This document shows, one piece after another, positions 1 through 64,000 of a stretch of DNA of 64,000 nucleotides. This DNA is from Geothrix edaphica. GTDB taxonomy: Bacteria; Acidobacteriota; Holophagae; Holophagales; Holophagaceae. Position 1 is the stretch's first letter, and each line of letters starts with the position of its first letter. Made by a program: the position numbers and the translations under genes. The stretch is taken from positions 124,001 to 188,000 of the forward strand of contig NZ_BSDC01000002.1 in NCBI RefSeq assembly GCF_030268045.1, read 5' to 3'. The notes below the pieces were generated by a model that saw nothing but the letters and a program-made list of their open reading frames with translations, did not search any database and had not been told where the DNA came from.

Positions 1-1
1 C

Positions 2-1069
2 GCCGAATACCCCACGGTGGAGTCCTTCTGGTACTTCCTGCTCACCGGCGAGATCCCCACGGCCGAGGAGGCCGAGGAGATCCACCAGGACTTCAAGGCC
101 CGCGCCAAGGTGCCCGCCTACGTCTTCGATGTGCTGCGCGCCCTGCCCAAGGACAGCCACCCGATGGTGATGCTCTCCACCGCGGTGCTCGCGATGCAGA
201 AGGAGAGCAAGTTCAACAAGGCCTACCACAGCCTGAAGAAGAACGACTACTGGGACACCACCTACGAGGATGCCTGCGACCTGCTGGCCAAGCTGCCCGA
301 GATCGCCGCCTTCATCTACCGCTACAAATACAAAAACGGCGACATCATCCCCGGCAACTACGAGCTCGACATGGGCGCCAACTTCGCCCACATGATGGGC
401 ATCGCCAAGCCCTATGACGACGTGGCCCGGATGTACTTCATCCTCCACAGCGACCACGAGAGCGGCAACGTCAGCGCCCACACCACGCACCTCGTGGCCT
501 CCGCGCTGTCCGATGCCTACTACGCCTTCAGCGCCGGCCTCAACGGCCTGGCGGGCCCCCTCCACGGCCTGGCCAACCAGGAAGTGCTGCAGTGGATCAT
601 GGAATTCCAGACCAAGATGAACGGCGCCGAGCCCACAGAGGAGAACGTGAAAGCCGCGCTCTGGGACACCCTGAACTCCGGCCACGTCATCCCCGGCTAC
701 GGGCACGCCGTGCTGCGCAAGACCGACCCGCGCTACACCGCGCAGATGGAGTTCTGCCAGAAGCACCTGCCCAATGACCCGCTCTTCAAGCTGGTCAACA
801 TGATCTACCACGTGGCCCCCGGCGTGCTCACCGAGCAGGGCAAGACCAAGAACCCCTGGCCCAACGTCGATGCCCAGAGCGGCGTGATCCAGTGGTACTA
901 CGGTCTCACCGAGTACGACTTCTACACGGTGCTCTTCGGCGTGGGCCGTGCCATCGGCGTGCTGGCCAACATCACCTGGGACCGCGCCCTGGGCTACGCC
1001 CTGGAGCGCCCCAAGTCCGTCACCACCGCCATGCTCGAGGACTGGGCCGCCAAGGGCGGAAGCAAGTAG
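2..1069 (+). CDS. gltA: Citrate synthase, eukaryotic type (5' partial)
   Basis: Condenses acetyl-CoA and oxaloacetate to citrate, the entry step of the TCA cycle. The frame is open to the window edge, so roughly the first 80-90 residues of a normal ~440-residue enzyme lie outside; the in-frame GTG at 17 is not a credible start. The three catalytic residues of the family are visible in their motifs: His in GPLHGLANQEVLQ, His in PGYGHAVLRKTDPRY and Asp in NVDAQSG. These motifs are of the eukaryotic/mitochondrial type rather than the hexameric E. coli type, a form also known from Geobacter and relatives. It faces a convergent ATP-citrate-lyase-like operon across a shared terminator, so citrate-forming and putative citrate-cleaving genes are adjacent. 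Confidence 0.95.
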   Translation, partial: AEYPTVESFWYFLLTGEIPTAEEAEEIHQDFKARAKVPAYVFDVLRALPKDSHPMVMLSTAVLAMQKESKFNKAYHSLKKNDYWDTTYEDACDLLAKLPEIAAFIYRYKYKNGDIIPGNYELDMGANFAHMMGIAKPYDDVARMYFILHSDHESGNVSAHTTHLVASALSDAYYAFSAGLNGLAGPLHGLANQEVLQWIMEFQTKMNGAEPTEENVKAALWDTLNSGHVIPGYGHAVLRKTDPRYTAQMEFCQKHLPNDPLFKLVNMIYHVAPGVLTEQGKTKNPWPNVDAQSGVIQWYYGLTEYDFYTVLFGVGRAIGVLANITWDRALGYALERPKSVTTAMLEDWAAKGGSK

Positions 1070-1080
1070 GTTCTTCACTC

Positions 1081-1122
1081 CGCAGAGAAGGGGCGGGCCT
1101 GCCGGCCCGCCCCTTCTCTGCG
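1081..1122. terminator. Bidirectional intrinsic terminator
   Basis: Perfect 19-bp inverted repeat (1081-1099 and 1104-1122) with a 4-nt loop between the convergent stops of citrate synthase (1069) and the ACL-like large subunit (1133). There is no long T run on either side, but the stem is very GC-rich and lies between two converging genes. Confidence 0.8.
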
Positions 1123-1132
1123 TCCGGAAGGA

Positions 1133-3859
1133 CTAAAGAACGTACGAGAGTTCCCGCTCCGGCGTGCGGCAGTCCATGTCCAGGCCCCGGTCGCGGTGAT
1201 CGGCGATGTCGGCGGTGACGCCGACGCTGCGGCCAAAGAGGAAGAGCGTGAAGGCCAGCTCCTGCACCTGGCGCAGCGTGATCCGGCCGGCCTGGAGGTC
1301 CTTCCACACCAGCTTGAGCGGAATCATCGCAAGGACCGCGTCCACGTTCACGCAGAAGACGTTCTTCGTCACCCCTTCGGCGTAGAGCTCCTTGACCAGC
1401 AGGCGGTAGTACTCCCAGAAGACGTTGTAGACCCCCTTCTCCGCCAGCATCTCCGCCACGAACTGCTCCCGGGGATCCACGTTGATCTTGTTGCCGCGGA
1501 AGACCGGATGGTTGATGCAGGGGATGGGCTTGACCGCGCCATCCTCCACCTCCAGCGCATGCTTCTTGTGGGCTCCGAAGGCCCGGGCCGCCTTGTTCGC
1601 CATCTGCTTGAGGTCCAGGCCGTGGGCCGGGTCGCCCGGATCGCGGAGATCCGCCTCCTTGAACTGCTCCACGAGGAAGTCGATGGCCTCGTACCCATTG
1701 CCGCCGTGGGCGCGTCCGGTGTTGGCCAGGAAGCCCACGAAGGCCATGGAGATGTCGTTCCGGGCGCTGACGCTCTCCTTCGCGCCCTTCACGGACAGCG
1801 TGCCCGGCCCATTGGTGATGGTGAGGCCAAGCAGGGTCTGGAATTCCAGCAGCTCCACCGAGTCAGGCACCCGACCGAAGAGCACCTTGAAGGCGTTCTC
1901 CGTGAAGCTGTGATTCAGGTTGGACAGCTTCTGGTCCACCAGCTTCTTCCAGTGCGGGTTGTGCTCCCGGTCCACCACCGAGTAGGCCACGATGCGGGAC
2001 ATGAGGTAGAAATAGGTGACCGAGTCCTCCACGAGCTGGCGGCTGATGCGCTTCTCCAGCATCGGATTCCACAGCACGCACACGGCGATGGTGGCCAGCA
2101 GGAACTCGTAGGCGTCCCGGATCTCCAGGCCGCGCCTCTCGGCCAGGGCGATGATGTGCTGGCAGACCTTCAATGCCACGCAGGACTTCTTCGACTTCTT
2201 CACCTCCTTGAGGAGCAGGTCCGAGATGTCGGTCTTCCGGGAGGGCTCGGCCCTCAGCAGGTGCGCCTCGACGAAGGCATCCAGCTCTTCCGGAAAGGCC
2301 TTCGTGTGCTCATCCAGGCCGAACTCTCGAATGAGGTCGATGATGAACCGGGCGTGCTCCCGGGACTTCGCCAGCAGGTCCTTGTTCCCCACGAGGGCGA
2401 TCTGGGAGGCCAGGTAGGCGTTCGGGGTGCAGCCGTTGGCCCGCCCCACGTCGATGAGCTCCATGCGCCGCTCGTCGATCTTCATGAACAGGTTGAGGAT
2501 GAGGTTCAGTGTGGGAAGGTCCGACTTCTCGGGCATCACCTTGGCCAGCGCGAAGTAGAGGTTCTCCTCCAGGGTGCGGCGGGACAGGTCGAGGACCGTT
2601 TTCCCGTGCAGCTCCGAGACCTGGGTCTCCGGGTTCATCCGAGACGCGCCGGACTTGAGGGCCATGTTCTGCCGGAGGTAGTGCGCGCCGACCTGCTTGT
2701 TCACCTCCACGATCTGCCGGTCGTAGGGCGCGGGCGCCTGCACGATGGGCAGGTCCAGGGAGGGCGGCAGCTTCACCATCGTGTCACCCAGCCAGAGCTT
2801 GAGCGACAGGTCGCCGGTCGAGGGGAAGTCGGGCTTCTCGTCGATCTTCTCGAAGACCGCCTTCACCGCGTCCGGGATGTACTGGATGCTGGAGACGCGC
2901 ACGCCCCGCTTGCTGACCTTGCAGGTCTTCGGGTCGAAGACGTCCACGCCGAAATACTCGTCGAACCAGCGCTCCTTGCTCTCGGCGTCATCGCCGCTGC
3001 CCGAGAGCGCCCCCGCGTGCCCGCAGGCCCGCGTGATGTTCTTCTTCCAGCGCCCCGTGACGCAGGCGATGATCGGCTTCGTGAAGCCGAAGGCCCGGTC
3101 GCGGATCCAGTCCAGGGCCATCTTCTCGTAGTAGCCCCCGGGCTCCACGTAGAGCACCACAGCCTTGGTGCGGGGATCGTTCTGCGCGGCGTACAGGAAC
3201 TCGGGCAGCGCGAAGTGGATGTAGACATCCTTCCCGCTGGAGACCGCCGTGCTGATGCCGAAGCCCGCCGTGCGGAGGTACTCCGCCATGGTGGTGGTGA
3301 AGTTGCCGGAATTGGAGTGGATGGCGATGGAGCCCTTCACGAGGGTCTCCTCGGGATGGTCTCCGCCCAGGCTGCCGCCGATGCGCACCCGGTCCCAGGC
3401 GTTGGCCATGCCCAGGCAGTTGGCGCCGATGACATCCACGCCCGCCTCCTGGCAGAGCGCCCGGATGTTGCGCGAGTCCCGTGCGGGCACCTTCTCCGTG
3501 ACAATCACGATGCGCTTGAGAGCCTCGTTGTGCGTCACCAGCTCGGAGACCGCCTTGCAGACGCCGAGGGGCGGGATGTAGACCACGCCCATGTCGAAGG
3601 CGATGCCCTTCTCCATGACCTCGCGGATGCTGCGGTAGACGGGGATGGCGCCGAGCTTCGTCTCAAGACTGCCGCGCCGGCCGTACTGCACGCCGGCCAC
3701 GATGTTCCCGCCGCTGTACTCGTGGGAGACCGGGGTCACCTTCCGGCTCTCGCTCCCCAGGATGTTCATCACGCAGACGCGGTGCTCCCGGGTCACCAGC
3801 TCTTCCAGGGAGTGCAGTCCGACGTAGTAGGGGAATGGCTTCGTCTTCAACCGTCGCAT
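1133..3859 (-). CDS. ATP-citrate lyase-like large subunit (CoA-ligase + citryl-CoA lyase-like domains), 908 aa
   Basis: Probable large subunit of a citrate-activating/cleaving enzyme. Residues ~1-330 look like the succinyl-CoA-synthetase-alpha type CoA ligase, with HSNSGNF and a phosphohistidine motif GHAGA (His281). Residues ~680-880 look like the citrate-synthase-like citryl-CoA lyase domain, with CINHPVFRG (His784) and VNVDAV (Asp840). Between them lie ~300 residues (about 370-660), mostly helical in appearance, that I cannot match to canonical AclA; usual large subunits are ~600 aa. The start ATG at 3859 is preceded by AGGAGGG, and the gene begins 9 bp after the ATP-grasp subunit, so the two are one operon. 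Assignment as ACL rests on domain order, the paired ATP-grasp gene and the neighbouring citrate synthase. A related acyl-CoA synthetase with another substrate is possible. Confidence 0.7.
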   Translation of the reverse strand: MRRLKTKPFPYYVGLHSLEELVTREHRVCVMNILGSESRKVTPVSHEYSGGNIVAGVQYGRRGSLETKLGAIPVYRSIREVMEKGIAFDMGVVYIPPLGVCKAVSELVTHNEALKRIVIVTEKVPARDSRNIRALCQEAGVDVIGANCLGMANAWDRVRIGGSLGGDHPEETLVKGSIAIHSNSGNFTTTMAEYLRTAGFGISTAVSSGKDVYIHFALPEFLYAAQNDPRTKAVVLYVEPGGYYEKMALDWIRDRAFGFTKPIIACVTGRWKKNITRACGHAGALSGSGDDAESKERWFDEYFGVDVFDPKTCKVSKRGVRVSSIQYIPDAVKAVFEKIDEKPDFPSTGDLSLKLWLGDTMVKLPPSLDLPIVQAPAPYDRQIVEVNKQVGAHYLRQNMALKSGASRMNPETQVSELHGKTVLDLSRRTLEENLYFALAKVMPEKSDLPTLNLILNLFMKIDERRMELIDVGRANGCTPNAYLASQIALVGNKDLLAKSREHARFIIDLIREFGLDEHTKAFPEELDAFVEAHLLRAEPSRKTDISDLLLKEVKKSKKSCVALKVCQHIIALAERRGLEIRDAYEFLLATIAVCVLWNPMLEKRISRQLVEDSVTYFYLMSRIVAYSVVDREHNPHWKKLVDQKLSNLNHSFTENAFKVLFGRVPDSVELLEFQTLLGLTITNGPGTLSVKGAKESVSARNDISMAFVGFLANTGRAHGGNGYEAIDFLVEQFKEADLRDPGDPAHGLDLKQMANKAARAFGAHKKHALEVEDGAVKPIPCINHPVFRGNKINVDPREQFVAEMLAEKGVYNVFWEYYRLLVKELYAEGVTKNVFCVNVDAVLAMIPLKLVWKDLQAGRITLRQVQELAFTLFLFGRSVGVTADIADHRDRGLDMDCRTPERELSYVL

Positions 3860-3868
3860 GGAACCCTC

Positions 3869-5146
3869 CTAGGCCCGGACCTGCGTTTCGATCTGTTTCC
3901 GGTAGGCGCCGGCACCCTCGGCGCGCCACCACTCATCGATCCGCTTCGCGTACTCCAGCGTGAGGATCATGGACGTGTCATGGCCGAACACCTTGTAGGG
4001 GAGGCGCAGGCGGTCGAGGATGTCCTTGGCGTAGAACATGCCCTTCACCACATTCGGCCCGCCGCGGCCGATCACCACGTAGAGCGGCTTCCAGCCCGCC
4101 TTGGCCACATGGTCGCGCAGGGCGTCGAAGACCCCCTTGAAGGTCACGTAGATGTCCGTGTTGTTCGCCTTGCCGCCGATGAGGAGCAGCATGCTGGCCT
4201 GGTCGTACCAGTGCTCGAAGGTGATGCGGCCGATCTCGTAGATCTTCTCGTAGGGGGGATTTCCCCCGAAGTCCGAGGAGAAGATCGCCGCTTCGCCCAG
4301 GGTCTCCGTGCCCGCGCTGTTGGCCCCGCCGCCGAACATGAAGGGGATGATGCTCCCGTTGGGGTTCATCTCCAGCACGTCGCTCTGGCCCTGGTAGGTG
4401 CGCAGCTCGTTGATGTCCGCCTCGAAGGCCGTCGTCTCCGTCTGGAAGAGGGCGTCCGGCAGGCCGATGCGCTTCCAGGCCGGGTTGTCCTGGTCGAAGC
4501 TCGCCTTCACGTCGCAGGCCACCGGCAGGAGCTGATTGCCCTTCCGCATCACCCGGATGGGATTGAGCTCGATGGTGGTGAGACCGTAGCCGTCGTAGAG
4601 TTCCCACAGCTTCGGCAGGTGCTGCACCAGGGCCGAGATGAAGGGCTCGGGGCAGCCGGTGTCCGTGAGGGCGTTGGTGATCTCGAAGGCGTTGATCCCG
4701 ATGAACGGATCGATCTCCACCACCGCCTTCTTCTCGGCCGGCAGCGCCTCGATGTCCACGCCCCCCCAGGGCGTGATGGTGAACACCGGGCCGCGGGACT
4801 CGCTGGAGCTGCTGATGCTGAAGTAGACCTCCAGATCGGAGGGGACGAACGCCTCCATGGTCACGCCGTTGGCCGTGACGGTCTTGTTCCCGTAGGTGTG
4901 CTGGGCGAAGAAGAGCTCCCGCTTCGCCTGCAGGGCCTCCTGGAGGGTGCTCACGATGCGCACGAGCCCCGCCTTGCCCTTCTTGCCGACGCCGCCGTAG
5001 AAGGCCGGCTTCACCACCAGCTTGCGGTGCTGCTCCAGGAAGTGCTGGATCTCCTGGTTGGTCGCCGAGCCATCGATGAAGTCCGCCACGGGAAACTCAA
5101 CCAGGTGCAGAAGCTTGGAGCCGTAGCGCAAGCCCGACAGTTGCAT
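3869..5146 (-). CDS. ATP-citrate lyase-like small subunit (ATP-grasp / CoA-ligase beta type)
   Basis: ATP-grasp plus flavodoxin-like CoA-ligase module expected to phosphorylate the partner subunit and bind the carboxylate. The first ~240 residues contain ATP-grasp features (KLVVKPAFYGGVGKKG, TTIELNPIRV). The C-terminal part carries GGGANSAGTETLGEAA and a Rossmann-like FKGVFDALRD segment as in the citrate-binding AclB/SCS-beta C-domain. 425 aa, close to canonical small subunits (~400 aa). I chose ATG 5146 rather than the longer frame because GAGGAGGG sits 4 nt upstream. First gene of the operon with the 908-aa large subunit. Confidence 0.7.
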   Translation of the reverse strand: MQLSGLRYGSKLLHLVEFPVADFIDGSATNQEIQHFLEQHRKLVVKPAFYGGVGKKGKAGLVRIVSTLQEALQAKRELFFAQHTYGNKTVTANGVTMEAFVPSDLEVYFSISSSSESRGPVFTITPWGGVDIEALPAEKKAVVEIDPFIGINAFEITNALTDTGCPEPFISALVQHLPKLWELYDGYGLTTIELNPIRVMRKGNQLLPVACDVKASFDQDNPAWKRIGLPDALFQTETTAFEADINELRTYQGQSDVLEMNPNGSIIPFMFGGGANSAGTETLGEAAIFSSDFGGNPPYEKIYEIGRITFEHWYDQASMLLLIGGKANNTDIYVTFKGVFDALRDHVAKAGWKPLYVVIGRGGPNVVKGMFYAKDILDRLRLPYKVFGHDTSMILTLEYAKRIDEWWRAEGAGAYRKQIETQVRA

Positions 5147-5221
5147 GGTCCCTCCTCGATCGACTCTGGCAATGAGCTGGAGCCTCGGGTCCATCCGGGA
5201 GCACCGAGTCCAAATAAATGA

Positions 5222-5250
5222 TACCTAGATCGCCTTTGCAGATAGATCAA
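5222..5250 (-). promoter_or_regulatory. Candidate sigma70-type promoter for the ACL-like operon
   Basis: On the minus strand TTGATC (5250-5245) and TAGGTA (5227-5222) are separated by 17 bp, about 75 bp upstream of the ATG at 5146, in a conspicuously AT-rich intergenic region (5195-5340). The -10 match is weak. Confidence 0.35.
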
Positions 5251-5356
5251 AAACTACTTGAAGGTAGATTTCAATACCTCGTTAGATTACCTATAGATAA
5301 CCTTCGCGGCAGTTCCATTGGAACACCGCCAACCTTTCAGATTCCTTGCAAACGCC

Positions 5357-5387
5357 GTCGCGACAGAAGATATTCCCCTGTCGCGAC
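5357..5387. promoter_or_regulatory. Paired palindromic sites GTCGCGAC, 23 bp apart
   Basis: GTCGCGAC occurs at 5357-5364 and again at 5380-5387; each copy is itself a perfect palindrome, and together they form a 9-bp inverted repeat (GTCGCGACA/TGTCGCGAC). Lies between the pyrG stop and the ACL-like promoter region. Could be a tandem operator about two helical turns apart, or a weak pyrG terminator with a 13-nt loop. Confidence 0.45.
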
Positions 5388-5409
5388 AATCGCCCCTGTT
5401 TCCGGAAAA

Positions 5410-7020
5410 TCAGCCGCGGTTGCCGGCGCTCGCCTTCACGAAGGCGGTGAACAGGGGATGCGGGTTCAGGGGGCGGCTCTTGAACTCGGGGTGGAACTGG
5501 CAGGCCAGGAAGTAGGGGTGGTCCTTCAGCTCCACGATCTCCACGAACACACCGTCGGGGCTCATGCCGGTGAACTGAAGCCCCTGGTCCTCCAGGGCCT
5601 TCCGGTACTCGTGGTTGAACTCGTAGCGGTGGCGGTGGCGCTCGCTGATCTCGGTGCCGGCGTAGGCCTTCGCGGCCTGGCTGTCCGGCATGAGGCGGCA
5701 GGGATAGGCGCCCAGGCGCATGGTGCCCCCCAGCTCCTCCACGTCCACCAGCTCACGCAGCTTGAAGATGACGCGGTGCTTGGGCGCGTCGTCGAACTCG
5801 GTGGAATCGGCCCCCTCGAGGCCCGCCACGTTGCGCGCGAACTCCACGGAGGCCATCTGCATGCCCAGGCAGATGCCGAAGAACGGGATCTTGTGCTCGC
5901 GGGCGTACTGGATGGACCGGATCATGCCGCGGGTACCGCGCACGCCGAAGCCGCCGGGCACGAGGATGCCGTGGCAGTCCTGGAGGAAGGCCGCCGGATC
6001 CTGGTTCTCCAGTTCCTCCGCCTCGATCCACTTGAGGTCCACATGGGTCTCGAGCCCGTAGCCCGCGTGATGCAGGGCCTCGATGAGGCTCTTGTAGCTC
6101 TCCTTGAACTCCACGTACTTGCCCACCACGCCGATGCGCACGCTGCCCTTGGGGTTGCGGATGCGGTGGAGCAGGTTCTGCCAGGCGCTCAGGTCCGGCT
6201 CCTTCTCCCCGAGGCCCAGGAGGGCCGCGGCCTTGGTGTCCAGGCCTTCCAGGTGCAGGTTCAGCGGCACTTCATAGATGGAGTGGGCGTCCCGGCAGCT
6301 GAACACCGCATCGGGCGTCACGGAGCAGAACAGGGCGATCTTGTCCTTCAGGTCGCGGGGGATGTCCTGCTCGGCGCGGCAGAGCAGCACGTCCGGCTGG
6401 ATGCCCAGGGCCCGCAGCTCCTTCACGCTGTGCTGGGTGGGCTTGGATTTCAATTCACCCGCGGCCTTGATGAAGGGCACGTAGGTGAGGTGCATGTTGA
6501 GGGCGTTGGCCTTCATCTGGGAATCCAGGCCGGCCTCGAGCTTGAACTGGCGGATGGCCTCCAGGAACGGCTGGCTCTCGATGTCGCCCACCGTCCCGCC
6601 GATCTCCACGATCACCACGTCCATGTCCTTGGCGACCTTCTTCATCACCGCCTTGATCTCGTCCGTGATGTGCGGGATCACCTGCACGGTCTTGCCCAGG
6701 TAGTCGCCGCGCCGCTCCTTCTGAATCACGGTGTTGTAGATGCGGCCCGTGGTGATGGTGTGATTCTGGGTGGTGGGCACCGACGTGAAGCGCTCGTAGT
6801 GGCCCAGGTCCAGGTCCGTCTCCGCCCCGTCATCCGTGACGAAGACCTCGCCGTGCTGGAAGGGCGACATGGTGCCCGGATCCACGTTGAGGTAGGGATC
6901 CATCTTCATGAGCGTGACCTTCAGCCCGCGGGCCTCCAGCAGTGCGCCCAGAGAAGCCGCCGCGATCCCCTTGCCCAGGCTGGACAGCACACCGCCAGTG
7001 ACGAACACATACTTGGTCAT
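5410..7020 (-). CDS. pyrG: CTP synthase
   Basis: Converts UTP to CTP with ATP and glutamine. N-terminal synthetase domain begins [18 protein letters not shown], with the P-loop and [12 protein letters not shown] region. The C-terminal class-I glutaminase domain has the nucleophile in FFGICLGMQ and the His-Glu of QFHPEFKS. 536 aa, normal length. ATG at 7020 is preceded by AGGAG; a longer upstream extension of the frame runs into argS and is not used. Third gene of a minus-strand group transketolase-N, argS, pyrG with 31 bp between argS and pyrG. Confidence 0.97.
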
Positions 7021-7051
7021 GGGAGCTCCTGGAATCGGCAATGGGGGGTGA

Positions 7052-8851
7052 TCACATCTCCTCCGGGGCCTGGATGCCCATGAGGTAGAGGCCCTGGCGG
7101 AGGGCGCGGGCGGTGGCGACGCAGAGGGTGAGGCGGGCCTCGCGCACCTCCGGGGTGTTCTCCGCGGCCAGGATGGGGCAGTTGGTGTAGTAGCCGCTGA
7201 AGGACCGGGCCAGGGCCACCAGCTGACGCGCGAGCGGCGTGGCCATGCAGCCGTCGGCCACGGCGGCGATGGCGCCGGGCAGACCTGCCAGCTCGAAGAG
7301 CAGGGCCTGGGCTTCGGGCGCCGCCAGGCCATCGAGGTCGGCAGGCAGGGCGAGCTCCACGAAGGGCAGGAAAGGGCCGATCGCAGCGCCGGCCTGGGCC
7401 TTCGCCGCCCACTCGCCGCCGGCCTTGCGCAGCACGCTCAGGATGCGGGCGTGGGCGTACTGAACGTAGGGGCCCGTGTCGCCATCGAGGGCGATGACGC
7501 GGTCCCAGGTGAAGGTGATGGGCTTCACGCGGTCGTTCATGGCGTCGAAGAACACGACGGCACCCATGCCCAGCATCTCGGCCACCGCCTCCTTGTCCTT
7601 CAGATCGGGGTTCTTCTCCGCGATGATGGCGGCCACGCGCTCTCGGGCCTCGTCCAGCACGTCCTCCAGGAAGATGACATTGCCCTTGCGGGTGCTCATC
7701 TTGCCCTCGGGCAGCTTCACCATGCCGAAGGGCGTGTGCAGCATGCGGCCCTTGAACCAGGGATCCAGCTTGTCGAGCACGGCGAAGATCTGCTGGAAGT
7801 GCAGCACCTGGTCCGTGCCCACCACGTAGAGGCAGCGGTCGAATCCGTAGGCGTCCTTGCGGTAGAGCGCCGCCGCCAGGTCGCGGGTGGCGTAGATGCT
7901 GGTGCCGTCGGCCTTCTGTACCAGGCAGGGCGTGGTGATGCCCACATCCTCCAGGTCCACGATGCGGGCCCCGTTGTTCCCCTCCACCAGCAGGCCCGCG
8001 TTTTCCAGCCGCTGCATGGTCGGAACCAGCTGATCTTCGTAGAAGGCCTCGCCCTGCTCCAGGGTGTCGAAGCTCACGCCCAGGCGGTCGTAGATGCGCT
8101 GGAACTCGCGCAGGGAGATCTTCCGGAACCAGCTCCAGAGCCGCCGGGCCTCGGCATCGCCCTCCTCCAGGCGCCGGAACCAGCCGCGGGCCTCGTCGCG
8201 CATGGCGGGGTCGCTCTCCTCCTCGGCGTGGAAGCGCACGTAGAGCTGGAAGAGGCGGAACAGCGGCGTGCGGCGCTTCTCCGGCGCGGGCTCGGCCCAG
8301 TCGAAGTCCTGCTCCAGGTCCGCGTTCCCGTCCTGGGCCCAGCGGGTGTAGGCCGCCAGCAGCGTGCCGAACTGCGTGCCCCAGTCGCCGAGGTGGTTGA
8401 GGCGGATCACCTCGTAGCCCAGGAACTGGTGCGCCTGGGCCAGGGTGTGGCCGATCATGGTGGAGCGCAGGTGGCCGATGGTGAAGAGCTTGGCGATGTT
8501 CGGCGAGCTGTACTCGACGATGACCTTCTTGCCGTTGGCGGCGCGCGAGCCGTAGGGCCGGCCCACCGGCGCCTCGAGGATGGCCCCCAGCACGGCCTGA
8601 GCGCGGGTCTCCGGCGCCAGCTTGAGGTTCAGGTACGGCCCGGCGGCGGCGAGTGTGGCGCCCTCGATGGCGATGGCGCCCGCCAGCTCCTGCGACAGCT
8701 GCGCGGGATTCTTCCCCAGCTGCTTGGCGGCGCGGAAGCAGGGGAAGGCCAGGTCCCCCAGCTCGCCGGTCTTCGGCCGCTCCAGCGTGATCTCCACGCC
8801 GGGAAGGGCCGCCGCCAGCCGCTGTTCGAAGGTGTGTCGCAAGGCATCCAT
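7052..8851 (-). CDS. argS: Arginyl-tRNA synthetase
   Basis: Charges tRNA-Arg. Class I synthetase of 599 aa. N-terminal Arg-tRNA-synthetase extension domain (~1-95), then the catalytic core with [19 protein letters not shown], holding the HIGH-like motif (IGHL), and the KMSKS-equivalent MSTRKGN. The C-terminal DALR anticodon-binding domain ends near GIQAPEEM. It starts 20 bp downstream of the transketolase-half stop and is probably co-transcribed with pyrG. Confidence 0.96.
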
Positions 8852-8871
8852 CTGGGTCGGTCCTCAGTCCG

Positions 8872-9702
8872 CTAGTCGGCCAGCTCGGCCAGGGCTCTTT
8901 CGTAGTCTTCGGTCTTGGGGGCCACGCCGTGCCAGCCGGCCTGGTTCTCCATGAAGCTCACGCCCTTCCCCTTCACGGTGCGGGCGCAGATCATCGCGGG
9001 CTGGCCGTGGATGGTGCGGGCCCAGGCCAGGGCCTCCAGGATCTGGGTGAAGTCGTGGCCGTCGATCTCCTTCACGGCCCAGCCGAAGGCGCGCCACTTG
9101 TCGGGCACGGGGTTGATGTTCATGACCTTCTTCACGTCGCCGTCGATCTGCAGGCCGTTGAGGTCGTGGAACACGCAGAGGTTGTCGAGCTTGTGGTGGG
9201 GCGCGGCCATGGCCGCCTCCCATATGACGCCCTCCTGGCTCTCGCCGTCACCGATCACGCAGTAGACCCGCTGGGGGGCCTTCTGCACCTTCAGGCCGAG
9301 GGCGATGCCCACGGCCTGGGGCAGGCCCTGGCCCAGGCTGCCGGTGGTGACTTCCACACCGGGGGTGAAGTGATTCTCGGCGTGGCCCTGGAGCCGCGTA
9401 GGGTATTGCCGGAAGGTCTCCAGCCAGGCCCTGGGAAAGAAGCCCTGGTCGGCGAGGATGGCGTACTGGGCGGGGCAGGCGTGGCCCTTGGACAGCACGA
9501 AGCGGTCCCGGGTCGGGTCCGCCGGGTTCTCGGGGAAGACGGTCATCTCGTGGTAGTAGAGCGCCACGCCGATGTCGATCCAGCTCAAGCTGCCGCCCGG
9601 GTGGCCGCTCTGGGCCCTGTAGACCTGCAGGAGCACGTCCCGCCGCAAGGCCTTCGCCTTCGCCGCCAGATCCTCGACGGACTCCAGTTTCTGCTGAGGC
9701 AT
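8872..9702 (-). CDS. Transketolase, N-terminal subunit (split type)
   Basis: Thiamine-diphosphate-binding half of a split transketolase (pentose phosphate pathway). 276 aa; carries SGHPGGSLSWIDIG, LSKGHACPAQYA and the ThDP motif GDGESQEGVIWEAA ending in LNGLQIDG. Start ATG 9702 (MPQQKLESVE) follows AAGGA; the longer upstream frame overlaps the divergent rpsT promoter. Split transketolases are normally encoded as adjacent N and C halves. Here the next gene is argS and no C-terminal half occurs in the window, so its partner must be elsewhere. Confidence 0.92.
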   Translation of the reverse strand: MPQQKLESVEDLAAKAKALRRDVLLQVYRAQSGHPGGSLSWIDIGVALYYHEMTVFPENPADPTRDRFVLSKGHACPAQYAILADQGFFPRAWLETFRQYPTRLQGHAENHFTPGVEVTTGSLGQGLPQAVGIALGLKVQKAPQRVYCVIGDGESQEGVIWEAAMAAPHHKLDNLCVFHDLNGLQIDGDVKKVMNINPVPDKWRAFGWAVKEIDGHDFTQILEALAWARTIHGQPAMICARTVKGKGVSFMENQAGWHGVAPKTEDYERALAELAD

Positions 9703-9802
9703 GACCCCATCCTTCCCGGGAGGCCATTCGCCTCCGATTAGGATGCCCTGGGGAGGGCCGCTCCGGAAGGGGCGAATGGGCCTCCAGTGCCGCCTTTTGC
9801 CC

Positions 9803-9830
9803 TTGACCCTCAGGCATTTTGCGATAGGAT
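9803..9830 (+). promoter_or_regulatory. Probable rpsT promoter
   Basis: TTGACC (9803-9808), 16-bp spacer, TAGGAT (9825-9830). It leaves a ~40-nt leader before the rpsT ATG and matches sigma70 consensus 5/6 and 4/6. Confidence 0.6.
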
Positions 9831-9877
9831 GGTCTTTCGCGCTTCCGGGGTTCCCAGGGAAGCTGGAGATCCGACCC

Positions 9878-10141
9878 ATGGCCAACCACAAGTCCGCCGC
9901 CAAGAAGGCCCGCCGCGATGCCGAGGCCCGCCTCCGCAACCGCAGCAACCGTTCGACCCTGAAGTCCGCCGTCAAGGGCTTCCTGGCCCTGATTGCCGGT
10001 GGCAAGAAGGACGAGGCCGCCAAGGCACTGCCCCTGACCCAGGGCCTGGTCGACAAGGCCTGCCGCAAGGGCGTGATGCACAAGAACGCCGCCGACCGGA
10101 CCAAGTCCCGCCTGGCCGATAAAGTGAACAAGCTGGCTTAA
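9878..10141 (+). CDS. rpsT: 30S ribosomal protein S20
   Basis: Binds 16S rRNA during early small-subunit assembly. 87 aa, strongly basic and helical, starting MANHKSAAKKARRDAEARLR with the family pattern NRSNRSTLKSAVKGF and ending ADKVNKLA. Start ATG 9878 has GGAGAT upstream. Monocistronic, with its own promoter and terminator. Its last six codons and terminator are duplicated downstream (see the repeat entry). Confidence 0.97.
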   Translation: MANHKSAAKKARRDAEARLRNRSNRSTLKSAVKGFLALIAGGKKDEAAKALPLTQGLVDKACRKGVMHKNAADRTKSRLADKVNKLA

Positions 10142-10350
10142 CGAGCCATCAAGCCTGACGAATGGACCCGGAGAGCCGGGTCCATTGTTTTGCAGTCTCG
10201 CGTATCCCCACAGGGGATACCGAGAAAGTGAACAAGCTGGCTTAACGAGCCATCAAGCCTGACGAATGGACCCGGAGAGCCGGGTCCATTGTTTTGCAGT
10301 CTCGCGTATCCCCACAGGGGATACCGAGAAAGTGAACAAGCTGGCCTAAC
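10121..10350 (+). repeat. Tandem 104-bp duplication of the rpsT 3' end, terminator and palindrome
   Basis: Units 10121-10224 and 10225-10328 are identical. A third start (10329-10350) repeats the last rpsT codons with one change and then diverges, while keeping a related terminator at 10371-10396. Each unit holds the final codons and stop of rpsT, the terminator stem and a 30-nt palindrome (10196-10225, 10300-10329). The duplicated codons have no upstream start and are not expressed genes. Confidence 0.95.
10161..10186 (+). terminator. rpsT intrinsic terminator (first copy)
   Basis: 11-bp stem AATGGACCCGG / CCGGGTCCATT with loop AGAG, followed by GTTTT. An identical second copy is at 10265-10290. 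Confidence 0.85.
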
Positions 10351-10370
10351 CAGCCTCCCACATCCTGCAT

Positions 10371-10396
10371 AAAGGACCCGGCGAGCCGGGTCCTTT
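10371..10396 (+). terminator. Third, diverged terminator copy
   Basis: AAAGGACCCGG / CCGGGTCCTTT (11-bp stem, loop CGAG). It corresponds to the same position in the third, diverged copy of the rpsT tail and has compensated changes that keep the stem. Confidence 0.75.
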
Positions 10397-10404
10397 GTCA
10401 TGCT

Positions 10405-10740
10405 ATGGGCATGATCCCCGTGCTCCTCCTCGCCGCCCCCGCCCCGACGCCCGAGGCCCAGAAGATCGAGGCTCTCATCCAGGCCGTGGCGGCCCTCGAG
10501 GGCGCCGTCTTCATCCGGAACGGCACCGAGCACACCCCCAAGGAGGCCGCCGACCACCTGCGCCTGAAGTGGAGGAACGCAGGGAGGCGGGTGAAGACGG
10601 CCCCGGACTTCATCCAGTACTGCGCGACGGGCAGCTCCTTGAGCGGCAGGCCCTACGAGATCCGCCTCAAGGACGGCCGCACCGTCCTGGCCCGGGACTG
10701 GCTGTGGACCGAGCTCAAGCGGATGGAAGCCAAACCCTGA
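10405..10740 (+). CDS. Small exported protein, DUF5329-like
   Basis: 111 aa with a short hydrophobic N-terminus (IPVLLLAAPAP) that could be a signal peptide. The body has the pattern of the DUF5329 (YfeK-type) family: EGAVFIRNGTEHTPKEAADHL, then VKTAPDFIQYCATGSSLSGRPYEIRL. Function of that family is unknown; family recall is from motif memory. Starts at ATG 10405 or ATG 10411; neither has a clear Shine-Dalgarno. It begins 9 bp after the third terminator copy, so promoter and leader must be very short or overlap that repeat. Convergent with gluQ, stops one base apart. Confidence 0.65.
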   Translation: MGMIPVLLLAAPAPTPEAQKIEALIQAVAALEGAVFIRNGTEHTPKEAADHLRLKWRNAGRRVKTAPDFIQYCATGSSLSGRPYEIRLKDGRTVLARDWLWTELKRMEAKP

Positions 10741-10741
10741 A

Positions 10742-11641
10742 TTAGGCCCAGGCCGCCGGCACCCGCACCTCGCCCTCCGGCACTCGGCTCCAGGCGAAGG
10801 CCCCGATGAGGTCTTCGGCGGCGCAGGCTTCCGGCCGCTCCAGGCAGCCCAGGCTCCAGCCCAGCCAGCCGAGGATCTCGGGCAGGGCGATGCCCCGGCC
10901 CGCCAGAGCCTCGACGCCCAGGGCCCCGGCCCGCTTGCCGAGGCGACTGCCGTCCGGAGCCGCCACCAGGCCCAGGTGGGCGTAGGCGGGACGCGGCAGG
11001 CCCAGGGCCTCCTGGAGGCGGATCTGGGTGGCGGTGACGGGCCGCAGGTCGGCGCCCCGCACCACCTCCGTCACGCCCTGGGCGCCATCATCGGCCACCA
11101 CCGCCAGGTGGTAGGCGAAGCAGCCGTCCCGGCGGAACAGGAGCGGATCGCCGGTAAGGACGACGGGATCGTCGGCCTGGAGCCCCAGCAGGCGATCCTC
11201 CCAGGCCACGGCCCCGTCGGGCAGCTGGAAGCGGAGCGCCTGGTCGAAGCCTTCCCAGGCCCTGCCCCGGCAGCGGCCGGGATAGGGCCGCAGGCCATCC
11301 TCCGCATGGGGCGCCGACGCCAGCAGCTGCAGGTCCTTCCTGGTGCAGGCGCAGGGGTACAGGCGCCCGGCCCCATGCAGCGCCGCCAGGGCCGCGCGAT
11401 AGTCCGCGTCGCGCTCCGACTGCCAGACCACGGGCGCATCCGACACCAGCCCCAGGGCCGCGAGGTCCCGCAGCTGCGCCTCCCCCAGGTCCCGGCGGCA
11501 GCGGGGGCCGTCCACATCCTCCATGCGGATGAGCCAGCGCCCCCCCGCCGCCCGCGCCGACAGCCACGAGGCCAGCGCCGTGCGCAGGTTCCCCAGGTGG
11601 AGAACCCCCGTGGGCGAAGGAGCGAAGCGACCGGTGGTCAT
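10742..11641 (-). CDS. gluQ: Glutamyl-Q tRNA(Asp) synthetase
   Basis: Glutamylates queuosine in the anticodon of tRNA-Asp. 299 aa: a GluRS catalytic core without the anticodon-binding domain. It begins TGRFAPSPTGVLHLGNLRTA (HIGH-type motif HLGN). Zn-binding cysteines are in YPCACTRKDL and PGRCRG, and a KMSKS-like SRLGKRAG lies near residue 235. The shortened C-terminus and the Cys pattern separate it from true GluRS. Stops just beyond the convergent DUF5329-like gene. Confidence 0.9.
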   Translation of the reverse strand: MTTGRFAPSPTGVLHLGNLRTALASWLSARAAGGRWLIRMEDVDGPRCRRDLGEAQLRDLAALGLVSDAPVVWQSERDADYRAALAALHGAGRLYPCACTRKDLQLLASAPHAEDGLRPYPGRCRGRAWEGFDQALRFQLPDGAVAWEDRLLGLQADDPVVLTGDPLLFRRDGCFAYHLAVVADDGAQGVTEVVRGADLRPVTATQIRLQEALGLPRPAYAHLGLVAAPDGSRLGKRAGALGVEALAGRGIALPEILGWLGWSLGCLERPEACAAEDLIGAFAWSRVPEGEVRVPAAWA

Positions 11642-11650
11642 GGATGGGAA

Positions 11651-11703
11651 GCTATCAGCTGTCGGCTGTCAGCCATCAGCTTTCAACTGAGAGCTGACAG
11701 CTA
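11651..11703. repeat. Imperfect TCAGC/GCTGA repeat cluster
   Basis: Short run of direct and inverted AGCTGAC/GTCAGC words between the gluQ start and the next gene's stop. Related runs occur at 13976-14009 and 50937-51028. Fills an intergenic gap; may act as a weak terminator or be a dispersed intergenic repeat. Confidence 0.6.
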
Positions 11704-12687
11704 CCACCCCAGCAGGTACGCGAAGACCAGGGGGGCCACGATGGTGGCGTCGCTCTCGATGATGAACTTCGGGGTGTCGATGCCCAGCTTGCCCCAGGTG
11801 ATCTTCTCGTTGGGCACGGCGCCCGAGTACGAGCCGTAGCTGGTGGTCGAGTCGCTGATCTGGCAGAAGTAGCCCCAGAGCGGCACTTCCGTCAGCTCCA
11901 GATCCTGGTGCAGCATGGGTACCACGCAGATGGGGAAGTCGCCGGAGATGCCGCCGGCGATCTGGAACATGCCCAGCGTCGAGGTCTTGGTGACCTCCTG
12001 ATAGTGCTTGGCGAGCCAGGTCATGTACTCGATGCCGGTGCGCACGGTGTGGACGTTCTTCACATCCCCGCGGATGACGGCGGCGGCGAACATGTTGCCC
12101 AGGGTGCTGTCCTCCCAGCCCGGCACCACGATGGGCACGTTCTTCTCGAGGGCGGCGAGCATCCAGCTGTGCTTGGGGTCGATCTGGTAGTACTCCTTGT
12201 ATTTCCCGCTCTTCAGCACCTTCTGGAGGAACTCGTGGGGGAAGTAGCGCTCACCCTTGGCGTCGGCCTCCATCCACACCTCGAGCATGGCCTTCTCCAT
12301 GCGGCGCATGGCCTCCATCTCGGGGATGCAGGTGTCGGTCACGCGGTTCATGTGGCGGTCCAGGAGGGCCTTCTCGTCCTGGGGCGTCAGGTCCCGGTAG
12401 TGGGGCACGCGCTCGTAGAAGTCGTGGGCCACCAGGTTGAAGATGTCCTCTTCCAGGTTGGCGCCGGTGCAGACGATGAGGTGCACCTTGTCCTGGCGGA
12501 TCATCTCGGCGAAGGAGAGGCCCAGCTCGGCGGTGCTCATGGCGCCGCCCAGCGTCACCATCATCTTCCCGCCCTGCTCCAGGTAGACCCGGTAGCCCTC
12601 GGCGGCGTCGATCAGGGCCGCGGCGTTGAAGTGCCGGAAATGCTGCTTCACATAGCTGCCGACGGGACCGAGCTTGGGCGTGGACAT
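11701..12687 (-). CDS. Deoxyhypusine synthase-like protein
   Basis: 328 aa NAD/spermidine-fold enzyme of the deoxyhypusine synthase family. Visible family features: VTLGGAMSTAELG, IVCTGANLEEDIFNLVAHD, PGWEDSTLGNMFAA, a C-terminal ISDSTTSYGSYSGAVPNEKI and the active-site lysine context TWGKLGID. Bacteria lack the eukaryotic/archaeal substrate eIF5A. Bacterial homologues are thought to act on polyamines (homospermidine-type chemistry), but the sequence alone does not fix the substrate. ATG 12687 is chosen because GGAGG lies 5 nt upstream; an in-frame ATG at 12726 lacks this. Confidence 0.85.
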   Translation of the reverse strand: MSTPKLGPVGSYVKQHFRHFNAAALIDAAEGYRVYLEQGGKMMVTLGGAMSTAELGLSFAEMIRQDKVHLIVCTGANLEEDIFNLVAHDFYERVPHYRDLTPQDEKALLDRHMNRVTDTCIPEMEAMRRMEKAMLEVWMEADAKGERYFPHEFLQKVLKSGKYKEYYQIDPKHSWMLAALEKNVPIVVPGWEDSTLGNMFAAAVIRGDVKNVHTVRTGIEYMTWLAKHYQEVTKTSTLGMFQIAGGISGDFPICVVPMLHQDLELTEVPLWGYFCQISDSTTSYGSYSGAVPNEKITWGKLGIDTPKFIIESDATIVAPLVFAYLLGW

Positions 12688-12768
12688 AAATCCTCCGAAT
12701 CCTTCCATTGTGCCAGCGGGTTCCACCGGGTCCGAGCGCTGATTGCGCCCCCGGTGCCCCCCAAAAAG

Positions 12769-12794
12769 GAAGCGCCCGGAGGTGCGGGCGCTTC
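12769..12794 (-). terminator. Intrinsic terminator for the minus-strand cluster upstream
   Basis: 10-bp stem GAAGCGCCCG/CGGGCGCTTC with 6-nt loop; on the minus strand it is followed by CTTTTT. It separates the manC-cupin-LolA-like cluster from the deoxyhypusine synthase-like gene. No gene found in 12688-12923. Confidence 0.8.
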
Positions 12795-12923
12795 GTGAGG
12801 GTAAGTTTGGCGGGATTTCGAGTGGTGGGGTTTTTTAGCGGGAGCCCCGCGGACGGGACTGGGATCGATTGGTGGGATGGTTGGTGGCGGGAAGCCCTTG
12901 CGGGCACCTCACTGACCAGTCTA

Positions 12924-13613
12924 TCACCGGTCGGTGCCGGGGAGGTCGAAGGCCCCCGGCGCCACCCCGCCCCGGACCCAGTTCCCGAAGGTCAGCCTGA
13001 CCGCGGCCCCGCCGGCCTCCTCGATCTCCAGCCACGACAGCACGGGCTGGCCGTGGACCTGGACTGGCGGGCCGAAGCGGGCCGTGCGAGCCAGCCGCCC
13101 CGAGGCGAGCCGGAATTCGGCCTTCTGAGGCAGCGAGCCCTCCTTCGCGACCCACAGGACGACCTGGCGGGCACTGAGGGCCGGTCGCTTCGCCGCCAGC
13201 TCCAGGCGCCAGCAGGCCTGGCCCTCCAGGGGCTCCTCGGCCACCGCCTGCACACTGTAGTCCTCCCGGAAGCGGGTGCGGGCCACATCCCCGCCCGCCG
13301 CCGGGCCCATCATGCGCTGCTGGGGCGTGACCTTCACCGGCCGCTTCGTGCCCGGCAGCAGCAGCCACATCTCATCGCCCCGCAGCAGGACGGCCCGGCC
13401 CTTCTCTTTCTCCGAGAGGCCGTCCAGGCGCGCATCGCCGTTCTCCCGGGCGGACACCTTCCAGCGCTGGGCGGCCTTCGGGACCTTCATCGTCAGCTCC
13501 ACGCTGAAGACGGGCCAAGGATGGCGCAGCTTGTCCACCCGGGCGAGGATCTCCTCGCCGCTCTGGGCCAGCAGCGGCAGGGTGGCCAGGAACAGCAGGC
13601 TGAAGCGGCGCAT
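12924..13613 (-). CDS. Secreted LolA-like / outer-membrane lipoprotein-sorting type protein
   Basis: 229 aa with an N-terminal signal peptide (MRRFSLLFLATLPLLAQSG). The remainder resembles the LolA/LolB-fold family in which the N-terminus reads GEEILARVDKL and the core contains RGDEMWLLLPGTKRPVKV and QRMMGP. Probably periplasmic, binding an acyl chain or acting in envelope biogenesis; the exact role is unknown. Its ATG overlaps the stop of the cupin gene by one base (TGATG), so the two are translationally coupled. Confidence 0.7.
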   Translation of the reverse strand: MRRFSLLFLATLPLLAQSGEEILARVDKLRHPWPVFSVELTMKVPKAAQRWKVSARENGDARLDGLSEKEKGRAVLLRGDEMWLLLPGTKRPVKVTPQQRMMGPAAGGDVARTRFREDYSVQAVAEEPLEGQACWRLELAAKRPALSARQVVLWVAKEGSLPQKAEFRLASGRLARTARFGPPVQVHGQPVLSWLEIEEAGGAAVRLTFGNWVRGGVAPGAFDLPGTDR

Positions 13614-13972
13614 CAGCGGCGCCCGTAGTCATCCTGGAGCCGCTCGATGTCGGCCTCGTCGAAGGTGCCGAGGCTCACCTCGAGCACCCGCACGGGGTGG
13701 CCCGTGGCGGCGTCGCAACGCAGGCGGTGGGTGCTGCCCTGGGGCAGCCAGATCTCCTCCCCCACGGCCGGCCGGAGCTCCACGCCGTCGCGATCCACCA
13801 CCACGCCGGGATCGAGCACCACCCACAACTCGCCCCGGTGCGTGTGGCGCTGGAGGCTCAGCTTCTGGCCCGGATTGCAGGTAAGGATCTTCACCGTGCA
13901 GGGCAGGTTCAGGGCGTACTGATCAAAACAGCCCCAGGGCTTGTCCACATGGAGGGTGTCGGGTCGCTGCAT
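13613..13972 (-). CDS. Mannose-6-phosphate isomerase type II-like cupin
   Basis: 119-aa single cupin domain: KPWGCFDQYA, then the metal-site pattern LQRHTHRGELWVVLDPG and IWLPQGSTHRL. This is the same module that forms the C-terminal half of bifunctional ManC/AlgA enzymes. Here it is a separate gene just downstream of the guanylyltransferase, so it probably supplies mannose-6-P from fructose-6-P or acts as a stand-alone sugar-nucleotide cupin. Starts 35 bp after manC; that gap is a TCAGT/TCTCAG repeat. Confidence 0.8.
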   Translation of the reverse strand: MQRPDTLHVDKPWGCFDQYALNLPCTVKILTCNPGQKLSLQRHTHRGELWVVLDPGVVVDRDGVELRPAVGEEIWLPQGSTHRLRCDAATGHPVRVLEVSLGTFDEADIERLQDDYGRR

Positions 13973-13975
13973 GGT

Positions 13976-14009
13976 CAGTCCTCAGTCCTCAGTCTTCAGT
14001 TCTCAGCTT
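13976..14009. repeat. Short TCAGTCCTCAGTC direct repeats
   Basis: Four to five imperfect copies of CAGTCTTCAGT-type words between the manC stop and the cupin start. Same flavour as the 11651 and 50937 runs. Confidence 0.5.
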
Positions 14010-15081
14010 AGAGCAGGTCCTCGCGGCCCTCGGCCTTGAGGCGCTCGACGATCTGCTTGACGGTCTGGGCGCGGTCCCGGTGGCAGATGAGGAGGGCATC
14101 GTCGTCGTCCACCACGATGAGGTCGTCCACGCCGCTGGCGGCGATGAGCCGCCTGCCGCCGAAGAAGGCGCTGTTCCGCGTGTCCAGGAGCAGCGTTTCG
14201 CCCTGGCTCACGTTGCCCTCGGCATCCGTCTCCTGGAACTCGATGGCGGCGGGCCACGAGCCCACGTCGGACCAGCGGAACCGCGTGGGCACCACGGCGA
14301 CCGTCTCCGCCTTCTCCATGAGCGCCACATCGATGGCCACCTTGGGCAGGTGGCGGTAGGCCGCCGCCAGGGCTACCGGATCCGCGCCGGCCTTCACCCA
14401 GGCATCGAGGGGCGCCAGCACCTCAGGGGCGTGCTTCAGCAGGCCCTCGCGGAAGTCCGCCAGGGTCCACACGAACATGCCGGCATTCCAGTAGTGACGG
14501 CCCGATTCGAGGTACTGGACGGCCACCTCCACCGGGGGCTTCTCGCGGAAGGCCACGACCTTCTGCACGGGGCCGTGGCCCTCGGATTCGATGTAGCCGT
14601 AGCCCGTCTCGGGATAGGTGGGCTTGATGCCGAAGGTGACCAGCTCCCGCTCCCAGGCGGCGTGCTTCACGGCGGTGTCCAGGTCCTCCAGGAAAAGCTC
14701 CCGGTCGCCGATCCAGTGGTCGGCCGAGAGCACGGCCATCACGCCCTGGGGGAACTTCCGCTCGATCTGGACCAGGGCCAGGGCCAGGCAGGGGGCCGTG
14801 TTGCGGCCCTCGGGCTCCACGATCACGTTCTCCGGGGGCAGCTCCGGCAGCATGCGCCGGGTCTCGGCGGCCAGATCCTCCGTGGTCACCACGAAGATCC
14901 GCTCGGGGGCCACATGCCCGTCCAGCCGGCGGACGGTCTGATGCAGCAGGGTCTCCGTGCCCACGATGGCCAGGAACTGCTTGGGCCGGGCATTGCGGCT
15001 GCGGGGCCAGAACCGCGTGCCGCGGCCCCCAGCCATAACGACGGCGACTAGGGATTGAGTGTGGGTCGTGCCCGACATCAT
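14008..15081 (-). CDS. manC: Mannose-1-phosphate guanylyltransferase
   Basis: Makes GDP-mannose from mannose-1-P and GTP for polysaccharide synthesis. 357 aa with the nucleotidyltransferase signature VMAGGRGTRFWPRSR..PKQF, VEPEGRNTAP, LSADHWIGD and FREKPPVEVA; RFRWSDVGSW closes the catalytic domain. It lacks the fused isomerase cupin of long ManC proteins, which is encoded separately downstream. Starts with two adjacent ATGs (15081, 15078); GGAGG spacing favours 15078. pfkA lies ~170 bp upstream beyond a palindromic repeat. Confidence 0.94.
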   Translation of the reverse strand: MMSGTTHTQSLVAVVMAGGRGTRFWPRSRNARPKQFLAIVGTETLLHQTVRRLDGHVAPERIFVVTTEDLAAETRRMLPELPPENVIVEPEGRNTAPCLALALVQIERKFPQGVMAVLSADHWIGDRELFLEDLDTAVKHAAWERELVTFGIKPTYPETGYGYIESEGHGPVQKVVAFREKPPVEVAVQYLESGRHYWNAGMFVWTLADFREGLLKHAPEVLAPLDAWVKAGADPVALAAAYRHLPKVAIDVALMEKAETVAVVPTRFRWSDVGSWPAAIEFQETDAEGNVSQGETLLLDTRNSAFFGGRRLIAASGVDDLIVVDDDDALLICHRDRAQTVKQIVERLKAEGREDLL

Positions 15082-15104
15082 GCCTCCATCCTGGATGCCC
15101 CATT

Positions 15105-15196
15105 GCGGGAGGTCTCGCGTATCGCCGCAGGCGACGTCGAGATCACAACGGCAACCAAGGAATCTTTCTGGCTATCCGGCATCACCGACCTCCCGC
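15105..15196. repeat. 92-bp structured intergenic element with palindromic hairpin and AACCAAGGAATC core
   Basis: Closed by a perfect 10-bp inverted repeat GCGGGAGGTC (15105-15114) / GACCTCCCGC (15187-15196). Inside is the 30-nt hairpin 15113-15142 (TCTCG-GTATCGCC-GCA-GGCGACGT-CGAGA), a member of the dispersed family in this window, and the core AACCAAGGAATC (15153-15164), which recurs at 63723. Could be a mobile palindromic element or a structured RNA. Confidence 0.65.
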
Positions 15197-15248
15197 CGCC
15201 GCGCGGCCCCTCCAGGGAACCACGGTCCCCGCACCTGTCACAAGCTGC

Positions 15249-16217
15249 CTAGCGTGAAAGGATGTCCACCAGCTCACCCATGTCTCCCGGCGGGGCGGGC
15301 CGGGGATCCAGGATGCGGGCCAGGGGTTGGACCGCCAGGGCTCCGGCCACCTCGCCCAGATAGAAGCCGCCTTCGCCCGCGGCCAGGCGACGCACGGCCT
15401 CGGCGCCCCAGCGACTGCCCCAGATGCGATCCAGGGCCGAAGGACTGCCACCCCGCTGGATGTGGCCGAGCACCACCACCCGCAGGTCCAGCCCGTAGTC
15501 GCGCCGGAGCCGCGCGCCCACGACCATGGCATTGCCCAGATCATCCCCCTCGGCCACCACCACGATGGAGCTGCGCTTGCCCCGGAGCCAGTTGGCGTGG
15601 AGCCGGGCCACCAGGGCCTGGTAGGAATCGTCCGGGGACTCGGGATAGAGCACCGCCTCGGCCCCGCAGGCCAGGGCCGTATGGACGGCCAGCATGCCGG
15701 AGCTGCGCCCCATGACCTCCACCAGGAACAGGCGTCCGTGGGCCGAGGCCGTGTCGCGGATCCGGTCAATGGCCTCCACGGCGGTATTCAGCGCCGTGTC
15801 GAAGCCCAGGGTGCGGTCCGTGCCCGGCAGGTCGTTGTCGATGGTGCCCGGGATGCCGGCGCAGAGGATGCCCTGCTCCCGCTGGAGCGCCTCGGCGCCC
15901 CGGAAGCTGCCATCCCCGCCGATGATCACCAGGGCCTGGATGCCCGCCTCCCGGAGGTTCGCGGCGGCATCCGCCCGCCGGTGGATCTCGAGGAACTCGG
16001 GGCAGCGGGCCGTGTGCAGCACCGTGCCGCCCCGCTGCAGGATGTTGGCGCAGGCCCGGGTGGGCATGGGCGCCCAGTCCTTCTCCAGCACCCCCTGGAA
16101 GCCCTGCCGGATGCCCCAGGCCTCGTGCCCGAGGGCATCCGCCTGGCGCACCGCGGCGCGGATCGCGGCGTTCATTCCCGGAGCGTCCCCGCCGGAGGTG
16201 AGGACGCCGATCCTCAT
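15249..16217 (-). CDS. pfkA: 6-phosphofructokinase, ATP-type
   Basis: Phosphorylates fructose-6-P to fructose-1,6-bisphosphate. 322 aa. Shows [27 protein letters not shown] (the glycine after GGD indicates ATP rather than PPi use), [12 protein letters not shown] with the catalytic Asp, and [12 protein letters not shown]. Its ATG overlaps the upstream stop by 4 bp (ATGA), so its translation is coupled to the small basic exported protein. Clear glycolytic role. Confidence 0.95.
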
Positions 16218-16528
16218 TTCGCCTTCCCCTGGGGTGTTTTGGGCTTGGATCTCACACCCCGCCCCTTCTTCGCCACGGACTTCCCTTTCCGGTGCTTCGC
16301 TTTGCTCGCGGAGCGCCGGCCCTTCCGGGTGTCCTTGACGTGGGCCTCCGGCGGCGGCAGGGGCGGCGGCTCGATGATGCCCCGCGGCACCGGCGGCAGA
16401 TCACCCTCGGAAATCCCCTGCGCCGAGGCCCGCTGGGCGCGGGCCTTCATGACGGGATCCTCCTGGGGCCTGGGCGCAGCCACCAGGCTCAGGGCCAGGC
16501 TGCTGATGAACAGGGCGCGTCGAGGCAT
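16214..16528 (-). CDS. Small exported Pro/Lys-rich protein of unknown function
   Basis: 104 aa. N-terminal signal-like segment [18 protein letters not shown], a central proline cluster ([10 protein letters not shown]), and a very basic C-terminal tail ([16 protein letters not shown]...). ATG 16528 follows GGAGGGATC. No family recognised. Low-complexity and cationic; it might bind cell-wall polymers or nucleic acid. It precedes pfkA with a 4-bp ATGA overlap, so at minimum it sets pfkA translation. Divergent from thiC. Confidence 0.6.
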
Positions 16529-16639
16529 GATCCCTCCGGGGAGTTGATTATCACGCATCCGTCCAGCAGCCGGGGATCCGACACGACCGTGACAATCTTT
16601 GAATTCGTCGCCCCAGCCCCCGCGCGATAAACTTGCTGA

Positions 16640-18514
<1,875 letters not shown>

Positions 18515-18534
18515 TCACCGCCGCCAGGCGGCAT

Positions 18535-18565
18535 GAAAAAGCCCCGCCTTCGGCGGGGCTTTTTC
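18535..18565 (+). terminator. thiC terminator
   Basis: 14-bp stem GAAAAAGCCCCGCC / GGCGGGGCTTTTTC, loop TTC, with a T-run in the right arm. Symmetric, so it can work in both directions. Confidence 0.9.
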
Positions 18566-18613
18566 GCATATGAGCGCGTATCATCAGGGCCGTTTCTCTT
18601 CCAGGAGGCAGTC

Positions 18614-19195
18614 ATGGCCGCGAAGAAGATCCTCATGCTCGTGGGCGATTTCGGAGAAGACTACGAAATCATGGTGCCCTTCCAGGCCCTGCTGGCCGTG
18701 GGCCACACGGTGCATGCCGTCTGCCCCGGCAAGAAGGCCGGCGAGTCCATCGCCACGGCCATCCACGACTTCGAAGGGCACCAGACCTATTCCGAGAAGC
18801 CCGGCCACCGCTTCGCCCTCAATGCCGATTTCACGGACCTCCGGCCCGACCAGTACGACGCCCTCGTGATCCCCGGCGGCCGCGCCCCGGAATACCTGCG
18901 CCTCAATCCCAAGGTGCTGGAGATCGTCCGCCACTTCTTCACCGCGAAGAAGCCCGTGGCGGCCATCTGCCACGGCGCCCAGATCCTCTCCGCCGCAGGC
19001 GTGCTGGAGGGCCGCACCTGCTCGGCCTATCCCGCCTGCCGCGCCGAGGTGGAGGTGGCCAAGGGGACCTACGCCGACATCGCCATCGACGGCGCCGTCA
19101 CGGATGGCAACCTCGTCACCGCCCCCGCCTGGCCCGCCCATCCCGCCTGGCTCGCCCAGTTCCTGCAGGTGCTGGGAACCCGCATCACCCTCTGA
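18614..19195 (+). CDS. DJ-1/PfpI family protein
   Basis: 193-aa flavodoxin-like class-I-amidotransferase fold. The nucleophile elbow is [11 protein letters not shown] with the conserved Cys; the conserved Glu is near GDFGEDYE and the loop [13 protein letters not shown] is typical. Members are glyoxalase III-like, deglycase-like or chaperone/protease annotated, so the reaction is not fixed. ATG 18614 with AGGAGGC. Single gene between the thiC terminator and the DapF-like operon. Confidence 0.85.
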
Positions 19196-19233
19196 AGGCC
19201 CCCGGCCCGGCGGAGATCCCGGGGAGGCCCGGG

Positions 19234-19262
19234 TTGCCGCCGGCACATCCGGGTGCTAGGCT
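19234..19262 (+). promoter_or_regulatory. Candidate promoter of the DapF-like/M20 operon
   Basis: TTGCCG (19234-19239), 17-bp spacer, TAGGCT (19257-19262). Its expected start site lies ~15-20 nt before a mini-ORF with a good Shine-Dalgarno. Confidence 0.45.
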
Positions 19263-19285
19263 CCTTCATCTTCGGAAGGGTTCGC

Positions 19286-19312
19286 ATGATCTGCCGGGTG
19301 TGTTGCCGCTGA
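19286..19312 (+). CDS. Cys-rich leader mini-ORF, MICRVCCR
   Basis: Eight codons plus TGA, with GGAAGGG 5 nt upstream of the ATG and a candidate promoter just before. Three of eight residues are Cys and two Arg. A 6-bp hairpin (19319-19324 / 19332-19337) follows immediately, and a second mini-ORF (MPSRV) starts at the overlapping TGATG. The layout resembles a cysteine-sensing leader peptide (ribosome-stalling attenuator), but no T-rich terminator is visible before the downstream gene. Chance occurrence in GC-rich DNA cannot be excluded. Confidence 0.4.
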   Translation: MICRVCCR

Positions 19313-19369
19313 TGCCGTCGAGGGTCTGAAGCCCTCGGGATGCCAGTCTTCAACCCCAGGATGGACTCC

Positions 19370-20233
19370 ATGCCGAACGACCTCGCCTTCTCCAAGTTCC
19401 ATGCGCTCGGGAACGACTACCTCGTGATCGATCCCACGCGGACGGCCTTCGATTTGGAGGCCCGGCTCGTCCAGGCCCTCTGCGACCGCCACCGCGGCAT
19501 CGGCTCCGATGGCCTCCTCCTCGGCCCGCTGCCCGTTCCGGGCGACCCGCAGGCCTTCGGCCTCCGGATCTTCAACCCCGATGGCAGCGAATCGGAGAAG
19601 AGCGGGAACGGGCTGCGCATCTTCGCCCGGTACCTGCTGGAGGCGGGCCATGTCCACGGGGCCGGTTGCCGCATCCACACCACAAGCGGGACCGCGGAGG
19701 TCCAGTATCTGGCCCCGGATGGGAGCCTGGTGCAGGTGGACATGGGCCTGCCGGCCTTCCGGGCGGGCGACATCCCCTTCACAGGGCTCGCGGCCCACCT
19801 GGAGGTCCTGCAGGTCCCCCTCTTCCTGCCCACGGGGCCCGTCACCATCACCGCCCTGAGCGTGGGCAACCCCCACTGCGTGCTCTTCCCCGGGAGCGTG
19901 TCCGCCGCCGAGGCCCAGCGGCTCGGCCCCCGCATCGAGCGGCATCCCGACTTCCCCAACCGGGTGAACGTCCAGCTGGTGGAGGTGGTTGACCGGCGGC
20001 ACATCCGCATCGAGATCTGGGAGCGGGGCGCCGGCTACACGCTGGCCTCCGGCAGCAGCAGCTGCGCCGCCGCGGCGGCCTGCCGGAGGCTCGGGCTGGT
20101 GGAGGACCGCCTCCGGGTGCTCATGCCGGGCGGCGCCATCGACATCGCCTTCACGGACCAGGGCCGCATCCTCATGACGGGCCCGGTCCAGGCCGTCTAC
20201 CAGGGCCGCCTTCACGGGGGATGGACACCATGA
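19370..20233 (+). CDS. DapF-fold epimerase-like protein lacking both catalytic cysteines
   Basis: 287 aa, full-length diaminopimelate-epimerase fold: FHALGNDYLVIDP, GIGSDGLL, a first half-site NPDGSESEKSGNGLR, SVGNPHCVLF, and a second half-site ERGAGYTLASGSSSCAA. In true DapF these sites read ..CGNG.. and ..ACGSG... Here codon 19601-19603 is AGC (Ser78) and 20048-20050 is TCC (Ser227), so both acid/base cysteines are serine. It therefore probably does not racemise diaminopimelate by the known two-Cys mechanism; it may be an isomerase or dehydratase-like paralogue. Start chosen at 19370 by family alignment (alternatives 19340, 19361). Its stop overlaps the M20 ATG (ATGA). Confidence 0.8.
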   Translation: MPNDLAFSKFHALGNDYLVIDPTRTAFDLEARLVQALCDRHRGIGSDGLLLGPLPVPGDPQAFGLRIFNPDGSESEKSGNGLRIFARYLLEAGHVHGAGCRIHTTSGTAEVQYLAPDGSLVQVDMGLPAFRAGDIPFTGLAAHLEVLQVPLFLPTGPVTITALSVGNPHCVLFPGSVSAAEAQRLGPRIERHPDFPNRVNVQLVEVVDRRHIRIEIWERGAGYTLASGSSSCAAAAACRRLGLVEDRLRVLMPGGAIDIAFTDQGRILMTGPVQAVYQGRLHGGWTP

Positions 20234-21285
20234 CGGTCCCGCAGCCCGATCCCGAGCGCATCGCCCGGTGGACCCTCCAGCTCTGCCAGGTGGATTCCAC
20301 CACCGGGCAGGAGGCGGCCCTGATCCCCCTCCTCACGGGAATGTTCCGCGACCTCGGCGCGCGGGTGCTGTGGCAGACGGTGGAAGGCGGCCGCCGGAAC
20401 CTGCTGGCCACCTGGGGCGACCCCAAGCTGCTCTTCAGCACCCACCTCGACACCGTGCCGCCCTACCTGCCCCCCCGGCGGGAGGCCGGCCGCCTCTGGG
20501 GACGCGGCACCTGCGACGCCAAGGGCATCCTGGCCACGATGATGGAGACGATCCGCCTGCTGCTGGCCGAGGGCCGCCGGGACCTCGCCTTCCTAGGCGT
20601 GGTGGGCGAGGAGACGGACAGCCTCGGCGCCCGGATCGCCCTGGACCTGAAGCGGACCCTCCCAGACCTGCTCGGCGTCATCAACGGCGAGCCCACCGGC
20701 AATGTGCTGGCCACGGGCCAGCGCGGCTCCGCCCACCTCTGCCTGCGCTGCCGCGGGAGGGCCGCCCACAGCGGCACACCCGAGGAGGGCCTCAACGCCG
20801 CCTTCCCCATGTTCGACTGGATCAGCGATCTGCGCCGGCTCCCCGGGCGCGTGGATCCCGTCCTCGGACCCGAAGTCTGGAACCTCGGCACGCTGAAGAC
20901 GGGCCGGGCCATCAACGTCGTGCCGGACGAGGCCGAGACCCGCCTGTTCGCCCGGACGGTGGCGGGGAGCACCTTCGTGCAGGACGTGCAGCGGCTGCGG
21001 CCGGAGGTGGGCGAAGTGGATGTCCTATTCGAGCGCGGCCCCGAGGTGTTCCCCCGCCTGGAGGGGTTCCCCACGGCCCCCGTGCCCTTCGGCTCGGACG
21101 CTCCCACCCTGCGCAACCTGGCCCGGAGCCGGTTCGTGGTGATGACCGGCCCAGGCTCCATCCGGGTGGCTCACACCGAAGACGAGTTCCTGGATCTGGC
21201 CGAGGCCGTGACCGGCGCCCGGCAGTACCTGGACCTGACCCGGTACCTCCTCGACCGCCCCCAGGGTTCCGACTACGTCATCTGA
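20230..21285 (+). CDS. M20-family metallopeptidase/deacylase (ArgE/DapE-like)
   Basis: 351 aa di-zinc amidohydrolase. Metal and catalytic motifs: FSTHLDTVPP, GRGTCDAKGI, GVVGEETDS (general base Glu-Glu), INGEPTGN and the final His in RVAHTEDEF; the dimerisation lid domain sits in the middle. It would hydrolyse an N-acyl amino acid. ATG 20230 overlaps the DapF-like stop as ATGA, so the two are translationally coupled and probably act on the same metabolite; it could be DapE- or ArgE-like. The in-frame ATG 20221 is less likely. Confidence 0.88.
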   Translation: MTVPQPDPERIARWTLQLCQVDSTTGQEAALIPLLTGMFRDLGARVLWQTVEGGRRNLLATWGDPKLLFSTHLDTVPPYLPPRREAGRLWGRGTCDAKGILATMMETIRLLLAEGRRDLAFLGVVGEETDSLGARIALDLKRTLPDLLGVINGEPTGNVLATGQRGSAHLCLRCRGRAAHSGTPEEGLNAAFPMFDWISDLRRLPGRVDPVLGPEVWNLGTLKTGRAINVVPDEAETRLFARTVAGSTFVQDVQRLRPEVGEVDVLFERGPEVFPRLEGFPTAPVPFGSDAPTLRNLARSRFVVMTGPGSIRVAHTEDEFLDLAEAVTGARQYLDLTRYLLDRPQGSDYVI

Positions 21286-21352
21286 ATCCCCTTGGCAGGG
21301 GGCCCGGCCCGTCAGATACTGTTGGAACACAGGATCTTTGCCAGTTTCATCA

Positions 21353-21465
21353 CGCGATATCCAGAAAGGTGGAGGGACGGGCCCTGTGAAACCTTGGCAA
21401 CCTGCGAAAGCAAGGTGCCAATTCCTGCCGCAAGCGATTGCGGAGAGATGCTGACGTGTCAGAAG
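21353..21465 (+). ncRNA. SAM-I (S-box) riboswitch
   Basis: Core matches the S-box consensus: AGAAAGGTGGAGGGACGGGC, then CCTGTGAAACCTTGGCAACC, a variable hairpin (CTGCGAAAGCAAGGTGCCAA), and the closing GAGAGATGC. P1 pairs roughly CGATATC with GAGATG. Directly followed by an intrinsic terminator, so SAM should switch off the MetB-type gene by premature termination. Confidence 0.93.
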
Positions 21466-21474
21466 CTGACATGC

Positions 21475-21511
21475 GAAGGGGCCCGAGTCATCGGGCCCCT
21501 TCTCTGTTTTT
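21475..21511 (+). terminator. Riboswitch expression-platform terminator
   Basis: 12-bp stem GAAGGGGCCCGA / TCGGGCCCCTTC, loop GTCA, tail TCTGTTTTT, 45 nt before the MetB-type ATG. Confidence 0.9.
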
Positions 21512-21556
21512 GGATCGCAATGGAACGACGGAGGTCCTCCCTTCCAGGAGGCTTTC

Positions 21557-22831
21557 ATGAGCGAGCAGTACCTCGATACCAACGTGCCGGGCAACCCGGC
21601 CTACCACTTCAGCATCCAGCCCCCGGCCCGGGAGAGCCGGGCCGGGTGGAGCCGCCGGCCGGAGCTGGTGCCGGGCGCGGGCCCGGCCACCCAGTGTGTG
21701 CATGCGGGCGTGCAGCCCGACCCGGCCTACGGATCGGTCATGCCCCCGCTGTACCTCTCATCCACCTTCGCCTTCAAGGACATCTGCACCAACGCGGGCT
21801 ACGACTACACCCGCAGCGGCAACCCCACCCGGGCGGCCCTGGAGGAGGCCCTCGCCCTGCTGGAGGGCGGCCATGGCGCCACCTGCACCAGCACGGGCAT
21901 GAGTGCCATTCTCGTGGCTCTCAACCTGCTGCCCCATGGCAGCCACCTCATCTCCACCGTGGACTGCTACGGAGGCACCTTCCGCCTGCTGGAGCATGCC
22001 CAGCGCTTCTACGGCCTGGAGGTCACCTACCTGGACCTGGCGGACCTCCCGGCGGTCGAGGCGGCCCTCCGGCCCAACACGCGCATGATCTGGATCGAGA
22101 CCCCCTCGAATCCCCTGCTGCGGCTCACGGACATCGCCGCCGTGGCGGAGCTGGGCCACCGCCAGCCGGACTGCCTGGTGGCCGTGGACAACACGTTCCT
22201 GTCGCCCTACCTCCAGCGCCCCTTCGACCTCGGCGCCGACCTCGTCATCCACTCCACGACCAAGTACCTCAACGGCCACAGCGACGTGGTGGGCGGCGCC
22301 GTGGTGGCGGGGCCCGGCCGCCTGGCCCTCACCCAGCAGATCCAGAGCGGGAACAACCTGCTGGGCACCTCGCAAGCGCCCCACGACTGCTTCCTGGTGC
22401 TGCGCGGCCTGAAGACCCTGCCCCTGCGCATGCGCCAGCACGAGGCCACGGCCCAGGTGCTGGCGGAGTTCCTGGCCGCCCATCCCGCCGTGGGCAAGGT
22501 CCACTTCCCGGGCCTGCCCGGCCATCCGCAGCACGAGCTCGCGAAGCGGCAGCAGCGGGGCTTCGGCGCCATGCTCAGCTTCGAGCTGGCGGAGGGCGGC
22601 GCCGAGCGGCTGAACCACGTGCTCCGGAAGCTGCGCTGGTTCACGCTGGCCGAGAGCCTGGGGGGCGTGGAATCGCTGGTGGCGCATCCCGCCTCCATGA
22701 CCCACGCCTCCATGACGCCGGAAGCCCGCCGCCGGGCCGGCATCACCGACGACCTCATCCGGCTCTCCGTGGGCCTGGAGGACGTGCAGGACCTGCGCGC
22801 CGACCTGGCCCAGGCCCTGGCCTTTGACTGA
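21557..22831 (+). CDS. metB: Cystathionine gamma-synthase-type PLP enzyme
   Basis: 424 aa Cys/Met-metabolism PLP enzyme. The PLP lysine is in IHSTTKYLNGHSDVVGG. Other motifs: YDYTRSGNPTRAALEEALA, TSTGMSAI, VAVDNTFLSPYLQRP and SLGGVESLVAHPASMTHASM. The control by a SAM-I riboswitch favours methionine biosynthesis (O-acyl-homoserine plus Cys to cystathionine) over degradation. Carries an unusual ~40-residue N-terminal extension before ATQCVHAG. Start 21557 is set by AGGAGG 6 nt upstream. O-succinylhomoserine sulfhydrylase (MetZ) is an alternative. Confidence 0.88.
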   Translation: MSEQYLDTNVPGNPAYHFSIQPPARESRAGWSRRPELVPGAGPATQCVHAGVQPDPAYGSVMPPLYLSSTFAFKDICTNAGYDYTRSGNPTRAALEEALALLEGGHGATCTSTGMSAILVALNLLPHGSHLISTVDCYGGTFRLLEHAQRFYGLEVTYLDLADLPAVEAALRPNTRMIWIETPSNPLLRLTDIAAVAELGHRQPDCLVAVDNTFLSPYLQRPFDLGADLVIHSTTKYLNGHSDVVGGAVVAGPGRLALTQQIQSGNNLLGTSQAPHDCFLVLRGLKTLPLRMRQHEATAQVLAEFLAAHPAVGKVHFPGLPGHPQHELAKRQQRGFGAMLSFELAEGGAERLNHVLRKLRWFTLAESLGGVESLVAHPASMTHASMTPEARRRAGITDDLIRLSVGLEDVQDLRADLAQALAFD

Positions 22832-22834
22832 TCG

Positions 22835-23314
22835 CTACTGGATCCCCAGCAGCTCCACATCGAAGATCAGCTCGGCGTTGGGCGGGATCTCGCCGCCCGC
22901 GCCGCGGGCGCCGTAGCCCAGGGCCGCCGGGATGACGAGGGTGCGCTTGCCGCCCACCTTCATGGTCAGCAGCCCCTCGTCCCAGCCCTTGATGACGCGG
23001 CCCACGCCGACGGGAAAGACCAGCGGCTCGCCGCGATCCACGGAGCTGTCGAACTTCTTGCCCTTCTTCCCGTGGTCCGAGAGCCAGCCCGTGTAGTGGA
23101 CCGAGCAGCGCTGGCCGGGCTGGGGCGAGGCCCCCGTGCCGACCTGGGTGTCGAGGTACTGGAGGCCGGTCAGGGTCGTGATCATGGCAGGCGCTTTCTT
23201 TTTGGGGCGTTGAGCCCGTTTCTTGGCGGGGGCAGCGGTCTGGGCGGCCAGGGTCTGGGTGGCCAGCGGCAGCGCGAGCAGCAGCGCAGCCAAGGTGGAG
23301 CATCTGCGGGTCAT
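22835..23314 (-). CDS. FKBP-type peptidyl-prolyl isomerase, exported
   Basis: 159 aa. Signal peptide [21 protein letters not shown], a basic linker ([11 protein letters not shown]), then one FKBP domain: [67 protein letters not shown]. Periplasmic protein folding. AGGTGTC upstream of ATG 23314. Convergent with metB, stops 4 bp apart. Confidence 0.93.
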
Positions 23315-23365
23315 GACACCTCCAGCCTCCGAGTCTACGGGAAGGAGCGCCCCTGATGCACCGGA

Positions 23366-24142
23366 TCAGGAGGCGGCCAAGAACCCGGCGAGGGCGCCCC
23401 GGTCCCGCAACTCCCTCAGCAGGCTCAAGGTGGCAGGCAGGCCCGTCAGCCCCAGGGCCGCCATGGCTTCGGCCAGGCTCTCCGTCTGGGCCCGGGTCAG
23501 CAAGGCCGCGGCGGCCGGGGTCAGGTCCATGAGCTGCGCCTGCCCCTCAGCATCCCGGTGGGCCAGCAGGTGGGTGGGGCATGCCTCGGGCACGGGCTGG
23601 GCTTCGCTCACCTGGTGGACCGCGTGGCGGTACGACACCACCTGGGTGGCCGGATGGAGCACGAGGCGATCCTGTGGCCCAGGATCGGGATGGAGCCCCG
23701 GAGGAGGATCAGTCTCCGGAAACCGCGCCACCAGCACTTCCAGGATCTCGGCGTGAGCCAGTTCCAGGAGGTAGGGCCAGGTGGCCTGGCCCCAGCCCGT
23801 CTCCGCCAGCCAGCCCAGGAAGGCCGGGGCGATGTCCCGGTAGTGCCGGCTGGCCACGCAGCGCGCCTGGAGGAAGGCCTCGATGCAGGGCTCCCAGGCG
23901 TCCTCCCGCTCAAGCAGGGCCCTGGTGATGGGGAACATGGCCTCGATGGGGTCCAGCAGGCTCAGGCGGGCCAGCTCGCGGTAGGCGGCCAGGCCTCCGC
24001 TGAACTGCCGGAAGCTCTGGGCGTCCGCCTCGGGCAGCCCGTGGCTCCGGGCGAATCTGGCGGGATCCTCCTCGAAGGTGGCCCCTTCCGGATCGAGTAT
24101 CAGGGCCGCCAGGGCCCGCTGGAGGGCCAAGGCCTCAGCCAT
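23366..24142 (-). CDS. DUF2063-type RiPP partner protein (BufC/HvfC-like)
   Basis: 258 aa. The N-terminal region has the DUF2063 look (LQRALAALILDPEG, ARFARSHGLPEAD, YRELARLSLLDPIEAMFPIT, FLQARCVASRHYRDIAPAFLGWL). In bufferin, Hvf and methanobactin pathways a protein of this type binds the peptide and assists the DUF692 iron enzyme. The C-terminal ~100 residues form a second, winged-helix-like domain. ATG 24142 overlaps the DUF692 stop by 8 bp. Third gene of the operon peptide-DUF692-DUF2063. Confidence 0.8.
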   Translation of the reverse strand: MAEALALQRALAALILDPEGATFEEDPARFARSHGLPEADAQSFRQFSGGLAAYRELARLSLLDPIEAMFPITRALLEREDAWEPCIEAFLQARCVASRHYRDIAPAFLGWLAETGWGQATWPYLLELAHAEILEVLVARFPETDPPPGLHPDPGPQDRLVLHPATQVVSYRHAVHQVSEAQPVPEACPTHLLAHRDAEGQAQLMDLTPAAAALLTRAQTESLAEAMAALGLTGLPATLSLLRELRDRGALAGFLAAS

Positions 24143-24989
24143 GGCCGCCTCCCACCGGCACCGCCAGGACCTCATCGTAGGCGGCCTGGAGGCGGGACCG
24201 CTCCGCCAGCAGGTCCTCCAGGTCCGGGATGTGGTTGTCGCGTTCGAGCAGCACGGGCACGGGACGCCCCAGGCGGGCCAGGGTCCACTGCATCAGCTCG
24301 ATGACGGGGTCGATGACGTCAGCGCCGTGGGTATCCACGGTGAGCGCCCCGAAGCGCTTGTGACCCGCGATGTGCAACTGGGCCACGCGGTCCAGGGGCA
24401 TGCGCGCCAGCCAGGCCTTGGGGTCGAAGCCGAAGTTGAGGGCATTCACGTAGACGTTGTTCACGTCGAGCAGCCAGCCCACGTCGGCCCCCTCCAGCAC
24501 CTCGGTGATGAAGGCGGCCTCGTCCATCTCGGCCCGGCCCAGCTCGGCGTAGTAGGTGATGTTCTCCAGGAGGAGTGGCACGGGCAGGCGGGCCTGGAGG
24601 TCCCGGGCCCGCGCCACCGTGTGGCGGACGGCCTCCCGCGTGAAGGGGATGGGCAGCAGCTCGTGGAGGCAGCTGCCGTCCACGCTGGTGAAGCAGAGGT
24701 GCTCGGAGTGCCAGGGCGTCCCCGTGCGGACGAGGAAGCGCCCCAGATCCCGCAGGTAGTCCCCGTCCCAGGGATCGAAGCCGCCCACGGAGATGGCCAG
24801 GCCGTGGGTGAGGACGGGGTCGCGGTCGAGGATGGCGCAGGCGTCCCGGTGGGGGCGCCCGCCATCCCCGACCACGTTCTCGGGGCAGGTCTCCCAGAAG
24901 GGCACGCCGTGGGCCGGCCGGGCCACCACCGCCTCCAGATGGGGGCGGCGGAGGCCCAGGCCCACGCCCATGAAACGGCCCAGTGCCAT
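24135..24989 (-). CDS. DUF692 multinuclear iron enzyme (BufB/HvfB/MbnB-like)
   Basis: 284 aa TIM-barrel enzyme. Family stretches: GVGLGLRRPHLEAV, FWETCPENVVGDGG, HGLAISVGG, WHSEHLCFTSVDG, PLLLENITYY, WLLDVNNVYVNALN, QLHIAGHKRF, TVDTHGADVIDPV and LLERDNHIP; the His/Asp/Glu residues there are the expected iron ligands. Known members (MbnB, BufB, TglH) are O2-dependent enzymes that rearrange cysteine in precursor peptides, e.g. to oxazolone/thioamide or thiooxazole. Lies 13 bp downstream of a Cys-rich small exported peptide, the likely substrate. Confidence 0.88.
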   Translation of the reverse strand: MALGRFMGVGLGLRRPHLEAVVARPAHGVPFWETCPENVVGDGGRPHRDACAILDRDPVLTHGLAISVGGFDPWDGDYLRDLGRFLVRTGTPWHSEHLCFTSVDGSCLHELLPIPFTREAVRHTVARARDLQARLPVPLLLENITYYAELGRAEMDEAAFITEVLEGADVGWLLDVNNVYVNALNFGFDPKAWLARMPLDRVAQLHIAGHKRFGALTVDTHGADVIDPVIELMQWTLARLGRPVPVLLERDNHIPDLEDLLAERSRLQAAYDEVLAVPVGGGHG

Positions 24990-25002
24990 GGGGGCCTCCT
25001 GC

Positions 25003-25326
25003 CTACTTCTTCTCTTCCTTCTTGTCCTTGCCGCAGCTGCCCTCTTTCTTGTCCTTCTTGTCCTTCTTCATGTCCGCGCTGCCGCAGCCACCGCCGCCGC
25101 CGCAGCCGCCTTCCTTCGCCTTGCCCTTGGCGTCCTTCGCGTCCTTGGTCTTCGCCTTGTCCTTCGCGTCGGGCTTGGCGTCCTTGGAGCCGCAGTCCCC
25201 GGCCTGGGACAGGGCCGCCTCCGAGCCGAAGCTGCCCACGGGCGTGGCCGCGACGGCGGTGGAACCCCCCGCCACCAGGGAGCCGGCCGCGAAGAGGGTG
25301 GCGGCACCAATGAGTTTCGTGATCAT
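25003..25326 (-). CDS. Cys-rich exported precursor peptide, bufferin-like
   Basis: 107 aa. Signal peptide ITKLIGAATLFAAGSLVAGG with AVAA cleavage-like end, then a Lys/Asp/Ala-rich linker and four cysteines (45, 75, 81, 98), every one followed by glycine. Two EGxCG motifs are present (E72-GGC-G and E95-GSC-G), close to the EGKCG motif of bufferin precursors, with a Gly7-type cluster between. It precedes DUF692 and DUF2063-type genes, the canonical precursor position. ATG 25326 with AGGAGG. The body is more Lys-rich and lower in complexity than described bufferins (DUF2282), so it may be a divergent class. Expected to be modified in the cytosol, exported, and to bind copper or another metal. 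Confidence 0.7.
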   Translation of the reverse strand: MITKLIGAATLFAAGSLVAGGSTAVAATPVGSFGSEAALSQAGDCGSKDAKPDAKDKAKTKDAKDAKGKAKEGGCGGGGGCGSADMKKDKKDKKEGSCGKDKKEEKK

Positions 25327-25586
25327 GAAATCCTCCTGCGGGCACACCCGCGGCAGGGGCCGCCGCGCGGCCCCGGAAACAGTCGTCCATGCCCATCCCC
25401 TTCCGGTGGTCCGGATTCCAGGGCTGGCCAGGTCGTCAGCCTGTGGGGTGCTGGCATCCGTAAAGATGTGACGACCTTTTTCGGATTTCGCGTGTTTTCC
25501 CATGGTCGGGCTTAAAAGCACCTATCCACATGACCTAACATGGCCATGGGGAACCGGAAGCGAACGCTCCCCGGGGGAGAATCCAG

Positions 25587-26027
25587 ATGCCGAATATTGC
25601 TTCCATTCTGAAGGTGGAAATCGTGCGGTTGGCCCGCAAGGAATTGCGGGCTGAAACGGAAGGCCTCAAGAAGGCCGCTGCCCAGTACCGGTCCGACCTC
25701 TCGACGTTGAAGCGGAAGGTGGCTTCCCTGGAGAAGCAGGTGGCCCGTCTGGAGAAGAAAGCACCGGGACGGGTGGCACCCCAGGCAGACGGGGAAGGAG
25801 CCACCCGCACGAGATTCAGCGCCAAGGGGCTGGCGAGCAAACGGCACAAGCTGGGGCTGTCCGCCGCCGAGATGGGCGCCCTCCTGAACGTCTCCGCCCA
25901 GACCGTCTACAACTGGGAAGCGGAGAAATCGAAGCCCCGCCAGGCCCAGCTGGCGGCCATTGCCGCCGTGAGAAGCCTGGGGAAACGGCAGGCCAAGGCG
26001 CGCCTCGAGGAGTTGGCGAATTCGTGA
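25587..26027 (+). CDS. Coiled-coil plus HTH DNA-binding protein
   Basis: 146 aa. Residues ~10-60 form a coiled coil (LKKAAAQYRSDLSTLKRKVA, LEKQVARLEKK). Residues ~75-125 hold an XRE-like helix-turn-helix (KRHKLGLSAAEMGALLNVSA, QTVYNWEAEKSKPRQ). Likely a transcription regulator or nucleoid-type protein. ATG 25587 with GGGGGAGA. Divergent from the bufferin-like operon across 260 bp in which I see no clear ECF-type promoter, so it could regulate that operon, but this is only positional inference. Confidence 0.7.
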   Translation: MPNIASILKVEIVRLARKELRAETEGLKKAAAQYRSDLSTLKRKVASLEKQVARLEKKAPGRVAPQADGEGATRTRFSAKGLASKRHKLGLSAAEMGALLNVSAQTVYNWEAEKSKPRQAQLAAIAAVRSLGKRQAKARLEELANS

Positions 26028-26057
26028 TCGGCCGGGACCTTCGCCCAGGAAGGGCCC

Positions 26058-26432
26058 TCAGAGCGTCTGGGTGATGGACTCCGGGGTGATCGCCAAGGTC
26101 GCCCGGGCCCAGGCGAACCTGGCCTTGAGCATCTCGAAGTCAGGTCCCGACGTGATGAAGGCCGCCCTGCCTTTGATCAGGAAGCCGGTTCCGGTGCCTT
26201 GCAGGCCGGCCACCTTGGAACTCCCCAGGGTGACGAGCACGTGGTCATTGAAGGCCAGATTGGCCTCCGTGCGCTGCATGCCGCCCGCAGGGATCAGGAG
26301 CCGCCCATCCTCCATCACGCGGATATAGCTGTTCCACGTGTTGACCATATGCGGCCCGTCCTGGCCGAGGGTGGCGATCGCGACCACACCATCCTTGGCC
26401 AGGACCTGGGTCATTTTCTCGGGGATGTCCAT
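26058..26432 (-). CDS. Pyridoxamine 5'-phosphate oxidase-like FMN-binding protein
   Basis: 124 aa split-barrel. Contains VVAIATLGQDGPHMVNTWNS, DGRLLIPAGGMQRTEANLAF and HVLVTLGS, the FMN-binding layout of small PNPOx-like proteins. Start ATG 26432 follows AGGAGGCAGCC. Substrate unknown. Confidence 0.75.
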   Translation of the reverse strand: MDIPEKMTQVLAKDGVVAIATLGQDGPHMVNTWNSYIRVMEDGRLLIPAGGMQRTEANLAFNDHVLVTLGSSKVAGLQGTGTGFLIKGRAAFITSGPDFEMLKARFAWARATLAITPESITQTL

Positions 26433-26593
26433 GGCTGCCTCCTGGGCTGGGGTGGAGCGGCCTTCCGGGCGCCCCCCCCCAAGCATGCAGCCATTCCGGC
26501 CGGAGGGGCCGTCCCGCTGCATGCCGAATTCCGACGTTCCCGCGCCCGGACTACCCCACTATCCTTGAATCGCCAGGTTGCGGGTGGGGAGCC

Positions 26594-27199
26594 ATGGACG
26601 TCGCCGGTACCGCCAGGGATTTCCCCATCGTCTGCGTCGGCGGTTCCGCAGGCGGTCTCGACGCCTATACCAGGCTGTTGCGCCATCTGCCGGGCGACAT
26701 GGGTGTCGCCATCGTCATCGTCAATCATGTAAGGACCTTCGCCACCCAGCTCCACGAGATCCTGCCGGGCTGCACAGCGATGCCCGTCCAGCTGATCACG
26801 GATCATCTGCTCATCCGGCCCAACCGGGTGTTCATCATTCCCGAACAGCGGGACCTGCACGTGCTTGGTGGCAACTTCCACTTGAAGCCGATATCGAAGC
26901 CCAGGGGCTGGCCCGATGTCATCACGGTCTTCCTGCGTTCCCTGGCCGAACACTGGGAGGGCAAGCTGATCGCAGTCATCGTCTCCGGCTACGACGGGGA
27001 TGGCGCTGCGGCGCTTCGCGGCATCAAGGAGGTCGGAGGCATCACGATCGCGCAGAGGCTCGACACGGCCTTGCAGCCCGACATGCCCGAGAGCGCCATC
27101 GCCACCGGCTTCGTGGATTTCGTCCAGTCCCCCGAGGATATCGCCGGGACCATCCTTCGGATCGCCCGCGAAGTGAAGGAGTCGAGCGGCCAAGGCTGA
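26594..27199 (+). CDS. Stand-alone CheB-type methylesterase domain protein
   Basis: 201 aa, catalytic CheB domain only, no receiver. The Ser-His-Asp triad sits in VGGSAGGLDAY, VIVNHVRT and SGYDGDGAAALRG. Expected to hydrolyse glutamyl methyl esters on chemoreceptors, or a related ester. Lies tail-to-tail with a CheB-CheR-PAS fusion; no chemoreceptor or CheA gene is in the window. Confidence 0.8.
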   Translation: MDVAGTARDFPIVCVGGSAGGLDAYTRLLRHLPGDMGVAIVIVNHVRTFATQLHEILPGCTAMPVQLITDHLLIRPNRVFIIPEQRDLHVLGGNFHLKPISKPRGWPDVITVFLRSLAEHWEGKLIAVIVSGYDGDGAAALRGIKEVGGITIAQRLDTALQPDMPESAIATGFVDFVQSPEDIAGTILRIAREVKESSGQG

Positions 27200-27246
27200 A
27201 ACCTTGTGCCGACCAGGATGTGACCTTTCCCCACCGATGGTCCCAC

Positions 27247-29889
27247 TCAGGTCTTAGGCCGCGGTGCCCTTCCCCGGGGCTTGCCCGAGACTTCCGTCCT
27301 GAGCTCGGCTTCAAGGGCCTTGGCGCGGGTGATCTCCGTGAACGTGACGACCACCCCGCCAATGGCATTCTGGATGGTCCGATAGGGCAGGATCCGGGTC
27401 GAGAACCAGGCTGTGCCTTGCTGGGCGGACACTTCCCTCTCGCTGAACACCAGGGTTCGAAGGACCTCGGTGGCGTCCCGCTCCAGATCCGGATAGTCGA
27501 GATTGCTGACGATGTCTGTGATCGGCCGTCCCACATCGCTTTGAATGAGCTTGAAGATCCGGGTCGCGCCCTTGGTGAAGCGGCGGACATGCAGATGCTC
27601 GTCCAGGAAGAGCGTGGCGATATCCGTGGCATCCAGGAGGTTCTTCATGTCGTTGTTGGTCGCCGACAGCTCCTCGACCTTGGACTGCTGCTCGGCGTTC
27701 ACCGTCTGAAGCTCCTCGTTCAGCGACTGGAGCTCCTCTTTGGAGGTGGTCAGCTCCTCGTTGGTGGACTGCAGCTCCTCGTTGGTGGACTGCAGCTCCT
27801 CGTTGGTGGCCTTCAGTTCCTCCTGGGAGGTCTGCATCTCCTCCCGGTTGCTCTGGAGTTCCTCCAGGGCTGACTTCAGCTCCGCCTCCAGCTCCGCCAG
27901 CCGGGCCAGATCTGAGGGAAGGTTCTTTCCGGCCTTCGAAGACTTGACTGGCGGAGCGGCGGGCTGGTCCGAGAAGACCGTCATCACGGTGCCCTTCAGC
28001 GCTTCAGGGGCCTGCAGGGCCTGGACCGTCAGATCCACGATCTGGGTGCCGCCATTGCCGCCCACTCGAAGCCCCCGGACAACCACCGGCTCGGTCTGGC
28101 TCAGGGCCTTGCGGAACGCCATTCCGAGGTCAGCGCGCAGTCCCTCCCTGGCCATGGCGAAGAGGTTCCAGTTCGCTTTCCCCATGGCTGGTTCCAGGTA
28201 CTTGCCGGTCTTGCCGCTGATGTAGAGGATGTCGCCAGCCTCGGACGACAGCACCGCCGGAGGGGCGAACCGCTGCAGCAGAACCTGGTCTGCAAGGGAC
28301 TGGAGATTGACCGAGGTCTTTGGCACAGTGGCCTCGCGAATGCTCTCCCTGGGGAGGGGAGGGGTGATGGGGAACGGGGCAAACCCGGGTGTCTGGGAAT
28401 TCGCCTTCCGGTGGAAGAGCCTGGCCTTGCCCGGAAGGGGGACGAACAAGTCCGTGAAGGGGCCGATGCTCTCGGCACTCCCCAGGAACAGGCAGCCGTC
28501 GGGGTTCAGGCTGTAGTGGAAAAGGGGGAGGACGCGCTTCTGAAGATCGGAGGAGAGGTAGATCAACAGGTTCCGGCAGAGAAGCAGATCCAGGCGGATG
28601 AAGGGCGGATCCTGGATGACGTCCTGGGTGGCGAACACCAGCATCTCCCGGATCTCCTTCCGGAGGCGGAATCCGTTCTCGTCCGGAGTGAACCACGCCG
28701 CCCGCCGCTCGTCCGAGAGCCCGGCCATGGCGGCAGGCGCGTAGAATCCCTGCCGGCCCTTCTCGACGGCATCCCGGTCCAGGTCGGTGGCAAAGACCTG
28801 GAGCGTGACGGGCGCCCGCGGACGCAGCTTCTCCAGGGCCTCCATGAAGGTGATGGCCAGGGAACAGGCTTCCTCCCCCGTGGAGCAGCCTGCCACCCAG
28901 GCCCGCAGCACCCCACCCTCGGGGCGGGAGGCGATCAGCGCCGGGAGCACTTCTTCGGCCAGCTGTTTCCAGGACTCCGGATCCCGGAAAAAGCTGGTCA
29001 CGCCGATGAGCAGTTCCTTGAACAGGATGTCCGACTCCGGCGGGTTCCCCTCAAGGAACCGCACATAGGCGGAGATGGAATCGATGGCATGGATTCCCAT
29101 CCGCCGCTCGATCCGCCGGTAGATCGTGCTCTTCTTGTATAGTGAGAAATCGTGGCCCGTGCGGCCCCGCAGCAGGATGCAGATCCTTTCAAACGAACTC
29201 CGCTCCTGTTCGGAAATGAATGGTTCCTGGTGTGGGTGTCTCAGCTTCCCCTCCAGGAGCCGGATCAGGTCCACCGCAAGCTGGGCCGGTGCCGACACCA
29301 GGTCCGCGAGACCCTCCTTGACCACACTGCCCGGCATGCCGTCGTAGCGGGCGGACGCCGGTTCCTGGGCGAGGACGATTCCGCCGTTCTCCTTGATGGC
29401 CTTCGCCCCGCGCAGCCCATCGGAGCCCATGCCGGAAAAGATGATTCCCACCGCGCCCACGGTCCGGTCCTGGGCCAGGGACTGGAAGAAGAAATCAATG
29501 GGAAGCCGCCGTCCATGGGGCTCCGAAGGCGGGAAAAGGAAGAGCTTGCCTCTCAGGATGGAGAGATCCATGCCGGGCGGTATGACATAGATGTGGCCGG
29601 GTTTCACAGCCTGGCGGTCCAGGGCCTGCAGGACTTTCCTCTGGGTGGACCGCTGGAGCAGCTCCACCATCATCCCCGGCTGGGTCGGGGCGAGATGCTG
29701 GATCACCACCAGGGCCAGCGGATTGTCGGCCGGCAGGTGCTTCAGGAATTCGTCCAGGGCCTCCAGGCCGCCCGCTGAAGCCCCGATCCCCACGATGGGA
29801 AAGGATTGCGGGTCATTCTGGATCGGCACCAGGCCCGCAACCCTGGCAGGTTGGGCCTTCTTCTCTCCAGAAATGGATTTCGGTCGCAT
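27247..29889 (-). CDS. CheB-CheR-PAS fusion signalling protein
   Basis: 880 aa. CheB domain (~20-210: GIGASAGGLEALDEF, VIQHLAPTQPGMM, FSGMGSDGLRGAKA). CheR methyltransferase (~230-490: TSFFRDPESWKQL, WVAGCSTGEEACSLAI SAM site, QDPPFIRLDLLLCRNLLIYL). A long coiled coil of EELQS(T/N)NEEL heptads (~640-720), and a C-terminal PAS domain ending VVVTFTEITRAKALE. This is the CheB/CheR fusion often found beside PAS or histidine-kinase proteins, probably acting in non-chemotactic signalling. Start MRPKSISG at 29889; the upstream PAS gene ends 24 bp before. Confidence 0.88.
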   Translation of the reverse strand: MRPKSISGEKKAQPARVAGLVPIQNDPQSFPIVGIGASAGGLEALDEFLKHLPADNPLALVVIQHLAPTQPGMMVELLQRSTQRKVLQALDRQAVKPGHIYVIPPGMDLSILRGKLFLFPPSEPHGRRLPIDFFFQSLAQDRTVGAVGIIFSGMGSDGLRGAKAIKENGGIVLAQEPASARYDGMPGSVVKEGLADLVSAPAQLAVDLIRLLEGKLRHPHQEPFISEQERSSFERICILLRGRTGHDFSLYKKSTIYRRIERRMGIHAIDSISAYVRFLEGNPPESDILFKELLIGVTSFFRDPESWKQLAEEVLPALIASRPEGGVLRAWVAGCSTGEEACSLAITFMEALEKLRPRAPVTLQVFATDLDRDAVEKGRQGFYAPAAMAGLSDERRAAWFTPDENGFRLRKEIREMLVFATQDVIQDPPFIRLDLLLCRNLLIYLSSDLQKRVLPLFHYSLNPDGCLFLGSAESIGPFTDLFVPLPGKARLFHRKANSQTPGFAPFPITPPLPRESIREATVPKTSVNLQSLADQVLLQRFAPPAVLSSEAGDILYISGKTGKYLEPAMGKANWNLFAMAREGLRADLGMAFRKALSQTEPVVVRGLRVGGNGGTQIVDLTVQALQAPEALKGTVMTVFSDQPAAPPVKSSKAGKNLPSDLARLAELEAELKSALEELQSNREEMQTSQEELKATNEELQSTNEELQSTNEELTTSKEELQSLNEELQTVNAEQQSKVEELSATNNDMKNLLDATDIATLFLDEHLHVRRFTKGATRIFKLIQSDVGRPITDIVSNLDYPDLERDATEVLRTLVFSEREVSAQQGTAWFSTRILPYRTIQNAIGGVVVTFTEITRAKALEAELRTEVSGKPRGRAPRPKT

Positions 29890-29912
29890 CCCCTTCCCTG
29901 CCTGAAACGCCT

Positions 29913-30569
29913 TCACAACTTGCCTGTGGCCTTCCTCGGGGCCTTTTTGGTGGGGTGAAGCTGGGCCTGGAGCTTGGCGTTTTCCTCCTGAATCCTTCTC
30001 CGCTCCGTGATGTCGCTGACCACCACTCGGCACGCAGGCTCACTACCCACCCCTGGTACGGCATCAGGAGGTGCGGACGTCAACTGCACCCAGAACGGAG
30101 TCCCATCCTTTTTCACCATGCGGAGTTCGCAGGTGGCTGATCGATTCATCTGATAGAGCTGTTTGAGGTGCAGATAGTAAATGTCCTGGTCTTCCTCGAA
30201 AATGAACCGCGTGATGGGTTTTTTGATCAGGGTGGACAAAGCCAGATCCAGCATGTTCACGGCGGTGTAGTTGGCTTCGAGGACCAACCCCTCCCGGGAC
30301 AGGATGCAATACCCCACCGGGGCGAGGTGGTAGAGGTCGAAGTAGTGCCTCCGTGCCGCCTCCAGCTCGGCTCGCGCCCGCGACAATTCCTCGTTCTGCA
30401 TCTCCAGCTCGACCTGATGCACCTGCAGCTCGTGGATCAATTTCTGGGCTTCCGCCTCGGGCATGAGAGGCAGGCTTTTGGGGACCACTGCGCGCCTCTT
30501 GAGGACCGTGGCTTCGGCGCGGGAGCGAAGATCAGGCTTTTTTCCTCCGCCGACCTTGTTCTGGTTCAT
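29913..30569 (-). CDS. PAS-domain sensor protein
   Basis: 218 aa. Coiled coil (~35-75: AEAQKLIHELQVHQVELEMQ, NEELSRARAELEAARRHY) followed by one PAS domain (~75-200) with YFDLYHLAPVGYCILSREG and a PAC-like RMVKKDGTPFWVQL, VVSDITERRRIQEE. No kinase or output domain, so it probably senses and passes the signal to the CheB-CheR-PAS protein immediately downstream. ATG 30569 has a weak GGCGG upstream. Confidence 0.8.
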   Translation of the reverse strand: MNQNKVGGGKKPDLRSRAEATVLKRRAVVPKSLPLMPEAEAQKLIHELQVHQVELEMQNEELSRARAELEAARRHYFDLYHLAPVGYCILSREGLVLEANYTAVNMLDLALSTLIKKPITRFIFEEDQDIYYLHLKQLYQMNRSATCELRMVKKDGTPFWVQLTSAPPDAVPGVGSEPACRVVVSDITERRRIQEENAKLQAQLHPTKKAPRKATGKL

Positions 30570-30965
30570 CTGGCACCGCCTTTTTGGCTCACATCCTGGC
30601 CAGTATCCCCCCCTTCTGCCCCCACGACTGGACAAAGTGAAGCTGTCCACCGGCCCTGCCCGTCCAGATGGGGCTCCGCAGGCTGGCCGATATCGGTAGT
30701 TCTGAATGGGAACAGGATCATCCTTTTCGCCTCCGGCCACCGCCAACCGCCTCCTTGACCTACCCTCCGCTCGCGCCACGCACTCGCAGAATCACAGCCC
30801 GGGGGGCCCTCCGTGAGGCACAGGCGGCTTGCTGGGCGTGGGGATTTGAACCCGTTGCCGGCGAACCCCTCGCGCTTCCTCCGCTCCAACAGCGCCGCGC
30901 GCTGCCGGAGCGGCGCGCTCGCGGGCCGGCTGCCACTCGGGGGTTCAAATCCACCCATTCCTCAA
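30570..30965. other. Intergenic region with tRNA T-arm-like inverted repeat
   Basis: No coding gene supported. Around 30838-30858 GTGGGGATTTGAACCCG and around 30940-30957 GGGGGTTCAAATCCACCC form an inverted pair, each resembling a tRNA T-arm (TTCAAAT loop). I could not fold either into a complete tRNA: the T-stems are mismatched and no acceptor partner is found. They may be remnants of tRNA genes or of older integration events beside tRNA-Asn. Confidence 0.4.
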
Positions 30966-31006
30966 CCAAAACCAAAGGGGTCCCGATGGGACCCCTTTGG
31001 TTTTGG
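30966..31006. terminator. Original tRNA-Asn terminator, now stranded outside the element
   Basis: 19-bp perfect stem (30966-30984 / 30988-31006) with loop GAT; T-rich on the minus strand. It abuts the attL copy of the tRNA-Asn 3' end, so before integration it would have followed the tRNA directly. Confidence 0.8.
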
Positions 31007-31049
31007 CTCCGGAGGAGGGATTTGAACCCCCGACCTAGTGATTAACAGT
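31004..31049. repeat. attL: 46-bp copy of the tRNA-Asn 3' end
   Basis: Identical to 39081-39126, the 3' 46 bp of the intact tRNA-Asn gene including CCA. Marks the left end of the integrated element. Confidence 0.95.
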
Positions 31050-31180
31050 TGTTTTTTTCGCATTTGTGTCTCTTTGTGTCCAAGTCGGTCAACTTTGTAT
31101 GAATGCCCGCCATTACTATATTAAAGACGAACCAAGATTGGGTTGTATTGGATTTTCATGAGCTGATTTTGTGGCCAGGA

Positions 31181-31200
31181 TGGGACAATGGTGTGACAAT
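31181..31200. repeat. Terminal 20-bp repeat near attL (possible integrase arm site)
   Basis: TGGGACAATGGTGTGACAAT, 17/20 identical to 39014-39033 near attR. Each copy itself contains two TGnGACAA words. Closer to attL, TTTGTGTC occurs twice (31063-31070, 31073-31080). Confidence 0.5.
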
Positions 31201-31233
31201 GGCTCGCCATGAGACAAGGGGCGGGGTGCGGGT

Positions 31234-32625
31234 ATGGGCAAGCTGGCGGGTGTGAATCTCAAGAAGGCGACCATTGAGGGATTGAAGCCGAAGGCGGCTA
31301 TGTATCGGGTGCCAGATGCAGAGGTGCGCGGCCTGAATATCCAAGTAACGCCTGCGGGCGTGCTGTCCTGGGTGCTGCGGTTCCGGGTGCATGGGCACCA
31401 GAAGGCCCACACCCTGGGCCGATGGCCGGAATTGACGGTGGCCCAGGCTCGGAAGAAGGCGCTCTCCCTGCTGGGTGACATAGGCGATGGCAACGATCCC
31501 GCGGCAAAGAAGAAGGAAGAACGGAAGGCCAAGACGATCAAGGATCTGGCAGATCAATTCAGGAAGGAACACCTGCCCGCGCTCAAGGAAAACTCTCGAA
31601 TTCAGTACGAGCGACTCTTAGGCAAACGAATCCTTCCGGCCCTGGGATCAAAACGAATCAAGGATGTTGATTCGTCGGATGTGGCCGCCCTGCTGTCTCA
31701 GATCCGATTAGAAACACCGAAGGGTATCGAGGCGAACCGGGTGCGGGCCGTCCTTTCCAAGATGTTTTCAATGGGTGCCCTTTGGGGTTTCTGCCCTGCT
31801 GGCACCAACCCTGCGAAGGGACAAGCCCGAGCACCCGAGGTTAAGAAGGACCGGCACATGTCGGATCGGGAACTGCTGGCCCTGGGTGAAACCATGCGCC
31901 ATCTGGAACCCACACCCGCGGGCGAGGAACGACCTGTGGATGCACTACCTTCCGAGGATTGCCACGCACTCGCGGCCTTCCGCCTCTATCTCCTGACCGG
32001 GATGCGGAAGTCGGAACTCATCGGAGACCGAAAGAGGGACAAGGAAACTCGCGCCATCATTGAGAAGGTCCCCGCCTTGCCCTGGACCGCGGTGGATCTG
32101 GACGCAGCGCGGATCCGCCTTGAGTACCACAAAACGGCCAAGAAGGCAGGCGTCCGAATCGTGCAGCTCTCTACCGCCGCCTGCAACCTCCTGGAGGCCT
32201 TACCAAAGGTGCTGGGCAATCCATATGTGATCCCGGGCCATGACGCTGGCGAATCCCTGGTGGGCCTTCAGAAGATTTGGGAACGGGTGCGGGATGCGGT
32301 GGGCACCCTTCAGGAGAAGGCCAAGGTGCCTAAGAAATCCCGCGTGGATGTGTCGGATGTGACGATTCACGATCTGCGGCGATCCTTCGCCAGTCTGGCC
32401 GCCCGCATGGGCTATCCGGAATTGATCGTGGCCGCCCTGCTGGGCCACAGTGCTGGATCTGTCACTGCGGGATACGCCCGGATCGGTGCCGATCCTCTTC
32501 GGGATGTGGTCGAGACCATCGGCGCCCGCATGGCCGCTCTGCTGGCGGGATCCGTGGATTTGGAAGCGGAAGCGAAGGCGGCCAAGGAAGAGGCCCAAGC
32601 CAAACGAACAGCAAAGGGTGCATGA
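31234..32625 (+). CDS. int: Tyrosine recombinase/integrase
   Basis: 463 aa. N-terminal arm-binding domain of the DUF4102 type (TPAGVLSWVLRFRVHGHQKA, HTLGRWPELTVAQARKKA), a core-binding domain, and a C-terminal catalytic domain. Catalytic residues: Arg in LTGMRKSEL, His-x-x-Arg in IHDLRRSFASLA, His in LLGHSAGSVT and the Tyr nucleophile in TAGYARIG. Catalyses site-specific recombination between the 46-bp att sites in tRNA-Asn. Starts ~185 bp inside attL, the usual position. Confidence 0.95.
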   Translation: MGKLAGVNLKKATIEGLKPKAAMYRVPDAEVRGLNIQVTPAGVLSWVLRFRVHGHQKAHTLGRWPELTVAQARKKALSLLGDIGDGNDPAAKKKEERKAKTIKDLADQFRKEHLPALKENSRIQYERLLGKRILPALGSKRIKDVDSSDVAALLSQIRLETPKGIEANRVRAVLSKMFSMGALWGFCPAGTNPAKGQARAPEVKKDRHMSDRELLALGETMRHLEPTPAGEERPVDALPSEDCHALAAFRLYLLTGMRKSELIGDRKRDKETRAIIEKVPALPWTAVDLDAARIRLEYHKTAKKAGVRIVQLSTAACNLLEALPKVLGNPYVIPGHDAGESLVGLQKIWERVRDAVGTLQEKAKVPKKSRVDVSDVTIHDLRRSFASLAARMGYPELIVAALLGHSAGSVTAGYARIGADPLRDVVETIGARMAALLAGSVDLEAEAKAAKEEAQAKRTAKGA

Positions 32626-32720
32626 TCCCGCGGGGCCGTGGAACACTACCGTAGAACGCTTCAAAGCTTTTTTCACGGCCTTGAAATCATTGGCCTTAGT
32701 TTATTTTTAATGTTACATAA

Positions 32721-32748
32721 TTGATATTATCAAAAGTAAAAATACTCT
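32721..32748 (+). promoter_or_regulatory. Promoter with palindromic operator for the RHH gene
   Basis: TTGATA (32721-32726), 16-bp spacer, TACTCT (32743-32748). The -35 is embedded in the perfect palindrome TTGATATTATCAA (32721-32733), in an AT-rich patch. The arrangement fits autorepression by the ribbon-helix-helix protein encoded 47 bp downstream. Confidence 0.5.
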
Positions 32749-32794
32749 TGCGCGGGCGCGAGGGGACGCTAACCTGTTGGGCATGAGGTGAATC

Positions 32795-33010
32795 ATGGCA
32801 GGAAGGCCAAAAGCGGAAATCCAAACGGTGCAGGTGTCTTTCCGCCTTCGGGAAGATGAGGCCGCGCTACTTCGAGCCGCCTGCGAGCGCCTGGCGGTGC
32901 CACCTGGCCGCCTGCTGGGCCGAATCATCCGAGCCGCCTTTGAACCCGCCGCGGGTGATCCCGCACCTGTGGCCCTTGAGGATCTGTTGAACAGATCGGA
33001 GGAACCATGA
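32795..33010 (+). CDS. Ribbon-helix-helix-like small DNA-binding protein
   Basis: 71 aa. QTVQVSFRLREDEAALLRAA looks like the strand-helix-helix of MetJ/Arc/CopG-type regulators; the rest is a short acidic tail. ATG 32795 with GAGGTG. Last bases overlap the next gene (ATGA). Probable repressor or copy/excision control of the element. Confidence 0.65.
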   Translation: MAGRPKAEIQTVQVSFRLREDEAALLRAACERLAVPPGRLLGRIIRAAFEPAAGDPAPVALEDLLNRSEEP

Positions 33011-33249
33011 GCGAGCAAGAACGAATCAAGGCCGCGGAAGTGGCCCTTTACGAATCAAGCCGAACCTTCCAGGCTCTGCGAAGTGTGGCCTTCCTGCTGA
33101 GTCAGGCAGAGGGAAAAGGGCCGTTTACCTGGGACGGGCAACCGATGGAGGATCTTCAACACCTGCTCGATGTGCTGGCCATTCGCGGAATTGAGCACTC
33201 GGAAGCGGGATACGATGCCTTGACGGATCCGAACCTCAAGACAGCCTAA
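33007..33249 (+). CDS. Small protein of unknown function
   Basis: 80 aa, no family recognised: helical N-terminus (SEQERIKAAEVALYESSRTF) and an acidic C-terminal half. Overlaps the RHH gene by 4 bp (ATGA), so it is coupled to it and could be its partner (antitoxin/toxin-like or co-regulator). No toxin motif is visible. Confidence 0.55.
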   Translation: MSEQERIKAAEVALYESSRTFQALRSVAFLLSQAEGKGPFTWDGQPMEDLQHLLDVLAIRGIEHSEAGYDALTDPNLKTA

Positions 33250-33340
33250 ACTCGAATCGGCGCGGCTAGGGTAGCTCCCGAACCTCGGAACCCGCACCGG
33301 GTGCCGCGCCGCCTTTGCGGGGGCATCGGCGGGGTGCAGC

Positions 33341-34069
33341 GTGAAAAAAGGGGATGAAGGCAGTGCCTCCTCAAGCAAAAGCGTCAGGCTGACGCCGAAA
33401 ATTATTAAGGCCAAGGATCCGCTTTCTTATCGACTCATCGCTCGTCAGCTTCGTAGTCAATTCACAGGGTTGGATGAAGAATTTGTGATGGTTGAGTTGG
33501 CGAAAATTGGGACCGACTACGCCGCTGAACTATGGGATAAGCCGGAGAGCAACGGTCTCCAAATTCAAGAATCTATACAGAGGGTATCAATCAAAGCACG
33601 GCATCTCATGAACGAACTACTCCACTTGGGACCGGTGGCCCGACTTACCGTGCATGGCGAATGGCTACCCGACCCAGATGCACCGCCTCTAAACCAATTG
33701 GCTCGCCTTTTATGGACCAGACCTGGTTCTGGCGTCGAGTCGGAAATCGGCGAACCATTGCGGTTCAAACAACGCCAGATGGAGGCCTTTTTCTCAAGCC
33801 CTGAAATTCTTTGGTTGATCCGAATGCAGAACTTGGAAGAGAAGTGGAAGCCCTTGCGGGAAAGCTATCGTGGAAGCGGGAAATTCGCAAAGAAGCCCAT
33901 CGATCAAGCGAGTCTGCTACTGAAAGAACACTGCGAATGGCTCCTGGCGGAACTTGGGAAGCGTGGGAAAGAACAGAAATTCCAATACGCACTTTCAGTT
34001 CGTGGTCTCGCTGGAAAAATCTTCGAGGTGGTTACTGGCAAGCGGGCAAGTGGGGGGCAATTTCGCTAG
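33341..34069 (+). CDS. Element protein of unknown function, AT-richer than neighbours
   Basis: 242 aa from a GTG start at 33341. Not recognised. Predicted mostly helical; contains YRLIARQLRSQFTGLDEEF, VSIKARHLMNELLHLGP, and LLKEHCEWLLAELGKRG. Base composition is visibly lower in GC than the rest of the element and the chromosome, suggesting later acquisition. Its position between the regulator and the AlpA/replication block is a common site for cargo such as defence or accessory genes, but no catalytic motif supports this. Confidence 0.5.
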   Translation: MKKGDEGSASSSKSVRLTPKIIKAKDPLSYRLIARQLRSQFTGLDEEFVMVELAKIGTDYAAELWDKPESNGLQIQESIQRVSIKARHLMNELLHLGPVARLTVHGEWLPDPDAPPLNQLARLLWTRPGSGVESEIGEPLRFKQRQMEAFFSSPEILWLIRMQNLEEKWKPLRESYRGSGKFAKKPIDQASLLLKEHCEWLLAELGKRGKEQKFQYALSVRGLAGKIFEVVTGKRASGGQFR

Positions 34070-34209
34070 TGGAGGGTGCGGATAACTGGGAATCAATTCG
34101 ATAGTTAATAACATCCTAATGATGATATACAACGATTTAACCATTGTTTTTGATTCGCCAGAAACCATTCTGACTACCTAAGGCCCATGCCGGGCCCAAC
34201 GGAGCCAGA

Positions 34210-34455
34210 ATGAGCAACACAGAGAAAACCAAACCCGCCCCGCTTGCAAGTGGTGCCCTGCTAGACCCCAAGGCCGCGGCGGCCTTCCTGAATTGTTCCG
34301 AGTGGACGCTTGCGGCCTATCGGTGCGAAGGCAAAGGCCCGCGGTTTATGCGCCTGGGGAATCGAATTCGCTACACGCCTTCAGCCCTTGCGGAGTGGAT
34401 CGAGGCCAATACAGCCACCTCGACTTCCGAACATGACGCCCGGAAGGCCGGGTGA
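34210..34455 (+). CDS. AlpA/excisionase-like HTH protein
   Basis: 81 aa with a MerR-type HTH_17: LLDPKAAAAFLNCSEWTLAA, YRCEGKGPRFMRLGNRIRYT, SALAEWIEA. Such proteins serve as excisionases or transcription activators in integrative elements. GGAGCC upstream of ATG 34210, preceded by an AT-rich 140-bp gap (34070-34209) without genes. Confidence 0.8.
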   Translation: MSNTEKTKPAPLASGALLDPKAAAAFLNCSEWTLAAYRCEGKGPRFMRLGNRIRYTPSALAEWIEANTATSTSEHDARKAG

Positions 34456-34459
34456 TCCG

Positions 34460-34600
34460 ATGGGCACTGAAGCGGGTGGAAATCGAGACATGGCGCGGGC
34501 CTGTCTCAAACGGTGCCTAGTGTACCTGACGGTGCGGGGCCTGTTCCCTGCCCGGATGGCGGAATCCCTAATTCGCAGATTGGGGTTGTTCCATGCTTGA
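34460..34600 (+). CDS. Small protein of unknown function
   Basis: 46 aa, basic (MARACLKRCLVYLTVRGLFP). Starts 4 bp after the AlpA-like stop and overlaps the primase start by 8 bp, so it fits the packed operon. Not recognised. Confidence 0.4.
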   Translation: MGTEAGGNRDMARACLKRCLVYLTVRGLFPARMAESLIRRLGLFHA

Positions 34601-37223
34601 TGCTGTAGATCAATTCAAAGAGGCATTACATGCGCGGGGCCTTGTCCCACCAGTTGAGATCCAGGCCGATGGTGAGATCCACCGATGCCATGCGGAAGGC
34701 CGCGGTGGTGAGAATGACGGTGCATACCTACTGCACCTGGACGGTATCCCTGCTGGCGGATTTGAGAACTGGCGGGATGGTGAAGGGTGGGAGAACTGGC
34801 GGGCCGATATTGGCCGCACCCTGACGCCCGAAGAAGAAGCCGCCCACCGATCCCATACCGAGGCCATGCGGAAGGCCCGCGAGGCAGAGGATAAGCGGCG
34901 AAAGGCAGAGGCCAGGGAACGGGCCAAACGGGTTTGGGATTCGGCCCTGCCCTGCACCGGGCATCCCTACCTCACCCGGAAGGGCATCAAGGCCCACGGC
35001 GCCCGGATCGTATCCAACGGTTATCGGAAAGGTGATCTGGTACTTCCTGTACGGGATGCGGAAGGCAAGCTGCACTCCCTTCAATTCATCGGGCAGGATG
35101 GCGGGAAGTTGTTCCTTCCTGGTGGCCGGAAGCGGGCCTGCTACTTCAGCATCGGGAAGCCTGCCGGTGTGCTGTATGTGGCGGAAGGATTCGCTACCGC
35201 GGCGAGTATTCATGAGGCTACCGGGCAAGCGGTGGCCGTAGCCTTCGACGCCGGAAACCTGCAACCTGTGGCCGAATCCCTGCGGGCAAAGTACCCGGGC
35301 CTGGATCTGGTGATTGCCGCGGATGACGATTACCGCACCGATGGAAACCCTGGGCGAGCTAAGGCCACGGAAGCCGCCCGCGCCATCGGTGCCAAGATCG
35401 CCCTTCCTGTATTCGGTGAGGATCGGCCCGAAAGGGCAACGGACTATAACGATCTTCACCAATCGCGGGGCCTTGAGGCGGTGAGGGTATGCCTGGAGGG
35501 TGCCGGTCTTGTCCCATCGCCCGCAAAGGAAGCTGGGAAAAATGAAGCCGCCCGAGCTGCTAACGCTGGCGAGAATCCGCAGGGATGGCCCGAGGCCCAG
35601 CCCTTCACCTCACGGGTGGAAGCCCTGCCCTATCCCGTGGATGCCCTGCCAGAAGTGATCCGCGCCGCCGTGGAAGAGGTTCAAGGATTCGTCCAGGCTC
35701 CGGTGCCTCTGGTGGCATCTTCGGCCCTTGCGGCCCTGTCCCTGGCGGCCCAAGCCCATTGGGACATGAGGCGGGCGGAAAAGCTGGCGGGGCCTGTGGG
35801 CCTGTTCCTGTTGACTATTGCCGATTCAGGCGAGAGGAAATCCACCTGCGATGGATTCTTCACCCGAGTCATTCGGGATTACGAGGCCCAGCAGGCGGAA
35901 CTGGCAAAGCCCGCGGTGAAGGACTACCGCGCCGCCCTGGACGCCTGGGAAGCCCAGCGTAACGGCATCAAGGATGGGATTCGCGCCGGTGCAAAGGCGG
36001 GCAAGGATACCCAAGCCCTCGAACGGAAACTGCGGGATCTGGAGCATGAGAAGCCCGAAGGCCCGCGGGTGCCTAGATTGATCTATGCCGATGCGACTCC
36101 CGAATCTTTGAAGTGGAGCCTAGCGAAAGTGTGGCCTTCGGGTGGGGTGGTATCGAGTGAAGCCGGGATCGTATTCGGTTCGCATGGCATGGGCAACGAA
36201 TCGGCCATGCGGAACCTGGGAACCCTGAATCAGCTATGGGACGGAACCGAGATAGCTACCGAACGCCGAACCTCTGAATCCTTTACGGTGCGAGGTGCCA
36301 GACTCTCCATCGCCCTTCAGGTGCAGGAAGCTACCCTGCGGGCCTTCTTCGATCAATCCGGCACCCTGGCCCGAGGATCCGGTTTCATGGCGCGGTTCCT
36401 GGTGGCCTGGCCTGAATCTACCCAAGGATCGAGGCCCTTCACCGAAGCACCGGCAACCTGGCCCTACTTGAGCGCCTTCAATCGGCGCATTGAAGCCCTG
36501 TTGAACCTGCCCGCGCCCATAGATGGGGATGGCGCCCTAGCGCCGGCCATGCTGTCTTTCTCGGTGGAAGCAAAGGCCGAATGGGTGGCCTTCCACGATC
36601 GGATCGAACGGGATCTGCCCAACGGCGAGAGGTTTCACGATATTCGAGATGTTGCCTCGAAGATCGCAGACAACGCCGCCCGGATGGCCGCCCTGTTCCA
36701 TGCTTTCGAGGGTGCTGCTGGCGGTGCCGTGGGAGTGGATAGCTTCCGATCCGCGGCCCGGATCGCAGAATGGCACCTGAACGAAGCTAGGCGGTTCTTC
36801 GGGGAACTCGCCCTGCCTGCTGGCCTTGCGGATGCCGCCCACCTTGAATCCTGGCTGGTGAATCGGTGCCGGAAGAACGGATCGAGCGAAGTGCCCACGA
36901 AAGAGGTGCAGCAATTCGGCCCGGGCACCCTGAGAGAAAAGGCCAAGATTGACGCCGCCATGATGGAACTGGAGGAACTAGGCCGGGCCAGACGGATAAC
37001 CGAAGGCAAGCGAAGGTTCATCACCTTGAACCCTTCGATCCTGGCACCTGTGGAGCCTGCTACCGCTATTCCTGCTACTTTTGCTATTCCTAGCACCCTG
37101 AACCCTCAAAACGAGGCGATCGGTAGCAGGAATAGCAGGAATAGCAGTAGCAAACCTGCGATGCCCGAAGATCGAGCGCCCTTCAAGGCTGTCTCTGGTG
37201 AAGCCTTCACGGTGGATCTGTGA
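34593..37223 (+). CDS. Primase-helicase: TOPRIM domain + DUF3987
   Basis: 876 aa replication protein. N-terminal region with a plasmid/phage-primase look (CTGHPYLTRKGIKAHGARIV), a TOPRIM core with Glu in LYVAEGFATAASIHEATGQA and acidic DLVIAADDD, then from ~330 a DUF3987 helicase-like domain with degenerate Walker A IADSGERKST and VSSEAGIVFG. Would prime and/or unwind element DNA after excision, as in P4-like satellites and mobile genomic islands. Ends with a low-complexity Ser/Asn tail. Confidence 0.85.
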   Translation: MLDAVDQFKEALHARGLVPPVEIQADGEIHRCHAEGRGGENDGAYLLHLDGIPAGGFENWRDGEGWENWRADIGRTLTPEEEAAHRSHTEAMRKAREAEDKRRKAEARERAKRVWDSALPCTGHPYLTRKGIKAHGARIVSNGYRKGDLVLPVRDAEGKLHSLQFIGQDGGKLFLPGGRKRACYFSIGKPAGVLYVAEGFATAASIHEATGQAVAVAFDAGNLQPVAESLRAKYPGLDLVIAADDDYRTDGNPGRAKATEAARAIGAKIALPVFGEDRPERATDYNDLHQSRGLEAVRVCLEGAGLVPSPAKEAGKNEAARAANAGENPQGWPEAQPFTSRVEALPYPVDALPEVIRAAVEEVQGFVQAPVPLVASSALAALSLAAQAHWDMRRAEKLAGPVGLFLLTIADSGERKSTCDGFFTRVIRDYEAQQAELAKPAVKDYRAALDAWEAQRNGIKDGIRAGAKAGKDTQALERKLRDLEHEKPEGPRVPRLIYADATPESLKWSLAKVWPSGGVVSSEAGIVFGSHGMGNESAMRNLGTLNQLWDGTEIATERRTSESFTVRGARLSIALQVQEATLRAFFDQSGTLARGSGFMARFLVAWPESTQGSRPFTEAPATWPYLSAFNRRIEALLNLPAPIDGDGALAPAMLSFSVEAKAEWVAFHDRIERDLPNGERFHDIRDVASKIADNAARMAALFHAFEGAAGGAVGVDSFRSAARIAEWHLNEARRFFGELALPAGLADAAHLESWLVNRCRKNGSSEVPTKEVQQFGPGTLREKAKIDAAMMELEELGRARRITEGKRRFITLNPSILAPVEPATAIPATFAIPSTLNPQNEAIGSRNSRNSSSKPAMPEDRAPFKAVSGEAFTVDL

Positions 37224-37543
37224 CGCCGCGGGAAGCTCTGGCAGAGGTGGAAGGCTTGGGCTATCGCCTGGGCCTTCGCCCTGGTGGCCTTCGGTTATCA
37301 GGTGACGCCGAACCTTCGCCCGAGGTGTTGGGATTGATTCAGGAAAATCGGGATGGCCTGCTGGCCCTGCTGGAAGCCGAGGCCCGAGCCGATGCTGCCC
37401 ATGAGGCAAGCCTCGCCGCGGGCCGCCTGGTGCCCTTCCCTGCCCACCTGGTGCCGCTGGTGCATCCATCTATCCGGCACCTAGTAGTGATCAACGGATA
37501 CCCGCCAAAAGTTACACGCAAGGGCAACCTTCCCACCCTCTGA
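37220..37543 (+). CDS. Small protein with TubC-docking-like N-terminus
   Basis: 107 aa, GTG start 37220 overlapping the primase stop (GTGA). The N-terminal 50 residues (REALAEVEGLGYRLGLRPGG, LRLSGD, EVLGLIQENRDGLLALLEAE) resemble the small helix-hairpin TubC_N-type domain frequently found beside mobile-element replication genes. Function unknown. Confidence 0.55.
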   Translation: MTPREALAEVEGLGYRLGLRPGGLRLSGDAEPSPEVLGLIQENRDGLLALLEAEARADAAHEASLAAGRLVPFPAHLVPLVHPSIRHLVVINGYPPKVTRKGNLPTL

Positions 37544-37592
37544 ACAAGCCTGAAACCTTCGTCAATTCTCACGATTCAAAGGAGACCCACCC

Positions 37593-37802
37593 ATGGCCGT
37601 TCGAAGCCTGAAAACACAGGAAGATATCCGCCGCGCCCTCGCCCATGTTTACCGGGAGCTAGAGGCGGATCGCGTCGATCCAGGAAAGGCCCGCGTGCTG
37701 ATCTATTGCGCCCTGTCCCTGTCCCAGGTTCTGGGGGAGCACGATCTAGAGAAGCGAGTGGAAGCCCTGGAAACCTCATCCCAACTTCGGAGGACAGCAT
37801 GA
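37593..37802 (+). CDS. Small coiled-coil protein (RVEALE family)
   Basis: 69 aa, helical, ending LEKRVEALETSSQLRRTA. AAGGAGA upstream of ATG. First of four consecutive tiny genes sharing an R-x-x-ALE heptad. Confidence 0.55.
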   Translation: MAVRSLKTQEDIRRALAHVYRELEADRVDPGKARVLIYCALSLSQVLGEHDLEKRVEALETSSQLRRTA

Positions 37803-38068
37803 GCCGCGCCATTGATCGCAGGGTGAAGGCCCTTGAGGAGCAAATCGAGCCTCGCCAGGTCCATCGGGTTATACGATTCCACCATCCGGATGGAACCGTG
37901 ACCTACCTAGCAGGGGAAGAACCGGCACCCGGCGAGGATTGCGACTTTATCAACATCCTTTCCAGTGAGGTCATTGAGGGCCGCCCCGCCACTGATGACG
38001 AATTGGAGGCCATGTATCCAGGCCGCAGAGAACGGATCGCACAGAGGGAACTCAAGGGGGGCCAATGA
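37799..38068 (+). CDS. Small protein, R-x-x-ALE N-terminus
   Basis: 89 aa beginning SRAIDRRVKALEEQIE, then a beta-rich part (VHRVIRFHHPDGTVTYL) and an acidic segment. GGAGGA upstream; ATGA overlap with the preceding gene. Unknown function. Confidence 0.55.
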   Translation: MSRAIDRRVKALEEQIEPRQVHRVIRFHHPDGTVTYLAGEEPAPGEDCDFINILSSEVIEGRPATDDELEAMYPGRRERIAQRELKGGQ

Positions 38069-38313
38069 GCCGTTTAGACAAACGCATCCGAGCCTTGGAG
38101 CGCCGCCGCAAGGCCTCCAAGAATCCCTGGCGCATCGTAATGGGTGAATTGCCAGAATCAGCACTGCTTGAAGTTCTTGGCGTTGCTGTAGATCAAGAAA
38201 TGGGGAGGATTTCGGATGCAGTATTTGCAATCCAATGCCTACAGATCATCAACGACTCAGCCCCGAATCTAGAAACGAGGGATCGGTGGATGTCTCTCCT
38301 CGGTGCTGCGTGA
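38065..38313 (+). CDS. Small protein, R-x-x-ALE N-terminus
   Basis: 82 aa beginning SRLDKRIRALERRRKA; ATGA overlap with the preceding gene. N-terminal heptad matches its neighbours, while the C-terminal part differs (NDSAPNLETRDRWMSLLGAA). Unknown. Confidence 0.55.
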   Translation: MSRLDKRIRALERRRKASKNPWRIVMGELPESALLEVLGVAVDQEMGRISDAVFAIQCLQIINDSAPNLETRDRWMSLLGAA

Positions 38314-38498
38314 GTGGCAATCTTGAACGCCGATTGAGTGCCCTAGAACGGGTCAAGCCAGGTCTCCCGGCAACAACGGAGAACCTCTTAGAAGTCGCCC
38401 GACGCATCCGCGCCGGTGGTTCTATGCCCGATGACTGGGCAAACCTCTGGTCGCCCTCCCAGCTCCTCCGCATGGCGGACCTGCAAGTGGGGCGATGA
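38310..38498 (+). CDS. Small protein, R-x-x-ALE N-terminus
   Basis: 62 aa from GTG 38310 (GTGA overlap): SGNLERRLSALERVKPGLP then a helical tail. Third R-x-x-ALE relative in a row, suggesting duplication of a short N-terminal module fused to different C-termini. Confidence 0.5.
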   Translation: MSGNLERRLSALERVKPGLPATTENLLEVARRIRAGGSMPDDWANLWSPSQLLRMADLQVGR

Positions 38499-38555
38499 GA
38501 GTAGGCTAGCGGCACAGATACCGCCCTTCGGCTGCAAGCCTCGCCTGGAGACAGC

Positions 38556-38786
38556 ATGAGAAAAGTTTTGCCTCTGCTTACCTTAATTGCCTTGGTCGGC
38601 TGTGACAGGCCACCGACTCGGGCCGAAATGGATCATCTGAATTCACAGGTTGCCTACCTCACAAACAGGGCGAATGAATTGGAATCGAAGGTGTCCGAGC
38701 TCGAATCGGAATTGGAGGATGCCAAGCGAGCTTGCGAGGCAAACGCCTGTGACTGTCCGGTGGGCACCATCCACTTCAATTACTAG
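38556..38786 (+). CDS. Small lipoprotein with coiled coil
   Basis: 76 aa. Signal sequence with lipobox (LLTLIALVGC), then a coiled coil (LNSQVAYLTNRANELESKVS, ELESELEDAKRA) and a Cys-containing tail (CEANACDCPVGTIHF). GGAGACAGC before ATG. Reminiscent of phage-type Rz1/spanin or entry-exclusion lipoproteins in size only. Confidence 0.6.
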   Translation: MRKVLPLLTLIALVGCDRPPTRAEMDHLNSQVAYLTNRANELESKVSELESELEDAKRACEANACDCPVGTIHFNY

Positions 38787-38827
38787 GGGCATCCCCACGG
38801 GCATTGGGCAACGGCCTGGAGGTTCCG

Positions 38828-38929
38828 ATGGACCAAGAAATCCGCCGCCGCATCCTCACCTGGTGGGTTTCATCCATGATCCTGACTTTCTTCGGCGCGT
38901 GGATGTGGGATCGCATCATGGGTCGATGA
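38828..38929 (+). CDS. 33-aa single-span membrane protein
   Basis: MDQEIRRRILTWWVSSMILT then FFGAWMWDRIMGR: one predicted transmembrane helix with basic residues at the N-side. GGAGG 5 nt upstream of the ATG is a strong start signal. Its stop overlaps the next start as ATGA. Could be a holin-like or small toxin-type peptide; no homologue recognised. Confidence 0.55.
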   Translation: MDQEIRRRILTWWVSSMILTFFGAWMWDRIMGR

Positions 38930-39066
38930 CCGGCAAAGTGCCAAAAAGTGCCACCGCCTTGCGTGGAGATGCGAGTATCGGCCTCACACTCGCAACCATC
39001 GTTTTCGCCACAGTGGGACAACAGTGTGACAACGACAAAAACGGCCACCTTGGGGGGTGGCCGTAA
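38926..39066 (+). CDS. 46-aa small membrane-type protein
   Basis: Contains a hydrophobic stretch ASIGLTLATIVFATVG and a short polar tail. ATGA-coupled to the 33-aa membrane protein. The 3' end includes the 20-bp repeat at 39014-39033, so coding and end-recognition sequence overlap. Last gene before attR. Confidence 0.45.
   Translation: MTGKVPKSATALRGDASIGLTLATIVFATVGQQCDNDKNGHLGGWP
39014..39033. repeat. Terminal 20-bp repeat near attR
   Basis: TGGGACAACAGTGTGACAAC; partner of 31181-31200 in the same orientation, 47 bp from attR. Confidence 0.5.
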
Positions 39067-39080
39067 GTGCTTGATTTTGC

Positions 39081-39126
39081 TGGCTCCGGAGGAGGGATTT
39101 GAACCCCCGACCTAGTGATTAACAGT
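39081..39126. repeat. attR: 46-bp direct repeat within tRNA-Asn
   Basis: Identical to attL (31004-31049). The crossover lies inside the anticodon-loop-to-3'-end segment, so the tRNA is reconstituted intact. Confidence 0.95.
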
Positions 39127-39156
39127 CACCCGCTCTGACCCCTGAGCTACTCCGGA
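39081..39156 (-). tRNA. tRNA-Asn (anticodon GTT)
   Basis: 76 nt including encoded CCA. Acceptor stem TCCGGAG/CTCCGGA, D-arm GCTC..GAGC, anticodon arm GGTGA-CTGTTAA-TCACT, T-arm GGGGG-TTCAAAT-CCCTC. Serves as the integration site; its 3' 46 bp (39081-39126) are the attR copy supplied by the element. Confidence 0.97.
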
Positions 39157-39237
39157 AAGGGCAAGGGTCCATTCTACCTGAGGCGGGCGCAGATTCAAGC
39201 GGGGAGGGGCGGGACCTGTGATCCCGGTCGCTCGGGG

Positions 39238-39822
39238 CTAGTTCTTCTGCAGTTCCATCAGGATCTGGCGGGCGGCGGCCTTGAGGGTCTCGATGACGCC
39301 GGTGCCCTGGTTGGCCACGGCTTCGATCATGGGTTCGCCCCGGAACCGGAGCAGGCGCTCCATCTCGGCGGCAGGCACGGCAGAGGGCATGTCCCGCTTG
39401 TTCAGCTGGAGGACATAGGGGATCGACCGCACGTCGAAGCCGTTCTCCTTGAGGTTGGTGGCCAGGTTCGCGATGGACTCGATGTTGGCCTCCATGCGCG
39501 CCTTCTGGCTGTCAGCCACGAAGATGATGCCGTCGCAGCCGCGGAGGATGAGCTTCCGGCTGGCGTCGTAGAAGACCTGGCCCGGCACGGTGTAGAGGTG
39601 GAAGCGGACCTTGAAGCCCTTGACCATGCCCATGTCCAGGGGCAGGAAGTCGAAGAAGAGGGTGCGGTCCGTCTCGGTGGCGAGGCTGACCAGCTTGCCC
39701 CGCTTGTCGGGGTTGGCCTGTTCGAAGATCCACTGGATGTTCGTCGTCTTCCCGCAGAGGCCGGGACCGTAGTAGACGATCTTGCAGTTGATCTCGCGCG
39801 ATGCGTAGTTGATGAAGGTCAT
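39238..39822 (-). CDS. mglA: MglA-like small Ras-type GTPase
   Basis: 194 aa. P-loop GPGLCGKTTN, then FHLYTVPGQVFY (G3-like region), and NKRD for guanine specificity. MglA sets cell polarity and directs type IV pili/gliding complexes with its GAP MglB. Start MTFINYAS at 39822, 13 bp after mglB, in the usual mglB-mglA operon. The longer upstream frame overlaps mglB and is rejected. Confidence 0.93.
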   Translation of the reverse strand: MTFINYASREINCKIVYYGPGLCGKTTNIQWIFEQANPDKRGKLVSLATETDRTLFFDFLPLDMGMVKGFKVRFHLYTVPGQVFYDASRKLILRGCDGIIFVADSQKARMEANIESIANLATNLKENGFDVRSIPYVLQLNKRDMPSAVPAAEMERLLRFRGEPMIEAVANQGTGVIETLKAAARQILMELQKN

Positions 39823-39835
39823 GACGTCCCCGGCC

Positions 39836-40333
39836 CTAGTCGCCGAAGAGGCGGTCGATGTCTTCGTCCGTGATCTCCGAGAAGGGGCTCTCGAAGCGGC
39901 TGCCGCCATCGGATTCCTTCTGCGCGCGCTGCTCGACCTGGTCGAAGATCTCCTGGAGTTCCTTGCTGGCCTTCTTCACCCGCAGGCGCACCAGCGCGAG
40001 GCTGGAATTCTGGTCGAAGATCACCACCAGGATGCCCCGCTTGCCCACGATGGAGATGTGCAGGTTGTCCTTCTCGCCCTCGTGGAAGAGGAGGCTGAAC
40101 TCCTTCTCGCCGATGAGCTTGGCCAGGCCGTCCGTGGCGGCCACATTGCCGGCGGTGAGGGAGGCCAGGCTGGTGGCGTCGATGCTCTTCACGTCCCCGG
40201 CGGCCGCGATCTGCTGGCCGTTCTTGTCCACCAGGAACACCACCTTGGCGGAGGCATCCTTCTGGAGGCGGCTGATGATCTCGTGGAGGAGCTTGTACTC
40301 CTCCTCGAACATGATGAGATCAAGCTTTGCCAC
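39836..40333 (-). CDS. mglB: MglB-like roadblock/LC7 protein
   Basis: 165 aa roadblock/LC7 domain (EEEYKLLHEIISRLQKDASA, KVVFLVDKNGQQIAAAG, LFHEGEKDNLHISIVGKRGI) with an acidic C-terminal tail. GTPase-activating partner of MglA. I place the start at GTG 40333 because GGAGG lies 5 nt upstream; the longer ATG (40372) has no such site. Confidence 0.9.
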   Translation of the reverse strand: MAKLDLIMFEEEYKLLHEIISRLQKDASAKVVFLVDKNGQQIAAAGDVKSIDATSLASLTAGNVAATDGLAKLIGEKEFSLLFHEGEKDNLHISIVGKRGILVVIFDQNSSLALVRLRVKKASKELQEIFDQVEQRAQKESDGGSRFESPFSEITDEDIDRLFGD

Positions 40334-40375
40334 AAGAACCTCCGGCGGGACTGCTATCTGTGAGGATAGCACTTT

Positions 40376-41224
40376 TCAGTAGGCCTCCGATCCGGCTCCC
40401 CCCTGAATCACGGCCACGGAGGCGGAAAGCCCCAGGCGCGTCGCCCCGGCCAGGACCATGGCCAGCGCCCCCTCATAGGTGCGGATGCCGCCGGAGGCCT
40501 TCACCCCCATGGCCGTGCCCACGGTCCGGCGCATGAGCGCCACGTCGGCCTCCGTAGCCCCCCCGGTGGAGAAACCCGTGGAGGTCTTCACGAAATCGAG
40601 ACCCGCCTCCAGGGCCAGGGTCGAGGCCCGGGTCTTCTCTGTGTCGGTGAGCAGGCAGGTCTCCAGGATCACCTTCAGCACCGTGGGCGCAGGGACCGCG
40701 GCCCGCAGCCCCTCCAGGTCCCGACGGACCGTGTCCCAGTCGTCGGCCTTGGCGGCCCCGACCGCCAGCACCATGTCCACTTCCTGGGCCCCGTCCCGCA
40801 CGGCCAGTTCTGCCTCGTGCGCCTTGGCGCGCAGAGATGAGGCGCCCAGGGGGAAGCCCACCACCGTGCAGGTCCGGACCGCGCTGCCCTTCAGCAGGGA
40901 GGACGCCAGGGGCACCCACAGAGGATTGATGCAGACCGAGGCGAACCCGTGCTTCAGGGCCTCGGCACAGAGGCGCTCCACCTGGGCCCCGGTGGCCTCG
41001 GCCTTCAGCAGGGTGTGGTCGATGAGCGGGGACAAGTCCCAGGGCCCGGCGGGGAGCGCGGCCTGGCCGGCCGGCCGGTGGTGGAGCCCGGCCTGGTCCC
41101 GGAGCATGCAGAATCCCTCCACGCACCCCAGGAGCTGGGGTCTCCCCCCTTCGGGAAGCACCTGGAGGCGGGCGCGGACTTCAGCGGTGAGGTCGAGGAG
41201 CGGATCGATCATGGCTTCCATCAT
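40376..41224 (-). CDS. deoC: Deoxyribose-phosphate aldolase with N-terminal extension
   Basis: Cleaves 2-deoxyribose-5-P to glyceraldehyde-3-P and acetaldehyde. Core ~220 aa: LIDHTLLKAEATGAQVERLC, SVCINPLWVPL, EVDMVLAVGAAKADDW, KVILETCLLT, and the Schiff-base Lys in DFVKTSTGF, then VKASGGIRTYEGAL. Preceded by ~65 residues absent from minimal DeoC. Start uncertain among 41224, 41221 and 41212. Confidence 0.92.
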   Translation of the reverse strand: MMEAMIDPLLDLTAEVRARLQVLPEGGRPQLLGCVEGFCMLRDQAGLHHRPAGQAALPAGPWDLSPLIDHTLLKAEATGAQVERLCAEALKHGFASVCINPLWVPLASSLLKGSAVRTCTVVGFPLGASSLRAKAHEAELAVRDGAQEVDMVLAVGAAKADDWDTVRRDLEGLRAAVPAPTVLKVILETCLLTDTEKTRASTLALEAGLDFVKTSTGFSTGGATEADVALMRRTVGTAMGVKASGGIRTYEGALAMVLAGATRLGLSASVAVIQGGAGSEAY

Positions 41225-41257
41225 GGCCCCGGGGCGCCGCACCGGAAAGCGGTACGC

Positions 41258-41285
41258 GAAAAAGCGGGCCGAAGCCCGCTTTTTC
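41258..41285 (-). terminator. Terminator of the Lys/Ala repeat gene
   Basis: 12-bp stem GAAAAAGCGGGC/GCCCGCTTTTTC with loop CGAA; T-rich on the minus strand, 18 bp after the repeat-protein stop. Confidence 0.85.
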
Positions 41286-41303
41286 GTGAACCAGTGAAGC
41301 CTG

Positions 41304-42305
41304 TTACTTCTTGGCCTCTTCCTTCTTCTCGGCGGCCTTCTTCTCAGCCTTCTTCTCAGCCTTCACGGCCTTCTTCTCGGCCTTGGCAGCCTTCTCAGCC
41401 TTCTCTTCCTTCTTCTCGGCGGCCTTCTTCATGGCCTTCTTCTCGGCCTTGGCAGCCTTCTCGGCCTTCTCGTCTTCGGCGGTCAGGGCCTTCTTGGCCT
41501 CGGCCTTCTTCTCTTCCTTCTTGGGCTCGGCCTTCTTGGCGGCCTTCTTCTCAGCCTTGGGAGCGGCCTCAGCCTTCTTCTCCTCGGCGGTCATGGCCTT
41601 CTTCTCGGCGGCAGGAGCGGCCTCGGCCTTCTTGGCAGCCTTCTTCGCCTTCTTGGCCTTCTTCTCGGCCTTGGGGGCGGCTTCAGCCTTCTTCTCTTCG
41701 GCGGTCATGGCCTTCTTGGCCTCGGCCTTCTTCTCTTCCTTCTTGGGCTCGGCCTTCTTGGCAGCCTTCTTCTCAGCCTTGGGAGCGGCCTCAGCCTTCT
41801 TCTCCTCGGCGGTCATGGCCTTCTTCTCGGCGGCAGGAGCGGCCTCGGCCTTCTTCTCGGCCTTCTTGTGGTGCTTCTTGGCCTTCTTCTCGGCCTTGGG
41901 GGCGGCTTCAGCCTTCTTCTCTTCGGCGGTCATGGCCTTCTTGGCCTCGGCCTTCTTCTCTTCCTTCTTGGGCTCGGCCTTCTTCTCGGCCTTCTTGGGC
42001 TCGGCCTTCTTCTCTTCGGTGGTCAGGGCCTTCTTCTCGGCGGCAGGAGCAGCGTCGGCCTTCTTGGCAGCCTTCTTGTGGTGCTTCTTGGCCTTCTTCT
42101 CGGCCTTGGGAGCGGCCTCGGCCTTCTTCTCCTCGGCGACGGTCAGGGCCTTCTTGGCCTCTTCCTTCTTGGGCTCGGCCTTCTTCTCAGCCTTCTTCTC
42201 GACCTTCTTGGTCTCGACCTTCTTCGCTTCGGGCTTCTTCGCCTCTTCCGCGAACACGGGGCTGATCAGAGCGGCGGCGACGAGCAGCGCAGCAAGCTTC
42301 TTCAT
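41304..42305 (-). CDS. Exported Lys/Ala/Glu-rich repetitive protein
   Basis: 333 aa. Signal peptide KKLAALLVAAALISPVFA, then a low-complexity body built of repeats around AMTAEEKKAEAAPKAEKKA with AKKHHKKA and AEPKKEEKKAEAKKA variants. No hydrophobic core or catalytic motif; expected to be helical or disordered and highly charged. Resembles histone-H1-like or AlgP-like tails, but the signal peptide suggests the periplasm or envelope. Repeat nature makes its length prone to change. Function unknown. Confidence 0.75.
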   Translation of the reverse strand: MKKLAALLVAAALISPVFAEEAKKPEAKKVETKKVEKKAEKKAEPKKEEAKKALTVAEEKKAEAAPKAEKKAKKHHKKAAKKADAAPAAEKKALTTEEKKAEPKKAEKKAEPKKEEKKAEAKKAMTAEEKKAEAAPKAEKKAKKHHKKAEKKAEAAPAAEKKAMTAEEKKAEAAPKAEKKAAKKAEPKKEEKKAEAKKAMTAEEKKAEAAPKAEKKAKKAKKAAKKAEAAPAAEKKAMTAEEKKAEAAPKAEKKAAKKAEPKKEEKKAEAKKALTAEDEKAEKAAKAEKKAMKKAAEKKEEKAEKAAKAEKKAVKAEKKAEKKAAEKKEEAKK

Positions 42306-42452
42306 GGGGGTTCTCCCTGGGTTGATCCGGCACGGCCGGAAGTGGTCTCCAGGAAGCAGCATTCGGGCCAATATTCATATTGAATCAAATCAATGCTTAA
42401 ATGATATCCGCACTCCCGGGATCCGTTGCATTCTGCCACTCGTGGCAGCCTG

Positions 42453-43823
42453 CTACTCGCCTTCGTGGAATCCGTAGCGCTTGAGCTTCCGATAGAGGGT
42501 GGTCCGGTCCACCCCGAGGATCTCGGCGATCCGCTGCTTCTCCTTGTGCCGCCCCACGAGGATCTGGATGTAGCGGCGCTCCAGCTCGTCCAGGGAAGGC
42601 CAGTCCTCGATCAGGGAGGGGGTCCCCTCGGGAGACTCCGGCCTCAGCAGGGCCCGCTTGAGCACGTCGGCCTGGATCTTGGCCGGCAGGTCGTCCACGG
42701 TGATCTCCCGGCCCCGGCTCAGCTGGGTCAGGTTCTCCACGGCATTGCTCAGCTCGCGCACGTTGCCCGGCCAGGAATAGGCCTCGAGCACCCGGCGCGC
42801 CTCCGGGTGCAGGTGGTAGGTCTGCTGATCCTTCTGGCCGAACTCGGCCAGGAAGTGGTCCAGCAGCGCCCCCACGTCGTCCCCCCGCTCCCGGAGGGGC
42901 GGAACCGCCAGCTCCACCACACTGAGGCGGTAGTAGAGGTCCTCGCGGAAGGTCCCGGCCTTCACCATCTGCTGGAGGTCGCGGTTGGTCGCGGCGATGA
43001 CGCGGGAATCCACCTTGATGGTCTTGTTGCCCCCCACGCGGCGGATCTCCTGCTCCTGGAGCACCCGCAGCAGGCGCACCTGGAAGCTGGGACTGGTCTC
43101 CCCGATCTCGTCCAGGAAGATGGTGCCGCCGGAGGCCTCCTCGAAGAGGCCCGGCTTCTCGTTCACGGCGCCCGTGAAGGAGCCCTTCACGTGGCCGAAG
43201 AGCTCCGATTCCAGCAGGGTCTCCGTCAGGGCGCCGCAGTTCACGGCCACGAAGGCGCGGTCCCGGCGGTCGCTGGAGAGGTGGATGCTGCGGGCCACCA
43301 GCTCCTTGCCCGTGCCGCTCTCCCCGGTGATGAGCACCGTGGCCCGGCTGTTCTGGAGGCTGGCGATGGTCTTGTAGACCGCCATCATCTTTGCGCTGGA
43401 GCCGATCATGAGGCTGCGCCGGGCCTTGGGCGAGGCGTCCTGGGTTGCCCCCTGGCCGGCGGACTGCCGGCGGGCGAGGGCCCGCGTCACCAGGGCCTTC
43501 AGCTCCTCGTTGTTCCAGGGCTTGCTGAGGAAGTCGAAGGCCCCCTCCCGCACGGCCTCGATGGCGGTCTCCAGGGTGCCGAAGCCCGACAGCAGGATGG
43601 TGTCCACGCCCAGGGGCTTGGCCTCCCGCAGCAGGTCCAGGCCGTCCTTCTTGGCCTCCAGGTTGATGTCGGACAGCAGCAGGTCGAAGCCGCCCTTCCG
43701 CAGCAGCTCGATGGCCCGATCGGGGTGTGTGGCCTTGGCCACTTCGAGCCCCATCGTCCCCAGCAGCTCCTCCAGGAACTCGCAGGTCTCCTTGCTGTCA
43801 TCCACCACGAGGACCCGGGCCAT
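42453..43823 (-). CDS. NtrC-family sigma54-dependent response regulator
   Basis: 456 aa. Receiver domain (~1-120: VLVVDDSKETCEFL, phospho-Asp in LLLSDINLE). AAA+ domain (~145-380) with Walker A GESGTGKE, sigma54-contact loop GSFTGA (variant of GAFTGA), Walker B GGTIFLDEIG, and arginine-finger region. Fis-type HTH at the end (RIAEILGVDRTTLYRKLKRY). No histidine kinase gene adjacent. Divergent from a secreted DUF4412-like protein, a possible target. Confidence 0.93.
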   Translation of the reverse strand: MARVLVVDDSKETCEFLEELLGTMGLEVAKATHPDRAIELLRKGGFDLLLSDINLEAKKDGLDLLREAKPLGVDTILLSGFGTLETAIEAVREGAFDFLSKPWNNEELKALVTRALARRQSAGQGATQDASPKARRSLMIGSSAKMMAVYKTIASLQNSRATVLITGESGTGKELVARSIHLSSDRRDRAFVAVNCGALTETLLESELFGHVKGSFTGAVNEKPGLFEEASGGTIFLDEIGETSPSFQVRLLRVLQEQEIRRVGGNKTIKVDSRVIAATNRDLQQMVKAGTFREDLYYRLSVVELAVPPLRERGDDVGALLDHFLAEFGQKDQQTYHLHPEARRVLEAYSWPGNVRELSNAVENLTQLSRGREITVDDLPAKIQADVLKRALLRPESPEGTPSLIEDWPSLDELERRYIQILVGRHKEKQRIAEILGVDRTTLYRKLKRYGFHEGE

Positions 43824-43910
43824 CGCCACCCCCAGCCAAGAAGGTACCCCACCTGGCCCCGGCCCTGGTCCTGGCGTATGCTCTCGACATCCCTTCCACG
43901 GAGAATTCCC

Positions 43911-44645
43911 ATGCACACCCTTCTGGCACTTGCCCTCGGGATGGTTCTTTCCGCGACCAGCCTTTTCGCCGGCGACCTCACCATCACCTCTCAGGTCACG
44001 GGCAAGGGCGCCATGGCCAAGGACGGCTCCCAGGTGCAGTACCTCAGCGCCACGCGGATGCGGGTCAACCACGCGGGGGCGAAGGTCGACAGCCTGGTGG
44101 ACTACGGTCATGAGGTCATCTACAGCATCGACCACGCGAAGAAGGTCATCACCAAGTTCACCTTCAAGGACATGCAGGAAACCATGCAGGCCCTGGAGGA
44201 CCAGATGGCCGGCATGCCCGAGATGGTCACGAAGATGATGTTCGGCGATGTGTCCGAGGTGAAGGTCGAGCAGCTGGGCGCGGACACGGTCCTGGGCCGC
44301 CCCTGCAAGAAGGTCCGCATCACCCTGGGCAAGATGGTGGAGGAGCTGAGCATCGACCCCTCCCTCCAGTTCCCGATCAAGGACTACGCCCACTCCATGA
44401 CCATGCTCAACCGGGCCCCCGGTCCCATGGGCACCCTCTTCAAGCGGGTCTACCAGGAGACCGCCAAGCTCAAGGGCGTGCCCCTCCGCACGCACATCAC
44501 CGGCCTCATGGGCATGGACGTGACCACCGTGGCCACCGAGGTGTCCACCACCGCCATCCCCGAAAGCGCCTGGGCCCTGCCGGCCGGCTACACCATGAAG
44601 GATGGCGGCAAGGAGATGAAGGACGCCGTGAAGAGCAAGCACTGA
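43911..44645 (+). CDS. Secreted protein, possibly DUF4412-like
   Basis: 244 aa. Signal peptide HTLLALALGMVLSATSLFAG, then a beta-rich body with MRVNHAGAKVDSLVDYGHEV and VLGRPCKKVRITLGK, typical of periplasmic DUF4412-type proteins that read out bound cofactor or stress. Family call is tentative. GGAGA before ATG 43911. Divergently transcribed from the NtrC-type regulator with ~90 bp between them. Confidence 0.6.
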   Translation: MHTLLALALGMVLSATSLFAGDLTITSQVTGKGAMAKDGSQVQYLSATRMRVNHAGAKVDSLVDYGHEVIYSIDHAKKVITKFTFKDMQETMQALEDQMAGMPEMVTKMMFGDVSEVKVEQLGADTVLGRPCKKVRITLGKMVEELSIDPSLQFPIKDYAHSMTMLNRAPGPMGTLFKRVYQETAKLKGVPLRTHITGLMGMDVTTVATEVSTTAIPESAWALPAGYTMKDGGKEMKDAVKSKH

Positions 44646-44697
44646 GCTCCGGTTAGACTGGAGGGGGCCCTCGCGGGCCCCTTCCTTCGGAACCCCC

Positions 44698-44937
44698 ATG
44701 AGCGCCCAACCCTCCTTCGACGATGGCCTGGACCGGCTGGAGGCCCTGGTGCAGCAGCTGGAGTCTGGCAACCTCAGCCTGGAGGAGGCCCTCGCCAGGT
44801 TCGAAGAGGGCGTCCAGCTGAGCCAGGCCCTCCAGAAGCAGCTGGCCGAGGCCCAGCGCCGGGTCGAGGTCCTGAAGGCCGGCCTGGGCGGCGAATACCG
44901 GGCGGACCCCCTGGACGATGCGAAGGATGGCCGATGA
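44698..44937 (+). CDS. xseB: Exodeoxyribonuclease VII small subunit
   Basis: 79 aa: FDDGLDRLEALVQQLESGNL, SLEEALARFEEGVQLSQALQ and LAEAQRRVEVL are the family hallmark helical hairpin. Partner of XseA (not in window). Its stop overlaps ispA as ATGA, the common xseB-ispA-dxs arrangement. Confidence 0.94.
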   Translation: MSAQPSFDDGLDRLEALVQQLESGNLSLEEALARFEEGVQLSQALQKQLAEAQRRVEVLKAGLGGEYRADPLDDAKDGR

Positions 44938-45821
44938 GCGGCGCCGCCACGCAGGTCCAGGCCGACCTGGACCGCCTGCTTCCGCTGCTGGACACCGCCC
45001 TCACGGCCCCCTTCCGGGCGGGCGAGGCCGTCCGCCTGGGCGAGGCCATGCGCTACAGCCTGGAGGCCGGCGGCAAGCGCGTACGGCCCGTCCTCTGCCT
45101 CCTGGCCGCCGAGGCCGTGGGCGGCACCGCGGAACAGGCGCTCCCCGGGGCCCTGGCCCTGGAATACGTCCACACCTACTCCCTCATCCACGACGACCTG
45201 CCCGCCATGGACGACGACGACCTCCGCCGGGGCCGGCCCACCAATCACAAGGTCTTCGGCGAGGGCCACGCCATCTTGGCGGGCGATGCCCTGCTCACCG
45301 AGGCCTTCGGCGTGCTGGCCGCGGCGGACCTGGAGCCCGGCCGGCGGGCCGAGGCCCTGGCCCTGCTGGCCGAAGGCGCTGGCTGGCGGGGGATGGCCGG
45401 CGGGCAGGCCCTGGATCTCGAGGGCGAGACGCTCGAGTCCTATGACCTGGGCCACCTCCGGCTCATCCACCGCCTGAAGACCGGCGCCCTCCTGCGGGCC
45501 TCCCTGGAGATCGGCGCGGTGCTGGGCGGTGCCACCTCCGCGGATCGCGCCGCCCTGCGGGCCTATGGCGAGGCCATCGGCCTCGCGTTCCAGATCCAGG
45601 ACGACATCCTGGACGCCACCGCCACCGACGCCGATCTGGGCAAGCGCGCCGGAAAGGATGCGGGCAGGGGTAAGATCACCTACCCTTCGCTCCTGGGCCT
45701 GGACGGCGCCCGCAACGCCCTGAGTGAAGCCACCGAGACTGCCCTATGTCATCTAGCATCCCTTCCCAATCGCAGGTCTTTGGAAGCCTGGGCCCGGCAT
45801 CTGGCCCAGCGGGCGAAGTAG
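44934..45821 (+). CDS. ispA: Polyprenyl (farnesyl/geranylgeranyl) diphosphate synthase
   Basis: 295 aa trans-isoprenyl diphosphate synthase. First aspartate-rich motif DDLPAMDDDDLRRG, second DDILDATATDADLGKRAGKD. Builds C15/C20 prenyl diphosphates for quinones and undecaprenyl phosphate. In operon between xseB and dxs. Confidence 0.93.
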   Translation: MSGAATQVQADLDRLLPLLDTALTAPFRAGEAVRLGEAMRYSLEAGGKRVRPVLCLLAAEAVGGTAEQALPGALALEYVHTYSLIHDDLPAMDDDDLRRGRPTNHKVFGEGHAILAGDALLTEAFGVLAAADLEPGRRAEALALLAEGAGWRGMAGGQALDLEGETLESYDLGHLRLIHRLKTGALLRASLEIGAVLGGATSADRAALRAYGEAIGLAFQIQDDILDATATDADLGKRAGKDAGRGKITYPSLLGLDGARNALSEATETALCHLASLPNRRSLEAWARHLAQRAK

Positions 45822-45829
45822 GCACCCAG

Positions 45830-47755
45830 GTGGAGACCTCTTCCAGCCCCTATCCCCTGCTCGATTCCCTGGCGGCCCCCCAGCAGATCCGCCACTTCAC
45901 CCCGGAGCAGCTCGAGCGCCTGGCGGCCGAGGTGCGGGCCTTCATCATCACCTCCGTCTCCGAGACCGGCGGCCACTTCAGCTCCAACCTCGGCACGGTG
46001 GAATTGACCGTGGCCCTCTTCCACCACTTCGACTTCCTCCAGGACCGCATCGTGTGGGATGTGGGCCACCAGGCCTACCCGCACAAGATCCTCACGGGCC
46101 GCAAGGACCGCTTCCCCACCCTGCGCCAGCACCATGGCCTGTCGGGGTTCCTCAAGCGGGACGAGAGCCCCTACGACCACTTCGGCGCCGGCCACGCCAG
46201 CACCAGCATCTCCGCCGTGCTGGGCATGGCCAAGGCCCGGGACCTGCAGAAGCAGGACCACGCCTGCATCGCCGTCATCGGCGACGGCTCCATGACCGCG
46301 GGCATGGCCTTCGAGGGCCTCAACCAGGCCGGCTACCTGGAGGCGAAGAACTTCCTGGTGATCCTCAACGACAACGACATGAGCATCAACCCCAACGTGG
46401 GCTCGCTGCAGGGCTACCTGAACCAGATCATGTCGGGGCAGTACTACCAGCGCTGGCGCGACCGCATCGAGCATGCCATCAAGGCCATCCCCCTGGAGGG
46501 CCTCAGCAAGGGCGTGGCCAAGGCCGCCAAGTGGAGCGAGGAGAGCTTCAAGCGCCTCATGGTGCCCGGGCTGCTCTTCGAGGACCTGGGCTTCCGCTAC
46601 ATCGGGCCCGTGAACGGCCACGACGTGAACGCCACCTCCAAGGCGCTGGCCGAGGCCAAGGAGAAGATGAAGGAAGGCCCCGTCCTGCTCCACGTGCAGA
46701 CCAAGAAGGGCTACGGCTATGAGCCCGCCGTGCAGGACCCCCTCAAGTGGCATGGCGTCACCGCCTTCGACGCCGAGGCCGGCGAGATCATCAAGGTCCA
46801 GGGGGACCCGTCGAAGCCCGCCCCCCCCAGCTACACCAGCGTCTTCGGCAAGGCCCTCGTGGAGCTGGCGAAGAAGGACGAGAAGATCGTCGGCATCACG
46901 GCCGCCATGCTGGACGGCACAGGCCTGAACCTGTTCCAGAAGGCCTTCCCCGACCGCTGCTTCGACGTGGGCATCGCCGAGCAGCACGCCGTCACCTTCG
47001 CCGCGGGCCTGGCGGCCCAGGGCATGCGGCCCGTGTGCGCCATCTACAGCACCTTCCTCCAGCGGGGCTTCGACCAGGTGGCCCATGATGTCTGCATCCA
47101 GGACCTGCCCGTGACCTTCGCCCTGGACCGGGCGGGCATCGTGGGCGCCGACGGCCCCACTCACCATGGCCTCTACGACCTGGCCTACCTGCGCTGCCTG
47201 CCCAACATCATCCTCATGGCCCCCAAGGATGAGAATGAACTGCGGCGCATGCTCATGACGGCCCTCTACTGCGGGCACCCCGCCGCCCTCCGCTATCCCC
47301 GCGGCAATGGCCTGGGCGTGGCCCTGGAGGAACCCATCACGGCCCTGCCCGTGGGCAAGGGTGAGCTGCTCCGGGAAGGCAGCGACCTCCTGCTCTGCGC
47401 CCTGGGCGCGATGGTGGATCCGGCCCTGCGGATCGCGGAAACCCTGGCGGGGGAGGGCGTTTCCTGCGCCGTCATCAATGCCCGGTTCGTGAAGCCCCTG
47501 GACGAGGCCCTCCTCCATGCCTGGGCCGGCCGCTGCAAGGCCGTGGTCACCCTCGAGGAGGGCTGCGCCCCCGCCGGGTTCGGGGGGGCTGTGGCCGAAT
47601 CGCTGGCGGACGCGGGGCTGACCCGCCCCCTGCTCCGCTGCGCCGTTGCTGACCATCTGGTCCACCATGGCGACCCCAAGCGCCTGCTGGAGGAAGAGGG
47701 CCTCGGCCCCAAGTCCCTCGAGGGCAGGATCCGGACTTTCTTCCGTGACATTTAA
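45830..47755 (+). CDS. dxs: 1-deoxy-D-xylulose-5-phosphate synthase
   Basis: 641 aa. First step of the MEP isoprenoid pathway. ThDP motif GDGSMTAGMAFEGLNQAGYL, LNDNDMSINPNVG, IAEQHAVTFAAGLA, YSTFLQRGFDQ, RAGIVGADGPTHHG. GTG 45830 (8 bp after the ispA stop) gives a family-normal length; the alternative ATG 45746 would overlap ispA by 76 bp and add 28 unusual residues. Same pathway as ispA. Confidence 0.94.
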   Translation: METSSSPYPLLDSLAAPQQIRHFTPEQLERLAAEVRAFIITSVSETGGHFSSNLGTVELTVALFHHFDFLQDRIVWDVGHQAYPHKILTGRKDRFPTLRQHHGLSGFLKRDESPYDHFGAGHASTSISAVLGMAKARDLQKQDHACIAVIGDGSMTAGMAFEGLNQAGYLEAKNFLVILNDNDMSINPNVGSLQGYLNQIMSGQYYQRWRDRIEHAIKAIPLEGLSKGVAKAAKWSEESFKRLMVPGLLFEDLGFRYIGPVNGHDVNATSKALAEAKEKMKEGPVLLHVQTKKGYGYEPAVQDPLKWHGVTAFDAEAGEIIKVQGDPSKPAPPSYTSVFGKALVELAKKDEKIVGITAAMLDGTGLNLFQKAFPDRCFDVGIAEQHAVTFAAGLAAQGMRPVCAIYSTFLQRGFDQVAHDVCIQDLPVTFALDRAGIVGADGPTHHGLYDLAYLRCLPNIILMAPKDENELRRMLMTALYCGHPAALRYPRGNGLGVALEEPITALPVGKGELLREGSDLLLCALGAMVDPALRIAETLAGEGVSCAVINARFVKPLDEALLHAWAGRCKAVVTLEEGCAPAGFGGAVAESLADAGLTRPLLRCAVADHLVHHGDPKRLLEEEGLGPKSLEGRIRTFFRDI

Positions 47756-47837
47756 GTAAAACCTTGCGAAAGATCTCCAGCATTCCTATGGTTGGTCCCA
47801 ACCCACCGTGGCAGTGCGTTCTTTCCCCGAGGCTCTC

Positions 47838-48737
47838 GTGAGGTCATTTCCTATCTACGCGTCCATCCTGGGCGCCCTTCTCTGTCTAACCTCCGCGACG
47901 GGATCCGCCCAGGCCTGGGATGCTGCCAGTCGGGCCGCCAGCTGGGCCAAGCAGGACAAGGATGACTCCTTCACGTTCTACGACGCGGCCGGGCGCGTCC
48001 TGCACACCTGGGCCCGGGACGGCGGCCTCATGGGCACCCTCCCCCTCGGGAAGCTCGATGGCGAGCCCGACCGCTGGGTGATCGACCCCCGCAACACCGC
48101 CTGGGTCGCCCACGGGACCACCCTCACCCACATCGACCGGACCGGGCGCACCATGGGCAGCGTACGGCTTCCCGCCGAGGTCGGCGACATCAGCTGGGAT
48201 GCGGTGGGCATGATCCTCTCCTATCGGGCGGCCGAGCCCTATATCGAGAAGCGCGAGTTCCGCAACGCCGAGGTGATCTGGTCCTTCGGCGCCAAGCCCG
48301 CGAAGAAGGAGGGCTCCCTCCCCCAGAACCGGCGGCCCATCACCCTGGATGACAGCGGGAACATCCTGATGGCGGACGGGAACACCCTGAACCTCAGCAT
48401 CCTGGACGCCAATACCGGAAAGAAGATCGGGGAGACGAGTCTGCGCCACCAGGCGGCGCCAGCCCCGGCCCTGGAGGGCAGCCCCCTGGACCGCGGCCCC
48501 CTGGCCGTGTGGGTGGGCAAGGGCGTGGTCTTTGCCGCCCTGAAGGCCACGCAAGTGCCGGCGACCCAGCGGGGGACCTTCCAGGGCCTGGTGCTCGCCC
48601 GGCTGGACCTGCCGCACACAAGCGTGGAGTTCCTCCCCACCGGCCTGGACGACAGCCACATCCTCGTGGGGATCCTCGATTCCGACGCGGTATTCGTCAA
48701 CCCGAAGGGCGGTCTGATGCTGGTGAAGGTCAAGTAG
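47838..48737 (+). CDS. Secreted protein of unknown function, possibly beta-propeller
   Basis: 299 aa from GTG 47838 (GAGG upstream). Signal peptide RSFPIYASILGALLCLTSAT. Repeating beta-strand-like blocks (SFTFYDAAGRVLHTWARDGG, ITLDDSGNILMADGNTLNLS) suggest WD/propeller-like blades, but no family is recognised. ~80 bp after dxs. Confidence 0.55.
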   Translation: MRSFPIYASILGALLCLTSATGSAQAWDAASRAASWAKQDKDDSFTFYDAAGRVLHTWARDGGLMGTLPLGKLDGEPDRWVIDPRNTAWVAHGTTLTHIDRTGRTMGSVRLPAEVGDISWDAVGMILSYRAAEPYIEKREFRNAEVIWSFGAKPAKKEGSLPQNRRPITLDDSGNILMADGNTLNLSILDANTGKKIGETSLRHQAAPAPALEGSPLDRGPLAVWVGKGVVFAALKATQVPATQRGTFQGLVLARLDLPHTSVEFLPTGLDDSHILVGILDSDAVFVNPKGGLMLVKVK

Positions 48738-48761
48738 GTCGGACCCCTTCCAGACCGGCGT

Positions 48762-50369
48762 TCACTTGGCCTGGTTCAGCACCCGCTCCCGGTCGAGGTA
48801 GGGGATGGTCCGCCAGGCGTTGGGGACCGCCGGGTTCAGGGTGGGACGGGCCAGGACATAGGCCAGCAGCAGGTTGCGCTGAGAAGCCTCCGTCACCAGG
48901 TCCGGGGTTCCCTTGAAGCCGATGGCCTCCATGTAGCCGCCACCGCCCCCCAGCCGGTAGGTCGTGAGGGCCAAGGTGAAGGTCTGCTCCGGCTTCACGG
49001 GCTGGCCCTGGTAGCTGAGGCTGGCCACCCGGCTGCCGACCGGCCGCCCCAGGTTCAGCGCATAGGCCACGCCGTCCACCGTATCGAAGTCGTGGATCGG
49101 GACCTCGCGGTTGTAGAGCTCCGGCTCCCAGCTGTAGGTGTAGTGCCGGGCCGCGTGTTCCAGGTAGGCCTTGAGCTGGGCCCCGGTGATGCGAATGCGC
49201 GCCACCTGGTTCTCATAGGGCGCCAGGGCGTAGAACTGCCGCACGCTGGTGGGACCTTTGGGGATGAACAGCCGCGCCCCGGGGCTGGCGGCGGCGGAGA
49301 GTTGGGCCCCCGTGGCCTGGCGCTGCACCTGGTGGAGCAGCTGCATCAGCGGCGTGTCCTCCATGCGGGCCCAGCGGCTGTCGAGGTCCACCAGCAGGTT
49401 GGTGGCCGCCGTGTCCAGGTAGCGGTCCGTGGCGGCGCGCAGCTCCGCGGTCAGCCTCGCCACCTCCGGATCCGCGAGGGTATCGGCCTCCGGGCGGAGC
49501 AGGCGGCCCTGGGCCGCGCCCACGCGCCAGCGGCCCTTCTCCTTCCGGAGGCTGAGGTCCACCACGGCCAGGGCCCGCCCGTAGACCTGGGCCTGGAGGA
49601 TGGGGATGCCCTTGTACTCGGTCTGGATGGCTTGGTGGGTGTGGCCCGTGAAGATGGCATCCAGGCCCGGCACCTGGTCCGCCAGGCGCAGGGCCGCGTT
49701 CTCGTCGCCGGCGTGGCCATCCACCGTCCCCAGCCCCGAGTGGAGGAGCGCCACCACCACGTCGGCCTTCTCCTTCTCCCGCAGGCGCGGCACCAGCTCC
49801 CGGGCGGCGGCCACGATGTCCTGGAAGACCAGGTCCGTCGCATTCCGGGGGCCGGCCAGGGCCGCGGTCCGCGGCGTGGTGAAGCCCACCACCGCCACCC
49901 GCACCCCGCCCACGGTCACCAGGGTATGGGTGGGGAAGGCATGGAGGCCCCTGGCGGTCAGGGTGTTGGCGGACAGGAAGGGGAAGCGGGCCTGCTTCTC
50001 CACCTCGCGCAGCAGGTCCTGGCCGAAGTCGTACTCGTGGTTGCCCACGGCCATGGCGGCATAGCCCAGGGCGTTCATGATGGCCACGCTGGGCTCCGGA
50101 AGGTCCCGGCGCAGGGTGTTCCGGACATAGTTGAGCGGCTCGCCCTGGATCGTATCGCCGCAGTCCACCAGGATCGTGTCGGGGTTCAGGGCCCTCTGGC
50201 GGCGGATCAGCGTGGCGAGCTTTGCCCAGCCCTGGTTCGCGGGCTGGAGGCTGAAGGTCTCCTCGGCCATCACGTGCCCGTGCAGATCCGTCGTCCCAAG
50301 GATCTGAATCCGGGCCTCTTGGGCCTGGAGGCCCAGGGCGATCAACAGGATCCACAACCAATGCCGCAT
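48762..50369 (-). CDS. 5'-nucleotidase / 2',3'-cyclic phosphodiesterase-type enzyme, exported
   Basis: 535 aa. Signal peptide RHWLWILLIALGLQA. Metallophosphoesterase domain with metal ligands in LGTTDLHGHV, VDCGDTIQGEPLN, AVGNHEYDFG, and FTGHTHQAI. C-terminal 5'-nucleotidase substrate domain with DFDTVDGVAYALNLG and YRLGGGGGYMEA. Periplasmic nucleotide salvage. ATG 50369 with GGAGG. Confidence 0.93.
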   Translation of the reverse strand: MRHWLWILLIALGLQAQEARIQILGTTDLHGHVMAEETFSLQPANQGWAKLATLIRRQRALNPDTILVDCGDTIQGEPLNYVRNTLRRDLPEPSVAIMNALGYAAMAVGNHEYDFGQDLLREVEKQARFPFLSANTLTARGLHAFPTHTLVTVGGVRVAVVGFTTPRTAALAGPRNATDLVFQDIVAAARELVPRLREKEKADVVVALLHSGLGTVDGHAGDENAALRLADQVPGLDAIFTGHTHQAIQTEYKGIPILQAQVYGRALAVVDLSLRKEKGRWRVGAAQGRLLRPEADTLADPEVARLTAELRAATDRYLDTAATNLLVDLDSRWARMEDTPLMQLLHQVQRQATGAQLSAAASPGARLFIPKGPTSVRQFYALAPYENQVARIRITGAQLKAYLEHAARHYTYSWEPELYNREVPIHDFDTVDGVAYALNLGRPVGSRVASLSYQGQPVKPEQTFTLALTTYRLGGGGGYMEAIGFKGTPDLVTEASQRNLLLAYVLARPTLNPAVPNAWRTIPYLDRERVLNQAK

Positions 50370-50471
50370 GCAGCCTCCGGGGCCGGCCGCCAACCCGTGG
50401 TTGGATGGGACCGTCTTCAAGGGTAAACTTTCCCTTCACCCAAGGATGCCCCCTCTTTTCGGAGCCCCCCC

Positions 50472-50936
50472 ATGCAAGAAGTCCAGATCAAGGCCCCCAA
50501 GCACGAATTCACGCTGCTTTGCGATGACATCCGCCAGGAGGTGGGCGGCAAGACCTCGCTGATGGGCCTGTACGACCACCACATCGTGGTGCCCCAGGTG
50601 CCCTTCACCCTGCCCAAGGTGTGCTTCTACACCCGCTTCTCCCGCATGGACGGCCAGTTCAAGTTCGGCTTCTCCATCGTGAGCCCCACCGGCGACCGCA
50701 AGGACGTGATCCGCGACAGCGACGTGCAGATCCCCGACGGCGCCAAGGAAGGCACCTTCAATGTCATCGCGGCCCCCTTCGAGGTGAGCGGCGAGGGCGT
50801 CTATGAAGTGATCATCGCCCTCACCAAGGGTGCCGACCGCTTCGAGTACGTCTACAAGTTCGCCATCTCCGACGCCAGCCGCCTCCAGGCCGAGTACGAG
50901 AAGGCCATGGCCGAGGGCGCCCAGGCGGGGAATTAG
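50472..50936 (+). CDS. Conserved small protein, possibly DUF6941-like
   Basis: 154 aa, cytosolic, beta-rich: FTLLCDDIRQEVGGKTSLMG, LYDHHIVVPQ, then sandwich-like strands ending in a charged helix. The N-terminal CDD-IR-E-GGK-LMGLY pattern is like the DUF6941 family (unknown function). Followed by an intrinsic terminator. Confidence 0.55.
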   Translation: MQEVQIKAPKHEFTLLCDDIRQEVGGKTSLMGLYDHHIVVPQVPFTLPKVCFYTRFSRMDGQFKFGFSIVSPTGDRKDVIRDSDVQIPDGAKEGTFNVIAAPFEVSGEGVYEVIIALTKGADRFEYVYKFAISDASRLQAEYEKAMAEGAQAGN

Positions 50937-51028
50937 GCTATCAGCCATCAGCTATCGGCAATCAGCGCGGCGCCCCGGTGGGGCGCCGTTGCTTTTAGAC
51001 TGAGAGCTGACAGCTGAAAGCCGAGAGC
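50937..51028. repeat. TCAGC/GCTGA repeat pair flanking a terminator
   Basis: Left block of TCAGC words (50939-50966) and right block of CTGAGAGCTGACAGCTG type (50998-51028) frame the terminator of the preceding gene. Same repeat type as 11651-11703. Confidence 0.55.
50968..50988 (+). terminator. Terminator of the DUF6941-like gene
   Basis: 9-bp stem CGGCGCCCC/GGGGCGCCG, loop GGT, then TTGCTTTT. Confidence 0.85.
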
Positions 51029-51031
51029 CTC

Positions 51032-51124
51032 ATGAACGACCGATATGCCAAGCAACGCATCTTCTCGGTATCGCCAGCGGCGATACGCGAGACCTCCCCA
51101 TCCGGCCACCCAGCCCTCCCCTAG
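51032..51124 (+). pseudogene. Duplicated 5' fragment of the ThiF-like gene
   Basis: Reads MNDRYAKQRIF, the same start as the real gene at 51134 (MSIDRYAKQRIF), then breaks off into a palindrome (51063-51092) and stops at 51124. The shared 27 bp (51037-51063 and 51142-51168) lie 105 bp apart. Looks like an old gene start cut by a palindromic insertion; it could still be translated as a 30-aa leader. Confidence 0.7.
51063..51092. repeat. Palindromic hairpin (dispersed family)
   Basis: TCTCG-GTATCGCC-AGC-GGCGATAC-G-CGAGA; same family as 10196, 10300, 15113 and 52153, lying exactly at the break of the duplicated gene start. Confidence 0.8.
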
Positions 51125-51133
51125 GCACCAGGC

Positions 51134-52138
51134 ATGTCCATCGACCGATATGCCAAGCAACGCATCTTTCTCGGCCGCGAGGCGGACGAGGGTTTGCGCT
51201 CCAAGCGGGTGGCGGTGCTGGGCCTCGGCGCCTTGGGTTCCGTCATCGCGCCCTGGCTGGCCCGGGCGGGCGTGGGCCACCTCACCCTCATCGACCGCGA
51301 CCTGGTGGAGCAGAGCAACCTCCAGCGCCAATTGCTGTACGGCGAATCGGACCTGGGGCGCCCCAAGGCGGAAGTGGCCGCGGAGCGGCTGCGCGAGGCC
51401 AATTCGAGCATCGACCTGACTCCCGTCGTGGCCGACCTCACCAGCGGCAACGCCCGGGAGCTGCTGTCGGGCTTCGACCTCATCTGCGACGGCACCGACA
51501 ACTTCGAAGCCCGCTTCCTCATCAACGACGTGGCCATCCTCACGGGCACGCCCTGGATCTACGCCGGCGCCATCGGCGGCGAAGGCGTCATCTGGCCCCT
51601 GCACCCGCCGCACACCCCCTGCCTGCGCTGCCTCATCGAGGAGCCCCCCGCGGGCGGGGATGTGGACACCTGCGACAGCGCCGGCGTGCTGGGCCCCGCC
51701 GTGGGCGTCATCGCCAGCTGGGCCGCGCTCGAAGCCCTCAAGATGCTGACCGGAAAAGCCCCCCACACCGACCTGGTGCGCTTCGACTTCTGGCATGACG
51801 AACGCCAGTTCCTGAAGCCCCCGAGAGCCCGCTGCCGGTTCTGCACGGAGAAGGTCACGGAGTTCCTGGATGCCCGGTGGACCCTCAAGGCCAGTGCCCT
51901 TTGCGGCCTGGAGGGTGTGCAGATCCGCGTGAACCCGCCCGGGAAGCTCGATCTGACCGCGCTGAAGGCCCGCCTGGAGACCCGCACGCGCAGCCCCTGG
52001 AAACAGGTCGGGATGATGCTCAAGGGCCACGAGGGCCCTGACGAGATCACCCTCTTCGCCGACGGCCGCGCCCTCGTCCACGGCCCCATGACCCCCGAGC
52101 GCGCCCGCAGTTGGTACACGGAGGTCGTGGGGTGCTGA
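51134..52138 (+). CDS. ThiF/MoeB/HesA-type E1-like adenylyltransferase
   Basis: 334 aa. Rossmann ATP site VLGLGALGSVIAPWLARAG, DLVEQSNLQRQLLY, then DGTDNFEARFLINDVA. Zn cysteines CLRC and CRFC; catalytic-Cys-like DTCDSAGVLGPAVGV. The C-terminal ~90 residues form an extra ubiquitin-fold-like part (GVQIRVNPPGKLDLTALK). Adenylates the C-terminal Gly of a ThiS/MoaD-like carrier; no carrier gene is adjacent. The 5' end is duplicated just upstream. Confidence 0.9.
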   Translation: MSIDRYAKQRIFLGREADEGLRSKRVAVLGLGALGSVIAPWLARAGVGHLTLIDRDLVEQSNLQRQLLYGESDLGRPKAEVAAERLREANSSIDLTPVVADLTSGNARELLSGFDLICDGTDNFEARFLINDVAILTGTPWIYAGAIGGEGVIWPLHPPHTPCLRCLIEEPPAGGDVDTCDSAGVLGPAVGVIASWAALEALKMLTGKAPHTDLVRFDFWHDERQFLKPPRARCRFCTEKVTEFLDARWTLKASALCGLEGVQIRVNPPGKLDLTALKARLETRTRSPWKQVGMMLKGHEGPDEITLFADGRALVHGPMTPERARSWYTEVVGC

Positions 52139-52152
52139 AGGTCCTCCCCTTG

Positions 52153-52171
52153 GTATCGCCCGCGGCGATGC
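52153..52171. repeat. Palindromic hairpin (dispersed family, degenerate)
   Basis: GTATCGCC-CGC-GGCGATGC with decayed outer stem; between the ThiF-like gene and rdgB. Confidence 0.65.
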
Positions 52172-52220
52172 GCAAGACCTCACCACCCACCCATGATTCT
52201 CCTCTCCATCAGGTGAATGC

Positions 52221-52829
52221 TTGATCGTCCCTTCCCCCCTCAAGATCGTTCTCGCCTCCCGCAACACCGGCAAGCTGCGCGAGTTCGCGGAGCTGCTGCC
52301 GGGCGTTACGCTCGTTCCCTGGCCCGCGGAGGCGCCAGAGCTCCCGGAGACCGGGGCCTTTTTCCAGGACAATGCCCTGCAGAAGGCGGAGGGTGCGCGC
52401 GCCTGGTGGCAGGCTCACGGAACGGATCGGGTGGATGGTGTGCTGGCGGATGATTCCGGCCTCTGCGTGGACGCGCTGTGGGGCGGCCCGGGTGTGCTGA
52501 GCGCCCGCTTCGCGCCCGACCTGCCCGCCTATCGCGACAAGAACCGGCGTCTGCTGGCCATGATCCCCGAGGGGGCGGACCGCTTGGCCCGGTTCGTGTG
52601 CGTGCTCGCCTACGCGCCCATGAAGGGCGAGGCGTTCACGACCAGCGGCGCCGTAGAGGGCAGCCTGGCCTTCGACCATCGTGGCGAGGGCGGCTTCGGC
52701 TATGACCCCATCTTCATCCCCGATGGCTATGACCAGACCTTCGGTGAGCTGCCTTCCAGCACCAAGCACACCCTCAGCCACCGGGCGCGCGCTTGTGCCG
52801 CGCTGCGGGCGCGGCTCGGTATGGACTAA
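52221..52829 (+). CDS. rdgB: XTP/dITP diphosphatase
   Basis: 202 aa HAM1 family; removes non-canonical purine NTPs. Motifs ASRNTGKLREFAELL, TGAFFQDNALQKAEGA, VLADDSGLCVDALWG, GVLSARFAP, GFGYDPIF and STKHTLSHRARA. Starts at TTG 52221 with AGGTG upstream; no ATG in this frame earlier. Confidence 0.94.
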   Translation: MIVPSPLKIVLASRNTGKLREFAELLPGVTLVPWPAEAPELPETGAFFQDNALQKAEGARAWWQAHGTDRVDGVLADDSGLCVDALWGGPGVLSARFAPDLPAYRDKNRRLLAMIPEGADRLARFVCVLAYAPMKGEAFTTSGAVEGSLAFDHRGEGGFGYDPIFIPDGYDQTFGELPSSTKHTLSHRARACAALRARLGMD

Positions 52830-52835
52830 TGGCCC

Positions 52836-55376
52836 TTAGGCCGGGGCCAGGTGGCGGAAGAACCACTGCTTGACCCCCTCGACGGCCAGCAGGTAGGCCA
52901 CCAGGATGCCCGCCAGCACCAGGAAGAAGAAGGCCGGAGGCGCCACGAACCCGAGGTGCACGCCGGCAGGCGTGAAGGGCAGGCCGATGGCCACCGCCAC
53001 CACGGCGAGCGAGCAAGCGACGATCCAGGCGTTCGGGCGGCTCGTGAAGGGGTTCCTGCGGGTGCGGATGATGAAGATGACCAGGACCTGCGAGGCCATG
53101 GACTCGATGAACCAGCCGGTGTGGAACAGCTCGGCGCCCGCATGGAACATCTTCAGCAGGATGAAGAAGACCAGGAAATCGAAGAGCGAGCTCACGGGGC
53201 CGATCACCAGCATGAAATTACGGATGAAGGTCATGTCCCACCGGCGGGGCTTGGCCAGGTATTCCTCATCGACGTTGTCCAGGGGGATAGGAATCTCGGA
53301 CACATCGTAGAGGAGGTTGTTGAGCAGGATCTGCACCGGCAGCATGGGGAGGAACGGCAGGAACAATGCGGCTCCGGCCATGCTGAACATGTTCCCGAAG
53401 TTGGAGCTGGTGCCCATCATGATGTACTTCATGATGTTCCCGAAGGTGCGGCGGCCTTCCAGGACACCGGCCTGAAGCACGCCCAGATCGTGTTCCAAAA
53501 GGATCATGGTCGCGGACGCCTTGGCCACGTCCACGGCGCTCTCCACGGAAATGCCGATGTCGGCGGAGTGCAACGCGGGGGCGTCATTGATGCCGTCGCC
53601 GAGGTAGCCCACCACGTGGCCCCGCTGCTTGAGGGCGAGGATGACGCGGTTCTTCTGGGCGGGCGCCATCCGGCAGAAGAGGTTCGCCTGCTCCACCTTG
53701 GCCTGCAGGGCATGATCGTCCAGCTGCTGGATCTCCGTGCCGGTGAGCACGCCGGCCACGGGCATGCCGAGCTCGGCACAGATGTGCTGCGTCACCAGCT
53801 CGTTGTCGCCGGTGACGATCTTGACTGTGACGCCACCGGCGGCAAGCTCCGCCAGCGCCTGCTTGGCGCTCTCCTTGGGAGGGTCGAGGAAGGCCGCGAA
53901 GCCCGCGAAGACCAGGGCCGATTCGTCACCCACCACGGCATGCGGATGGTCCATCCCCACGGAGCGCGAGGCGATCCCCAGGACCCGGAAGCCCTCCTTG
54001 CTGAGGCCTTCGAACACCGCCGTGATGCCGGCCCGGGTGGCGGTATCCAGAGCGCGGGGGCCCCCCTCCGCCTCGTAGCTCTCGGACAGCCGGAGGACGT
54101 CCTCGGGCGCCCCCTTCACCACGAGCAGCCTGCCGGTGGCGTTCTCCAGGAGCACGGAGACCCGGCGGCGCTCGAAGTCGAAGGGAACTTCGTCGACCTT
54201 GTGCCAGGCCTTGGCATCGATCTCCTGGTGCTCCAGGACGGCGTCGTCCAGCGGGCTCTTCAGCCCCGTCTCGAAGAAGCTGTTGAAGTAGGCCAGCTCC
54301 AGGACCCGCTGGCTCTCCTTGCCACCGGCATCCACATGGCGTTCCAGGTGGATCCTGGCTTCGGTGAGGGTGCCGGTCTTGTCCGTGCAGAGCACGTCCA
54401 TGCTGCCGAGGTTCTGGATGGAATCCAGGCGCTTGACGATCACCTTCTTGGCGGACATGCGCAACGCGCCCCGGGCCAGGGTCACCGAGACCACCATGGG
54501 CAGGAGCTCCGGCGTCAGCCCCACCGCCAGGGCCACGGCGAACAGGAATGATTCCAGCCACGGTCGGTGGAAGAAGGCGTTGGCCAGCAGCACGAACAGG
54601 ACGAGGAGGATCGTCATGCGCATGATGAGCAGGCCGAATTTCTGCGTGCCCTGCTGGAACGAGTTGGCCGGGGCCTTGGCGGCCAGGGTGTCGGCGATCT
54701 CTCCAAGGGACGTGCCCTGGCCCGTGCGGCACACCAGTACCTTGGCCGAGCCGCTGATCACGGACGTGCCCATGAGCACGGCGTTGCCGGCCCGGAGCAC
54801 CTCCGCCTGATCGGGCAGCTCCGCCGGCGCCTTCTCCACGGGATACGGCTCCCCGGTCAGGAGGGCCTCGTTGATGAACAGGTCCTTGGCCTCCAGCACG
54901 CGGCCATCGCCCGGGATCAGGTCCCCGGCGGCGAGGAGGACCACATCTCCCGGCACGATCTCGGCGAGAGGAATGTCGACGGTCTGCCCGTCCCGCTGAG
55001 CCCGCGCCCGCACCGCCACCGAATCCCGCAGCCGCTCCGCCGCCTGGCCGGCCCGATGTTCCTGGACGAAATCCAGGGTCACGCTGATCAGCACGATGGC
55101 ACTGATGATGATGAAGCTGACCCGGTCTCCGGTAGCGCCCGAGATGGCGCTGGCCACGAGCAGGATGATCACCAGCGGGTTGAGGAACTTCGCCAGAAAC
55201 TGCAGGATGACGGCCCTTTTCCGCTCGCCGCTGGTCACGTTGGGGCCGAACTTCGCCAGGCGCGCCGTGGCTTCGGCGCGGCTCAATCCGTTAGCCGTCG
55301 CGCCCAACTTCTCCAGCAGTCCGGCGAGAGGAAGCCGCCAGAAAGCGATCTCGGGGGTGGCTGCAGGTGTCGGCAT
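52836..55376 (-). CDS. mgtA: Mg2+-translocating P-type ATPase (P-IIIB)
   Basis: 846 aa. P3B ATPase: phosphorylation motif CTDKTGTLTE, LLTGEPYPVEK, KGAPEDVL nucleotide site, GDGINDAPAL hinge, and C-terminal membrane helices with NMFSMAGAALFLPFLP. Imports Mg2+ at low external levels. ATG 55376 chosen over an upstream ATG because the extension is non-conserved. I see no Mg-sensing leader (M-box) in the 195 bp upstream. Confidence 0.93.
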   Translation of the reverse strand: MPTPAATPEIAFWRLPLAGLLEKLGATANGLSRAEATARLAKFGPNVTSGERKRAVILQFLAKFLNPLVIILLVASAISGATGDRVSFIIISAIVLISVTLDFVQEHRAGQAAERLRDSVAVRARAQRDGQTVDIPLAEIVPGDVVLLAAGDLIPGDGRVLEAKDLFINEALLTGEPYPVEKAPAELPDQAEVLRAGNAVLMGTSVISGSAKVLVCRTGQGTSLGEIADTLAAKAPANSFQQGTQKFGLLIMRMTILLVLFVLLANAFFHRPWLESFLFAVALAVGLTPELLPMVVSVTLARGALRMSAKKVIVKRLDSIQNLGSMDVLCTDKTGTLTEARIHLERHVDAGGKESQRVLELAYFNSFFETGLKSPLDDAVLEHQEIDAKAWHKVDEVPFDFERRRVSVLLENATGRLLVVKGAPEDVLRLSESYEAEGGPRALDTATRAGITAVFEGLSKEGFRVLGIASRSVGMDHPHAVVGDESALVFAGFAAFLDPPKESAKQALAELAAGGVTVKIVTGDNELVTQHICAELGMPVAGVLTGTEIQQLDDHALQAKVEQANLFCRMAPAQKNRVILALKQRGHVVGYLGDGINDAPALHSADIGISVESAVDVAKASATMILLEHDLGVLQAGVLEGRRTFGNIMKYIMMGTSSNFGNMFSMAGAALFLPFLPMLPVQILLNNLLYDVSEIPIPLDNVDEEYLAKPRRWDMTFIRNFMLVIGPVSSLFDFLVFFILLKMFHAGAELFHTGWFIESMASQVLVIFIIRTRRNPFTSRPNAWIVACSLAVVAVAIGLPFTPAGVHLGFVAPPAFFFLVLAGILVAYLLAVEGVKQWFFRHLAPA

Positions 55377-55571
55377 GGTGGAATCCCTTCTGCGACCTGG
55401 GATCGCCTGGTATTTCCTAGACCGTGTGTTGAGTGTAGGCACGTGGCCCCGCCCTGACCATGAATCTCACGACGGATCCGGGCGGGAGGTCGGTGCTTCA
55501 CGCACGGCGCGGCTGGCAGGCCACCAGGCGGCACGGGTGCATTCTTCCCGCGCTCCGATAGGGTGGAAGAC

Positions 55572-56486
55572 ATGACCTGGAAGCGTGATCCCCGAATCTG
55601 GCTGGCCATCGCCGGCGTGCTGCTGCTCTGGTCCTCGGCCTTTGCGGGCATCCGGGCCGGCCTGCGGATCACGCCCGCGGGCCTGCCCGGCCTCGATGGG
55701 TACGGCCCTGGGGAGCTGGCCCTGCTGCGCTTCGGCACGGCTTCCGTCGTCTTGGCCGGCTACGCGCTGGCTATACGCATGCGGCTGCCGGAGCGGCGCG
55801 ACCTGCCCATGATCGCCCTGGCGGGCTTCCTGGGCATCAGCGTCTACCACGTGGCCCTCAACTTCGGGGAGCTGACGGTCCAGGCGGGGGCCGCCTCCCT
55901 GCTCATCGCCGCCGGCCCCGTGTTCACCGCCCTGCTCTCGGCCCTCTTCCTGGGCGAGCGCCTCACGCGCCACGGCTGGGGCGGCATCCTGGTGGCCTTC
56001 ACTGGTGTGGCGCTCATCGCGCTCAGCAGCGGCCGGGGCCTGCGCTTCACGCCCGGAGCCCTGCTCATCCTGCTGTCCGCCGCCGTGGCCGCGGTCTATT
56101 CCATCCTGTCCAAGCGGAGCTTCCGCCGCCATTCCGCGCTCGCCTTCACCTGCTACTCCATCTGGGCGGGCACCCTGCCCATGCTCGTGTTCCTGCCCGG
56201 CCTCCTCCACAAGGCCCCGCTGGCCGCACCCTCGGCGACGCTGGCGGTGGTCTACCTGGGCGTCTTCCCCGGGGCCATCGCCTACGTGCTGTGGAACCTC
56301 GCCCTCTCCCGCATGCCCGCGTCCCTGCTCTCCAGCTTCCTCTACCTCTCGCCGGTGCTGGCCAGCCTCATCGCCTGGGTGTGGCTCGGCGAGGTGCCCT
56401 CCCTGCTCACCATCCTGGGTGGCGCCATCGCCATCCTTGGCGTCATCCTCGTGCAGACGAAGGGGTACCGCCCCTCCGCACCCTAG
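55572..56486 (+). CDS. EamA/DMT-family transporter
   Basis: 304 aa, about ten predicted TM helices in two EamA repeats (LWSSAFAGIRAGLRI.. and ..VAAVYSILSKRSFRRHSALA). Repeat signatures NFGELTVQAGAASLLIAAGP and YLSPVLASLIAWVWLGE. Exporter of amino acids, purines or similar; substrate unknown. ATG 55572 favoured over GTG 55563. Tail overlaps the convergent M23 gene by 4 bp. Confidence 0.88.
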   Translation: MTWKRDPRIWLAIAGVLLLWSSAFAGIRAGLRITPAGLPGLDGYGPGELALLRFGTASVVLAGYALAIRMRLPERRDLPMIALAGFLGISVYHVALNFGELTVQAGAASLLIAAGPVFTALLSALFLGERLTRHGWGGILVAFTGVALIALSSGRGLRFTPGALLILLSAAVAAVYSILSKRSFRRHSALAFTCYSIWAGTLPMLVFLPGLLHKAPLAAPSATLAVVYLGVFPGAIAYVLWNLALSRMPASLLSSFLYLSPVLASLIAWVWLGEVPSLLTILGGAIAILGVILVQTKGYRPSAP

Positions 56487-57316
56487 AGGAAGAGCCGCGG
56501 ATCCACTCGGGCGTTGTTGAGGCTGAGGGACCAGTGCAGGTGCGGGCCCGTGGCCCGGCCGGTCATGCCGACTTCGCCCAGCAGATCACCCGGCTGGACC
56601 AACTGTCCTTGCTTCACGGTGACCTTCGACAGGTGGGCGAAGAGGCTCACCACGCCTTCGCCGTGGGCCAAGAACACCGCATTGCCACTGAAGAAGAAGT
56701 CGCCCGTGAGCACCACCACGCCCGCAGCCGGCGCGCGCACGGCCTGGCCCGCGGGGGCCTTGATGTCCAGGCCCGCGTGGGGGGCCCGGGGCTCGCCATT
56801 GAAGATCCGGCGCAGGCCGAAGGAGCTGGTGAGGCCACCCGGCGTGGGCTGGTGGAAGCGCAGGGAAGGCACCAGCCCCTCCGGCCAGGCCTTCCAGGCC
56901 GGCGCCATGAGCGCCTGCTCCCGGGCGATGCGCGCCTCATCCTCGGCGTTGGGCGTCACCTTCCGCTGGTCCTTCAGGGTGATGCGCTGCTCGGGATAGC
57001 GCTTGGGCTTGATGGTGAAGGAGACCGCCTGGCCACCCACCTCGATCGCCTCCCGGCCAGGCTTCGCACTCAGCGGGATGCCCACCACCGCCTGCCAGCC
57101 GCGGGCGCTCCGCCGCACCAGCACCGGCTCCCCGCGATAGGTCGCCCTGGGCGCCGCACCCTGGCCCGGGAGGGCGATGACCGCCACGCCCCCGGGGACG
57201 GGGGAGGACTTGAAGGGGAGCGAGGCGGGCTCGGCGCCGATCATCCCAGAGCCAATCACCCCCGCGATCAGCAAGGTCGCAGGACGGCAGGCGGAGAGGC
57301 ATCGGGCCATCATCAT
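56483..57316 (-). CDS. M23-family peptidase (LytM-type), exported
   Basis: 277 aa. N-terminal signal/anchor, a beta domain, and a C-terminal M23 domain with the Zn ligands in PHAGLDIKAPAG (HxxxD) and GPHLHW (HxH). Cleaves peptidoglycan cross-links. ATG 57316 overlaps the upstream stop (ATGA), coupling it to a small cytosolic protein. Confidence 0.92.
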   Translation of the reverse strand: MMMARCLSACRPATLLIAGVIGSGMIGAEPASLPFKSSPVPGGVAVIALPGQGAAPRATYRGEPVLVRRSARGWQAVVGIPLSAKPGREAIEVGGQAVSFTIKPKRYPEQRITLKDQRKVTPNAEDEARIAREQALMAPAWKAWPEGLVPSLRFHQPTPGGLTSSFGLRRIFNGEPRAPHAGLDIKAPAGQAVRAPAAGVVVLTGDFFFSGNAVFLAHGEGVVSLFAHLSKVTVKQGQLVQPGDLLGEVGMTGRATGPHLHWSLSLNNARVDPRLFL

Positions 57317-57759
57317 TCCGCGGCCCCAGGAAGAGGAGTTCCAGGCTCGAGCCCCGCCTCCCGCAACCGCACGGCCTCCTGGTAGGCCGCGAGCACGGCG
57401 GTCTTCACCTTGAAGTAGCCGCTGTCGGTGACCTTGGTGGCGAAGGTGGCGTTCACCACCACCGTATAGCCACCGCCCTGGAACGGCTGGATGGGGGCCA
57501 CGAGGATCTGGCCGGGGAGGATGGCGCCGGCGCTGTCCTCGCGCAGCTTCTGCAGCACGGCTTCGGACCAGGCCTGGAGGCGCGGGATGGCCCCCAGGGC
57601 CTCGGCCTCGGTTCCGGTCCGAAGGCGGCCATAGAGGGTGAACTGGAGCCGCAGCTGCGGCGGATCGAAGCCGTGGTTGAGGAAGCCGGCCATGGCCGCC
57701 ACCTGCTGGAACTCCTTGAGCAGGGCCTGGAGTTTGGCGCTGGGGGCGGCGACAGGCAT
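57313..57759 (-). CDS. Conserved small protein of unknown function
   Basis: 148 aa, cytosolic by sequence: KLQALLKEFQQVAAMAGFLN, PRLQAWSEAVLQKLREDSAG, TVVVNATFATKVTDSGYFKV. No family recognised. Coupled at both ends: its ATG overlaps the mtnP stop by 1 bp and its stop overlaps the M23 ATG. Confidence 0.5.
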   Translation of the reverse strand: MPVAAPSAKLQALLKEFQQVAAMAGFLNHGFDPPQLRLQFTLYGRLRTGTEAEALGAIPRLQAWSEAVLQKLREDSAGAILPGQILVAPIQPFQGGGYTVVVNATFATKVTDSGYFKVKTAVLAAYQEAVRLREAGLEPGTPLPGAAE

Positions 57760-58631
57760 CAGCGGCCTCCGTATCCGTACTTGGCCACGAGCAGGTCGAG
57801 GCGCTTGCGGGCATCTTCGGTCACGGCCTCGGGGGCCGTGAAGAGGGCGGCCTTCAGGGCCTCGCCGCAGGCACAGGAGCGGGGGGAGCACGAGAGCTGC
57901 GGCACGACTTTCCGGAGCAGACGCTGGGCCTTGTCCACGTTGGCGTGCATGACCTCCAGCACGGAGGCGGCGTCCACGCCCTCCTCCTCCTCGCGCCAGG
58001 CGTCGTAGTCGGTCACCAGGGCGATGCAGGCGTAGCAGAGCTCGGCCTCACGGGCCAGGCGCGCCTCGGTCACCTGGGTCATGCCGATGAGGTCCGCGCC
58101 CCAGCTCTGGTGCAGGCGGCTCTCGGCCCGGGTGGAGAACGCCGGTCCCTCCATGCAGACGTAGGTGACCCCGTCCTCGATGGGGATGGACAGGGACTGT
58201 CCGGCCTTGAGCAGCGCAGCCGTGGCATGGGCGCACACAGGCTCCGCGAAGCTCACGTGGGCCACCAGGCCCTCGCCGAAGAAGGTGTCCTTGCGCTGGC
58301 GGGTCTTGTCGATGAACTGGCCCACAAGGCGGAGCTCACCCGGCTTGTGGCGGGCCTGGAGGCTGCCCACGGCCGAGACCGAGATCAGCCGCTCGACGCC
58401 CAGGGACTTCAGGGCCCAGAGGTTGGCGCGGTAGTTCACTTCGCTGGGCGTGAAGCGGTGGCCTTCGCCGTGGCGGGCCAGGAAGGCCACGGGGGCGCCG
58501 TCCAGCTGGCCGAGGTGTACGGGACCTGACGGAGCGCCGAAGGGGGTCTGCACCAGCTCCGTCCGATCGAGGGAGAGCCCCTCCATCCGGTAGAGTCCAC
58601 TGCCGCCGATGATGCCGATGGGTGCGTTCAT
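57759..58631 (-). CDS. mtnP: S-methyl-5'-thioadenosine (or thioinosine) phosphorylase
   Basis: 290 aa PNP/MTAP family: IGIIGGSGLYRMEG, FLARHGEGHRFTPSEVNYRA, SVSAVGSLQ, TYVCMEGPAFSTRAES, DLIGMTQVTEARLAREAEL and DYDAW. Phosphorolyses MTA from polyamine or SAM metabolism. MTA versus MTI preference cannot be read off. Divergent from the B12 riboswitch operon. Confidence 0.9.
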   Translation of the reverse strand: MNAPIGIIGGSGLYRMEGLSLDRTELVQTPFGAPSGPVHLGQLDGAPVAFLARHGEGHRFTPSEVNYRANLWALKSLGVERLISVSAVGSLQARHKPGELRLVGQFIDKTRQRKDTFFGEGLVAHVSFAEPVCAHATAALLKAGQSLSIPIEDGVTYVCMEGPAFSTRAESRLHQSWGADLIGMTQVTEARLAREAELCYACIALVTDYDAWREEEEGVDAASVLEVMHANVDKAQRLLRKVVPQLSCSPRSCACGEALKAALFTAPEAVTEDARKRLDLLVAKYGYGGR

Positions 58632-58689
58632 CCGGCCATTGTACTTGCACCCGTTCCCGATGCCGTGTTTCCCTGGAGGCCTGACAATT

Positions 58690-58938
58690 TCGTGCTGGAT
58701 GCACGGGAAGCAGGTGAGACTCCTGCGCTGCCCCGCAACGGTATGCACCACGCCCACGCGCCACCGGGTGTGAGACCTCAAGTCCGAGTCACTGGGATCG
58801 TCCCGGGAAGGCTCGGAGGGAGCTGAAAGGCCCCTGTCGCGTGCGAGCCCGGAGACCGGTCCTGCACCTCACCCCCCGTCGTGGGAACGGGCTGGGCCAT
58901 GGTTTCCCATCTCTGGGGATCCGCCCAGCCGCCACGAC
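58690..58938 (+). ncRNA. Cobalamin riboswitch with hairpin platform
   Basis: Aptamer ~58690-58866: GGGAAGCAGGTGAGACTCCT, GCGCTGCCCCGCAACGGTA, GTCCGAGTCACTGGGA and the closing GAGCCCGGAGACCGGTCCTG are B12-element hallmarks. A downstream stem GTCGTGG..GCTGGGC / GCCCAGC..CCACGAC (58878-58938) lies 9 nt before the GGAGG of btuB, so control is probably translational. Confidence 0.92.
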
Positions 58939-58956
58939 GTCATGCGTGGAGGCATG

Positions 58957-60981
58957 ATGGGTTCTACCCGCATTCTCTTCTCCCTGGCGGCTGTGTCCGC
59001 CCTTTCCCTGGCCGCCGAGGCCGACCGCAAGCCCGCCGAGGCCACGGTCACCGTCAGTGCCGAGAGCCAGCCCGTAGCGGTCGTCCGCACCCCGGCCCCG
59101 GTGCGCATCGTCGAGGCCGAGGAGCTGGCCCGCCTGGGCAGCCGCACCTTGGCGGATCTGCTGGAGGTCCTCCAGCCCGGCGCCGTGATGAGCACGGGCG
59201 GCACCGGCCAGCAGGCCTCGGCCTTTCTCAATGGCACCCTCAGCCGCAACGTGGTGGTCCTGCTGGACGGCTTGCGCCTGAACGATCCCACCGCCCTCAG
59301 TCCCGATCTGGGCGCGCTCAGCCTCGTGGGCATCGAGCGCGTGGAGCTGATCCTCGGCCCCTCCTCCGTGCTTTACGGCAGCGACGCCATCGGCGGCGTC
59401 ATCGCGCTCACCAGCACGGGTCGCGGGGCCGAGGGCTGCCACGGCCAGGCCGGCCTGAAGGGGGGTACGAATGGGCTGCTCGGCGGCACCGCCCAGGTGC
59501 AGGTCACGGGACCCCGCGGCTGGCTCGCCGCCGGCGCCGAAGCCCAGAAGCAGGAGAGTGGCTTCCCGGATGACGTGTTTCGCCAGGCCGGCGGCTTCCT
59601 GCGCATGGGGGCGAAACTGGGCGACGCGGACCTGACTGCCTTCTACCGCAACTCCGGCCAGACGGCTTCCATCCCCTTCACCACCTCCGGCTGGCCCGCG
59701 GCCCGCAGCTACGAGCCCCAGCGCGAGATGCGCACCCGCCAGGAGAGCTGGGGTGCCAGCCTGCACTGGACCCTGGCGCCAAGCCTGGTGATCGAGAACA
59801 CGCTCCAGGCCCTGGAGGGCCGCACCGGCGATCCCAGCGGACCCAAGCGGGAGCAGACGGATCGCGACTTCCGCCGCGTGGAGGATCAACTGACCCTGCA
59901 CTGGACGCCCGCACCCACCTTCCGCCTGTCGGGTCGCCTCGAAGGCCGCGTGGACACCAGCCATGCCCAGAACTACTACGACCCGGCCACCTACGCCGCC
60001 GTGCAGTACCGGGGCGAGGGCCGCGACCTGGCCGGGGCCCTGGAGCTGCGCTGGACCCTCGCCGAGGGCCTCGACTGGGTGGCGGGTCTGCGCCGCGATG
60101 CCGGCCACCGCGACCTCATCCGCTACGACTCGGGCCTGCGCAGCCGCGCCGGCAGCGCCGAGGCGGGCACCTGGCGCACGGGCCTCAACTGGGTGACCGC
60201 CCCCGAGTTGCGCCTTTACGCCAGCGCGGGCCAGGGCTTCCGCATGCCCAACACCACGGAGTTCACCCTCAACGCCCAGGCCGCCAGCCAGGACGGCGTG
60301 GCCTACCCGATCCTGCCTGAGCGCAGCCGCACCCTCCAGGTCGGCGCCACGGGTCAGTTCGCGGACCACTGGGAGTACCGCCTGGAGGCCCAGCGCACCC
60401 GCATCAGCGATCTCCTCGCCTATGTCTACGACACCAGCTTCGCGTTTCCGCCGCTGTTCACGTCCCACTACGCGAACCAGGGTTCCATCCGGGCCCAGAG
60501 CCTGGAAGGCGCCCTGGGCTGGCGCGGGGGCGAGGCCGTGGCCTATGGCTGGGACCTCATCCTCCGCAGCCAGGAGACCCGCGATCTCGACCACGACACG
60601 GAGGGCGACCGCTTCGGCCAGCAGAACTCAGCGATCCTGCGGCATCCCTTCTTTACCGCGGCCATGGCGGGCTTCGTCCAGGCGAAGACCTGGCGCGCCG
60701 ATGTGCGCCTCGCCCGCGTGGGGCCCCGCTACGACCTGAACGACACCACCTACGAGGTGCTCAGCACTCGCAAGCCCTACCGCGACCTCAGCGCAGGCTT
60801 CTCCTGCGAGCCCGTGCAGCACCTCACCCTGGCCCTCCGCGGCGAGCACCTGCTCCAGCGGAAACAGACCGTCGAGGATTGGCTCAGCGGCCGCTACGAT
60901 CAGGAGGGCGATGCCAGCCTGGTCTATGGCTTCCCCGCGCCTGGGCCCCGCTGGACCCTCGCCGCGACCTGGAGGTGGTGA
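58957..60981 (+). CDS. btuB: TonB-dependent cobalamin receptor
   Basis: 674 aa. Signal peptide GSTRILFSLAAVSALSLAAE, plug domain (ADLLEVLQPGAVMSTGGTGQ, NVVVLLDGLRLNDP, GPSSVLYGSDAIGGVIALTS), then a 22-strand-type beta barrel ending LAATWRW with terminal Trp. No obvious TonB box seen. Downstream of the B12 riboswitch and coupled to the ABC genes. ATG 58957 fits GGAGG better than 58942/58954. Confidence 0.93.
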   Translation: MGSTRILFSLAAVSALSLAAEADRKPAEATVTVSAESQPVAVVRTPAPVRIVEAEELARLGSRTLADLLEVLQPGAVMSTGGTGQQASAFLNGTLSRNVVVLLDGLRLNDPTALSPDLGALSLVGIERVELILGPSSVLYGSDAIGGVIALTSTGRGAEGCHGQAGLKGGTNGLLGGTAQVQVTGPRGWLAAGAEAQKQESGFPDDVFRQAGGFLRMGAKLGDADLTAFYRNSGQTASIPFTTSGWPAARSYEPQREMRTRQESWGASLHWTLAPSLVIENTLQALEGRTGDPSGPKREQTDRDFRRVEDQLTLHWTPAPTFRLSGRLEGRVDTSHAQNYYDPATYAAVQYRGEGRDLAGALELRWTLAEGLDWVAGLRRDAGHRDLIRYDSGLRSRAGSAEAGTWRTGLNWVTAPELRLYASAGQGFRMPNTTEFTLNAQAASQDGVAYPILPERSRTLQVGATGQFADHWEYRLEAQRTRISDLLAYVYDTSFAFPPLFTSHYANQGSIRAQSLEGALGWRGGEAVAYGWDLILRSQETRDLDHDTEGDRFGQQNSAILRHPFFTAAMAGFVQAKTWRADVRLARVGPRYDLNDTTYEVLSTRKPYRDLSAGFSCEPVQHLTLALRGEHLLQRKQTVEDWLSGRYDQEGDASLVYGFPAPGPRWTLAATWRW

Positions 60982-61835
60982 TGCGACGCTGGCTTGCCTT
61001 CCTGCTGCTGGCCATCCTGTCGTCAGCGGCGGGCCTGCCCCTCCTGGCGGCGCGGCCCCAGCGGGTGGTGAGCCAGGCCGTGGGCACCGATGAGCTGCTG
61101 CTGGCCCTGGCGGATCCCGGCCAGATCGCCGCCCTGAGCCACATCGGCCGGGACGTGCGGTTCAGCGTCGTGGCGGCCGAGGCGAAGCGGTTCCCGGCCC
61201 TCAAGGACAGCGATGCGGAAAGCGTGCTGCGCTTCCGGCCCGACCTGGTGCTGGCTGCCAGCTTCACCCGCCCTGAGACCCTGGCCCTGCTTCGGCGGGC
61301 CGGGGTCCGGCTCGTGGTGCTGGACCGCTTCGACAGCCTGGAGGACGTCTACGCCAGCCTCCGGATCCTGGGCCGTGAGCTGGGCCAGGAGGCCCGCGCC
61401 GAGGCCCTCATCGCCCAGTGTCGTGCCCGGGTGCAGGCCCTCGCGGAGCGCCTCAGGGGCGCCCGCCCCGTCCGCGTGCTCACCGCCGGGGCCTATCCCT
61501 TCACCGCCGGCGCCGGCACCACCTTCCAGGATCTCTGCGACCACGCAGGCGCCCTGAACGTGGCCGCCGAGGCCGGGCTCAGGGGCCACGCCCCCACGCC
61601 CTCCGAGAAGCTGCTCACCTGGAACGCCGAGGTGCTGGTGATCTCCGGGGACCGGCCCGACGGCTCGGACGCCCGCGCCCGCCTGGCGGAGATCCCCCAC
61701 TACCGCGCCCTGCCCGCCTTCAAGGCCGGTCGCTTCGCGGTCATCCCCGGCGCCCTCATGTCCAGCGTCTCCCACCACCGCATCGACGCCTACGAGCTGC
61801 TGGCCCGGGCCCTCCATCCCGAGCGCCTCCGGTGA
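60981..61835 (+). CDS. btuF: Cobalamin-binding periplasmic protein
   Basis: 284 aa, signal peptide RRWLAFLLLAILSSAAGLP. PBP of the BtuF/FepB type: PQRVVSQAVGTDELLLAL, LRFRPDLVLAASFT, then LTAGAYPFTAGAGTTFQD and a C-terminal half ending SSVSHHRIDAYELLARAL. TGATG overlap with btuB. Confidence 0.9.
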   Translation: MRRWLAFLLLAILSSAAGLPLLAARPQRVVSQAVGTDELLLALADPGQIAALSHIGRDVRFSVVAAEAKRFPALKDSDAESVLRFRPDLVLAASFTRPETLALLRRAGVRLVVLDRFDSLEDVYASLRILGRELGQEARAEALIAQCRARVQALAERLRGARPVRVLTAGAYPFTAGAGTTFQDLCDHAGALNVAAEAGLRGHAPTPSEKLLTWNAEVLVISGDRPDGSDARARLAEIPHYRALPAFKAGRFAVIPGALMSSVSHHRIDAYELLARALHPERLR

Positions 61836-62818
61836 GAGCCCGCCTGGCCATCCCCGTCCTCGTGGCGCTGCTGGTTCTGGCCTTCCTGGCCTCCCTGGCC
61901 TTCGGGGAACTGCGGCTCTCCTACACCCAGGTGCTGTCGGCGCTGATGGGTGGTGGCGATGACATCGCCCGCACGGTGGTGCGCGACTTCCGCCTGCCCC
62001 GGGCCCTGGTGGGCATGGCGGCGGGCGCGGCCCTGGGCGCCAGCGGCGTGGTCATGCAGGCCTTCTTCCGCAACCCGCTCGCCAGCCCCGGCCTGCTGGG
62101 CGTGAGCAGCGGCGGCGCCCTGGGGGCCGTGGCCGTGCTGGCCCTGGCCCCCGCCACGGGCTTCGCCGCCGCCACCCTCTGGGCCCTGCCAGCGGCCTCC
62201 ATCCTCGGAGCCTTCGGCGCCACCGGGGCGGTGCTGATGCTGGCCCAGCGCGGCGCCGGCACAGAGCGGCTGCTGCTCTCCGGCGTGGCCCTCAACGCGC
62301 TCCTTGGCGCGGGCACCAGCTTCCTGCTCACCACCACGGCCGGCCACTTCGAGGTGAATGCCCAGATCCTCTTCTGGCTCATGGGCGGCCTGGAGAGCCG
62401 CAGCTGGGAGCACGTGTGGATGGGCGTCCCCGCCATCTTCGTGGCGTGCCTGCTGCTGTTGCCGCTCGGCCGGGCCATGGACCTGCTGAGCCTGGGCGAG
62501 CAGAGCGCCCAGAGCCTGGGCGTGGATGTGCGCCGCCTGCGCCGCCACCTCATCATCCTCTCCACCGTCCTCACGGCCCTGGCCACGGCCGTGGGCGGCA
62601 TCATCGGTTTCGTGGGGCTGGTGGTGCCCCACATGCTCCGGATCGCCTTCGGCCCCGACCACCGGCGCCTGCTGCCCTATTCCATGCTGGGCGGTGCGGC
62701 CTTCCTCCTGGCCTGCGACCTGGTCACCCGCACCTTCCCCCTCGGGTTGCGGCTGGGTGTGGTCACCTCCCTCATCGGCGGCCCCTTCTTCCTATGGCTG
62801 CTGCGGAGGCCCCGATGA
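61832..62818 (+). CDS. btuC: Cobalamin ABC transporter permease
   Basis: 328 aa FecCD/BtuC permease with ~10 TM helices; signature RLPRALVGMAAGAALGASGV, MQAFFRNPLASPGLLGVSSG, and GFVGLVVPHMLRIAFGPDHR contacting the ATPase. GTG start overlapping the btuF stop (GTGA). Confidence 0.93.
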   Translation: MRARLAIPVLVALLVLAFLASLAFGELRLSYTQVLSALMGGGDDIARTVVRDFRLPRALVGMAAGAALGASGVVMQAFFRNPLASPGLLGVSSGGALGAVAVLALAPATGFAAATLWALPAASILGAFGATGAVLMLAQRGAGTERLLLSGVALNALLGAGTSFLLTTTAGHFEVNAQILFWLMGGLESRSWEHVWMGVPAIFVACLLLLPLGRAMDLLSLGEQSAQSLGVDVRRLRRHLIILSTVLTALATAVGGIIGFVGLVVPHMLRIAFGPDHRRLLPYSMLGGAAFLLACDLVTRTFPLGLRLGVVTSLIGGPFFLWLLRRPR

Positions 62819-63537
62819 CCGTCGCCCTCCACGCTTCTGGCTTGTCCGTGCCCGGCCGCCTGGAGGCGGTGTCGCTGGACCTGGGCCCGGGCGAGCTGGT
62901 GGCGATGGTGGGGCCCAACGGGGCCGGCAAGTCCACGCTGATCCAGGCGCTGGCAGGACTGCTGCCCGCCCACGGGACGGTCCAGTGGAATGGACAAGCG
63001 CTGTCGAGCATACCCGTGGCTGAGCGCGGGCGCCTCCTGGCCTGGGTGGGTCAGGAGGCCCACTTCGAGTTCGCCTTCCCCGTGCGGGAGGTGGTGGCCC
63101 AGGGCCGGTACGCCTGGGGCGACGATCTCACAGGGGTGGCTGAGGCTCTGGCGGAACTGGACCTCACCTTCCTCGCGGATCGCCCCGCCACGCGGCTTTC
63201 CGGGGGCGAGCGCCACCGCGTAGGGCTCGCCCGGGCCCTGGCCACCCGGGCGCCCATCCAGCTCTGGGACGAGCCCGTGGCCCAGCTCGATGTCCGGCAC
63301 GCGCTCGAGGTGATGCGCCTGGCCCGGCGTCTGGTGGACGGCGGCGGCACCGTGGTGGTGAGCCTCCATGACCTGCGCGCCGCCTACCGCTTCGACCGCG
63401 TGCTGGTGCTGGACCGCGGCCGCCTCGTGGGGAACGGCAGGCCCCACGAGGTCCTCACCGCCGACCTCATCCGCCAGGTCTTCCGCGTGGAGGCCACCTT
63501 CGTGGAGAGCCTGGTGCCGGAGCTGCCGGAGCGCTGA
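62815..63537 (+). CDS. btuD: Cobalamin ABC transporter ATPase
   Basis: 240 aa. Walker A GPNGAGKST, Q-loop WVGQEA, signature LSGGERHRVGLARAL, Walker B-like IQLWDEPVAQLD, switch His in VSLHDLRAA. ATGA-coupled to btuC. Last gene of the btuBFCD operon. Confidence 0.94.
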   Translation: MTVALHASGLSVPGRLEAVSLDLGPGELVAMVGPNGAGKSTLIQALAGLLPAHGTVQWNGQALSSIPVAERGRLLAWVGQEAHFEFAFPVREVVAQGRYAWGDDLTGVAEALAELDLTFLADRPATRLSGGERHRVGLARALATRAPIQLWDEPVAQLDVRHALEVMRLARRLVDGGGTVVVSLHDLRAAYRFDRVLVLDRGRLVGNGRPHEVLTADLIRQVFRVEATFVESLVPELPER

Positions 63538-63815
63538 CCCGCCTCAGACCTGCATGCCTTCGAATTGACTAGGGCAGGCCTTCATTGTGATGGTCCAACG
63601 TTCCATCACACGATTAGTCGCATCTTATAAATAATTGATTAATTTGAATCTTAATAGTTGGCCCAGAACATGCTCCCTGGTTCGTGAGAGGCCTTTGACG
63701 GCGCCCGGCTCAGAGGGTCCTTAACCAAGGAATCCCAGGGATCGTTCTGCGATGCGCTGCGGCCAGGTAAGCGTCGAGGCCTCTCACCAATATCGCGAAG
63801 GCGAACCGGGACGGC
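63538..63815. other. Non-coding intergenic region after btuD
   Basis: No ORF supported. Contains palindrome TGTGATGG-N9-CCATCACA (63586-63610, operator or weak hairpin), an AT-rich stretch (63620-63660) and the structured element 63684-63787. No clear T-tailed terminator seen. Confidence 0.6.
63684..63787. repeat. 104-nt structured element with AACCAAGGAATC core
   Basis: Closed by an 11-bp perfect inverted repeat GTGAGAGGCCT (63684-63694) / AGGCCTCTCAC (63777-63787). The core AACCAAGGAATC at 63723-63734 matches that at 15153-15164. It may be a structured RNA or a second palindromic element. Confidence 0.55.
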
Positions 63816-64000
63816 TCACGCTGGCTGTTTTCGCCCCAGCACCCACCCCAGCCCCACGGGCCCGGCCACGGTGGTGAGCAGGAGGGCGCCGATGATGCCC
63901 GCCTGGATGTCGGGGGCCAGCAGGGGAGCCCCGTTCAGCTGGAGCTGGGCCCCCGTGGCCACGAAGATGAGGCCCACCTCACCGCGGGGCACCATGCCCC
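63816..64000 (-). CDS. Cation/proton antiporter (CPA2 type), C-terminal fragment
   Basis: Open frame from the right edge to TGA at 63818-63816. Begins GMVPRGEVGLIFVATGAQL, the typical late transmembrane signature of KefB/Na+/H+-exchanger-type antiporters, and ends LLTTVAGPVGLGWVLGRKQP. Only the last ~60 residues are in the window. Confidence 0.8.
   Translation of the reverse strand, partial: GMVPRGEVGLIFVATGAQLQLNGAPLLAPDIQAGIIGALLLTTVAGPVGLGWVLGRKQPA

Follow-up and report, generated by a model that had tools for sequence, protein, structure and literature searches.

A probable HvfABC-type captophorin operon with a variant Cys-Gly precursor in Geothrix edaphica

Enzymes of the MNIO (DUF692) family that work with type 1 partner proteins (PME1) are described as forming 5-thiooxazoles by a four-electron oxidation that uses O2 and a mixed-valent diiron site (PMC13097082; PMC13419390), and in the account given by the first of these sources all characterized MNIO-PME1 systems install this group and their products generally bind Cu(I) (PMC13097082). 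Among them, the EGKCG captophorins (HvfABC/oxazolin, gonophorin, fontiphorin and bulbicupramide) combine a signal-peptide precursor carrying repeated xGxCG motifs with an MNIO and a PME1 in the order A-B-C, and the bufferins Buf1 (DUF2282) and Buf2 (six or twelve Cys) share this gene order, Sec export and the MNIO-PME1 pair. MbnABC methanobactin and TglAHI pearlin likewise rely on an MNIO superfamily enzyme and a partner, but their precursors lack a Sec signal and their enzymes are distant. A 64,000-nucleotide stretch (hereafter the window) of the genome of Geothrix edaphica, a bacterium of soil or sediment, contains a compact three-gene cluster resembling these systems, and it raises the question of which of them it belongs to and what its peptide does.

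Here, we describe the gene set, its conservation and its family placement, and propose, with a probability of about 0.75, that the cluster is an HvfABC-type (captophorin) operon in minimal form whose precursor is a variant one. Its product would be a thiooxazole peptide that is formed by an O2-dependent enzyme and, in the periplasm, sequesters Cu(I) when the cell is under metal stress.

Gene layout and coding evidence

The operon lies entirely on the minus strand, which corrects the preliminary description, and begins with a 107-aa precursor peptide (25003..25326) whose ATG at 25326 is preceded by an AGGAGG at 25337-25332; in both the precursor and the MNIO gene this motif stands five bases 5’ of the ATG. 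The precursor carries a Sec-type signal at approximately residues 1–26/27 (MITKLIGAATLFAAGSLVAGGSTAVAA), assessed by eye and by a hydrophobicity scan, and a Lys/Asp/Ala linker. As previously reported, it has four Cys, each followed by Gly and two of them within EGGCG/EGSCG. They are residues 45, 75, 81 and 98; four Cys-Gly arose in about 0.1% of shuffles of the mature part, a chance of ~0.001. Thirteen nucleotides separate the precursor stop from the start of the 284-aa MNIO (24135..24989), placing a Cys-containing precursor with a Sec signal directly 5’ of an MNIO, the arrangement expected of a captophorin-type cluster. The MNIO stop in turn overlaps by 8 nt the start of the 258-aa partner (23366..24142), and the tight packing noted earlier for the precursor, DUF692 and DUF2063 genes is thus borne out. 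For the partner, the ATG at 24142 is the likely start rather than 24175, and its length is counted from there.

In the precursor ORF, six close relatives differ mainly at the third base of codons (158, 110 and 463 differences at first, second and third positions, respectively), and the codon differences comprise 343 synonymous and 239 non-synonymous ones. This distribution indicates that the frame is under coding constraint and that the ORF is real. Divergent from the operon, a small HTH_3 gene occupies 25587-26027 of the window on the plus strand; it is found in the same place in locus L142, and a search of the other context loci did not detect it.

Family placement of the precursor, enzyme and partner

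We found no NCBIfam or Pfam family match above cut-off for the window precursor. The comparison with DUF2282 proposed in the preliminary description came back empty, with PF10048 matching neither the window peptide nor eight relatives at E values up to 10, and the phrase “EGKCG precursors (DUF2282)” used there had merged two different families. DUF2282 or any other Pfam identity was discarded, as the relatives gave only sub-threshold noise, and so was an NCBIfam CopL match that was sub-threshold and driven by composition. HvfA/EGKCG-oxazolin membership also found no support: the window precursor contains no EGKCG at all, unlike the EGKCG captophorins, carrying [D/E]G[G/S]CG and GGGGGCGS sites, and it matches neither NF050188 nor NF050137, for which the best scores among the relatives’ precursors were 19.1 bits (cut-off 95) and 15.9 bits (cut-off 19.5), respectively.

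The gonophorin precursor of Neisseria gonorrhoeae reads ...AQGSCGASKSAEGSCG...GEGKCGEGKCG..., with QGSCG and EGSCG beside EGKCG. Gonophorin is presented as a proven 5-thiooxazole product in PMC13097082, whose text on gonophorin does not say whether the SCG sites themselves are modified. A second precursor, from a P. aeruginosa plasmid (L133), has three EGSCG sites and passes the KCGExKCG_twice (HvfA-type) model at 32 bits. Because EGSCG occurs in both, we regard Ser-Cys-Gly as variation within HvfA-type precursors, and the suggestion of a separate class is not supported. Within the HvfA-type captophorins, the operon precursor represents a motif variant specific to its lineage, present in Holophagaceae and mirrored in Myxococcota; particular to the Geothrix case are the exclusive use of Ser/Gly-Cys-Gly, the EGGCGGGGGCG form in the window subclade, and the existence of a parallel set in Myxococcota whose signals are lipobox-like. 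The L133 locus itself (pPALO11, 37878-43654) combines its EGSCG-rich precursor with DUF2063, DoxX and an ECF sigma/zf-HC2 pair, and its MNIO is 46.6% identical to that of the window.

In Nannocystis, Polyangiaceae and other Myxococcota (L054-L072), DGSCG, EGSCGG or GCGAGTCG repeats occur in lipoprotein-like precursors upstream of MNIOs, and these precursors resemble a membrane-anchored version of the Geothrix peptide. The Nannocystis and Polyangiaceae loci are similar to the window operon in that DGSCGAKGDGSCG or KAEGSCGG repeats precede related MNIOs, and many of these loci also contain a PME1-like ORF. The Myxococcota GSCG loci differ in their lipobox-type signals, a longer gap to the MNIO and the loss in most of the second Arg of the enzyme, and their MNIOs are only ~45–54% identical to the window MNIO.

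The window MNIO matches PF05114 at 291.7 bits (E=6e-87, cut-off 25), as expected of the enzyme of a captophorin cluster. Its best NCBIfam model is HvfB (NF003818) at 262.7 bits, below the equivalog cut-off of 360; BufB (NF050167) gives 248.5 bits, below the equivalog cut-off of 310, and the MbnB model 34 bits. Positions 62, 97, 142, 175, 206, 219, 221 and 249 are invariant and include the expected iron ligands, a role that we take from established knowledge of MbnB and TglH. The enzyme aligns with 3BWW, and Arg15/Arg16 and the catalytic Asp249 of FonB correspond to its R14/R15 and D251, so that it keeps the Arg-Arg pair and catalytic Asp of the EGKCG captophorins. It differs from them at the FonB Phe250 site, which is N252 here (ERDFNFP in the 3BWW alignment versus ERDNHIP). 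Across the loci this site is occupied by Phe in the Lys-Cys anchors carried on plasmids and by Asp in most enzymes of the Cys-Lys type; Holophagaceae and Polyangiia have Asn, His, Gln, Ser or Glu. This pattern is confounded with phylogeny and is no proof of co-evolution. As N252 matches neither the Lys-Cys enzymes (Phe) nor the Cys-Lys enzymes (Asp), substrate handling may differ.

In a maximum-likelihood tree of 118 MNIOs, the Holophagaceae enzymes group together (support 100/100). They share a clade (99/90) with the EGKCG/gonophorin MNIOs, NgoB among them, and with Myxococcota MNIOs that have Cys-Gly precursors, and they are separated from the bufferin MNIOs of the Cys-Lys and DUF2282 types (99/91). 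Since the EGKCG rows are long branches, we rechecked this split with most long rows removed; leaving out 12 long-branched rows and thinning Geothrix returned the same division (98/88). An Archangium/Myxococcus group has Cys-Gly precursors yet falls on the bufferin side of the tree, so precursor type tracks the tree imperfectly.

These placements bear on whether the operon could be a bona fide bufferin, of the Buf1/DUF2282 or the Buf2 six-Cys type, whose precursor has decayed. We consider this very unlikely despite the shared A-B-C gene order, the signal peptide and the 248.5 bits with the BufB model: the precursor is unrelated in sequence to Buf1 and Buf2, shows neither a DUF2282 match nor a CKG six-Cys pattern and has Cys-Gly where bufferins have Cys-Lys, and the MNIO lies outside the Cys-Lys/DUF2282 clade, with Asn where Cys-Lys enzymes mostly have Asp. 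Moreover, Buf2-like CKG precursors do occur in other Acidobacteriota (L123-L130), and their MNIOs fall on the opposite side of the tree from the window enzyme. Of the earlier label “Bufferin-like RiPP operon”, the MNIO, the RRE partner and the signal-peptide precursor are well supported, while the bufferin assignment gives way to a position on the EGKCG/HvfB side.

The partner matches PF09836 (DUF2063) at 40.3 bits (cut-off 27.2) and PF22106 (NGO1945_C, an RRE-like domain) at 44 bits (cut-off 27), and the HvfC model at 98 bits, below its curated equivalog cut-off. Its AlphaFold model (pLDDT 80.5) has 3DEE as best match (E=1.6e-5, Z=10.4), with TglI among the better fold matches (Z=8.0). PMC13097082 identifies 3DEE as NgoC, the partner protein of the gonophorin cluster. 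A DUF2063 domain, an RRE-type domain and the fold match to 3DEE make this protein a PME1 partner of the kind found in captophorin clusters.

Conservation, promoter and neighboring genes

The enzyme is present in 25 of 36 other genomes of the genus. The preliminary description had named the absence of the peptide beside DUF692 genes in relatives as evidence against its reading; instead, in 26 of 27 loci of the genus the gene directly upstream of the MNIO encodes a precursor that has both a signal and Cys-Gly sites, and in the remaining locus such a precursor lies one gene further upstream. Alignment with the precursors of 23 relatives revealed that C75 and C98 are invariant and C45 and C81 nearly so, and Gly follows 118 of the 121 mature Cys. 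The relatives carry one to five copies of [D/E]GSCGKDKK plus a KGSCGS site. In the window peptide and in L002-L007, its nearest relatives, EGGCGGGGGCGS stands instead, together with one EGSCGKDKK (two in L004).

The peptide might also be no substrate at all and only a neighbor of the enzyme genes, acting as an unmodified Lys/Cys-rich periplasmic metal-binding peptide. Its low-complexity composition would suit such a role, but we give this reading hardly any likelihood: flanking synteny is confined to the nearest relatives and the trio is retained across the genus even where the flanks change, the Cys-Gly sites are strictly kept while the linker varies, and Cys-Gly precursors adjoin related MNIOs in Myxococcota and Pseudomonadota.

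The single odd locus among the 27 (L152:6000-10100, G008:C1, G. fermentans DSM 14018; also L048) is a second MNIO cluster that encodes a precursor (SGSCGAGSCGG...DGSCGAGSCGG), a radical SAM/SPASM protein, an MNIO, a PME1 and YceI; here one peptide may be modified by two enzymes. None of 46 other Geothrix genomes has the radical SAM gene, whose product scores alike against several models, among them SbtM (a thiooxazole maturase, 105.9 bits) and the ACGX system (106.1 bits), far below the cut-offs. In two further loci (L028, G050:C38; L029, G042:C1) the MNIO is preceded by large ORFs, 306 and 463 aa long, in which GGCGF-like motifs occur along with other Cys motifs and which are possible protein-sized MNIO substrates; the PME1 profile found no partner in either locus.

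A scan for sigma-70 promoters upstream of the operon returned nothing, and alignment of the relatives’ upstream regions revealed a two-box element, [T/C]GTCACA-N15-GCACC, ~120 nt 5’ of the precursor start codon. In the window it reads CGTCACA-N15-GCACC (25447..25473, minus strand), the single match in the 64-kb window (0.06 expected) and in the 3.16-Mb genome; TGTCACA-N15-GCACC occupies the equivalent place in most relatives. The element extends to L024 and L026, deep members of the genus, though not to all loci. As an ECF gene clusters with the operon in many relatives, the two boxes probably serve the operon as a promoter for a sigma factor of the ECF type. Between element and start codon lies a presumed 5’ untranslated leader of ~120 nt (25327..25446, minus strand), in which two G+C hairpins just 5’ of the Shine-Dalgarno sequence (25327-25400, minus strand) are conserved in the leaders of L002-L023. 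Only 1 of 11 pairs displays a compensatory change, and because there is almost no covariation we do not claim the hairpins as a regulatory RNA.

In most Geothrix (L008-L023, L033-L045, L146-L149), PME1 is followed by YceI and in many then by an ECF sigma factor, a setting that differs from that of the EGKCG captophorins, and a GDT1-type cation antiporter gene lies upstream of the trio. The window subclade lacks these accompanying genes and carries FKBP at that position. Neither YceI nor ECF is a member of the window operon, both being absent from its cluster; homologues in the same genome (43% and 51% identity, respectively) are located away from it. No DoxX, zf-HC2 or copper gene was seen among the ORFs neighboring the window operon.

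Proposed function and its setting

By analogy with characterized homologues, we propose that the precursor, once synthesized in the cytoplasm, is bound by the RRE-type domain of the partner, while the iron- and O2-dependent MNIO would oxidize the Cys of [D/E]G[G/S]CG-type sites to 5-thiooxazoles, with the loss of four H each. The modified residues would most likely be C75, C81 and C98, and less surely C45. [S/G]CG sites are plausible substrates, as FonBC works with Ala, Arg or Thr replacing the Lys before Cys and requires a small residue after it. The modified peptide would then be exported by Sec and its signal removed, leaving a flexible Lys/Asp-rich chain whose mercapto-oxazole groups may bind periplasmic Cu(I), thereby buffering copper stress or a related metal stress. 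Expression would probably depend on an ECF-type sigma factor acting at the conserved two-box promoter.

The differing motif and Phe250-site residue could also mean that the MNIO makes another modification (for example an oxazolone/thioamide, Cys excision or a cross-link), or that the product binds another metal. Such a reading would accommodate the Asn, His, Gln, Ser or Glu of Holophagaceae and Polyangiia, the scores below equivalog cut-offs, and the YceI and ECF partners that relatives have instead of DoxX. We judge it unlikely, since characterized MNIOs with PME type 1 partners all give 5-thiooxazole, the catalytic Asp is retained, and 5-thiooxazole is still the product of FonB-F250A and F250D.

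Several observations count against the HvfABC-type reading: MNIO and partner fall below equivalog cut-offs, the window precursor has no family match, the Phe250 site is Asn, no copper gene or DoxX was seen beside the operon, and the nearest relatives lack YceI and ECF. A further one concerns oxygen, as G. fermentans has been called a strict anaerobe and MNIOs need O2 (PMC13419390). The G. edaphica genome contains three COX1-family (heme-copper-oxidase) genes, which make O2 exposure plausible, and a published proposal counts acidobacteria with high-affinity oxidases, Geothrix included, as potential microaerobes (PMC5900883). A copper-mine enrichment dominated by Geothrix reduces Cu2+ (PMC10946571), which fits a need for copper handling and is no test of the operon.

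If the HvfABC-type reading is right, the Cys-Gly (HvfA-type) thiooxazole metallophore branch would extend to Holophagaceae and be tied to Myxococcota; in their main text, as far as covered here, two landscape papers make no mention of Acidobacteriota or Myxococcota, and one of them profiles clusters mainly in Pseudomonadota. Precursors of this type are missed by current curated models. A bolder possibility, which we hold to be doubtful, is that Holophagaceae and Polyangiia contain one more captophorin lineage, made up of their Cys-Gly precursors ([D/E]G[S/G]CG, GCGAGTCG) and of MNIOs with a polar residue at the Phe250 site. This lineage would have a substrate code of its own and, in Geothrix, a separate ECF-controlled promoter and YceI partner, and would work in bacteria that are described as anaerobic or that grow at low O2; the G. 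fermentans radical SAM enzyme may then add a second, possibly O2-free, modification step. Geothrix offers a natural series of repeat numbers (1–5) and motif variants for how MNIOs read the surroundings of Cys, and raises the puzzle of when and why metal-reducing, reputedly anaerobic bacteria would handle copper with an O2-dependent enzyme.
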